A stretch of DNA of 33,503 nt, taken from a virus. Position numbers and translations under genes: made by a program. Below, piece after piece: positions 1 through 33,503 of this stretch. Numbering within the stretch: the stretch's first letter is position 1; every line of letters starts with the position of its first letter. The stretch covers positions 1 to 33,503 of the IMG/VR virus record IMGVR_UViG_3300021956_000048; one strand, given 5' to 3'. Under the pieces are notes generated by a model. That model saw only the letters and a list, made by a program, of their open reading frames with translations. It was not told the origin of the DNA and searched no databases.

Positions 1-998
1 CAATACCATCAAGCAAAGGAATAGCACAACGCAAAGTCAATGCTTTCTCTCCCTCTAATTGGTTGTTGTATGTTTTGTTATCGCTATCGTTTAACAATTG
101 AGATGGTACACCATAAATGTTACAAAGTGATTTCATATCCCATTTCTCACTTTCGATAATGTTCAACTCAACTGGACTCAATCCAATTTGTTTCCAATCC
201 ACCTTGTAACCAGACACGGCAATTGAATTGTAGTTTGATGAGCCACTTTTTTCGCCAACAGACTTTTTCAATGCTTGTGCTTGTTGTGCTCCGCTATTAG
301 GATCAAATCGGTCATCGTTAAAGTAAAGTACCCCAGCTGGTCCACCATTCTCAAAAGCACTAACGGCAGCAGTCTTAGCCTCATTTGAACGAGTCAAAGT
401 TCTTGCAGCAGCCAATAAAGGCGATTGACCATAAAGCTGGTTACCAGTTACATTCCATGCTGGGTTAAAGTATTTGTCGTGCAATATTTCTTTTGGATCA
501 AATGACCACAACTTACCATAAAATAATTGGTACCCCACTCGCACTGGTGGAAAGACTTCCACGTCTGCAATGATAGCCATGTATTGAGATGGTAATGCGT
601 ACAACTCGAATGGTTTTGATTGGTTTGCACCTCCCTCGATAAGTTTTGCATATATGAATGTATTTCCAGTGATTAGTTTAAATGCACACCATTGCTCGAC
701 TAAGTCAGCAAAAGTGTCCTCCTCGTTTGGATATTTCAATAAGTCGTTTAGTCTTGCATCGCCAGTGTAAATCTCAAACGCTTTTGTATGCAATTCTTTT
801 ACCTCTTGCCAGTTTGTGATTTTGTCTGGTTGTTTCATCAAGGCTTTATAACGAGCCGCAGCTTGAGTGTCCACCTCCTTATAAACGTGGAATGGAGCCA
901 ACTTTGCTTTGTCCGTAATTAGTTTGATTATTGAATAAACAATGTCGTTTGCTTGATAACCATCTCGAACATAACCTTGTGCATTTGCACCTTGCCAT
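1..998. repeat. Left copy of 998-bp terminal direct repeat
   Basis: Bases 1-998 align without gaps to 32506-33503. I count 31 substitutions (about 97% identity). The repeat lies inside the portal reading frame, and 30 of the 31 differences are synonymous. It shows that the contig runs once round a 32,505-bp circular or circularly permuted genome and overlaps itself. Because the copies differ, the overlap probably joins two closely related phage haplotypes. Confidence 0.95.
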
Positions 999-1096
999 GT
1001 TACAATTCCTTTTTGTATTGCTATTTGGGAACTCGTTGGATAAGTTGGAACAACAGTTTGGAGTTTCTTTTTACTAAAAAAATCAAGTACACCCAT
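1..1096 (-). CDS. Phage portal protein, HK97-like (left copy, cut at the window edge)
   Basis: This copy holds the N-terminal 365 codons of the portal, the dodecameric ring at the capsid vertex through which DNA is packaged and ejected. It starts MGVLDFFSKKK at an ATG at 1096 and runs off the left edge. The C-terminus is seen only in the right copy. Joining both copies gives a 461-residue protein, a normal length for HK97-type portals. It lies directly downstream of the large terminase, the classical order. TAACTTTG lies 16 bases before the start and may be an internal promoter. The family call rests on the overall sequence pattern and on synteny with terminase, Mu F-like protein, protease and capsid. 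Confidence 0.9.
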   Translation of the reverse strand, partial: MGVLDFFSKKKLQTVVPTYPTSSQIAIQKGIVTWQGANAQGYVRDGYQANDIVYSIIKLITDKAKLAPFHVYKEVDTQAAARYKALMKQPDKITNWQEVKELHTKAFEIYTGDARLNDLLKYPNEEDTFADLVEQWCAFKLITGNTFIYAKLIEGGANQSKPFELYALPSQYMAIIADVEVFPPVRVGYQLFYGKLWSFDPKEILHDKYFNPAWNVTGNQLYGQSPLLAAARTLTRSNEAKTAAVSAFENGGPAGVLYFNDDRFDPNSGAQQAQALKKSVGEKSGSSNYNSIAVSGYKVDWKQIGLSPVELNIIESEKWDMKSLCNIYGVPSQLLNDSDNKTYNNQLEGEKALTLRCAIPLLDGI

Positions 1097-1131
1097 ATTA
1101 AGTTATTTGTTCAAAGTTACAATTTTTGTAA

Positions 1132-2442
1132 TTACCAAACGGCAACAGAGAATTTTGGCGAATATTCAAAAAACATCCTCATTGCCATTGCATCGCTAAA
1201 GTCTGGAGAACGACCAATCAATGCTTTGACACTATCCTTTGGTAAAATCCTTTTTTTGCCATCTTTATCCATGTCCTTTTGTTTCACTTGTTCCAACTCT
1301 TGGATAATAGATTGTTTTATATTTCCATCGTTTTCGATGTAAATCTCGTTGTTGTTTATCTTCTCTGCTAACTTAAAGTAGCATTGAGATTTTAAGTTGT
1401 CAAAGTTCTCTTTCTTTAGTGTAACTGGGTTATCTAAAGGCGAACTATTGTTCACAAATCCCTTGCAACGCAGAATGTCTACAACTCCCCCTCCAATGCC
1501 ATCCTCATCCGCTATAATGTGACTTGTTGGGATTTGATGTGTTTGTTGATGGGATTTAATGATGTCAGCAACTTCCACAACGGACTTATTGCGATACTGA
1601 TAGAAACGAACACGAAGCCCATGCCAAATGCCAATAACAGTGCTATCATTACCAAAACGAGCGACATCGCAAGTAAGGTAAGGCGAACCAGTAGGAACAA
1701 ATGTGTTAGAAAAGCAATCAATAATTTTGTCATATTCAATTAAGGTTGATGGATCGTTGTCATATTCCCAGTTACCAAATAACAAACGTTCTTTGGATGC
1801 CGTATCTAAAGTTAGCAAAGATTCCTTATAATGCTTTGATATAAATGGATTGTCATCGATTAACGATGGAATAAACTTTTTTGATGTTGGCAAAGTGCCA
1901 TCCAATTGAGGTTTATAAAAGTCCGAATAAACCCAGTTTTTTGCTGGGTTACAAGTGTAAAGTGTTTTGGGTATTAGGTTATATTCATCCAGTTTAAATC
2001 TTATCCTTGAACGAACAATATTCTTTGCCTTGTCAGTAACCTGGTTTGCCTCATCAATGAATGCATCGGTTATCTCAAGGGAACCCAATTCATCAAAGTT
2101 TGGATCGGATGGATAAGCAAACAAATCCTTGAGCAAGATTACTGATCCATTGTAAAACTCAATTTGATTTGATTGTCCGTTGTATTTGTAGTGTTTTCCA
2201 CTCTCCAATCCTTGCATCTTAGCAATCTGGAATAGTGAAACCAATGTTGTTTCCTTTAGTGTCTTTAGAACGGCACGACCAATAAGACCTCTTGTCTCTG
2301 GGTACTTGAGCCTATTCTTTAGCTGCCAATAAACTCCCAATGCAGTCTTGCCACCTCCAGCACCCCCACCGAATAGCAACTCAAGTGTTGTGTTGTCTTC
2401 TAAGTGATCAAGTGCAATGGTTTGTTTTATGGATAATTCCAT
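1132..2442 (-). CDS. terL: Terminase large subunit
   Basis: This is the ATP-driven DNA packaging motor and headful or site nuclease, 436 residues. Visible motifs are a Walker A box GGGAGGGKT at residues 25-33, a Walker B/catalytic glutamate segment ITDAFIDEA at 124-132, and a TCNP coupling motif at 163-166. The C-terminal RNase H-like nuclease shows acidic residues in TCDVARFG (D259), ADEDGIGGG (D312, D314) and PDFSDAMA (D414, D417). The start ATG overlaps the stop of the small subunit by one base (TAATG), indicating translational coupling. The length is normal for the family. The packaging type (cos or pac) cannot be decided from the sequence. Confidence 0.96.
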   Translation of the reverse strand: MELSIKQTIALDHLEDNTTLELLFGGGAGGGKTALGVYWQLKNRLKYPETRGLIGRAVLKTLKETTLVSLFQIAKMQGLESGKHYKYNGQSNQIEFYNGSVILLKDLFAYPSDPNFDELGSLEITDAFIDEANQVTDKAKNIVRSRIRFKLDEYNLIPKTLYTCNPAKNWVYSDFYKPQLDGTLPTSKKFIPSLIDDNPFISKHYKESLLTLDTASKERLLFGNWEYDNDPSTLIEYDKIIDCFSNTFVPTGSPYLTCDVARFGNDSTVIGIWHGLRVRFYQYRNKSVVEVADIIKSHQQTHQIPTSHIIADEDGIGGGVVDILRCKGFVNNSSPLDNPVTLKKENFDNLKSQCYFKLAEKINNNEIYIENDGNIKQSIIQELEQVKQKDMDKDGKKRILPKDSVKALIGRSPDFSDAMAMRMFFEYSPKFSVAVW

Positions 2443-2813
2443 TAGATTGATGGGTTATTGCCAACGTAAGTTCTTTTTTCCTCCCAGTTAATATTGATTG
2501 ATCCGCTTAAATCAACCTCTTGTTTTTCGACATATCCTCTTGATTTAGCTTGAGTCTTTAGGTAAAGTTTGATTGCCTCAAGTTTGATCCTATTGTCATC
2601 GCACTTCATCAAGTCAGCCAATCCATCCTCTGCACCATCAATAATCTCCTCTTTGATGTCTTTCAATACCTCTGGATAATTTTGGGCTCTTTGATATACG
2701 GCTTGTCTTGAAATGGGGATGCCAGTCATCTCGGAGATAGCCTTAGCAGTCTTTGCATAAAGTCCTCCGTTCTCTCTCAATACTGTTAAAAATTCTGTTT
2801 CTCCTAATACCAT
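2442..2813 (-). CDS. terS: Terminase small subunit
   Basis: This is the DNA-recognition subunit of the packaging terminase, 123 residues from the ATG at 2813 (MVLGETEF). A frame extension to a TTG at 2834 is possible but less likely. The N-terminal half looks like a helix-turn-helix (ISEMTGIPISRQAVYQRAQ), followed by an acidic helical oligomerisation region and a C-terminal tail. Its stop overlaps the large-subunit ATG. TAACTTTG (2832-2839), about 18 bases before the ATG, fits the Bacteroidota -7 element and may launch the packaging genes. The call rests on position and the HTH, since small terminases diverge strongly. Confidence 0.85.
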   Translation of the reverse strand: MVLGETEFLTVLRENGGLYAKTAKAISEMTGIPISRQAVYQRAQNYPEVLKDIKEEIIDGAEDGLADLMKCDDNRIKLEAIKLYLKTQAKSRGYVEKQEVDLSGSININWEEKRTYVGNNPSI

Positions 2814-2836
2814 TTGGTTAATGTTTGTAAACAAAG

Positions 2837-3187
2837 TTAATCCAATTTATTCTTAAAATGCTCACAAAGGGCATCCATCTTCGCAAGGTAGTACGATTGG
2901 AAATCTTTGTACCCATCTGGTCGTTGCTGAAAATTAACGAACAAAATGGCTCTAAATCGTTGTGATGGGGATTTGATATTGTCAAAGTCTGTTTTAAGGT
3001 CGGCAATAAGAGTTTCTTCCTCTTGGGTAAAGTGCTCCTCTTTGAGAGCAACATAACAAAGTTTTTGATTGAGGTTGAAGATTTGGGCTGCATCATTTGG
3101 AGTCATCTCTTGGGTTCCCAATGTGAGTTTTATTGTCTTGTCCTTTCGTGAGGCAATGCCCTCTATTTGTGCTGCAAGTAATATCAT
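2837..3187 (-). CDS. Hypothetical helical protein upstream of the terminase
   Basis: This encodes 116 residues, mostly charged and predicted helical, with no signal peptide or membrane segment. I do not recognise a family with certainty. It contains a block KTIKLTLGTQEMTPNDAAQI followed by amphipathic helices rich in Lys and Glu. Its stop lies about 25 bases before the terminase small-subunit ATG, so it probably shares the mRNA. The start is preceded by the leader AAACAAATAACCTATG, shared with the genes starting at 3409 and 3634. A packaging accessory role would be a guess based on location only. Confidence 0.75.
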   Translation of the reverse strand: MILLAAQIEGIASRKDKTIKLTLGTQEMTPNDAAQIFNLNQKLCYVALKEEHFTQEEETLIADLKTDFDNIKSPSQRFRAILFVNFQQRPDGYKDFQSYYLAKMDALCEHFKNKLD

Positions 3188-3208
3188 AGGTTATTTGTTT
3201 TGGTTATT

Positions 3209-3409
3209 TTATTCATTTTTGCTGCAAGGTGGTACTTCTCTCAATATTTCAGTTGAACAAAACTCAAGCAATATTGAAATTATTTTAAGTTTTTCCTCTT
3301 GAGGTAATCTGTTAAAACTATCTTTTATATTTATTACATCTGTAATTTCTCCATCAATATTTGCAAAAATACTGGTACATGGAAATAAATCATGAGCTGT
3401 TGTTTTCAT
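3209..3409 (-). CDS. Hypothetical small protein
   Basis: This is a 66-residue protein (MKTTAHDLFPCTSIFANIDG start) with a central acidic region and a helical stretch EEKLKIISILLEF. No known domain was recognised and there is no membrane segment. It sits in a run of small genes between NinG and the terminase. The upstream leader nearly repeats that of its neighbours (CCAAAACAAATAACTATG), which supports translation. It might be an accessory anti-host protein, but nothing in the sequence shows that. Confidence 0.65.
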   Translation of the reverse strand: MKTTAHDLFPCTSIFANIDGEITDVINIKDSFNRLPQEEKLKIISILLEFCSTEILREVPPCSKNE

Positions 3410-3424
3410 AGTTATTTGTTTTGG

Positions 3425-3634
3425 TTATTTATCCCAATCTTTATTTAATCTTACCAATTCTGCTGATAAGTGATGTATATCTTTACCATAATATGGACTC
3501 TTTTCATCCATGCAATTCCATTTGCCTGCATTAGGGTAACAGAATGGAACTATATCTCCATTCTTTAACTTAATGTCTTGTATTTTCTTTTGGTAATCAC
3601 CATCATATCTTTGCCATTCATATGTTAATGTCAT
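3425..3634 (-). CDS. Hypothetical small protein
   Basis: This encodes 69 residues rich in aromatic and charged residues (MTLTYEWQRYDGDYQKK at the start), with one CYPNAGKWNCM segment holding two cysteines. No domain was recognised. It lies between two genes carrying the same start-proximal leader, AAACAAATAACCTATG, and carries that leader itself. Spacing to its neighbours is short (12-15 bases), as in the rest of the operon. It is likely a real accessory gene of unknown role. Confidence 0.65.
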   Translation of the reverse strand: MTLTYEWQRYDGDYQKKIQDIKLKNGDIVPFCYPNAGKWNCMDEKSPYYGKDIHHLSAELVRLNKDWDK

Positions 3635-3646
3635 AGGTTATTTGTT

Positions 3647-3808
3647 TTATTGGTATTCTTTGCCATAAGTAATGAATAAAGTATGCTGGTAAAAAGCAAT
3701 TTGTAGGTATTTCCACTTGTTAAACATCGGAAATGTGCCTTTTCTTAAATAAAATCCTTTGTAATAAGGTATAAACTGTTTTTTATGATTTGAATATTTT
3801 ATTGTCAT
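3647..3808 (-). CDS. Hypothetical small basic protein
   Basis: This encodes 53 residues starting MTIKYSNHKKQF. I chose the ATG at 3808 over a longer frame to 3853 because it forms an ATGA overlap with the NinG stop, a normal coupling arrangement, and avoids overlap with the NinG C-terminus. The protein is basic and aromatic-rich (YYKGFYLRKGTFPMFNKW). No family was recognised. It is probably co-translated with NinG. Confidence 0.55.
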   Translation of the reverse strand: MTIKYSNHKKQFIPYYKGFYLRKGTFPMFNKWKYLQIAFYQHTLFITYGKEYQ

Positions 3809-4176
3809 AACTTGTAGTCTTTGATGATTTGTAAAAGTTCGGTGCGTGACCATTTCTTGACCTCTCTATTATGAGTCTCCAGGTATTCAACCATCTCAAT
3901 TCCTATTTTGTTGATAAGGTTTTTTCGGTAACCAATAAGGTGGAACTGATCAAAGCCGTTGCAAGACTTACACTCTCCATTTACATTGTATTCATTAAAC
4001 CTTAATGCACTTGAGTTCTTTTGTGGAACATAGTGTCCAGCATCCATAAGTTCTGTTGGTTTTACTTGACCACAAGAAATGCAAGTAAACAATCCGTTCT
4101 CGGAGTCTCGTTGCCTTATGTAAGCATTGAATATCTTTTGGGCTTTAGCCGTTAGTTTGGGAATTGTTAGTGTCAT
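3805..4176 (-). CDS. ninG: NinG/Rap-like recombination endonuclease
   Basis: This is a 123-residue protein resembling lambda NinG (Rap), a structure-specific nuclease acting on recombination intermediates. Visible features are a paired-cysteine zinc site (C32/C35 with C69/C72), an AGHY motif with H48, and the block ALRFNEYNVNGECKSCNG, typical of NinG and related HNH-like folds. The C-terminal part is helical and basic. It is shorter than lambda NinG (about 200 residues) and consists mainly of the core domain. It follows the methyltransferase gene by four bases and belongs with the phage Bet annealase functionally. Confidence 0.85.
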   Translation of the reverse strand: MTLTIPKLTAKAQKIFNAYIRQRDSENGLFTCISCGQVKPTELMDAGHYVPQKNSSALRFNEYNVNGECKSCNGFDQFHLIGYRKNLINKIGIEMVEYLETHNREVKKWSRTELLQIIKDYKL

Positions 4177-4180
4177 ATTT

Positions 4181-4810
4181 TTATTTTAAGTTTCCCCATT
4201 GAGTTGCCATTGCATTTGCAATGCCAGGAAAGGTTTTACTTCTTAAAGTTCTCCTTTCTGCTGCTGTTTTAGCTTTAGCCAATGCATCTGCATACCATTT
4301 TGGATGACTTTTTCCACTTTTGAATACTGTTCTTTCCCCTTTACCAACAATCTCTGTCGGCAATAATGGTGGAACATTTTTAAGCCATAAACAAGTTGTT
4401 TTGGTTGCCTCATCGCCAAACATATAAGGTTGAATGATTTGATCTGGCTTTCGTATTTTACTTGATATTACACTCACTGGGTTTTCAATTACAATTTTAT
4501 CAATTGGTGCGTTCATTAGTTTATTAACAAAGTCTAATGCTAACGATTGCTCTCTCTCTCTCTCTACATTAATCGTGCCATCTTTGTTATATAACCATCT
4601 TGCACCACTAACGCTTAAAAAAGTACAAGGAGGATGTGCAATCATCATATCCCAACCTTTATCAATAACTTCAAATACACTTTGTTGAAAATGCCATTCT
4701 GGATGCCCACCAGAACAAGGCAATAAATCGCAGCTAAAAGCATCGTGTCCTAATGCTCTAAATGCTTTAGTAACTGCTTGGCTTTCTTCACACGCTATGA
4801 GTATTTTCAT
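4181..4810 (-). CDS. Cytosine-C5 methyltransferase-like protein (orphan phage family)
   Basis: This 209-residue protein has an N-terminal Rossmann-like strand MKILIACEESQ, a PPC motif (P60-C62 in AHPPCTFLSVSG) and an ENP motif (109-111 in IVIENPVS). These match motifs IV and VI of cytosine-C5 methyltransferases. The expected product is 5-methylcytosine in phage DNA, which could shield it from host restriction. It is much shorter than bacterial Dcm enzymes and lacks an obvious target-recognition domain, so activity and specificity are unproven. A promoter TTG-N20-TATCTTTG lies upstream (4830-4860). A three-codon upstream frame ends in an ATGA overlap with the start. Confidence 0.75.
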   Translation of the reverse strand: MKILIACEESQAVTKAFRALGHDAFSCDLLPCSGGHPEWHFQQSVFEVIDKGWDMMIAHPPCTFLSVSGARWLYNKDGTINVEREREQSLALDFVNKLMNAPIDKIVIENPVSVISSKIRKPDQIIQPYMFGDEATKTTCLWLKNVPPLLPTEIVGKGERTVFKSGKSHPKWYADALAKAKTAAERRTLRSKTFPGIANAMATQWGNLK

Positions 4811-4829
4811 CTTATCATACGTTTGATTT

Positions 4830-4860
4830 CAAAGATAAGATTTGCCGTGCAAAATAGCAA
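4830..4860 (-). promoter_or_regulatory. Bacteroidota-type promoter before the methyltransferase
   Basis: On the minus strand, TTG (4860-4858) is followed by 20 bases and TATCTTTG (4837-4830). This matches the Flavobacterium/Bacteroides consensus TTG-N17-23-TAnnTTTG. The predicted transcript start near 4823 leaves a leader of about 12 bases before the ATG at 4810. No other gene lies between. It suggests the methyltransferase and NinG block can be expressed separately. Confidence 0.55.
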
Positions 4861-4876
4861 CACCGCTAAAGGAATG

Positions 4877-5035
4877 CTAATCAACACGAATTTTATCATC
4901 GACAAGAGGAATATCACACTTTCCTTTAATAATTTGATCAATTGCATCTTTTAATAGTTGTTTTTCGTTTTCGCTTGTGTTTGCGTTAAACTTGATGTTG
5001 ATTAAGATGTCTTGGGCTGGTATGTAAGTTTCCAT
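4877..5035 (-). CDS. Hypothetical 52-residue protein
   Basis: This short frame starts METYIPAQDILIN at an ATG at 5035 and ends at TAG. The composition is typical of a real soluble protein: a beta-like opening (DILINIKFNANTS) followed by an amphipathic helix (ENEKQLLKDAIDQII). The leader contains AACCTATG, matching the start signature of the genes at 3187 and 3634. It fills an otherwise empty gap between the methyltransferase promoter and the 253-residue gene. Function unknown. Confidence 0.55.
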   Translation of the reverse strand: METYIPAQDILINIKFNANTSENEKQLLKDAIDQIIKGKCDIPLVDDKIRVD

Positions 5036-5045
5036 AGGTTAAAAT

Positions 5046-5102
5046 AAGCCTCCATCGACATAACAAACACCACTTTGTTAAAAATTAATGTTTAGGAGGC
5101 TT
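5046..5102 (-). terminator. Nested hairpin between two early genes (terminator-like or processing site)
   Basis: AAGCCTCC (5046-5053) and GGAGGCTT (5095-5102) form a perfect 8-bp inverted repeat. Inside it, AACAAA (5062-5067) and TTTGTT (5074-5079) form a second 6-bp hairpin. In the transcript, the closing arm GGAGGCTT is followed by ATTTTAA, a weak U-run. One arm includes the final codons of the gene ending at 5092. It could be a weak terminator, an RNase site or an RNA structure controlling the gene at 5035. Confidence 0.45.
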
Positions 5103-5853
5103 TAAGTTTATTATCAAAATATAATGCCAAAGTGTACTTTTTGCATTGAGTTCTTATAAATTCATCATCTTTGATGGCAGCCAATTGAGTGTCATTCTCG
5201 GCTTTATTTCTAAGATAATTTGTAACCTTTTGCCTTATTTCATGAGCAATTGGAGTCACATTTTCTTTATTCAAAACTTTGCGTTTCCAAAGGTAGTCAT
5301 AAACTTGATGATTTAACATTCGCCAGTCTTTCTTTTTTGTAGTTTGCCACCAGGTTTGTTCTTCAAGGATTGATTGTTCCTCATTCACTTGATAAACTTT
5401 AGTTGTTTCTTTTTGTGGAATTAGTTTTCTTGTTTCTGTTGCAATCTTTTTATAGGATGACATTACATCTCCAACTTGTCTTGGGTTAAATACAATGTGT
5501 TTTTCTACTTCAAGTCTGTTTGTTGCTAAAAGATTGTAGGCAGCTTTTAACTCCTGGAGTCTAAAGTTTCCATAGTTCTCAATTACAAAATCAACAATAA
5601 AGTCAAAATCTTGTATTGGAGGAGTTTGGCAACCACTCAATTGGAGACAAGTCTTTAACACTTCCTTAACTTCAATTCTTGAGCATTTAGAAATTGGATC
5701 CGATTGGAGTGCCTTTAATATTACCAGGTCATTTTGTGTTGGTAGTTTAGAGACTATTTCTGCGGATGGCTTCTCGTTCAGCGTAAGAGAGTTGTTGATT
5801 TTGATTAATTCGTTCTGCATTTGGGTTATAATTTGAGTGTATAAATTTACCAT
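5092..5853 (-). CDS. Hypothetical protein, replication region
   Basis: This encodes 253 residues with no membrane segment. The middle part (about 85-150) reads as a helical domain (FIVDFVIENYGNFRLQELK followed by NRLEVEKHIVFNPRQVGDVM). The C-terminal part is basic and helical. I do not recognise a named family. Its position after a DUF4373-type protein suggests a replication accessory or helicase-loading role, but this is inference only. The start at 5853 overlaps the upstream gene by 107 bases; a second ATG at 5820 would shorten the overlap to 74. Confidence 0.75.
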   Translation of the reverse strand: MVNLYTQIITQMQNELIKINNSLTLNEKPSAEIVSKLPTQNDLVILKALQSDPISKCSRIEVKEVLKTCLQLSGCQTPPIQDFDFIVDFVIENYGNFRLQELKAAYNLLATNRLEVEKHIVFNPRQVGDVMSSYKKIATETRKLIPQKETTKVYQVNEEQSILEEQTWWQTTKKKDWRMLNHQVYDYLWKRKVLNKENVTPIAHEIRQKVTNYLRNKAENDTQLAAIKDDEFIRTQCKKYTLALYFDNKLKAS

Positions 5854-6481
5854 CTTTTAAGTCTCTTGCCATCCAATTTTTAGCCGTAGCAATCCAATTG
5901 AGTTTCTTTTCTCCTTTAGCATCGGACCAGTTCTTTATGACTTCGTGATAATATTCAAAGTTTGCGGATTCGTATTGAGTACCTATAAACGCTGCCTTGA
6001 ATTTATCAATATCATTAAACTCGGTCTCACTAAATAGGGTTTGCCTACTAACCTTTACTTTGTTTTCCTTTCCTTTTATTTCCTTTCCTTTACTTTCCTT
6101 TGCATTAACCTCCCCAATAGCCCCCCCATTAGCCACCCTATTGCCCCACCTATTGGCAGCACCATTTTTTCCACTATCGGACAACTTTGTTCTTAGTTCA
6201 AGATGCTTTTGTAAACGATCCGAATAAAACTCCTCATGTTCAATTTTAAATAGATCAAAGTTTAATACAACACCCTTTACCTTGACATCGGTTGATTGCA
6301 TCTGCATTGCTAAAATTGGAATAAGATCAAGAGGTAATTTGCCCCCAGCAATGGCTAATTGTTCAATAAGAAACCAATAAATTCCATATCCCTCCATCCC
6401 TAATTGATGCCTAAGAAATAGGATTTTAGTATCGTTAGCCGAATTGTAATCATGGCTAAAGTAGAAATCATTTTTCTTCAT
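5747..6481 (-). CDS. DUF4373 (Lin1244/Lin1753-like) replication initiation protein
   Basis: This 244-residue protein has an N-terminal domain of about 90 residues starting KKNDFYFSHDYNSANDTKIL with LGMEGYGIYWFLIEQLA. That is the hallmark of the DUF4373 / Lin1244-Lin1753 N-terminal winged-helix domain found in phage and plasmid replication proteins. A lysine-rich linker (about 115-140) leads to a C-terminal domain with KLNWIATAKNWMARDLKDG, resembling the C-terminal part of phage O-like proteins. It probably binds the phage origin and recruits the host helicase. The ATG sits three bases after the U-tract of a strong hairpin, so expression is likely controlled at this leader. Confidence 0.82.
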   Translation of the reverse strand: MKKNDFYFSHDYNSANDTKILFLRHQLGMEGYGIYWFLIEQLAIAGGKLPLDLIPILAMQMQSTDVKVKGVVLNFDLFKIEHEEFYSDRLQKHLELRTKLSDSGKNGAANRWGNRVANGGAIGEVNAKESKGKEIKGKENKVKVSRQTLFSETEFNDIDKFKAAFIGTQYESANFEYYHEVIKNWSDAKGEKKLNWIATAKNWMARDLKDGKFIHSNYNPNAERINQNQQLSYAEREAIRRNSL

Positions 6482-6566
6482 AATAAAAAAGCCCTATCAA
6501 CCCCCTACTACATTGCAGATAGTAGGTTGTATCAAGGGCAAAAAGTTCGTAATAGGTCTGCAATAC
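6482..6566 (-). promoter_or_regulatory. Attenuator-like leader with loop-complementary segment
   Basis: The transcript reads GCCCTTGATACAA-CCTACTA-loop-TAGTAGG-GGG-TTGATAGGGC-TTTTTT, then ATTATG. The stem combines CCUACUA/UAGUAGG (7 bp), CAA/UUG and GCCC/GGGC. It has a 9-nt loop UCUGCAAUG and a U6 tract ending just before the start codon at 6481. The upstream segment ATTGCAGA (6565-6558) is perfectly complementary, over 8 bases, to the loop TCTGCAAT (6519-6512). It could form a pseudoknot or an alternative fold that prevents termination. Confidence 0.6.
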
Positions 6567-6573
6567 CTGGAAC

Positions 6574-6581
6574 AAATATAA
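6574..6581 (-). promoter_or_regulatory. Candidate -7 element TATATTTG
   Basis: TATATTTG on the minus strand fits the Bacteroidota TAnnTTTG element. It lies just past the stop of the gene at 6586. I found no matching -33 TTG at the expected distance, so it is a partial match. If used, the transcript would start near 6567, immediately before the segment complementary to the hairpin loop at 6512-6519. Confidence 0.4.
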
Positions 6582-6585
6582 GACT

Positions 6586-6897
6586 TTAATAGTAAACCTG
6601 GTCGGCTTTACTGGTTCTTTTGCGGAAAAATCCCTCATATTGGGGAAATTCCCTCATAAACTTTCGAGCATAAAATGGTTTGGCATTGTTGTTGATCTTA
6701 AAGTCATCTCCAGCTTTGATTGGAGTCTCCCATCTAATCACATTAAAAATAAACTCGGCTGATAAATTCTTATGCCCTCGTTGAATTGCCGTTAAAGAAT
6801 AACGCTTAAAAAACTCGTAAATCTCTGGGTTTTCTTTGTCGTATTCAACAAACCATTTGTGTTCCTTAGTTTCTAAATCATCAAATAATGTCTTCAT
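6586..6897 (-). CDS. Conserved phage protein of unknown function
   Basis: This is a 103-residue protein. The block TPIKAGDDFKINNNAKPFYARKFMREFPQYEGFFRKR resembles a conserved phage family widespread in prophages of several phyla, usually found among replication and recombination genes, with no assigned function. The N-terminal half has a helical segment YEFFKRYSLTAIQRGHKN. There is no membrane segment or signal. The start at 6897 follows the recurring AACGTATG context. A nucleic-acid-binding role is plausible from its basic character but not shown. Confidence 0.8.
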   Translation of the reverse strand: MKTLFDDLETKEHKWFVEYDKENPEIYEFFKRYSLTAIQRGHKNLSAEFIFNVIRWETPIKAGDDFKINNNAKPFYARKFMREFPQYEGFFRKRTSKADQVYY

Positions 6898-6911
6898 ACG
6901 TTAATCTTATG

Positions 6912-7193
6912 TTAAAATGGTAAATCATCATTATCAACTGATATTTCAATAACCTTAACAGTCTTAAACTCGTTTTTTCCCTCTGGACTCCAAACGTATT
7001 CTTTGCCGTTGCCACAATATTCTTTTTTGGCTTTCTCTGCTCTTTCCGTTGCAGTTTGTCCGTTATAAACTGTATGAGTGTTGTCGTACTTGTCAACCTC
7101 TTTGCGTTTCTCAACTACAATAGTTGCATAATGATTGCCATTCTTGTGTTTAGTGAAATTGATGTCCTCTTTTTTGATGTTTAATACTATCAT
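6912..7193 (-). CDS. SSB-like protein with acidic DDLPF tail
   Basis: This is a 93-residue protein ending NDDLPF. Bacterial single-stranded DNA-binding proteins use the same acidic, hydrophobic-tipped C-terminus (consensus DDDIPF) to recruit replication and repair enzymes. The N-terminal 65 residues have alternating beta-like segments (KNGNHYATIVVEKRKE, THTVYNGQTATERAEK), but I cannot confirm an OB fold. It lies in the recombination/replication block between Bet and DUF4373. It may be a divergent SSB or an adaptor mimicking the SSB tail. Confidence 0.65.
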   Translation of the reverse strand: MIVLNIKKEDINFTKHKNGNHYATIVVEKRKEVDKYDNTHTVYNGQTATERAEKAKKEYCGNGKEYVWSPEGKNEFKTVKVIEISVDNDDLPF

Positions 7194-7195
7194 AT

Positions 7196-7408
7196 TTATT
7201 TTAATTTATTTATTTTAAAAAATCCATTCCAAAATTTATTATTCCATAATTCAATGTTAATGGTTAAAAAACAAAACGCAAAAACAAACTCATCTGGATA
7301 ATAATCCCCATTTATTTGTTTATACCCTTTTGCTATGTATAAATTTAAACTTGGAGTTATGGCTATATTTTGTTTTGTAAAAAATATTTTGATTCCAAAC
7401 TTTCCCAT
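7196..7408 (-). CDS. Hypothetical small aromatic protein
   Basis: This encodes 70 residues, very rich in Phe, Tyr, Ile and Asn (FVFAFCFLTINIELWNNKFW). The hydrophobic middle could be a membrane-associated segment, but it contains charged breaks. No family was recognised. It is separated by two bases from the flanking genes, as expected in this operon, and its ATG at 7408 is one base from the stop of its upstream neighbour. Its very high A+T may reflect local drift. Confidence 0.55.
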   Translation of the reverse strand: MGKFGIKIFFTKQNIAITPSLNLYIAKGYKQINGDYYPDEFVFAFCFLTINIELWNNKFWNGFFKINKLK

Positions 7409-7409
7409 A

Positions 7410-7829
7410 TTATTTATTTAAAGTGATGGAATAAGTTTGTTTGTAGGTCTTCAATGGAATTTGACCTCTCTCGAATTTCTTGCCGTTTTCTTCGATTTCC
7501 TTTTGCTCGGCTTTAAGTACATCGATTTGGGCTTGTAATTCAGCCCATCTTTCGGAATATGCACCATAATCATAAGTTTGAGAGTCCTTTAACTTTAGAT
7601 CAGCACCCAAATGATTGTATGCACCTTTAGGGCATTTGTTAAGAAAATCAACAATATGTTCCTCCGCTTTAGATCGTAAGGTCTTAGCAAATACCTCAAT
7701 AGCTCCTATTTTTACTGCCACATCCTCTGGTTTTGTCAATCCCTCCGATAACTCGTTTGCGATATTATCACAATACTTTTCAATGTCGGCTTTAGTTGGT
7801 GCGACTGACCAAATTAATAAATCGTTCAT
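7410..7829 (-). CDS. Hypothetical helical protein, recombination region
   Basis: This encodes 139 residues, mainly helical: an acidic N-terminal half (KYCDNIANELSEGLTKPEDV), a central helix KTLRSKAEEHIVDFL, then a coiled-coil-like stretch (ERWAELQAQIDVLKAEQKEI). Proteins of this kind accompany RecT/Bet genes in Bacteroidota phages, but no activity is assigned. It overlaps the upstream gene by four bases (7826-7829), an ATGA-type coupling. No nuclease motif was seen, so it does not look like the missing exonuclease partner of Bet. Confidence 0.75.
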   Translation of the reverse strand: MNDLLIWSVAPTKADIEKYCDNIANELSEGLTKPEDVAVKIGAIEVFAKTLRSKAEEHIVDFLNKCPKGAYNHLGADLKLKDSQTYDYGAYSERWAELQAQIDVLKAEQKEIEENGKKFERGQIPLKTYKQTYSITLNK

Positions 7830-8014
7830 GGTTTTACTTTTATAGCTTTAAATAATTGTTGGATAAGTTCATCCCCTTGTTTTTCCATCTCGTAAAGGTC
7901 TTTGGCTAATTGTAAACAAGCCTCCATTGTTTTGACCACATCTTGATTTGGGGCTCTCTTAGAGTCCTTGATTGTTTGATCTAATTTGAGGATATACATC
8001 TCAATTGCTTTCAT
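7826..8014 (-). CDS. Hypothetical small helical protein
   Basis: This encodes 62 residues that look entirely alpha-helical (MKAIEMYILKLDQTIKDSK, then CLQLAKDLYEMEKQGDELI). It overlaps both neighbours by four bases (8011-8014 and 7826-7829), so it is translated as part of a tightly coupled bet operon. No known family was recognised. It could be a small partner of the annealase, but that rests only on position. Confidence 0.65.
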   Translation of the reverse strand: MKAIEMYILKLDQTIKDSKRAPNQDVVKTMEACLQLAKDLYEMEKQGDELIQQLFKAIKVKP

Positions 8015-8721
8015 AAAGTCTCTTTTTTAGTAGTGAACAATAGTTTCATTTTGTCGCTTTCCTGGTGCATATTGAGTTTATATAAATCTTTCAACTCTTG
8101 TACATTTAGACACAAATCAATCGCCAATTCTAAGTCTTCAAATGTCTCGTGTCGTTTGATGTAAGGGGATTTCTCAACAATTTCCTCTGGTAATTCATCG
8201 CCAGTATAAAGACCACTCAAGTCTTGTGGGAATGCTTTTCTAAGTGCAATTGACTCACACACCTTAGCCAACATAATTCTTGGCTTAGAACCCCATAAAC
8301 CCATTGGGTTTCCACTTTTATCCGTTTGTACATATTCGGACCAGTAAGCCACTCCAACGGCTGCCTCGTATCTTATATCGCCTTTAAATCTAAACACCGA
8401 TATTTTACAAGACTCCAAGTTTCCATTGGCATCGGTCGTAAAGATTGGCTCGGATTGTCCAGCATAAGTTCCAGACCTTTCGGCAATAACTCGGAAACCA
8501 TCTATTGATGTTTGGATGGTCATCTTTTTGCCGTATGATCCGTTGGGCAATTTAGTGTTTCGGTGGATGCAATAAATCTGCCTTGACAAAGCATCTAAGC
8601 CAGTGCGTTGTGCTTGGTAAAGGAATAGTTTTAGTTCATCCATTGTCGCATCTGGTGCGATTTGAGTCTTAATTAACTCGACCTGGTCTTTAGTGTAAAC
8701 CAGTGTTTTTTGTAACTCCAT
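8011..8721 (-). CDS. bet: Phage Bet/RecT-family single-strand annealing recombinase
   Basis: This 236-residue protein has strong family similarity across residues 15-175. The segment IAPDATMDELKLFLYQAQRTGLDALSRQIYCI is followed by a conserved block GLWGSKPRIMLAKVCESIALRKAFPQDLSGLYTGDEL; both are typical of Bet proteins. It anneals complementary single strands during phage recombination and replication. No lambda Exo or YqaJ-type exonuclease gene was recognised nearby. Its ATG has the AAACGTATG context, with a TATATTTG element and two DnaA-box-like sites between it and the DnaA domain IV gene. Confidence 0.92.
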   Translation of the reverse strand: MELQKTLVYTKDQVELIKTQIAPDATMDELKLFLYQAQRTGLDALSRQIYCIHRNTKLPNGSYGKKMTIQTSIDGFRVIAERSGTYAGQSEPIFTTDANGNLESCKISVFRFKGDIRYEAAVGVAYWSEYVQTDKSGNPMGLWGSKPRIMLAKVCESIALRKAFPQDLSGLYTGDELPEEIVEKSPYIKRHETFEDLELAIDLCLNVQELKDLYKLNMHQESDKMKLLFTTKKETL

Positions 8722-8735
8722 ACGTTTGTTTTACT

Positions 8736-8744
8736 TGTGAATAA
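8736..8744 (-). promoter_or_regulatory. DnaA-box-like site 1 (TTATTCACA)
   Basis: The minus strand reads TTATTCACA, matching the bacterial DnaA box consensus TTATNCACA exactly. A second identical 9-mer in the same orientation begins 31 bp away, about three helical turns. The region between is almost purely A/T. The adjacent upstream gene encodes a DnaA domain IV, the domain that reads this box. Confidence 0.6.
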
Positions 8745-8748
8745 TAAT

Positions 8749-8756
8749 CAAATATA
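8749..8756 (-). promoter_or_regulatory. Candidate -7 element TATATTTG before bet
   Basis: TATATTTG fits TAnnTTTG and lies between the two DnaA-box-like sites, about 28 bases before the bet ATG. No -33 TTG is found at 19-21 bases, so the promoter may be weak or activator-dependent. Proteins bound at the flanking boxes would cover it, which would allow autoregulation. Confidence 0.4.
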
Positions 8757-8766
8757 CCAATTATCT

Positions 8767-8775
8767 TGTGAATAA
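8767..8775 (-). promoter_or_regulatory. DnaA-box-like site 2 (TTATTCACA)
   Basis: This is identical to site 1 and in the same orientation, immediately downstream of the stop of the DnaA domain IV gene (8781). A pair of same-strand boxes with an AT-rich spacer is a plausible phage origin or operator. Confidence 0.6.
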
Positions 8776-8780
8776 CCTCT

Positions 8781-9074
8781 TTAAAGTATTAAATTAATGT
8801 TAAAAAGGTCGGTTTTTACGCTTTCATCATAAGGATGAGTCCTTTTGGCTTCTATGTTCCTAATGGCATGAATAATCGTTGTATGATCTCGGTCAAACAA
8901 TTTGCCAATCTCTTTTAGGCTTAAATCAGTTTTACTTTTGATAAACTGAATGGCAATGTGCCTCGCTATTACTAAAGCTGGAGTTCGATTCTTACCAATA
9001 AGGTCTTTATACGAAAACTCATAATAATGACAAACCACCTCAATTATTCTTTGTGCCTCCTGGATTTGTTCCAT
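8781..9074 (-). CDS. Stand-alone DnaA domain IV (DnaA-box-binding) protein
   Basis: This 97-residue protein consists almost only of the DNA-binding domain IV of the bacterial initiator DnaA. The order of elements fits: an IIEVVCHYYEFSYKDLIGKNR helix pair, ARHIAIQF, SLKEIGKLFDRDHTT and IIHAIRNI. The DHTT box (residues 63-66) contacts DNA in DnaA. The AAA+ ATPase domain is absent, so it can bind boxes but not melt an origin. I chose the ATG at 9074 because it marks the start of the domain. An ATG at 9173 would add 33 residues that overlap another good reading frame. It may recruit or compete with host DnaA. Confidence 0.85.
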   Translation of the reverse strand: MEQIQEAQRIIEVVCHYYEFSYKDLIGKNRTPALVIARHIAIQFIKSKTDLSLKEIGKLFDRDHTTIIHAIRNIEAKRTHPYDESVKTDLFNINLIL

Positions 9075-9216
9075 GTGTGTTTTCGGTCTTGGCTTTAGAT
9101 TGGGCATCGACCAATAGTTCCAACTCTTTAATTCTTTTTTTGAGGGCTTTAACTCTTTCTCGTAATGTTTCATTTTCTAACTGTATTAAATAGGTTTCTT
9201 TAGATGGGTAATTCAT
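9040..9216 (-). CDS. Small coiled-coil protein overlapping the DnaA-like gene
   Basis: This is a 58-residue frame starting MNYPSKETYLIQLENETLRE, with regular hydrophobic spacing through VKALKKRIKELELLVDAQ that predicts a coiled coil, then a Thr/Gly/Asn-rich tail. Its ATG overlaps the upstream stop as ATGA (9213-9216). Its end overlaps the DnaA domain IV gene (start 9074) by 35 bases in another frame. Coupling and composition favour this frame over the N-terminal extension of the DnaA-like gene. Function unknown; it may dimerise or act as an adaptor. Confidence 0.6.
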   Translation of the reverse strand: MNYPSKETYLIQLENETLRERVKALKKRIKELELLVDAQSKAKTENTHGTNPGGTKNN

Positions 9217-9437
9217 AATTTCTCTATTTCTTGTTTAACTTTTTGCCAATAGCCTTTATTAGACATAATTGTATTATCTAAACGAAATATTATTGGATTA
9301 GCTTCAATTATTTCATCTACTGCTATTAATGCACATTGCATTGACTTATTTCGTAAAGAATTAATATTTTCTAAATAAGGTTCTAAAAGATTTTGATAAT
9401 AGAATATTAATTGTTCTGCTTTTTCTTTTTGTGTCAT
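9213..9437 (-). CDS. Conserved hypothetical protein of flavobacterial phages
   Basis: This encodes 74 residues, helical, with the pattern MTQKEKAEQLIFYYQNLL, then CALIAVDEIIEANP and YWQKVKQEIEKL. Similar short proteins are common in Flavobacteriia phages and prophages, as I recall the family, without known function. It is coupled to both neighbours by stop/start overlaps (TAATG at 9437, ATGA at 9216). No signal peptide or membrane segment is visible. Confidence 0.75.
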   Translation of the reverse strand: MTQKEKAEQLIFYYQNLLEPYLENINSLRNKSMQCALIAVDEIIEANPIIFRLDNTIMSNKGYWQKVKQEIEKL

Positions 9438-9721
9438 TAGAATATTATATTTACTGGTAAGATAAAATCATCGGTCAATTGATAGAGTTCCACAATCAAA
9501 AAGTGATAAGATTTTAATATTCTCTTTTGGATTCCGTTAATTCTGGCAATCTTTATGAGAATGTCGTTTTCACTTGTGTAATTGTTGGCTCCATTTGATC
9601 TATGGTTATATAATTCAACGGCATAGATATCTTTCCTACTTTGTGCGTTTTTTAGCATTTCCAATAAAATTGCTGCCCTTTTGTGCAAGATTAGTTGTCT
9701 TGCTTGATGAGTTAGTTTCAT
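9437..9721 (-). CDS. Hypothetical protein
   Basis: This encodes 94 residues with a basic helical N-terminal half (LTHQARQLILHKRAAILLEM) and a mixed C-terminal part (RILKSYHFLIVELYQLTDDF). No family was recognised. Its ATG at 9721 directly abuts the stop of the ribbon-helix-helix gene, so the two are probably translated together. Confidence 0.65.
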   Translation of the reverse strand: MKLTHQARQLILHKRAAILLEMLKNAQSRKDIYAVELYNHRSNGANNYTSENDILIKIARINGIQKRILKSYHFLIVELYQLTDDFILPVNIIF

Positions 9722-9874
9722 TTAAGGCTTTTTAGGTTTTGAATAATGCTCCTCAATGATGACACTTGCCAACTTACTGGGAGTTAAATAACGCTTTTTG
9801 GACTCATTATCCAATTGTTTTTTGATGGTTTCGGTTACCCTAATACACATAACTTTCTTTTGAGTTTCTTTCAT
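9722..9874 (-). CDS. Ribbon-helix-helix (Arc/CopG-like) DNA-binding protein
   Basis: This encodes 50 residues. A basic beta-strand KKVMCIRVTETIKKQL is followed by two helices (DNESKKRYLTPSKLASVII), the layout of the ribbon-helix-helix family. These proteins bind operators as dimers through the strand and commonly act as repressors. It is one of two likely DNA-binding regulators in the early operon and could control the operon promoter at 10251-10282. The fold call rests on pattern alone. It sits directly against the next gene with no gap. Confidence 0.65.
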   Translation of the reverse strand: MKETQKKVMCIRVTETIKKQLDNESKKRYLTPSKLASVIIEEHYSKPKKP

Positions 9875-9877
9875 ATC

Positions 9878-9973
9878 TTATAAATTTTCGACTATTGCAG
9901 TTAATAACAAGGCAACCATAACAATGATAAAGCCATAAATAGGTTTGATTGAGTCTTTTTGATACTGGTTCAT
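9878..9973 (-). CDS. 31-residue single-helix membrane peptide
   Basis: The frame begins MNQYQKDSIKPIYG and continues as a hydrophobic helix FIIVMVALLLTAIV, ending VENL. A polar N-terminus followed by one transmembrane helix predicts an inner-membrane peptide. Its ATG lies one base after the stop of the first gene of the operon (TAA, C, ATG). It precedes the ribbon-helix-helix gene by three bases. The packing suggests a real early gene; function unknown. Confidence 0.5.
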   Translation of the reverse strand: MNQYQKDSIKPIYGFIIVMVALLLTAIVENL

Positions 9974-9974
9974 G

Positions 9975-10181
9975 TTACTTAGAGTTTAATAAAAGTGATT
10001 CAATTCGGTTTGATAATGTTTCCAATGCCTTTACCTCATCCCCATTATATTCAAATAATAGGTTTGTGTAAATGTTTAGGATCATTTTTTGGGTTGTGCT
10101 TAGATTGTTAAAATCCCAGCCAGTTCTTAGGCAATAGGTCATTTTCATTGCCTCTTTCATTTGGGCGATTAATTCTTTCAT
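9975..10181 (-). CDS. Hypothetical protein, first gene of the early operon
   Basis: This encodes 68 residues, helical (MKELIAQMKEAMKMTYCLRT, then STTQKMILNIYTNLLFEYNG). It is the promoter-proximal gene of the early transcript, with the start context AAACGTATG. No domain was recognised. First genes of phage early operons are often host-takeover factors, but nothing here proves such a role. Confidence 0.7.
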   Translation of the reverse strand: MKELIAQMKEAMKMTYCLRTGWDFNNLSTTQKMILNIYTNLLFEYNGDEVKALETLSNRIESLLLNSK

Positions 10182-10205
10182 ACGTTTTATTTAAGGTTAA
10201 AGTAT

Positions 10206-10232
10206 GTCGGTTGTTCCATTGGCGATACCGAC
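10206..10232 (-). promoter_or_regulatory. Inverted repeat in the early leader (GTCGGT/ACCGAC)
   Basis: A perfect 6-bp inverted repeat GTCGGT (10206-10211) and ACCGAC (10227-10232) has a 15-base loop. It lies between the predicted transcript start near 10245 and the first gene at 10181. It may be an RNA hairpin in the leader or a dimer operator for a regulator such as the ribbon-helix-helix protein. Confidence 0.45.
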
Positions 10233-10250
10233 CTAAACGCAATGTGAGAA

Positions 10251-10282
10251 CAAATATATAGCACAATTACAATACTTGCAAA
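10251..10282 (-). promoter_or_regulatory. Main early promoter, Bacteroidota consensus
   Basis: On the minus strand TTTG (10282-10279) is followed by exactly 20 bases and TATATTTG (10258-10251), an excellent match to TTTG-N19-21-TAnnTTTG. The upstream region (10283-10320) is very A/T-rich. No -10/-35 of the sigma-70 type is needed to explain it. It faces the early operon and lies next to the terminator of the preceding late unit, so the two transcription units are cleanly separated here. Confidence 0.75.
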
Positions 10283-10334
10283 AAATTACATAAGTATTTT
10301 ATGTTAATTAAAAGTTAAAGTCTAAGTAATGGGC

Positions 10335-10367
10335 AAAAAAAACCCGCCATAGTAGAAACTAAGCGGG
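10335..10367 (-). terminator. Rho-independent terminator closing the late/lysis unit
   Basis: The transcript forms CCCGC/GCGGG plus an inner UAGU/ACUA helix with a four-base loop, followed by eight U residues (plus-strand A-run 10335-10342). It lies 28 bases after the stop of the lysozyme-like gene. A further inverted repeat ACGTTT/AAACGT sits between the stop and this hairpin. Confidence 0.85.
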
Positions 10368-10395
10368 GAACGTTTGGTTTAAACGTATGAAGTCC

Positions 10396-10995
10396 TTATA
10401 TCGAATTAAAAATCAAGTCTGCCTCTGCCTCTCGCCTCCTTACCAAATCATCAAATCCCCTTGCCTCATTTAGCCTTTTAGACCTTTCCACCGCATCTGC
10501 AATCCCCTCGTAGTCCTGGTCGGCAATTAAATCCACTAATTCCCTCATTTCAGCCCTATTTTCGCCCTCTAATTTAATTCCTCGACACATTATCATCGAA
10601 ACGATTGCACCCTTTGTATCTTCGTTTAAAAGGCTTAATTCTGGGTATATTTCCAATGCCATCAAATAATAGCGAGGAATTGTCCTTTTTACCAACACAT
10701 CATAAGCATTCAAGTAAGGGATGGTAACCTTTAACAAATCGCCAATGAGCATTTGTTTGGCTGGTATTCCCTTTAACCCTAACACCCTAAACAACGCTGG
10801 AAAGTAGTTTGGGTTAATATTTCCACTCCAATCGTTTATGATCTGTTTTTGATAAGTATAAGCCAAATTGTAACCGATGCCAATCTTAATGCCTCCATAA
10901 CCTGGAAAGTTAGGTCGATGCAAAACCTTGTCATAGTAACTTTTGCCACCAACCTCAAATTGAACAATCAAATCAATGGCTTTTTTGCTTATCAT
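10396..10995 (-). CDS. Lysozyme-like muramidase (GH24/pesticin-like)
   Basis: This encodes 199 residues without a signal peptide. The N-terminal motif FEVGGKSYYDK with a candidate catalytic Glu (E14) is followed by GYGGIKIGIGYNL (33-44). This recalls the E-x-D/T-G-IGIGY layout of T4 lysozyme and pesticin-type muramidases. The C-terminal half is helical and ends in an Arg/Glu-rich stretch. Cleavage of peptidoglycan glycan strands is the expected role. The Thr normally found before the IGIG turn is replaced by Lys37, so the mechanism may differ. It overlaps the M15 peptidase by four bases (ATGA). Confidence 0.65.
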   Translation of the reverse strand: MISKKAIDLIVQFEVGGKSYYDKVLHRPNFPGYGGIKIGIGYNLAYTYQKQIINDWSGNINPNYFPALFRVLGLKGIPAKQMLIGDLLKVTIPYLNAYDVLVKRTIPRYYLMALEIYPELSLLNEDTKGAIVSMIMCRGIKLEGENRAEMRELVDLIADQDYEGIADAVERSKRLNEARGFDDLVRRREAEADLIFNSI

Positions 10996-11459
10996 GTGTA
11001 CGGCTCGTATGTTGTTTTACCATTAGACTTAACCGCCCTTAACATTTGCTTTCTTTGTTTGCCAGTTGACTCATAAGAAACATGAACCCAATCTGGGTTT
11101 TCTCTTGTTCCAAATTCCCAAATTAACTGATCAAACTCCAAGTTGTCTTTAATAAAGTCAAAAACCATTTTGTTTGTAACTCCGTTTGGAGTGCCATCCA
11201 TATCAATATCAATTGCCTCTCCGCTACAATGTTGACTTGTTGCAGATCCGCCAATGCATTTATTCAACTCGGCTGATCTATAACCAGAACTAATGTGAAT
11301 TGGGCAACGGAAATTGTTTCTTATTGGTTCAAACACTTTCTCGGCTAATAATTTAAAGTTCTCAATGTGCAATGGAGTTGGCATATTTGAAATGCCGTTT
11401 CTTTTTGCTGACTCGCTACGAATTACCTCCGATAAGTCTAAATGCTCACTTAATTTCAT
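10992..11459 (-). CDS. Peptidase M15-family endolysin
   Basis: This is a 155-residue enzyme of the D-Ala-D-Ala carboxypeptidase/L-Ala-D-Glu endopeptidase fold. Zinc ligands are visible as H77 (SQHCSGEA), D84 (EAIDID) and H126 (DWVHVSYE), with the substrate loop SSGYRSAELNKCIGG ahead of them. It would cleave peptide cross-links in host peptidoglycan, complementing the lysozyme-like enzyme downstream. It has no signal peptide, so release needs the holin. Both ends overlap their neighbours by four bases, which puts membrane peptide, endolysin and lysozyme under coupled translation. Confidence 0.92.
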   Translation of the reverse strand: MKLSEHLDLSEVIRSESAKRNGISNMPTPLHIENFKLLAEKVFEPIRNNFRCPIHISSGYRSAELNKCIGGSATSQHCSGEAIDIDMDGTPNGVTNKMVFDFIKDNLEFDQLIWEFGTRENPDWVHVSYESTGKQRKQMLRAVKSNGKTTYEPYT

Positions 11460-11548
11460 CGTTCTAATAATTTAATACTAAAATAAGTTAAAGATACAAC
11501 CCAAACGATTGCACCCACTAAAAATGCTTGTTTTTCTCTTTTATTCAT
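11456..11548 (-). CDS. 30-residue membrane peptide between holin and endolysin
   Basis: The short frame reads MNKREKQAFLVGAIVWVVSL and then a short polar end, with one hydrophobic helix flanked by basic residues at both ends. Its ATG lies inside the last codons of the holin (8-base overlap), and its stop overlaps the endolysin ATG as ATGA. Such tight placement between holin and endolysin suggests a lysis-timing peptide (antiholin, pinholin-like or regulator). The coding call rests on frame, coupling and composition. Confidence 0.6.
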   Translation of the reverse strand: MNKREKQAFLVGAIVWVVSLTYFSIKLLER

Positions 11549-11789
11549 TGTTTAAGTTCTTGTTGCCTTTAACGTTTTCGTAAGTTGATTTAAAGAATGC
11601 AGCAAATACAATCGCCACAAATGAATGGTAAATTGTATCGCTAACAACTAAATCCTTTTGAACTAAACCAGTTCCAATGTCGGCTAAAGCAAAGATTGTC
11701 ATCATAAGAAATGCACCCACACCGATTGCGATTGCAGCGTTCAAAGGACTTTTGTCGCTAAATAAATGCCAAATAAAATTCTTAATCAT
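11541..11789 (-). CDS. Phage holin, two transmembrane helices
   Basis: This encodes 82 residues. Two hydrophobic segments (about 18-40, AAIAIGVGAFLMMTIFALA; and about 50-66, YHSFVAIVFAAFF) are separated by a short polar loop, with a charged, Asn/Lys-rich C-terminus. This is the layout of class II holins. It would form inner-membrane lesions that let the endolysins reach the peptidoglycan. It directly precedes the endolysin genes, which supports the assignment. Confidence 0.82.
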   Translation of the reverse strand: MIKNFIWHLFSDKSPLNAAIAIGVGAFLMMTIFALADIGTGLVQKDLVVSDTIYHSFVAIVFAAFFKSTYENVKGNKNLNNE

Positions 11790-11790
11790 A

Positions 11791-12186
11791 TTAATGTAAT
11801 TGTGAGAATTGTAAAATAATAATGAACATCAACAATATCTTGCTTAATGCGTGGATTTTGTTGATTTTTTCTTGGTCGGTCTCCCTCGCTTCGTAGAGGG
11901 TTTTGTTGATTGAATATTTGTATTTCCAATTATAGAATGAATCTGTTTTAGCAGTAATTGTTTTATATAAGCTATCATAATCGTGTTTTTTAGTTTTTAA
12001 TGTGTCCTTTAATAAGACTATTTGTTTGTTGTAGTTCCTATAAAGGTTGTTTATTTCTTCGCCTTGTTTGATGGTCATTATTACGACTGTGTCTTGACCT
12101 ATTATCTTACTTATGGGATATTGGCAGTAACTCGAATGCACGACCAGTATCAACGATAACACTATCAAGAATCGCTTTGACCTCAT
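11791..12186 (-). CDS. Membrane/secreted protein of the lysis region
   Basis: This encodes 131 residues. A basic start and hydrophobic stretch (MRSKRFLIVLSLILVVHSSY) look like a signal peptide. A coiled-coil-like middle (INNLYRNYNKQIVLLKDTLK) follows, and a C-terminal hydrophobic helix LLMFIIILQF. The gene starts 80 bases inside the upstream gene in another frame, an arrangement known from overlapping spanin pairs. The SSYC sequence does not fit the lipobox, so an outer-membrane lipoprotein is not supported. A spanin-type role is possible but unproven. Confidence 0.7.
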   Translation of the reverse strand: MRSKRFLIVLSLILVVHSSYCQYPISKIIGQDTVVIMTIKQGEEINNLYRNYNKQIVLLKDTLKTKKHDYDSLYKTITAKTDSFYNWKYKYSINKTLYEARETDQEKINKIHALSKILLMFIIILQFSQLH

Positions 12187-12436
12187 TTAACTCGGATTTT
12201 AATTGTTTATTTTCGGTTGAAAGTTTACTAATTTCCTTAGTTGTCTCAATTATAATTTGATCTTTTGTTGAGTCAGCTTTGGATTGCATAATCTTGTTAT
12301 GCTCCATCGTTTTATTGAAATCACTCATTAACTGCTCAAACTCTTTGTCATCATTAGATACCTCTGGTGCTTTTGCTACTTTATTACCTATGAACAACAA
12401 TCCAGAGAATAAAAAAGTTAATATAAACGCTTTCAT
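12107..12436 (-). CDS. Single-pass coiled-coil membrane protein (spanin-like)
   Basis: This encodes 109 residues. The N-terminal hydrophobic helix (AFILTFLFSGLLFIG) is followed by a long periplasmic region with predicted coiled coil (TTKEISKLSTENKQLKSELN). This is the topology of inner-membrane spanins such as Rz, which help disrupt the outer membrane at lysis. The next gene begins inside its last 80 bases. It shares a one-base stop/start overlap with its upstream neighbour. Similarity is in topology only. Confidence 0.65.
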   Translation of the reverse strand: MKAFILTFLFSGLLFIGNKVAKAPEVSNDDKEFEQLMSDFNKTMEHNKIMQSKADSTKDQIIIETTKEISKLSTENKQLKSELNEVKAILDSVIVDTGRAFELLPISHK

Positions 12437-12735
12437 TAGTTTACAGATTTTTTAATGGCTCCCATTGCATCCAAAGTCTCCAACTTGGTATTTGTAGCAC
12501 TTAAAGCCGTTTTACACTCAATTAATGCTTGTGTTTTTATAGAATCTTTATGCTCAAGGTTACTGATCCTAAACTCCTGGCTTTGGATTTGACCTTGAAA
12601 TGTACCTTTTATGTCTATGTATAAATAAGAAATCCCAATCAAGACAACGAATAATGTGCCTACAATTGGGTTTTTTGCGAAATCCTTGAACGAAATTGGG
12701 AGAGGATTTACTCCGATTTTTTTGCTTGTTGCCAT
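12436..12735 (-). CDS. Single-pass membrane protein with coiled coil
   Basis: This encodes 99 residues from the ATG at 12735 (MATSKKIGVN). The codon before it, TTG, is unlikely to be used. A cytoplasmic segment of about 24 residues precedes one transmembrane helix (IVGTLFVVLIGISYLYI). A soluble coiled-coil-like tail (SQEFRISNLEHKDSIKTQAL) follows. It overlaps the upstream stop by one base (TGATG). It belongs to a cluster of four membrane proteins before the holin. No family was recognised. Confidence 0.7.
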   Translation of the reverse strand: MATSKKIGVNPLPISFKDFAKNPIVGTLFVVLIGISYLYIDIKGTFQGQIQSQEFRISNLEHKDSIKTQALIECKTALSATNTKLETLDAMGAIKKSVN

Positions 12736-13244
12736 CAATATATCTTTTTAAAATAGCCAACATTTATTTGTTTGTCATAAGACAACATAAACATCCCCTT
12801 TTTAGTGCTATAAATAGCCCCTAAGCCGATTTTGTCTTTGCCTCCGATAACCCCTAAATAAAGGTTGTTTCTATTCTCAAAGATATAATTATTTTTAATG
12901 ATGGTTTTTTCGTGTAATAGTGCCTCAAATCCCCTTGAAAGTATCTTATTTTGACCGATTGTGTCGTTGATAACAAAACGGCTTGAGTCCTTGTAAATAG
13001 TGTCGGAATAAGCCTTTATTTGCGAATAGTCCTTAACTATGAATTGAGTGTCGTGAATCTCATCTATTAGGTAGGTAGTGTCTAATATTTTGTAGGGAAT
13101 GTCTTTGCCCTTTTTATAGACTTTTAGGGTATCGTAATTATAGATTGTGTCAATCTCGGTACGAGTCTCAATACTGGATATAGGGCGACTGAAAATCAGC
13201 CACCCCATAATCACAAGTAAAACTGCTATGAACAGATTTTTCAT
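12735..13244 (-). CDS. Membrane-anchored protein of the lysis/tail boundary
   Basis: This encodes 169 residues. An N-terminal hydrophobic helix (LFIAVLLVIMGWLIF) anchors a periplasmic domain rich in Thr, Tyr and Asp (EIDTIYNYDTLKVYKKGKD). It ends in a beta-rich segment with Gly (LYLGVIGGKDKIGLGAIYS). Similar membrane-anchored beta proteins occur before holins in Bacteroidota phages, as I recall, without known function. Its ATG overlaps the upstream stop (TAATG). Confidence 0.7.
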   Translation of the reverse strand: MKNLFIAVLLVIMGWLIFSRPISSIETRTEIDTIYNYDTLKVYKKGKDIPYKILDTTYLIDEIHDTQFIVKDYSQIKAYSDTIYKDSSRFVINDTIGQNKILSRGFEALLHEKTIIKNNYIFENRNNLYLGVIGGKDKIGLGAIYSTKKGMFMLSYDKQINVGYFKKIY

Positions 13245-13399
13245 TATCCCTCAACTGGTTGCTCTTGTACTGATTGTGCTTGTTGTTGAGATTGAATTGC
13301 TTTGGTTAAAATAGCCAATACTGGTTGTGCAACCTTATAAGGAGCATCAACTAAAATTGCCTCTAATTGTTGTAAGTCTTGTTGTGTTAATGTGATCAT
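13244..13399 (-). CDS. Small Gln-rich protein
   Basis: This encodes 51 residues starting MITLTQQDLQQLEAILVDAP and ending in a Gln-rich tail (SQQQAQSVQEQPVEG). It is helical and has no membrane segment. The start has the AAACGTATG context seen before other genes, and the stop overlaps the next ATG by one base. It fills the gap between the 87-residue protein and the membrane protein. Function unknown. Confidence 0.65.
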   Translation of the reverse strand: MITLTQQDLQQLEAILVDAPYKVAQPVLAILTKAIQSQQQAQSVQEQPVEG

Positions 13400-13419
13400 A
13401 CGTTTTATTTTTTACAAAT

Positions 13420-13683
13420 TTATAATTTATTCTCTAATGTTGGTGTTTTATCCTTTGCCTTTTGAATCCAACCATAATTATAAGCTGATATAACAATTTC
13501 TTCTTTAGAATTTGGGATATTTATTCCTAATTCTAAAAACTTTTCAATTGCTAATTTAACAATATCTTCTATTGCAATTCTTGCCCTTTCTTTTGCAGCA
13601 TGTTCAATCCAATCAAAAGCATCATATGCTACATATTCTAATGCTAATTTTTCTGTTTCTGTCAATGTAATTTTGTATTCCAT
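13420..13683 (-). CDS. Conserved small protein downstream of the tail fibre
   Basis: This encodes 87 residues, with the pattern MEYKITLTETEKLALEYVAY, then DWIEHAAKERARIAIEDIVK. Proteins of this type recur next to tail-fibre genes in marine and flavobacterial phages; I recall no assigned function. Its helical composition would suit a fibre chaperone or a small virion component. It starts 14 bases after the fibre stop. Confidence 0.75.
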   Translation of the reverse strand: MEYKITLTETEKLALEYVAYDAFDWIEHAAKERARIAIEDIVKLAIEKFLELGINIPNSKEEIVISAYNYGWIQKAKDKTPTLENKL

Positions 13684-13697
13684 ATTTTTATTAATTT

Positions 13698-16600
13698 TTA
13701 ACCAACTAAATATCCCATAAAGAATGGATATGCTTCAGTAGCACTATTATTTCCTGGGAATAAATTTGACCCATTATCAGACTGAGACATTATCCTAACT
13801 GTATCTCCAGCTGCTAAATTTACTAAAACTGTTTTTGCTAAATCCCATCCATAAGGAGCACCAGATTGCCCAGTTTTATCCATTCTTAATTGAAACTCTG
13901 GACCAGCACCACCAGATGAATTATTAATATATAAATACCATCTATAAACTGTTGCCTCTGTTCCCATTAAATTACCAAAAGCAAAGAAATAAACACCAGC
14001 TACTGGAGCAGTAAATATTCCGTTTGATGTATTATAGTGACTACCTCTGTTGAATTGTGTTGTTGGGAATATCCAATAACTACCAGATGCATAAGTAGAA
14101 CCTGACACACCATAAGCATAAAATCCTGGTTGATATGGAGTTGTAATTTTACCATTAGTGTCAATTTTCATTCTAACTGCACTATTAATACCAGCAAATA
14201 AAATATTTGCTCCATCAATTTCTCCATCTACATAAGAAGTACCAGCATCGTTTATAAAACCAACAGAAGATACACTTTGGTTACCTAAACGCAAATATGT
14301 ATTTTTATTAGTTCCATAGTTTACTACAAATTTGTCAATAGGATTAGAAATACCAATTCCTACATTTCCAGAATTAGTTATTCTTAATCTTTCTAACCAA
14401 GTAATATTTGCATTTGCAGTCCCACTTGTTGCAGTTCTAAAATAAAAATCTCCACCACCTTGAACTAACATTGTAGCATAATCTGCTAATGCATATTTAT
14501 AATTACTACCATCATAATAATTATTATTACCGCCAACCCAAGAACCATTACTCGTTCCACCAGAATATGAACCATAAGGATATTGAGAAACAATAAATGG
14601 AGACCCCCATGCCGAAGTTGATACACCAACTCCAATAGCGGTACTTCCATTATCATTTAATATACTACTACCTATTGTACTTGTCCCAGTAAATTTAGGA
14701 ATTGAATTTGTTGTACCAGTTCCAGTTACTGGGTTTGTTAATGCCGCTTGATATTGTGGGATATTTAAAGTTCCAGCACTAAATGTCGCAGCACCGCTTG
14801 TACCAGTTGTAGTTAAAGTAATTGTTGCTTGCTTAGAGTTAAATGTTGTCCAATCAGCACTTGATAAGTAACCAGCTTGTGAGCCGTTTGCTTGTTGAAT
14901 TGAGAAAACACCAGTTGTGTTGTTATAAGCTAAAGGACTTGTAGCACTTAAAGATGTTAAGTTGATACCACCTAAACCAGCTAAAGTATAAGTAGGCACA
15001 TTTAAAACACCAGTTGTGCTATTGTATGTTGATGCTCCGTTGTTTCCAGTAGTCGTTAAACTAATAGCCCCACGAGCTCGAGCATCTGTATAATATAAAT
15101 TTGTACCCTCTGTTACTTGAGTTGTTGTGTAATCTCCGCTTTGAGCCGTTACTGCACCAGTTCTACCAAATACACTTGTAACTGGATAACTAATATCACT
15201 TGTTAAAGCAATGGTTCCACTTGCATTAGGGAATGTGTAATTACGATTTGCAGTATTAGCACTTGCAATCAAAGTCATTGTATAACTATGGTCATTTAAC
15301 CATGCAATGTCTCCGTTTACATCTGCATACATTGTTGATGAACTCGCACTACCAGTTGGAGTTCCACTTTGATGCTTCATGTCCACATGACCAAGACCGC
15401 CAGTTCCGTTTACTTTTATTCCTCTTGCATTCAAATCCCACGCACCCAAATCAACAGTTTGTGTTGCACCAGTATAAGGTACATACCCAGTCAAACTTGG
15501 CAAAGTTGCTAATGATCCATCTCCAGCCACATATTGACCAGATGTTCCAGCAAAGTTTAAACCAATGTTTCCACTTGATGTGATTGGAGTGTTTGATATT
15601 GTTAATGCAGCAGCCGTTGATGTAATTCCAACCGATGTCACAGTGCCTACATACTGATCATTACTTGTTATAGTAAAGTTTGGATATGTTCCACTTATTG
15701 ATGTAGTTCCAGCACCAGTTAAAGAAACAACTTGATCTGGAGCACTATTTGTAATCACACCAGTTGTTGAATTATAACTAATTCCAGTTCCAGCACTCAA
15801 CGCACCTCTTGCTCTCGCATCGGTATAATAAAGATTTGTTCCCTCGCTTATGTTTGATGTAGTCAAAGAAACTGCACCAGTAAATCCGTTCACAGAAACA
15901 ACGGCATCCGTGTTGTCCACTTTTTGCCATACACCTCCGTTAAATATCGCCCAGTCGCCTACATTCCAATCGGTAATTCCGTTTAGGTTTGTAGAACCAG
16001 CAACATTTACTATGTAATACCAACCAGCCGTTCCAACGCTTGATGTTAATGTCGGAGTGTTAGTTGATGCATTCCAAGTTCCCTTGTATATTGATCCACC
16101 AATCAAACCGTTGATTTGGTTTTGTAATTTACCAAAACCAGTTAAGATTGAGTCAGTCGCTTGGATGGTTCCACCAGTGATATTTACACCAGTCAAAACC
16201 TTTCCAGTTACTGCACTATTCACTAATGATGGAGATGCATAAGTTCCACTTAATTCGCCACCAGCAGTAATTCCCTCAATTGTTGTTAAATATGTTGAGT
16301 TGTCGTAAGAAATGGTCGTTCCACTTATTTTAACAAATCCAGTGCCACTTAAAGCAGCTTGTTTGCCATTAAAGGTTGTCCAATCTGTACTTGACAAATA
16401 TCCGTTTTGTGATCCGTTTGCAACTTGAATGCTAAATGCTCCAGTTGTATTATCGTACAACAATGGACTCGTAGCACTCAAACCAGTTAAACTAATACCC
16501 CCAAGACCAGCCAATGTGTAAGTTGGAACGTTTAAAGTTGCACCAACTAAAGTTGCTGATCCATTGTTACCAGTTGTGGTTAATGTTAAAGCATTTTGCT

Positions 16601-17636
16601 TGGCATTAAAAGTGTTCCAATCAGTTGATGACAAATAACCATTTGTTGTTGTATTTGCTTGGCTAATTGAAACCACACCACTTGTAACCGAAATTGGACT
16701 TGTGCCAGTGATAGCAGCTTGAGCCCTTGCAGTTGTAAAATATAAGTTAGTACCCTCCGTTAGATCAGTTGTTGTCTTAGCAGCAAAAGCCGAATTGAAT
16801 CTTGCTTGAGTGTAATAAAGGTTTGTTCCCTCTGCAACATCCGTTGTTGTTAAAGTAACAGTTCCACCCAATGCAGTCAAGTAACCATTAATGGTAATTG
16901 AATCGTGCAAAAGGCTTGTGTTTGGAATATCATCTAAAGCAATAATTCCAGTTGTATTTGAATAAACCACACCAGAGTTTGAGTCGCCACTTATAGCATA
17001 TCTCGCACGTTGGTTGGTAAAATATAAGTTTGTATTTTCTGGTACTAATAACGTAGTATAATCGCCACTCTCTGCCACAACCGCCCCAGTACGACCAAAA
17101 ACCGATGTTACTGGAGCCGTGTCGTAATCACTCCATGTAGCCGTTATAGTTCCACCGCCTTGCTCGTTTAAAGTCAAAGTCTTTGTTGTGGTTCCAGTTA
17201 CGGCAGCCGATGTCAAACTACGAGAATATGCCGTATCCCAAGTTGATTGAGATGCAGTCGTTGGAATAGAATATCCACTTGCCAATCCTAAAGCTAAAGT
17301 TCCAGCCGTTGTAATTGGATTGCCACTAATCGTTAAACCAGTTGGCACACTCATATTTACGGAGGTAACTGTACCAGTGTAAGTCTCGGTATTATTTACC
17401 CATGCCGTTCCGTTATAAACTAAGGCTTGACCAGTCAAAGGATTTGAGATTGTCACATCCCCCAATTGAGTCAAATTATAGTCTCCATCTTGTGCAATTA
17501 CATTGCCCACACGACCAAACACCGAATAAACCGAACTTGGCAAAGGATAACCGCCTTGAGGCGACTCAATCACAATGGTTGTAGTGTCAACGTTTATGTC
17601 GATTTGATCTTGTTGTATTGTTATCTCTGTACTCAT
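13698..17636 (-). CDS. Tail fibre with internal repeats and C-terminal C1q-like domain
   Basis: This is a 1,312-residue fibre that should bind the host surface. I use the ATG at 17636 (MSTEITIQQDQ), which forms an ATGA overlap with the adaptor gene; a frame extension begins at a TTG. The shaft carries recurring cassettes: GTNLY(Y/F)T..(A)R-type motifs five times, GYLSS-DW-TFN-KQ three times, and SVFGR-G repeats three times. The last about 143 residues (from PGFYAYGVSG) look like a C1q/TNF-type trimeric head: NGIFTAPVAGVYFFAFG, VNLAAGDTVRIMSQ and a terminal FFMGYLVG. Preceding this is a segment with WLERLRITNSGNVGIG, common in phage fibres. Confidence 0.92.
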   Translation of the reverse strand: MSTEITIQQDQIDINVDTTTIVIESPQGGYPLPSSVYSVFGRVGNVIAQDGDYNLTQLGDVTISNPLTGQALVYNGTAWVNNTETYTGTVTSVNMSVPTGLTISGNPITTAGTLALGLASGYSIPTTASQSTWDTAYSRSLTSAAVTGTTTKTLTLNEQGGGTITATWSDYDTAPVTSVFGRTGAVVAESGDYTTLLVPENTNLYFTNQRARYAISGDSNSGVVYSNTTGIIALDDIPNTSLLHDSITINGYLTALGGTVTLTTTDVAEGTNLYYTQARFNSAFAAKTTTDLTEGTNLYFTTARAQAAITGTSPISVTSGVVSISQANTTTNGYLSSTDWNTFNAKQNALTLTTTGNNGSATLVGATLNVPTYTLAGLGGISLTGLSATSPLLYDNTTGAFSIQVANGSQNGYLSSTDWTTFNGKQAALSGTGFVKISGTTISYDNSTYLTTIEGITAGGELSGTYASPSLVNSAVTGKVLTGVNITGGTIQATDSILTGFGKLQNQINGLIGGSIYKGTWNASTNTPTLTSSVGTAGWYYIVNVAGSTNLNGITDWNVGDWAIFNGGVWQKVDNTDAVVSVNGFTGAVSLTTSNISEGTNLYYTDARARGALSAGTGISYNSTTGVITNSAPDQVVSLTGAGTTSISGTYPNFTITSNDQYVGTVTSVGITSTAAALTISNTPITSSGNIGLNFAGTSGQYVAGDGSLATLPSLTGYVPYTGATQTVDLGAWDLNARGIKVNGTGGLGHVDMKHQSGTPTGSASSSTMYADVNGDIAWLNDHSYTMTLIASANTANRNYTFPNASGTIALTSDISYPVTSVFGRTGAVTAQSGDYTTTQVTEGTNLYYTDARARGAISLTTTGNNGASTYNSTTGVLNVPTYTLAGLGGINLTSLSATSPLAYNNTTGVFSIQQANGSQAGYLSSADWTTFNSKQATITLTTTGTSGAATFSAGTLNIPQYQAALTNPVTGTGTTNSIPKFTGTSTIGSSILNDNGSTAIGVGVSTSAWGSPFIVSQYPYGSYSGGTSNGSWVGGNNNYYDGSNYKYALADYATMLVQGGGDFYFRTATSGTANANITWLERLRITNSGNVGIGISNPIDKFVVNYGTNKNTYLRLGNQSVSSVGFINDAGTSYVDGEIDGANILFAGINSAVRMKIDTNGKITTPYQPGFYAYGVSGSTYASGSYWIFPTTQFNRGSHYNTSNGIFTAPVAGVYFFAFGNLMGTEATVYRWYLYINNSSGGAGPEFQLRMDKTGQSGAPYGWDLAKTVLVNLAAGDTVRIMSQSDNGSNLFPGNNSATEAYPFFMGYLVG
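14821..16600 (-). repeat. Internal repeat units of the fibre shaft
   Basis: Two long repeat units of about 75 residues lie near 14850-15060 and 16370-16600. Both contain LNVPTYTLAGLGGI, LSATSPL-Y-NTTG and GYLSS-DW-TFN-KQ. Spacing and identity make recombination between them possible, giving fibre-length or specificity changes. Limits are approximate. Confidence 0.6.
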
Positions 17637-18001
17637 GAAATTTGTGTTATATCTTGATAAACTACGAAATTGCCCCAAATATAAGTCTTAGTAAAGTCTC
17701 CTGGAAAAACCACAGTCATGTCGTAAACATAACCACCAGCATCGATTGTGATTGGATAATCAACGGAAATTAAGTTGTTGTCAACTCCTCCAATTGTTAT
17801 ACCATTACCATCACTATCTAATGTTGCAGAAACAGTTGTTGAATTTATACTTGGTCGAATTTGGATTTCACAATAAGCCCCAGTCAAATCGATTGGAACA
17901 GTGTTTGCAAATAGAGCAAAGGTTTGAGCCCAGTTATCTTCTTTCCAAATTTGAATGTTGTAGTTTGCTGGTCTTAAATCAGCACTATTATTACAAGCCA
18001 T
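17633..18001 (-). CDS. Baseplate/fibre adaptor (BppU N-terminal-like)
   Basis: This encodes 122 residues, beta-rich. The N-terminal motif QIWKEDNWAQTFALFANTVP with IDLTGAYCEIQIRP resembles the N-terminal attachment domain of BppU-type baseplate proteins, which lock receptor-binding proteins onto the tail. It sits immediately before the fibre gene and couples to it through an ATGA overlap, which fits a connector role. The call is from pattern and context. Confidence 0.6.
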   Translation of the reverse strand: MACNNSADLRPANYNIQIWKEDNWAQTFALFANTVPIDLTGAYCEIQIRPSINSTTVSATLDSDGNGITIGGVDNNLISVDYPITIDAGGYVYDMTVVFPGDFTKTYIWGNFVVYQDITQIS

Positions 18002-18022
18002 AATCTTGGTATTTCCCCAAAA

Positions 18023-18895
18023 TTACTCAATTTTAAACAATTCAATAAAATTAGAATGTTCGCCCCAATATGGATGCACTTTGTATGTTATTAGTCGATT
18101 GTAAATTGAATTATGACTTGTAAAATGCACTCCGTGATTTATGTGAATTGCCTCATTTTTACATAGCCATTGAATCCTCGTTAAATAATCGGTCTCAATA
18201 TTTCCGCTATTTGTTTTGAGTGCGTTTGGTAAAATCCTTTCACAATGCTCAATGGCATCTTCAAACCTCATTGTCATTTGATGAAACGGCTCATCGTTTT
18301 GGGTTTTCTTTTGCCATCCATCTTTATTAATTCCTCCATAATTCATATTTGTCAAAACTTGCCCCCTTTCAAAGTCTGGGAAATCAAAATACCCCTCTGG
18401 GTACAAAACATCGTGCTCCAAGAAACTAACATATTCATATTGCCCCATATCCTTTGCCATGTAAAGACATTGCATAATTTGAAGTAATTGATTAAGGTGG
18501 CTTTGAGACCGATACCAACTTGGAATGCAATAAAACGGATTTAAGGGCATTTCTTCCCAAAGGCAAGTGATTATGTCGGCTTTGCCATTTGAGGCGATTT
18601 TTATGCTATCTAATGACTTATAAATGGCATCCCAAATCCTTTTATTGTTATTGTTAGAATAGAAAATGCCCAATCGTTTGTTTTTGGTGGTTGGTAGGGT
18701 AACCAAATCTCCCTCCCTAAATCGGCTTGAGTGTAACTCTCCGTTGTGTTCCCAATCAATAGAAAGCCATTTGACTTGCCCCACTTGTGGATCGCCCACA
18801 ATGTCGTTGTTTGCCCTTATAACTAATTTATCATCCTTGACTATTAATTTATCGGTACATTCTTTGCCTCCGTAAAACCCACAAATTACACGCAT
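18023..18895 (-). CDS. Glycosyltransferase-like protein, GT-A fold (second)
   Basis: This encodes 290 residues. The first about 75 look like a separate beta domain. From residue 74 (RLGIFYSNNNN) it resembles GT-A enzymes: FLEHDVLYPEGYF at 158-170 contains an acidic EHD (160-162) in the place of the metal-binding DxD. A late HGVHFTSHN segment could bind the sugar donor. No membrane segment. It overlaps the first glycosyltransferase by ten bases. The substrate is unknown; the poly-Thr tail protein two genes upstream is a natural candidate. Alternatives are modification of phage DNA or host surface sugars. Confidence 0.7.
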   Translation of the reverse strand: MRVICGFYGGKECTDKLIVKDDKLVIRANNDIVGDPQVGQVKWLSIDWEHNGELHSSRFREGDLVTLPTTKNKRLGIFYSNNNNKRIWDAIYKSLDSIKIASNGKADIITCLWEEMPLNPFYCIPSWYRSQSHLNQLLQIMQCLYMAKDMGQYEYVSFLEHDVLYPEGYFDFPDFERGQVLTNMNYGGINKDGWQKKTQNDEPFHQMTMRFEDAIEHCERILPNALKTNSGNIETDYLTRIQWLCKNEAIHINHGVHFTSHNSIYNRLITYKVHPYWGEHSNFIELFKIE

Positions 18896-19845
18896 AATAC
18901 AGAGGTTTTAGCAGTTTCTTGAATTAGTTTGTAGTAATTGTAGGATGCAGAGTCCTCATTTAGTTTTAACTGAACTCCATAAGGCACTTTGGTATTGTAA
19001 TCGCCTTTGTAAAATATTCCGCTTTCACTATTGACAGCCCCAGCATTATGGTAAATGTAGCATTCATCCCAAGTCTTTTGATTGCTTGTTGCCCAAGAGA
19101 ATTTTAAATCATCGTGGCAAATGGTTTTGTGTCCTCGTTTCCACCCATTCCATAGCACCGCCCACATATCCGCACACCAAATTTGCAAAGGATGATAAGG
19201 TTGTCTCGCCTCTCCAGGTGGCATTGTATGTCTATCCAAAGCAATCTTTTCGTTGTTAAGGTCGGTAATTTCCTTAAATAATCTCTCGGAATCCCTTTCC
19301 ACATCTGCCCAAAATTGAGAGTCAATCCCTTTCATGATATATTGAGCACCGATACAATTTAACTCGTTATCCTTGATGATTTGTTTGTCAATATCCACTA
19401 TCTCGCACATCTTGTCCAATACATCCTCGCCTTTGCTTATAATGTAATCGTGACTAATATAAAATCTTGTGTCCGATCCATACCAATTTTGGTCAAAAGT
19501 AAACTTGTACCATTCTAATGGCTTAGTAAATACAATGTCACAATCATGGTAAAATATGGCATCATCCTTTAAGTCTGGGTTATTCGCAAAATGTTGTTTT
19601 AAGATGTTTGGTCTAATGGATGAAACATAATGTTTGGTTTCTCGTTGATCAAAGTAAAAAAAGAACCTCGCAGCATAATGATTGGCAAGTCTTGACCACT
19701 CAAAGGGAACAGTGTCTTCAATATGACAAACAATGTCAATATTGTTTGGGTTTATCCCAACACTCATAAAGTTTTGCAACATTACCTCAACTTGCCATGC
19801 ATAAAACAATGTGGCTGGTTGGGCACAAATAAATCTCATCTTCAT
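18886..19845 (-). CDS. Glycosyltransferase-like protein, GT-A fold (first)
   Basis: This encodes 319 residues. The segment DAIFYHDCDIVFTKPLEW holds D101-C-D103, a classical DxD motif for a nucleotide-sugar and metal. NCIGAQYIMKG, WCADMWAVLWNGWKRG and YIYHNAGA in the second half fit acceptor and donor loops of GT-A enzymes. It has no signal peptide and no membrane segment, so it is cytoplasmic. The start follows the AAACGTATG context. It lies 11 bases after the poly-Thr tail protein and is co-transcribed with it. Confidence 0.78.
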   Translation of the reverse strand: MKMRFICAQPATLFYAWQVEVMLQNFMSVGINPNNIDIVCHIEDTVPFEWSRLANHYAARFFFYFDQRETKHYVSSIRPNILKQHFANNPDLKDDAIFYHDCDIVFTKPLEWYKFTFDQNWYGSDTRFYISHDYIISKGEDVLDKMCEIVDIDKQIIKDNELNCIGAQYIMKGIDSQFWADVERDSERLFKEITDLNNEKIALDRHTMPPGEARQPYHPLQIWCADMWAVLWNGWKRGHKTICHDDLKFSWATSNQKTWDECYIYHNAGAVNSESGIFYKGDYNTKVPYGVQLKLNEDSASYNYYKLIQETAKTSVLCV

Positions 19846-19856
19846 ACGTTTTTATT

Positions 19857-21704
19857 TTAAGGACATAAACCATTGTCGGTAATAGTACATAAGCTATCAA
19901 CATCCACCACAGTTCCTTGAATAGCACAAAATGTACTCGTTCCACCATCTGCAATATACACACTTTGTGGGTTTCCAAAACAATCTGTATAATCAACTTG
20001 AGCCGTTAAACCAAATCCGTTATTGTTATCAGCCGTATAAGACTCACAAACACCTGGATAAGCAGTTGTTGTCGATGTTGTTGTCGTAGTTGTTGTAGTC
20101 GTTGTCGCACAAGCTGGAGTGATACCTTTAGCCAAAACATTCGTTGGATTGTTTTTATCCCTAACGGCAACATAATGAGCAGTATCATCTTGGTTAAAGA
20201 ATGTTCTTGATCCACTTGTCTCATCCGTAAACGCACCACTATAAGCCCCACTCGGAGAGGAATAAGTTTGCGTACTTACTTGATATAAACCAGAACCGCC
20301 AGTAAACGCATTCACAGTGATTGAAGCCGTTCCACCACCACAAGCATACGAAATGTTAAAATTAACCGCAGCCAATGTAGTCGTGGTCGTAGTAGTAGTC
20401 GTAGTCGCTGGACATCCGCTTAACCCAGTTGCCGTAATTGAAAGATGAACACCACCTGGATCACTATAATAAATTTGGTCAATTCTAAATGTTTGACCAG
20501 TTGATGTAACTCGGTCATTCAAAGCAAATGATCCACTAATGTAGTTAGTCGATGTTGAATTGGCACCAGTAGCACAATTATAAAGCAAATACCATACTTG
20601 TGGCAAAGTTGTTGTTGATGTCGTTGTCGTAGTCGTACAATTTGGAGTCACAGATTTAGCCAATACGTTTATAGTATTATTCTTGTCTCTAACCGCCACA
20701 TATGCCGTTGCAGTTGCACTCCATCCGTAAAATGTCCTTGAACCACCAGTCTCATCGCTAAATGTACCAGCATAAGCAGCGGATGCACTTGCATAAACTT
20801 GAGTTGAAACTTGGTAAGCACCAGAACCATTTTGGAAATTGTTTACTGTGATATTTGACAATCCACCACTACAAGCATAAGAAATATCAAAGTTAACCAA
20901 TGGAGCTGCCGTTGTAGTTGTTGTGGTTGTCGTTGTTGTAGGACAACCAGTCAAACCAGTTGCAGTAATTGTTAAAGCCAAACCACCTGGATCGGAGAAT
21001 AAAACTTGATCAATACGATAAGTTTGACCAATCGCAGTCACTCGATCATTTAATGCAAAACTACCATTTGGATAAGACCTTGAATATTCAATTGCAGCAG
21101 TAGCACAATTGTACAACTTGTACCAAACTGGTGGTTGAGTTGTTGTTGTGGTCGTACTTGTGGTGGTTGTAGTCGTGGTAGTCGTTGTCGTACTTGTGGT
21201 TGTTGAGGTGGTTGTACTTGTCGTGGTTGATGTGGTTGTGCTCGTTGATGTGCTCGTGGTACTTGTCGTAGTAGTTGGAGTTGCCTCCGTGTAATATTTA
21301 CCAGTACCAGTCAAATTAACGCTATACGTTCCAATTTCCTTATAGTTCCCAGTAATAGAAAATCCACCTATAAAACAATATCCACTTATATAACGATAAC
21401 CATCGACTCCGTTATTTATTTGGAATCGTGTTAAAAATAAAGTCCTATTCTTTTGTGCTAAAGCAATCTCATCGTAAGAAAAACCATCAAGAGTAACAAT
21501 CCCATCACAACTCATTGACCAACTTGAAAGGTTATCCTTAGGTAAATTAAACCACGCATCCGTTGAAGATGCGACCTCAATTAATTCTGTTTGTGTCGTA
21601 AATGTGCAATTTGTAGAACACGCAAATGGAGTCTCCGTTGCTGGAATTGTACTTGTGTCTATTTTATACAAGATTACATTACTACCATTTACCTTAACTG
21701 CCAT
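19857..21704 (-). CDS. Tail-tube-like protein with poly-Thr linkers and A-B-A-B modules
   Basis: This encodes 615 residues. Residues 1-140 form a tail-tube-like domain that closely matches the protein at 21717-22127 (FACSTNCTF, SWSMSCDGIVTL, INNGVDGY, GTYSVNLTGTG). A 47-residue linker of almost only Thr and Ser (143-189) follows. Then come module A1 (192-254, WYKLYNCATAAIE...SDPGG...TATGLTGC), a linker, module B1 (268-356, FDISYACSGG...VAVRDKNN), a linker, A2 (370-432), a linker, B2 (446-532), a linker and a Cys-rich end domain (551-615). It is probably a tail-tip or side-spike adhesin. All four ACN codons are used in the linkers, so the Thr runs look selected at protein level. Confidence 0.85.
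   Translation of the reverse strand: MAVKVNGSNVILYKIDTSTIPATETPFACSTNCTFTTQTELIEVASSTDAWFNLPKDNLSSWSMSCDGIVTLDGFSYDEIALAQKNRTLFLTRFQINNGVDGYRYISGYCFIGGFSITGNYKEIGTYSVNLTGTGKYYTEATPTTTTSTTSTSTSTTTSTTTSTTTSTTTSTTTTTTTTTTTSTTTTTTQPPVWYKLYNCATAAIEYSRSYPNGSFALNDRVTAIGQTYRIDQVLFSDPGGLALTITATGLTGCPTTTTTTTTTTAAPLVNFDISYACSGGLSNITVNNFQNGSGAYQVSTQVYASASAAYAGTFSDETGGSRTFYGWSATATAYVAVRDKNNTINVLAKSVTPNCTTTTTTSTTTLPQVWYLLYNCATGANSTSTNYISGSFALNDRVTSTGQTFRIDQIYYSDPGGVHLSITATGLSGCPATTTTTTTTTTLAAVNFNISYACGGGTASITVNAFTGGSGLYQVSTQTYSSPSGAYSGAFTDETSGSRTFFNQDDTAHYVAVRDKNNPTNVLAKGITPACATTTTTTTTTTSTTTAYPGVCESYTADNNNGFGLTAQVDYTDCFGNPQSVYIADGGTSTFCAIQGTVVDVDSLCTITDNGLCP
21138..21278 (-). repeat. Low-complexity Thr/Ser linker-coding tract
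   Basis: About 140 bases encode residues 143-189 of the poly-Thr protein. Codons are nearly all ACN, with occasional TCN or AGC, in mixed order. It is therefore not a simple microsatellite, although its repetitive nature makes misassembly possible. Four shorter tracts of the same kind separate the modules downstream. Confidence 0.8.
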
Positions 21705-21716
21705 AAGTCAAAGTTA

Positions 21717-22127
21717 CTAAGTTATTGTGTAAGCCCCAACCCCTTGCAAAGTAACCGAATAAGTTGAAATGTCTTTATAAGGTGCGGTTAATGATATTGA
21801 AGTAATTATTGCCGTTCCTCCAAGAATGACAAATCCATCTGCCCCATTATCAATGCTAAACTTTATGTTTATTGTATTTCTTGCCAATTGGGTTGCTAAC
21901 ATATCAGCGTAAGAGTAACCACCTAAAGTTACAATTCCATCACAAGTTACACTCCATGAAGCCACATCTATTTTGTATTCGTTAAACCACGCAGATGATT
22001 GACTTGTCACATCTTTTTGGCTTACTTGAACATCAAATGTGCAATTGGTTGAACACGCAAAAGCCGTATTGGTTGCACCAACCGACTTATAAAGTATTAT
22101 ATTTTTGCCTTGAACTTTGTCTGCCAT
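21717..22127 (-). CDS. Tail-tube-like protein (paralogue)
   Basis: This encodes 136 residues, clearly paralogous to the first 140 residues of the gene downstream: FACSTNCTFDV, AWFNEYK, SWSVTCDGIVTLGGYSY, IDNGADGF and DISTYSVTLQGVGAY recur in order. The fold looks like the TP901-1-type major tail protein. It lies after the hub gene, not in the tube position, so it may form a tail-tip ring or collar. It overlaps the hub stop by one base (TAATG). Confidence 0.75.
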   Translation of the reverse strand: MADKVQGKNIILYKSVGATNTAFACSTNCTFDVQVSQKDVTSQSSAWFNEYKIDVASWSVTCDGIVTLGGYSYADMLATQLARNTINIKFSIDNGADGFVILGGTAIITSISLTAPYKDISTYSVTLQGVGAYTIT

Positions 22128-24064
22128 TAGTCGAAGTTATTATTTATTATCACATTAGTTGAATTAGTACAAGTAATGTCCGTATTTGACACTTGTAAAA
22201 GAGTTGCTTTAGTTGTATCAACAACATAATCAATTGTTGAATTTCCAAGCATATACGAGTTACTTGATACATTTATTTGACTTGGATCAGTATCGGTTGC
22301 TTTTAGCATTTTAGTTGCATTCATTATGCCATTAGCAGTGTCAAAACTTGTTAATGAACAATCCAAGTTTATGATATTTTTAGCAAATATGTTCATGTAT
22401 TGTTGCATTAATAAACCAACTATACTTGTATAAGTTGCCGTTTTACCTTGTTGATACCATGCCGATGTCACAATTCCGTTACTTAAAAGGAATGCTCCTT
22501 TCTCTGTTGCATAGCTTCCCCCACTAACCGCATACCCATAAGGAATCTCAATTTCCTTAACATATTGTTTAGTTGTATTCAAATAAGAAAGATATTCTAC
22601 ATAGTCAGTAACTGGTGTAATTGTCATTTTTAAATTGCTAACAGTTATACCAGTACCAGAACCAGCCTCCATGCTTATCTTGAAAAATACTTGACCAGCT
22701 ATGGGAGCCAAAGCAGTTGTAAAACTATATGTATTAACACCTCCAGTTTTAGCACCCTCGTTATTATATTGAGGAACATCAAAAGAACTAATTGTGCCAT
22801 TTACCCATGTTGTTCCATCCCAATAATAAGTTGATGATGAGCCAACGATTGAAACATAAATAGTTCCTCTTTTGCCACTAAAATCTTGGGCTTGGTAAAT
22901 CCAACTAAATGTCATCAATTCGCCTGATCCAACATAAGGACCAGAAGCTGGTTGACCAGCCGCAGCCAATTTAACCTCCAAAGATGCCGTATTGCCTATT
23001 CCTTTGTATAAAGTTATTCTTGCCGAGTCTTCATCAACGTTGTTTACATAAGTCACATATCCAGAACCAGTGTAAGATGCAGTCCAATTTTCTGGACTTG
23101 TAGTCGAACCACTTTGCAAAGGTCTTAAATTACCATTTGATAAGTAATTAAAAGCCGTTTCTGCTTGTTTGGTAAACTTGATTTGATTGAATCCTTTTAA
23201 CAAAATTTTAAATTGACTATTGTCAACAAAAAACACATTGCTTGTATTCCCAGTATAACCTTGAATAAGACTAAATCTATTAAATTGACCACTTGTAACT
23301 AAGGTTCCATTGTATGTGTATTCCGTGTAATAAACGTTCTCATTTGCAAATTCATTAACCGCTACAATCCACCATTTGCCTTGTGCCATAAATATTCGGC
23401 ATCCGAATGATTTTACCAAATTAGTCACAATGTCCAAACAATTCATGTAAGAGTAATCTTGGTTCTCAAATGTCCTATAAGGCAAATAAGTTTGAGAAAA
23501 TGGCTCATATTGTGAACCAGTTGTACGATTACTCATTGTCGAAGCGTAATAAGAACAAGCCGTGACAATGTTTGGAGTTGTTGGTAAATTAAGGGTATTT
23601 AAAGCCGTATATAAGTAATAAAGTACGCTTTTGTATGTATTTGTATTAACTGTGTTTGGTATTGGCAAAGGGATGTCTTTTAACATACCCAATGCATCAA
23701 CGCAGTTAAAATAGATTTGTTTTCTACCAGTTGAGAATGTCACTTGAACATTATCCGATAAAACAAAACCAGTCCATTCAAGGTCTCCGTTTAAATATAA
23801 TTTAGCAAAATACTTTCGGTCATTAAGTGTCACGAAATTGGGCATATTAGCCAAATCATCGGTCACATCCATTGTAACATTCAATTGACTTGCAAAGATT
23901 GGCTCAAATGGATCATCCGATTTTGGCAAGTATTGTAAAGACAAATTAACTCCCAAATATTCAATCACAGTTGGTGCTGATGACAAATCCTCTTGCAAAT
24001 ATAAATAAGCAGTTTTGCTTGTTTTAGTAGCAAATGTCAACTTGTATTTATTGTAATATGCCAT
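22127..24064 (-). CDS. Tail hub/distal tail-like protein
   Basis: This encodes 645 residues, located just after the tape measure as expected for distal tail or hub proteins. N-terminal block: EYLGVNLSLQYLPKSDDPF, ASQLNVTMDVTDD, FVTLNDRKYFAKLYLNG, LEWTGFVLSDNVQ and FNCVDALGMLKDIPLP. I recognise these as conserved in a Bacteroidota phage hub-like family. The C-terminal half is beta-rich (carbohydrate-binding-like) with Ser/Thr-rich segments. The role is probably tail-tip assembly and host contact. The ATG overlaps the tape-measure stop (TAATG). Confidence 0.8.
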   Translation of the reverse strand: MAYYNKYKLTFATKTSKTAYLYLQEDLSSAPTVIEYLGVNLSLQYLPKSDDPFEPIFASQLNVTMDVTDDLANMPNFVTLNDRKYFAKLYLNGDLEWTGFVLSDNVQVTFSTGRKQIYFNCVDALGMLKDIPLPIPNTVNTNTYKSVLYYLYTALNTLNLPTTPNIVTACSYYASTMSNRTTGSQYEPFSQTYLPYRTFENQDYSYMNCLDIVTNLVKSFGCRIFMAQGKWWIVAVNEFANENVYYTEYTYNGTLVTSGQFNRFSLIQGYTGNTSNVFFVDNSQFKILLKGFNQIKFTKQAETAFNYLSNGNLRPLQSGSTTSPENWTASYTGSGYVTYVNNVDEDSARITLYKGIGNTASLEVKLAAAGQPASGPYVGSGELMTFSWIYQAQDFSGKRGTIYVSIVGSSSTYYWDGTTWVNGTISSFDVPQYNNEGAKTGGVNTYSFTTALAPIAGQVFFKISMEAGSGTGITVSNLKMTITPVTDYVEYLSYLNTTKQYVKEIEIPYGYAVSGGSYATEKGAFLLSNGIVTSAWYQQGKTATYTSIVGLLMQQYMNIFAKNIINLDCSLTSFDTANGIMNATKMLKATDTDPSQINVSSNSYMLGNSTIDYVVDTTKATLLQVSNTDITCTNSTNVIINNNFD

Positions 24065-25590
24065 TATCTTCTATAACTTAAATTTGTGTTTGCTCTTTGT
24101 GTTGCCAATACTAAATCCGAGCCTCTTAATAAAAACTCTCCCATAAATCCACCAAATCCACCTCCAAATCCAACGGCACCAGCAGCAGTCTCCCCAAATG
24201 CCCCAGTTCCTCCAGTAATGGCAGTTAAAATAGCTTTAAATAATAAGGCTTGAGTAACCATTGATATTAATTGAATAACTATTTGTTTAAATGAAGCCTC
24301 TAAAGCCTTGCCAACATCCTCTCCCATAATCATTGCACTAAATACACTCTCAAATGCTGGTGCTAAATTCCCAACTATATCTTTTGTTAAATTTAAGTTA
24401 TTATTGAATTTTTCTTGTTCTGCATTTTGAGCCTTAGTCAAGTCGTACATATCTTGTTGAGCCCAAGCCATCCCCTCTGTTGTTGCTTTCTTTTTTAATA
24501 CAGAAGCCTCTTGTTTATTAAATAAAGACTCTCTTTCAATTGCTAATTCTTGATGCTTAGGATGTGGCAAAGAATTATATTCTCTAACCAACATCTTTAT
24601 TTCTCTTTCAAGTTCTTGCATACCAGAATTATCAATTTTTTGTGCCTTAGCTGGTCTTCCAAAATTGACAATAGCATTAACCATTTCAGCATTTTTTGTT
24701 TCTGCCTTTTTGATTAATATATCTTGTGCAGCAAAAATCTTATCATATTTTTTATTAACAGATGCAATTTGTTGTTCAACAGTAATTTCCGAAACTTGTC
24801 CTCCTGGTCCAGTAGCAGTGTAAATTGATCCTTTTATATTTGATAATTCTGTTTTTTGTTTTGCCTCATCTTGTTTTCTTTGATCATATAAAGCAGTCAA
24901 TTTTTGTTGATTATTCTCTTGACTCTTTATAGCAAATTGCTGCATTGCAGCTTGATTGATAATAGTATTAAGATATTCCTTATTACTTGTAACCTCTAAA
25001 TTCTTTATTTGTTCACTATCTTTATAGAGTATTTTTAATTCAGCCAATGCATTTTTTCTTCTATCCATTGTCTGTTTATCATCCCCAATAATACCAGCTA
25101 AAACTTTACCAGTTGATAAATTAGCTTGAGCAGAACCAGCTATTTTAAATAATTCTTTGTTTATTTCTGCTAATGACTTTTTAAGTTCATCAACTTGATT
25201 TACTGCTCCTTTAAAAAAGTTGGCAATATCTTTACCAAATGAAACAAGCAAAGATGTAACAACACCAACGGCAAGACCAATACCAGCTGGACCAGTTAAA
25301 CCAGCAATCATACCTTGAATTGCACCAGTTGTTGATCCAGTTGTTTCTTTTAATCGTTGAAATGACTCTACTAAAGGGTTGATGTTGTTTGCAATACCTA
25401 AAATACCATAAGGAGCATCTTGTGCAACTCTTGAAAAGTTAGATAAAACTTGAGTTGTTTGAGCCGTTTGAGTTGCCATTTCACCCAACTTAGTCCTAAC
25501 ACCTTGCATTTTATTTGCAAATTGTTGAATGTCGTTGATTGCCTCTTGGGTATCGGCAGTTATAACCAGCTTTAAAGTTTCTTGTGCCAT
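24064..25590 (-). CDS. Tape measure protein
   Basis: This encodes 508 residues, almost all helical. It has an N-terminal helical region, a hydrophobic Gly-rich block (TGPAGIGLAVGVVTSLLVSF, about 98-117), long charged coiled coils, and a second hydrophobic region near 440-480 with Gly-rich repeats. The C-terminus ends FLLRGSDLVLATQRANTNLS, as in many Bacteroidota phage tape measures. If about 0.15 nm of tail per residue holds, the tail would be about 75 nm. It directly follows the chaperone genes, the canonical place. Confidence 0.92.
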   Translation of the reverse strand: MAQETLKLVITADTQEAINDIQQFANKMQGVRTKLGEMATQTAQTTQVLSNFSRVAQDAPYGILGIANNINPLVESFQRLKETTGSTTGAIQGMIAGLTGPAGIGLAVGVVTSLLVSFGKDIANFFKGAVNQVDELKKSLAEINKELFKIAGSAQANLSTGKVLAGIIGDDKQTMDRRKNALAELKILYKDSEQIKNLEVTSNKEYLNTIINQAAMQQFAIKSQENNQQKLTALYDQRKQDEAKQKTELSNIKGSIYTATGPGGQVSEITVEQQIASVNKKYDKIFAAQDILIKKAETKNAEMVNAIVNFGRPAKAQKIDNSGMQELEREIKMLVREYNSLPHPKHQELAIERESLFNKQEASVLKKKATTEGMAWAQQDMYDLTKAQNAEQEKFNNNLNLTKDIVGNLAPAFESVFSAMIMGEDVGKALEASFKQIVIQLISMVTQALLFKAILTAITGGTGAFGETAAGAVGFGGGFGGFMGEFLLRGSDLVLATQRANTNLSYRR

Positions 25591-25594
25591 TTTT

Positions 25595-25906
25595 TTAATT
25601 TACTCCGTACATTTTCAATGTTTCAGCCAATTGTTCTTGAGTTAGTTTTGGAGTGTCATCCTCAACCGCATCTGTTGGTAATGGCATAAACGATTTAAGC
25701 GATTTTGGGTTTGAATCAGTTGTATTTGCTCGGTAAAGCATATACGAAATTAATCTTGTTCTTTCCCATTCTTTAACTTGCCTATTCTCGAATGCTATTC
25801 TATACAACAAAAATTCTCGCCATGTAAGTTGCCAAAACTCATCTATCGTTAAGCCAACCTCCAAAGCGAGAACTATTATTGAATCCCAACTATAAAAACC
25901 TAACTT
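25595..25906 (-). CDS. Tail assembly chaperone C-terminal part (T frame, reached by -1 frameshift)
   Basis: No ATG opens this frame; the first in-frame codon after the slip is AAG at 25906. A -1 shift on the A9 run gives a 218-residue G-T fusion: 115 residues of G, then KLGFYSWDSIIVLALEVGLT and the rest of T (103 residues). A TTG at 25864 could start a shorter product, but this is unlikely because the frame is open without a break back to the slip site. T-type chaperones coat the tape measure and help tube subunits join. Confidence 0.85.
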   Translation of the reverse strand, partial: KLGFYSWDSIIVLALEVGLTIDEFWQLTWREFLLYRIAFENRQVKEWERTRLISYMLYRANTTDSNPKSLKSFMPLPTDAVEDDTPKLTQEQLAETLKMYGVN

Positions 25907-26250
25907 TTTTTTTCCTCGCTAACCTCTTGTTTTAGGTCTGGAGTCATTGCCTTTTGCATATAATTAATAAAAGCAATGATTTGAGTATCTTTTGCAGATA
26001 AACCACCAGCCTCATCAATCCATTCGCAAACCTCAAACTCTCCAAAGTCAATTGGTTGTTTTGTTGTTTTGCAGCCACATTCGGCAGCAGCTTGAATGAT
26101 GCTCACAATTGTTTTAAGGTCAAATTCTCCAGATGATAATACATTTATCATTTCCATTAAATTCTTGCCCTCTAATTCACAAAAGCGTTTCATCGCCCAA
26201 GTACCCCATTTTAGATCAAGGGTTCGATCCTTCAATACTAATTTAAACAT
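25900..26250 (-). CDS. Tail assembly chaperone G
   Basis: This encodes 116 residues ending SEEKKS. It is mostly helical, with a predicted beta-turn start (MFKLVLKDRTLDLKWGTWAM). In many siphophages this gene lies just before the tape measure and makes both G and, by -1 frameshift, GT. Here the slip site GAA-AAA-AAA-A lies three codons before the G stop. It is read through to the T frame without any stop. Confidence 0.85.
   Translation of the reverse strand: MFKLVLKDRTLDLKWGTWAMKRFCELEGKNLMEMINVLSSGEFDLKTIVSIIQAAAECGCKTTKQPIDFGEFEVCEWIDEAGGLSAKDTQIIAFINYMQKAMTPDLKQEVSEEKKS
25904..25914 (-). promoter_or_regulatory. -1 ribosomal frameshift site (A9 run)
   Basis: The transcript reads GAA-AAA-AAA-AGT in frame 0. 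Slipping one base back on A-AAA-AAA gives AAA-AAG-TTA and enters the open T frame. No strong hairpin was seen just downstream; the G-rich stretch GTTGGGATT lies about 20 bases on. Transcriptional slippage at the A9 run is an alternative route to the same product. Confidence 0.8.
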
Positions 26251-26265
26251 AATCGTTTTATTTTA

Positions 26266-26718
26266 TTAAGATTGTTCTGTTTGTGCAATAGGAGGTACGC
26301 TAACTACAAATGTTGCAGAAAATTTAACATCATCTTTATCATCTGCGTTTACATCAAAATTGCTTATAAACACATCACTTGTTGCTGTTCCACCATAGTA
26401 AACATCTCCAGCAACTGGACTTGCTTTACCCATTTTAATTGTAAAAACAGTACCAGCAGCGTGTGCAGCATATAATTGTTGGTAACTATCTTTTGATGGA
26501 GTTCCAGTCTCATCAATTGCAAATCCCTCACATTTGAATGATTGATTGAATGCTGGACCTGGTTGGAATAAGTCTCCACACTTAGATGTTGCATCAATTG
26601 TGTTTACAGTTGATGTAAAAGAGTTTGATGTCAAACAAGCTACTGGTTTAAAAGATGTACCACCAGCTAAGTCTGCGAAAAGTAGATAGTCTCTACCGCT
26701 TACAAAAGTTTCTGCCAT
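26266..26718 (-). CDS. Major tail tube protein
   Basis: This encodes 150 residues of TP901-1-like type. The opening FVSGRDYLLFADLAGG, the centre ACLTSNSFTSTVNTIDATSK and a beta-rich C-terminus (VFISNFDVNADDKDDVKFSA) fit tail tube proteins that stack as hexamers. Its place between tail terminator and chaperones is canonical. It is distinct from, but fold-related to, the two tube-like genes near 21-22 kb. Confidence 0.88.
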   Translation of the reverse strand: MAETFVSGRDYLLFADLAGGTSFKPVACLTSNSFTSTVNTIDATSKCGDLFQPGPAFNQSFKCEGFAIDETGTPSKDSYQQLYAAHAAGTVFTIKMGKASPVAGDVYYGGTATSDVFISNFDVNADDKDDVKFSATFVVSVPPIAQTEQS

Positions 26719-26730
26719 TTTATTTAATTT

Positions 26731-27138
26731 TTATATTTGAGTAATTGTTAAATTATATGTTATTAATGTCCTAAAAACGTTGTCTAAAGGGTTTAAGCCA
26801 TCGATGTTTCTAATACCTTGAACAAACAAACTTGTGGATTGCCACCCAGTTGGTAATGTTATTTGAGTATCGGAGTTTATTGCCGTTAACACCAAATTGC
26901 TTATTTCTTCGGATCGTTTATACCCAAAGTTAGCATTTTTTGTAACAATGTCAACGATGATGGTATTTGAGTTTACAAAACTCGTTTTACCTTGTTCTTG
27001 AGATGATGTTCGACCATCTAAAATGATATATTCCGAACCAGCGTTATCTGGTGCAAAACCATCATACACACTCAATCCAGTAGCACTAACTAAGTGAGTA
27101 AAAAACCATTTTTTTATTTCAATGTTAGGATTTAGCAT
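26731..27138 (-). CDS. Tail terminator / completion protein
   Basis: This encodes 135 residues, with the opening MLNPNIEIKKWFFTHLVSAT and a later block YKRSEEISNLVLTAINSDTQ. The size and pattern fit the tail terminator (DUF3168/gpU-like) group that caps the tube and sets its end. It overlaps the gp10-like gene by 14 bases. It is placed exactly between head-to-tail proteins and the tube protein. Confidence 0.72.
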   Translation of the reverse strand: MLNPNIEIKKWFFTHLVSATGLSVYDGFAPDNAGSEYIILDGRTSSQEQGKTSFVNSNTIIVDIVTKNANFGYKRSEEISNLVLTAINSDTQITLPTGWQSTSLFVQGIRNIDGLNPLDNVFRTLITYNLTITQI

Positions 27139-27718
27139 TTAATATCTTTTTTAATCGGTCAATCAATACTGGCTTTTCTGCTTCGTAAGCTGGTATCATA
27201 AATGGTTGAGGTCTTATTCCCTTTTTAAGTATTGAGAAAGCTATGGCTTGAGCCATTCTTACATCTTGATCAAACTTTTGTGATTTTGAACCAGTCCTCC
27301 TCCTTGTTTTTGTATTGTATGTAGCATTATTAGGTTTTATTCCCTTTCTTCTTACCCACTCGGCAATTGCCATTAAAAAGTCATAATAAGAACCACCTGG
27401 CAATCCTTTAAATTGTATTGCAAAATCATCATAACCTGGAGGCACACTTACCTTGCCACCAGTTCCAAACTCAACGTATGGTGCGTATGAAGCGTAAGAT
27501 ACAACGGCATGAGTTAAAGGGGCATAAGATACGGCATGAATGCTTTGTCTCAAAGTACCCAAATTAACTGGGGCTTCTCTTTTTGCGGCTTTCTCAATTC
27601 TCATTGTTGATGCACTCAATTCGGCAACTGTGTTCTTGTAAACATCACTTTTTAAATCCTTTAATTTTCGATCAAAGGCATCAAGTCCAGTAAGATTAAA
27701 AGAAAATCCTTTAGGCAT
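27125..27718 (-). CDS. HK97 gp10-like tail component
   Basis: This encodes 197 residues. The block RIEKAAKREAPVNLGTLRQS, followed by YASYAPYVEFGTGGK and RPQPFMIPAYEAEKPVLIDR, is the signature of HK97 gp10 family proteins. These help join tail and head. It has a long insertion (about 95-155) relative to the usual 130-150 residues. Its ATG overlaps the upstream stop by eight bases. Confidence 0.9.
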   Translation of the reverse strand: MPKGFSFNLTGLDAFDRKLKDLKSDVYKNTVAELSASTMRIEKAAKREAPVNLGTLRQSIHAVSYAPLTHAVVSYASYAPYVEFGTGGKVSVPPGYDDFAIQFKGLPGGSYYDFLMAIAEWVRRKGIKPNNATYNTKTRRRTGSKSQKFDQDVRMAQAIAFSILKKGIRPQPFMIPAYEAEKPVLIDRLKKILNAKS

Positions 27719-28052
27719 ACATTATGATTTCCCAAAATCGATGAGCATTGTCCACGTCCTTAATTGAATGGATTGTGTAACGTTGCCCCTCAACCTCAAG
27801 TTGGTAATTGTCGTTTATTTCTAAATCCCATCTTATAAACATCTTAGCCATACGAGTAAAACTTAACTCACTCTCTAAAAGGGCTCTGTTTTGCTCTTGT
27901 GGTCGATAATCTCCCCAAACAGTCTGTTGTAAGGCAAAAGTAGTTGTGTAACCACCTTGCCCATCTGCAACCCTTGTAGGGGCATAAACATCAACCAATC
28001 TATTCATAGAGTTGGCATCAACATAATTGTCTTTGTGTAAACCTATTCTCAT
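27711..28052 (-). CDS. Head closure protein (SPP1 gp16-like)
   Basis: This encodes 113 residues. It contains MNRLVDVYAPTRVADGQGGY, WGDYRPQEQNRALLESEL and a C-terminal beta strand YTIHSIKDVDNAHRFWEI. These match the phage head-tail joining (gp16-like) family that seals the head after packaging. It follows the connector by one base and precedes gp10-like, the usual order. Confidence 0.85.
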   Translation of the reverse strand: MRIGLHKDNYVDANSMNRLVDVYAPTRVADGQGGYTTTFALQQTVWGDYRPQEQNRALLESELSFTRMAKMFIRWDLEINDNYQLEVEGQRYTIHSIKDVDNAHRFWEIIMYA

Positions 28053-28053
28053 T

Positions 28054-28584
28054 TTATAAAATTGGGCTTGTTCTTGTCCATCTTTGACATGCTCTCATTG
28101 TCTTTTCACATATTCCCATGTCGTTTACATCCATTCCACGATTCTCGTAGTCATAGTTGATTTGATCTAACATTGCCACCTTTAAATCGGTAGGAACGCA
28201 GTCAAAACCAGCCATGTAAGACATTTTAATTTCTCCGTATAAAGGATAACGAACAGTTGGGTATTGTGCCCCAATTATTCTATATGTAGTCGATGGAATT
28301 TGATTGTTTTGCTGATCCCACATTCCCAATATGTATGTAACTGGTCCAAATGGCAATTGGAAATTACCTCCAGCATTATTGAACCAAACATCCACCTGGC
28401 AAGGAACCAACTTAATATTTGTGATTTTCTCAACGATTTGTCTTGCTTGAATAATCAAATCAACAAACAAATCATCCTCAACATTATTAGTCACACGGCA
28501 ATATTGCTTTGCCTCTGCAACAGTGATACATTCCTCCGTTGGAGTGTTGTTTTGGATGACATAATCTATTTGATAACTATACAT
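28054..28584 (-). CDS. Head-tail connector (gp6/gp15-like)
   Basis: This encodes 176 residues. The N-terminal helix AEAKQYCRVTNNVEDDLFVD and IIQARQIVEKITNIKLVP fit the gp6-like connector family that stacks under the portal. The rest includes beta segments and a C-terminal helical tail. It is the first gene after the terminator downstream of the capsid gene and has its own likely promoter at 28599-28625. Confidence 0.85.
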   Translation of the reverse strand: MYSYQIDYVIQNNTPTEECITVAEAKQYCRVTNNVEDDLFVDLIIQARQIVEKITNIKLVPCQVDVWFNNAGGNFQLPFGPVTYILGMWDQQNNQIPSTTYRIIGAQYPTVRYPLYGEIKMSYMAGFDCVPTDLKVAMLDQINYDYENRGMDVNDMGICEKTMRACQRWTRTSPIL

Positions 28585-28598
28585 TTCTTATGTTTTTA

Positions 28599-28625
28599 CA
28601 AATTTACTCTTTTTTTATAAAACAA
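28599..28625 (-). promoter_or_regulatory. Candidate promoter for the tail gene unit
   Basis: TTG (28625-28623), 16 bases, then TAAATTTG (28606-28599). This is one base short of the usual 17-23-base spacing but otherwise good. It lies 15 bases before the connector ATG and overlaps the U-tract side of the terminator behind the capsid gene. It would reset transcription for connector, tail and lysis genes. Confidence 0.45.
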
Positions 28626-28655
28626 AAAGGGTGCAGCGGTTAAGCCACACCCTTT
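28624..28655 (-). terminator. Terminator after the major capsid gene
   Basis: The transcript forms AAAGGGTG/CACCCTTT (28655-28648 with 28633-28626) with a 14-base loop, then TTGTTTTAT. It lies 25 bases after the capsid stop at 28680. A partial terminator here would keep capsid mRNA more abundant than downstream connector and tail mRNA. Confidence 0.75.
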
Positions 28656-28679
28656 GGGGGATATTCACTAAATCATCAA

Positions 28680-29789
28680 TTATGACATTGTAGCGTAGAT
28701 AGCAGAGTTAGCCAACATTAAGTTGATTTCTTCCATACACTCAATTCTCGCAGTGATCAAGTTCTTTTGGAAGTTTGTTCCATTCTCGTAAGAGAACTCG
28801 ATTGCTAAAGATTCAGTTTCTACTCTCTCGATGTAGTCGTTGTCGATTACTAACGCTTTGTTGTCAGTTACCCAAGATGCAGACACAACTGGAACACCCC
28901 AGATTGTGATGCCACCATTAGGGTTAACCACAACAGATCCGTTTCCAGCATAGTAACCAGCAGTTACAGTAGCTTTCAATAATCTGCCCATTTGTTGCTC
29001 ACTCACTAATACATAAGATGCATTGTAGTTAGCAGCTTTTTGGTTGCCAATGTAGTCGATCAATTGTAATAAATCGTTAGTTTCAGCAGTTGTAGTTGAA
29101 CCAGTTGCAGCAGCAGAAACAACACCAAAGAACAAAGCATTCTCTTTCTTGAAGAAATCTCTTTGTAATAATCTTGGTAAAGTTTGGCTGATGAATGGTA
29201 AAGACTTACTCATTTGCTTAGAGAAAGTTGTAAAACCAGCGATGTAGTTTGTAACAACTTTAGTTTCAGTTAATGCGTAGTTGTTCTCTCCTTTATCGTT
29301 ACCCTCTGTTTGGAAACCGATGTTGTTAGTTTCGCCAGTGTTTTCAGCGTAGAACACATACAAGCCAGTTGTAGAACGAACAGTAGGAACTAAGTCTCTA
29401 AAGTTTACTTTTTGGCTTGGGAAGATAGCTTGGTTAGGAGCATAAGTAGCCACTGGATCTCCAGTTAAGCTATTGCTCAATAACATTGTTTTTACCTCTG
29501 GTAATTCGATACGATAAGAGCCAGAAGATGATTTTAATGCCATCTCGAACTCGCCCATCTTACCATCTAATTTCTCAAGGATCATTTGATCAATAGTCTT
29601 AGATTCTTTCTTAGCTTCAGCTTTCTTTTGAGATGCTAATACACCATCAATTTGCTTTTGCATTTCATCCTTAACTACATTGATTTCACTCTTGATTTCA
29701 GTCTTTGCTGATTCAATTTCGTTAGCAACATCAGTCTTGATGCCCTTAACGTTTTCAGCCATTTGGCTGATTTGGTTTTCTAATTCCAT
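28680..29789 (-). CDS. Major capsid protein, HK97 fold
   Basis: This encodes 369 residues. The first about 90 residues are a charged coiled-coil region (EIESAKTEIKSEINVVKDEM), typical of the scaffold-like delta domain removed by the prohead protease. The rest has HK97 hallmarks: RDLVPTVRSTTGLYVFYAEN, then IAGFTTFSKQMSK, ENALFFGVVSAAATG, and a P-domain block GGITIWGVPVVSASWVTDN near the C-terminus. It follows the protease by two bases and is followed by a terminator. Confidence 0.95.
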   Translation of the reverse strand: MELENQISQMAENVKGIKTDVANEIESAKTEIKSEINVVKDEMQKQIDGVLASQKKAEAKKESKTIDQMILEKLDGKMGEFEMALKSSSGSYRIELPEVKTMLLSNSLTGDPVATYAPNQAIFPSQKVNFRDLVPTVRSTTGLYVFYAENTGETNNIGFQTEGNDKGENNYALTETKVVTNYIAGFTTFSKQMSKSLPFISQTLPRLLQRDFFKKENALFFGVVSAAATGSTTTAETNDLLQLIDYIGNQKAANYNASYVLVSEQQMGRLLKATVTAGYYAGNGSVVVNPNGGITIWGVPVVSASWVTDNKALVIDNDYIERVETESLAIEFSYENGTNFQKNLITARIECMEEINLMLANSAIYATMS

Positions 29790-29791
29790 GT

Positions 29792-30547
29792 TTACTTTTT
29801 AAATAGATTGTTAAATTGTTGGATTGCCTTTAATACTTGCTCGTTATCTTCTTTCTTCTCATCAACTTTCGGCTCAATTGATTGCTCGGATTGAGTGATT
29901 TCATCAACGATTTGAATTGCTAATAATTCAGCTTGTATCTTTTTTATTTCGATTTCCATCAAGGCAAATGTCTCATCGGTAAAACGACCAGACTTAAATG
30001 CTTTTGATAGTTTCTCTAATCGGTCAACTAATTGTCCTTTTTTAACCTCGCCTTTAACATCTAAAGTCGGAGTCTCTGGGTTTGCAGCCCATAAAACGGC
30101 TGATCCCTCATAAAGTTTCAATTCTGTTATTGTTCTAATTCCTTTCTTATCAACGTTTGATTGTAAGGTACTAAAGCCAATTGAATGTTGGTTGATTAAC
30201 CCAGCATCGTACATCTTGATCATGTCTTCGCCTTTCTCGGTTTCAACAATTGGAGTGATTGCAATAAGCATATCGCCCTCGATGTATAATTGCTCTGGTT
30301 TACCAATTACGGCATCCATTTCGGTGCAATGGTCAACCAAAGACCAAACTAAGTTTTTCCCAGCTGGTCCTCTTTCCTTGATAGTCTTTGTAAATGCCTC
30401 TGGAACGATAATGTCATTGTCTAAGTCAACATTGCCACATCTTGCCCATACGGCTTTAACTCTACGTTGTGCCATGTCAACATCCATCACAGAGTATGGA
30501 GTGTCGCCCTTTTGGATAAGTATATCTTTAGATTGAAATGTTTTCAT
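29792..30547 (-). CDS. Prohead protease, HK97 (S78) family
   Basis: This encodes 251 residues. Catalytic residues are visible as H73 (SLVDHCTEM) and S122 (NQHSIGFST). The third residue (Glu/Asp) is expected in the following strand (about 140-150, TELKLYEGS). A C-terminal helical, Glu/Lys-rich extension (about 170-251) may serve as internal scaffold. It cuts the delta domain from the capsid protein during maturation. The gene directly precedes the capsid gene. Confidence 0.94.
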   Translation of the reverse strand: MKTFQSKDILIQKGDTPYSVMDVDMAQRRVKAVWARCGNVDLDNDIIVPEAFTKTIKERGPAGKNLVWSLVDHCTEMDAVIGKPEQLYIEGDMLIAITPIVETEKGEDMIKMYDAGLINQHSIGFSTLQSNVDKKGIRTITELKLYEGSAVLWAANPETPTLDVKGEVKKGQLVDRLEKLSKAFKSGRFTDETFALMEIEIKKIQAELLAIQIVDEITQSEQSIEPKVDEKKEDNEQVLKAIQQFNNLFKK

Positions 30548-30571
30548 AAGCCAAAGTTAATATTTTTTTTG

Positions 30572-31450
30572 TTATAGGATTGCCTCCGCTATTAGTTGAG
30601 AGATTTCTCTCCCTATTGAATTTGAAAGTAAAGTAAAGATTAAACCAACATCTCCCATTGGAGGATTGTTTGTGTATGTCATCAATTTGCCTTTTGAGTC
30701 TCTTTGTGCCTCATAACCTAAGGTACAACGGCAATTACAAACATTCCCAGCTGATGCATGAACATCGCCAGGATGTAACATTGGTTCGTTAAATCCTTTC
30801 TTGGTTGGCACTTGGAAAAATGCATCTATAGGAACTTGCATTCCATCCATTGCAAGATGATCAAACATATCTCTTGGGATTCTTCTCGTTCTAAAGTCTT
30901 TAGCCGAAATCCATTCTTTTACAGTTACCAAGTTTGTTGAAACCGCCCCAACCATTGAACCAATGTTAGCTGCTTTTGCCGTTTCGGTTCTTGCAATCAA
31001 CTCGGCACGATAGTTTGTTATCCCAGCGGATTGAAGATTCTTAATCGTTTCTTGCATAGTCAATCCCTCCGTTAACGATTTGGATAAATATGCTTGTATT
31101 TGTTTTATGGTTGTGTCCGTTAATTCTTGAGCTAAATTATCAACTCCCTTTCGGTCTAAGAATTGCAAAATAGTGTATGCCCATATATCAGTTTGCTCGG
31201 ATTTGCTTTCTTGGGGCAATTCAGCCGATTTAACGGACTTTTTAATGTCTCTTGAGGAAATGGCAGCCATTTTGGTTCCTAAGGCAACATGAAGCCTTTT
31301 AATGGTCTTTTTGAGCCCTTTATCTGTTATTGAGGCATAATCTTGGGTACGACAAAACTCATCCACCTGGTTTTGTAGTTCTTTTTTGAACTTAGGGGAA
31401 TATTGTTTTATTGCATTCTCGTAAAGTTTACGATAGTCGTGCCAAATCAT
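30572..31450 (-). CDS. Minor head protein, phage Mu F-like
   Basis: This encodes 292 residues. The C-terminal half shows RAELIARTETAKAANIGS, KEWISAKDFRTRRIPRDMFD and AGNVCNCRCTLGYE with conserved cysteines, the signature of the Mu F/SPP1 gp7 family found inside the head near the portal. The N-terminal 100 residues are helical and basic. It lies between the 133-residue protein and the protease. Confidence 0.9.
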   Translation of the reverse strand: MIWHDYRKLYENAIKQYSPKFKKELQNQVDEFCRTQDYASITDKGLKKTIKRLHVALGTKMAAISSRDIKKSVKSAELPQESKSEQTDIWAYTILQFLDRKGVDNLAQELTDTTIKQIQAYLSKSLTEGLTMQETIKNLQSAGITNYRAELIARTETAKAANIGSMVGAVSTNLVTVKEWISAKDFRTRRIPRDMFDHLAMDGMQVPIDAFFQVPTKKGFNEPMLHPGDVHASAGNVCNCRCTLGYEAQRDSKGKLMTYTNNPPMGDVGLIFTLLSNSIGREISQLIAEAIL

Positions 31451-31852
31451 TTATGCATCAATTTTCTCTAATAACTTACCTGCTGCATTAAACACATCGG
31501 TTTGCTTTTGTTGACCAGCCCTTTGGCGGATTGCAATCAATCCAGCACGATCAACAGTCTTAAAGTCACTTGTGTAAATGTAATGCCAATGTCCTTTATC
31601 TTCCGCACTTACATTGCTATCAACACCAAGAAACCACATTCCGTACTTTGCCATGCCATTTTCTTTGATGTAAGCATTCTCCTCGTTTGCACTTGGTGGA
31701 TTCCAAGAACTTGGTTTGCTTACTTTACCATTAGCAACTAACTCGGCAGCATGAGTGACACCCATCTTATTCATACCAGTTGTTGCCTTGATTTCTTCTA
31801 AGTGTTTGCTTAAATCGTTTAATGACTTAAGAACGATGTCAATGTGTTTCAT
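31451..31852 (-). CDS. Hypothetical head-region protein
   Basis: This encodes 133 residues. The N-terminal helix (KHIDIVLKSLNDLSKHLEEI) is followed by a Pro/Ser-rich turn region (KVSKPSSWNPPSANEENAYI) and an aromatic beta block (YGMWFLGVDSNVSA, KGHWHYIYTSDF). No family was recognised. It overlaps the upstream stop by one base and is followed directly by the Mu F-like gene. It is probably a head or assembly protein because of its position. Confidence 0.7.
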   Translation of the reverse strand: MKHIDIVLKSLNDLSKHLEEIKATTGMNKMGVTHAAELVANGKVSKPSSWNPPSANEENAYIKENGMAKYGMWFLGVDSNVSAEDKGHWHYIYTSDFKTVDRAGLIAIRQRAGQQKQTDVFNAAGKLLEKIDA

Positions 31853-32214
31853 TATTTTAAAGTTAAAAGGTAAAGTGTTTTGCCAATCAATTGAGCAATC
31901 TCATCTATTTGGTTTTGTACCCAAGTTTCTTGATAAATAGTCTTTCTTTCGGTCTGGATGTATAAATACAATTCTTTGTAGTATTTCATCAATTGGTCAC
32001 TGCTTTTGTAGTCTTGCAATGTACCCACAGAATAACCCTTTGGGCGACCATAGATTCCACTTACACTCTCAACTAACCCATCATACAACTCGGCTAATTC
32101 ATCTTGAAACTTATCCAATGCCTTATGCTCTGCATAACTCATCGTTTGATTGTGCCATACAATTGTTTGCTCTTTGGCATCAAGTAAATGGCTTAAAAAT
32201 TCTACAAATTGCAT
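31852..32214 (-). CDS. DUF5856-like helical protein next to the portal
   Basis: This encodes 120 residues. The block LLDAKEQTIVWHNQTMSYAE followed by HKALDKFQDELAELYDGLVE matches my memory of DUF5856, a phage family with a ferritin/Dps-like four-helix pattern. Conserved His, Glu and Asp residues (H21, E28, H29, D34) recall metal-binding helical bundles. The middle GRPKGYSVGTLQDYKSSDQL is less conserved. It starts one base from the portal stop. No function is established. Confidence 0.65.
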   Translation of the reverse strand: MQFVEFLSHLLDAKEQTIVWHNQTMSYAEHKALDKFQDELAELYDGLVESVSGIYGRPKGYSVGTLQDYKSSDQLMKYYKELYLYIQTERKTIYQETWVQNQIDEIAQLIGKTLYLLTLK

Positions 32215-32215
32215 A

Positions 32216-33503
32216 TTATGGGTTTTGGTCGGTTGGTAAATCTAATGGCATGAACTGATCTTGTGCTTGTAAGTTAGATGGGATGTAAAGTTTTTCCATT
32301 TCCTCTTGTGGGATATATTCTGGAGTCTTGATGCCCATGATTTCCATCTTTTGTGCTGGTGCAATCCACCAAGCCTTATCTAACCAATCAACTTGTTCTG
32401 TCTTGTTTGCCTCTAATTCTTGATACACTTTGATGTCATATCCAATGTAAATGTTTTGTCCACGATAACCCCAATCACTCTTTAACTTTCGGTTTAAGTT
32501 CTCTGCAATACCATCAAGCAAAGGAATAGCACAACGCAAAGTCAATGCTTTCTCTCCCTCTAATTGGTTGTTGTATGTTTTGTTATCGCTATCGTTTAAC
32601 AATTGAGATGGTACACCATAAATGTTACAAAGGGATTTCATATCCCATTTCTCACTCTCGATAATGTTCAACTCAACTGGACTCAATCCGATTTGTTTCC
32701 AATCCACCTTGTAACCAGACACGGCAATTGAATTGTAATTTGATGAGCCACTTTTTTCGCCAACAGACTTTTTAAGTGCTTGGGCTTGTTGTGCCCCACT
32801 ATTAGGATCAAATCGGTCATCGTTAAAGTATAAAACTCCAGCTGGTCCACCATTCTCAAACGCACTAACGGCAGCAGTCTTAGCCTCATTTGAACGAGTC
32901 AAAGTTCTTGCAGCAGCTAATAAAGGCGATTGACCATAAAGCTGGTTACCAGTTACGTTCCATGCTGGGTTAAAGTATTTGTCGTGCAATATTTCTTTTG
33001 GATCAAATGACCACAACTTACCATAGAATAATTGGTACCCCACTCGCACTGGTGGAAAGACTTCCACGTCTGCGATGATAGCCATGTATTGAGATGGTAG
33101 TGCGTACAACTCGAATGGTTTTGATTGGTTTGCACCTCCCTCGATAAGTTTTGCATAAATAAAAGAGTTTCCAGTGATTAGTTTAAATGCACACCATTGC
33201 TCAACTAAGTCAGCAAAAGTGTCCTCCTCGTTTGGATATTTCAATAAATCGTTTAGTCTTGCATCGCCAGTGTAAATCTCAAACGCTTTTGTGTGCAATT
33301 CTTTTACCTCTTGCCAGTTTGTAATTTTGTCTGGTTGTTTCATCAAGGCTTTATAACGAGCGGCAGCTTGAGTGTCCACTTCCTTATAAACATGGAATGG
33401 AGCCAACTTTGCTTTGTCCGTAATTAGTTTGATTATTGAATAAACAATGTCGTTTGCTTGATAACCATCTCGAACATAACCTTGTGCATTTGCACCTTGC
33501 CAT
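32216..33503 (-). CDS. Phage portal protein, HK97-like (right copy, N-terminus cut)
   Basis: This right copy lacks the first 98 bases of the gene but has the full C-terminus. It ends MPLDLPTDQNP at a TAA (32216-32218). The C-terminal part includes a typical portal stem/crown region (DWKQIGLSPVELNIIESEKW, NIYGVPSQLLNDSDNKTYNN). It overlaps the left copy at 97% nucleotide identity with one amino-acid difference. An in-frame TTG at 33406 is not the real start. Confidence 0.92.
   Translation of the reverse strand, partial: WQGANAQGYVRDGYQANDIVYSIIKLITDKAKLAPFHVYKEVDTQAAARYKALMKQPDKITNWQEVKELHTKAFEIYTGDARLNDLLKYPNEEDTFADLVEQWCAFKLITGNSFIYAKLIEGGANQSKPFELYALPSQYMAIIADVEVFPPVRVGYQLFYGKLWSFDPKEILHDKYFNPAWNVTGNQLYGQSPLLAAARTLTRSNEAKTAAVSAFENGGPAGVLYFNDDRFDPNSGAQQAQALKKSVGEKSGSSNYNSIAVSGYKVDWKQIGLSPVELNIIESEKWDMKSLCNIYGVPSQLLNDSDNKTYNNQLEGEKALTLRCAIPLLDGIAENLNRKLKSDWGYRGQNIYIGYDIKVYQELEANKTEQVDWLDKAWWIAPAQKMEIMGIKTPEYIPQEEMEKLYIPSNLQAQDQFMPLDLPTDQNP
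32506..33503. repeat. Right copy of 998-bp terminal direct repeat
   Basis: This is the second copy of the terminal repeat and pairs base for base with 1-998. Differences are scattered (for example 128, 152, 185, 233, 269 and 887 in left-copy numbering) and fall almost all on third codon positions. The single amino-acid change is Thr (left) to Ser (right), at left positions 659-661. Confidence 0.95.

Follow-up and report, generated by a model that had tools for sequence, protein, structure and literature searches.

Glycosylation of virion proteins is known from mycobacteriophages (Freeman et al. 2023, Cell Host Microbe). The accessible text on that system (PMC11652166, PMC12619734) describes transferases encoded by the phage, with capsid and tail-tube subunits that bear O-glycans at their C-termini, and the glycans are reported there to shield against antibodies. 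Among titles and abstract openings, no paper was found that links poly-Thr or threonine-rich phage proteins to glycosylation or to a transferase; most subscription journals lie outside the coverage of this search.

The window (the whole stretch of DNA analysed here, a 33,503-base virus record) contains a tail protein rich in threonine runs, followed by two putative glycosyltransferases, here called GT1 and GT2. The favoured reading, given a probability of about 0.8, is a phage-encoded virion O-glycosylation module in which GT1 acts on poly-Thr and GT2, or a variable cassette in its place, elaborates the glycan. Virion self-glycosylation had been proposed in a preliminary description of the sequence, and it is supported here on a comparative and structural basis, by co-occurrence and by GT-A folds.

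Gene arrangement and the threonine-rich protein

The ends of the record (1-998 and 32506-33503) match at 967 of 998 positions, with 31 point differences. The genome is therefore probably circularly or terminally overlapping, about 32.5 kb long, and assembled from a variable population. The genes of the locus lie on the minus strand throughout, in the order 136-aa protein, 615-aa protein, GT1, GT2. The features are as follows.

26266..26718, minus strand: 150-aa tail-tube-like protein, PHROG 1407 (E 4.2e-17), upstream of a tape-measure-like gene
21717..22127, minus strand: 136-aa tail-tube-like protein free of Thr runs, paralogous to the N-terminus of the 615-aa protein
19857..21704, minus strand: 615-aa candidate acceptor, with an N-terminal tail-tube domain, A-B-A-B modules and a C-terminal piece, and five Thr/Ser runs as joints
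21138..21275, minus strand: longest of the Thr/Ser runs (residues 144-189), a proposed acceptor for O-glycans
18886..19845, minus strand: GT1, 319 aa, proposed Thr O-glycosyltransferase, with a GT-A fold, PHROG 4417, and conserved HDxD (100-103) and HNAG (266-269)
18023..18895, minus strand: GT2, 290 aa, proposed elongation or spreading enzyme, with a rhamnose-lectin-like segment (about 1-65) and a GT-A domain (70-283)

The tail-tube identity assigned to the poly-Thr protein in the preliminary description was borne out. Its N-terminus matches the profile of PHROG 1407 (major tail protein, E 1.4e-14). This N-terminus shares 50% identity with the 136-aa neighbour, which itself matches the Pfam Phage_tail_2 profile (E 2.7e-10). 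Judged by gene position, the 150-aa protein is the probable main tail tube protein. A fibre-like protein of 1326 aa, with a C1q domain at its C-terminus (E 1.9e-8), is encoded at 13698-17678 and likely forms the receptor-binding tip.

The Thr/Ser runs of the 615-aa protein occupy residues 144-189, 256-265, 357-366, 434-443, and 534-547, and are 46, 10, 10, 10, and 14 residues long. Threonine makes up 37 of the 46 residues in the first run and 23% of the whole protein. The five Thr-rich linkers described earlier are present, except that the longest has 46 residues under a strict count and not 47. The repeated modules are also present, and their exact layout is two distinct units, each occurring twice (A-B-A-B), plus a C-terminal piece. 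These modules matched no Pfam family, and module B had no PDB match.

Within the runs, Thr is encoded by ACA (33), ACG (18), ACT (16), and ACC (12), with a codon entropy of 1.9 bits. The codons differ within the runs of four relatives (L001, L002, L003, and L004), while Thr or Ser is retained. The suggestion that the runs are maintained at the protein level agrees with these many synonymous changes in close relatives. A DNA microsatellite was ruled out as the source of the runs, because all four Thr codons occur and change among relatives.

The Bacteroidota D-S/T-x motif occurs at D507-T-A and D603-S-L, as had been claimed, and a scan of the 615-aa protein found none within the Thr runs. Phage proteins are assembled in the cytoplasm, and for this reason the periplasmic motif is probably irrelevant here.

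The two transferases

GT1 begins 11 bases after the stop of the 615-aa gene and carries DCD at residues 101-103, within HDCD, in agreement with the preliminary description of a GT-A-like protein. Residues 3-311 match the profile of PHROG 4417 (E 2.8e-67), a family with its function listed as unknown, which is likewise matched by the GT1 homologs of Firmicutes and Chryseobacterium phages. GT1 had no sequence match in Pfam, NCBIfam, or the PDB, and NCBIfam gave nothing usable for GT2 either. The GT8 Pfam profile was not matched, the 35 GT1 members giving just unrelated sub-threshold matches, and GT1 is not assigned to GT8.

Structure prediction of both enzymes against GT-A families, earlier proposed as a check, was carried out with AlphaFold models built from alignments of 35 relatives for GT1 and 24 for GT2. 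The GT1 model (pLDDT 94.8) has a GT-A fold. Foldseek placed UGGT catalytic domains at the top, and VIA-align gave Z 14.9 over 230 residues with glycogenin and Z 14.3 with LgtC. The GT2 model (pLDDT 89) gave Z 14.4 with a bacterial GT-A enzyme over residues 70-253, and Z of about 13 with TarP, SpsA, chondroitin polymerase, and GalNAc-T2.

Glycogenin and LgtC bind metal through DxD plus a late His. Residues D101, D103, H266, A268, and G269 of GT1 are invariant across 23 divergent members with identities down to 28%, and the DxD with its late conserved His would fit this metal-binding pattern. The dN/dS values against relatives are 0.02-0.13 for GT1 and 0.06-0.12 for GT2, with dS near or at saturation in most pairs. 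Values this low point to strong purifying selection on both genes.

The GT2 gene overlaps the GT1 stop. The EHD noted earlier at residues 160-162 is confirmed as E160-H161-D162, invariant in the GT2 alignment. By profile, the GT2 N-terminus matches L-rhamnose/galactose-binding SUEL lectins (5h4s, E 7.6e-17; CSL3, E 1.9e-10), mainly through one 25-residue motif, with N-D-x-x-GDP-x-x-G-x-x-KYLE shared. The cut-off of Pfam SUEL_Lectin was not reached, with a match in one of 16 GT2 members (E 0.075). Because the Pfam cut-off failed and the match is mostly this motif, the segment is termed lectin-like only.

The variable composition of the slot after GT1 bears on the role of GT2. In two close GT1 relatives (L005 and L009), GT2 is absent and a GT32-type gene takes its slot. 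The genes after GT1 differ between relatives, and most are glycan-type enzymes. Those present where GT2 is missing or displaced include transferases of GT32 type and of the GT2 family, methyltransferases, and one radical SAM/SPASM protein. Examples are listed here (strand not given).

L045, 6909-7994: radical SAM/SPASM protein
L048, 6969-7535: methyltransferase
L060, 6998-7651: GT32-type transferase

By analogy with surface glycans, which vary, this pattern fits a core initiating GT1 with exchangeable elaborating enzymes. The case for GT2 in the module is weaker than that for GT1, because GT2 has no match among phage records and was found here only on contigs that mostly carry GT1 too. GT1 may thus glycosylate poly-Thr while GT2 is a passenger or has another substrate, such as host glycans, as the missing phage-record matches and the GT32-type replacement would allow. 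This reading is unlikely, though it survives better than the other alternatives. Against it, 47 of 56 further GT2 loci carry GT1, mostly immediately upstream or one gene off, and in the window the two genes overlap. GT2 also bears the lectin-like segment, and other glycan enzymes occupy its slot elsewhere.

Association of GT1 with threonine runs

Scanning viral contigs identified 335 GT1 relatives. The best 80 of the 335 were retrieved, and these include 35 representatives less than 90% identical to each other. An ORF with a Thr/Ser run lies directly upstream of GT1 in 28 of the 35, a count that is not fully independent because the upstream proteins are mostly sequence-related, and 34 of the 35 have one somewhere on the contig. 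The upstream proteins include one of 166 aa that ends at a contig edge, one of 285 aa, and others of up to 1992 aa. In L022 the Thr-run gene is on the other side of GT1, and in five representatives (L019, L049, L054, L056, and L063) the Thr-run ORFs are elsewhere in the contig. Only L070, a 24-kb fragment, lacked a Thr-run ORF among the 35. The DNA-pattern search used for the runs missed one contig, G008, which was recovered at the protein level, and yields single Ser-rich chance matches. The preliminary description had called for this search of related phages and had named, as an outcome that would refute the idea, transferases consistently occurring without Thr-rich tail proteins. The opposite was found; phage GT1 relatives almost always have such a protein, and comparable loci without GT1 almost never carry Thr-rich virion proteins.

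The 36 control contigs had a minimum length of 14 kb. The terminase of the window served to select 30 of them, irrespective of GT1, and the tail-tube protein the other six, which were chosen from contigs without GT1 in the retrieved stretch. Thr runs were present in 4 of 4 contigs with GT1 and in 0 of 32 without it, four of the latter having a single Ser-rich pattern match. Tail-tube homologs of 73-91% identity are accompanied by the poly-Thr paralogue wherever the contig extends that far, and by GT1 where it extends further. Those of 53-62% identity have neither in the retrieved stretch. Within the window's own clade alone, GT1 and the Thr runs could reflect one shared inheritance.

Wider sampling was obtained from isolated phages. 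By tblastn (E <= 1e-3), GT1 relatives are present in 74 phage records, and Thr-rich ORFs were found at the locus in 21 of 21 distinct phages inspected, with GT1 at about 22-37% identity. Often the run forms the very C-terminal end of a major structural protein, as in the following phages.

phiFL1A: gp45 (head) and gp50 (tail)
4995_1: MCP
R3.3: capsid-like and tail proteins
bIL285: orf50
1706: orf10 and orf13
CHPC836: capsid and tail proteins
PLE3: capsid and tail proteins
VPE25: tail protein

Phages 521B and LP65 have weaker repeats, PTTV or TTTETQ. The phiFL1A head protein had no PDB sequence match.

The association also appears inside single tail-protein families. Among gp50-like major tail proteins, a Thr tail is present in 3 of 3 scanned loci with GT1 and 0 of 11 without it; some members of the tail-less set without GT1 share 82-87% identity with phiFL1A gp50 in the core. 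For a Bacillaceae-type family, an alignment (A5) was built with the tails removed, and it gave a distant match to two solved major tail proteins. Of 80 loci retrieved with it blind to GT1, 73 extended 2 kb or more downstream. Among these, 18 of the 20 loci with GT1 have the tail, as against 0 of the 53 without (Fisher p 3.5e-15, relatedness ignored). The two GT1 loci below the tail cut-off are L572, with a short TTTSTTSA, and L577, where GT1 is 3 kb off and near another Thr-rich ORF. On the core tree of this family, about 11 changes are needed for GT1, of which at least 4 fall on well-supported branches, and about 10 for the tail, with the short tail scored as present. When independent pairs are taken from supported branches, the tail follows GT1 in 3.4 of 4 and the opposite never occurs, with p 0.125-0.25, four pairs being too few to reach significance. 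ORFs with at least 8 Thr per 15 residues number 39 of 426 in loci with GT1 and 2 of 930 in loci without it. In L504 and L573 the GT1 frame is fragmented and the Thr tails are retained, reflecting recent enzyme loss or sequencing errors.

GT1 relatives also occur in bacterial genomes, where 56 loci were analyzed. Thr-run ORFs are present in all 35 Firmicutes loci. Over the 56 loci, 327 ORFs lie within three genes of GT1, and 43 of these are Thr-rich; of the 270 ORFs more than 5 kb away, none is. A clear poly-Thr neighbour is missing in 19 of 21 Bacteroidota chromosome or MAG loci (one MAG is labelled delta-proteobacterial), and the fold family is for this reason judged not exclusive to poly-Thr. 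In L377-L396, mostly Bacteroidota chromosomes, most GT1-domain proteins are longer (about 480-590 aa) and have a C-terminal extension, which matches PHROG 15655 in the single protein checked. The long genes adjoin LanC-like, thioredoxin, and GT2-type genes, and appear to form a cellular branch that acts on a different substrate. These clusters are possible host glycosylation or modified-peptide clusters.

In the reverse direction the association is weak: GT1 was found within the retrieved stretch in 7 of 64 poly-Thr viral loci obtained by DNA pattern, six of them adjoining, many of the loci being incomplete. Poly-Thr has further uses or further enzymes. Many poly-Thr viral proteins without a nearby GT1 are seen in L217-L295. 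The 64 genes downstream of poly-Thr genes lacking GT1 include two GT2-type, one GlcNAc-type, one GT group 1, and two radical SAM genes; a general rule that other transferases follow such genes was rejected on these few cases.

Judged from these sequence comparisons, chance is excluded for the association of GT1 with poly-Thr, because of the tests on contig controls, tail families, and genome loci. That the transferases instead act elsewhere, on phage DNA or host surface sugars, with poly-Thr as unrelated flexible spacers, is improbable. Phage transferases elsewhere do both jobs, and VPE25, which carries GT1, has glucosylated DNA; however, its authors credit this to a T4-like beta-glucosyltransferase (PMC4999554). 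The neighbours of GT1 are structural genes, and inside single tail-protein families poly-Thr is predicted by the presence of GT1. The earlier alternative that the linkers are merely spacers fails for Firmicutes phages: there the capsid and tail proteins end in poly-Thr that is free at the C-terminus, joins no second domain, and leaves nothing to space. Hitchhiking of poly-Thr and GT1 as cassette cargo with no enzyme-substrate link is very improbable: the genes often adjoin and phages exchange modules, but Thr tails occur on unrelated proteins (capsid, tail, protease-annotated, and small) at several genes within one phage, the distance to GT1 being 5-7 genes in some cases and large in certain phages.

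Proposed pathway and comparison with known systems

Under the O-glycosylation reading, GT1 would act after translation, in the host cytoplasm, and would use a nucleotide sugar donor to place a sugar on Thr (and Ser) of the poly-Thr runs of the 615-aa protein. GT1 is the likely initiating enzyme, because in Firmicutes phages it is found where GT2 is absent. The lectin-like segment of GT2 may then hold the nascent glycan while GT2 lengthens or spreads it. The decorated protein would enter the tail through its tail-tube domain, giving a mucin-like coat. The catalysis, the order of steps, the cytoplasmic timing, and the coat itself are all inferred. Candidate benefits are shielding from receptors, proteases, or antibodies, and adhesion to surfaces.

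A broader reading is somewhat favoured, in which poly-Thr is a portable glycosylation tag on capsid, tail, or decoration proteins of Bacteroidota and Firmicutes phages, read by a single PHROG 4417 enzyme, with lineage-specific enzymes elaborating the glycan. Such a role would give PHROG 4417 a testable function and would explain why lactic, enterococcal, staphylococcal, and Bacteroidota phages have capsid and tail proteins with poly-Thr tails. If virions are glycosylated beyond the actinobacteriophages, this would affect antibody recognition, sticking to mucus, and particle persistence. The pair of tag and enzyme would also be useful for glycosylating proteins in bacteria.

GT1 shares with the glycogenin/LgtC/UGGT group (GT8, GT24) a fold (Z of about 13-15), a DxD-type motif, and a conserved C-terminal His motif. 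It differs in having only about 6-13% identity to them and no sequence-profile match. GT2 and the SUEL lectins (5h4s, CSL3) have a motif in common at the GT2 N-terminus, but the match covers just about 25 residues per lectin repeat, and the Cys of GDPC is not retained in GT2.

The animal polypeptide GalNAc-transferases offer an analogy in their Thr/Ser-rich (mucin) acceptors and in a transferase with a sugar-binding-like domain, and GalNAc-T2 is among the structural matches of GT2. The homology shown is limited to the GT-A fold, the lectin-like segment of GT2 is N-terminal and of another type, and the phage setting is cytoplasmic. Bacteroidota periplasmic O-glycosylation at D-S/T-x is similar in placing an O-glycan on Thr/Ser in Bacteroidota, whereas the runs of the window lack the motif and phage proteins are made as well as assembled in the cytoplasm.

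None of the 74 phage records matching GT1 by tblastn is named as a mycobacteriophage, and no homologous mycobacteriophage transferase was detected among them. Relative to the mycobacteriophage system as its accessible text describes it, the present one, known from sequences and models, has long poly-Thr runs as proposed acceptors, occurs in Bacteroidota and Firmicutes phages, and has a lectin-like second enzyme. The Thr positions also vary among the GT1 phages, with C-termini in Firmicutes phages versus internal linkers in the window. On the same text, mycobacteriophage virion glycosylation is the closest in kind, the likeness lying in the phage-encoded transferases.
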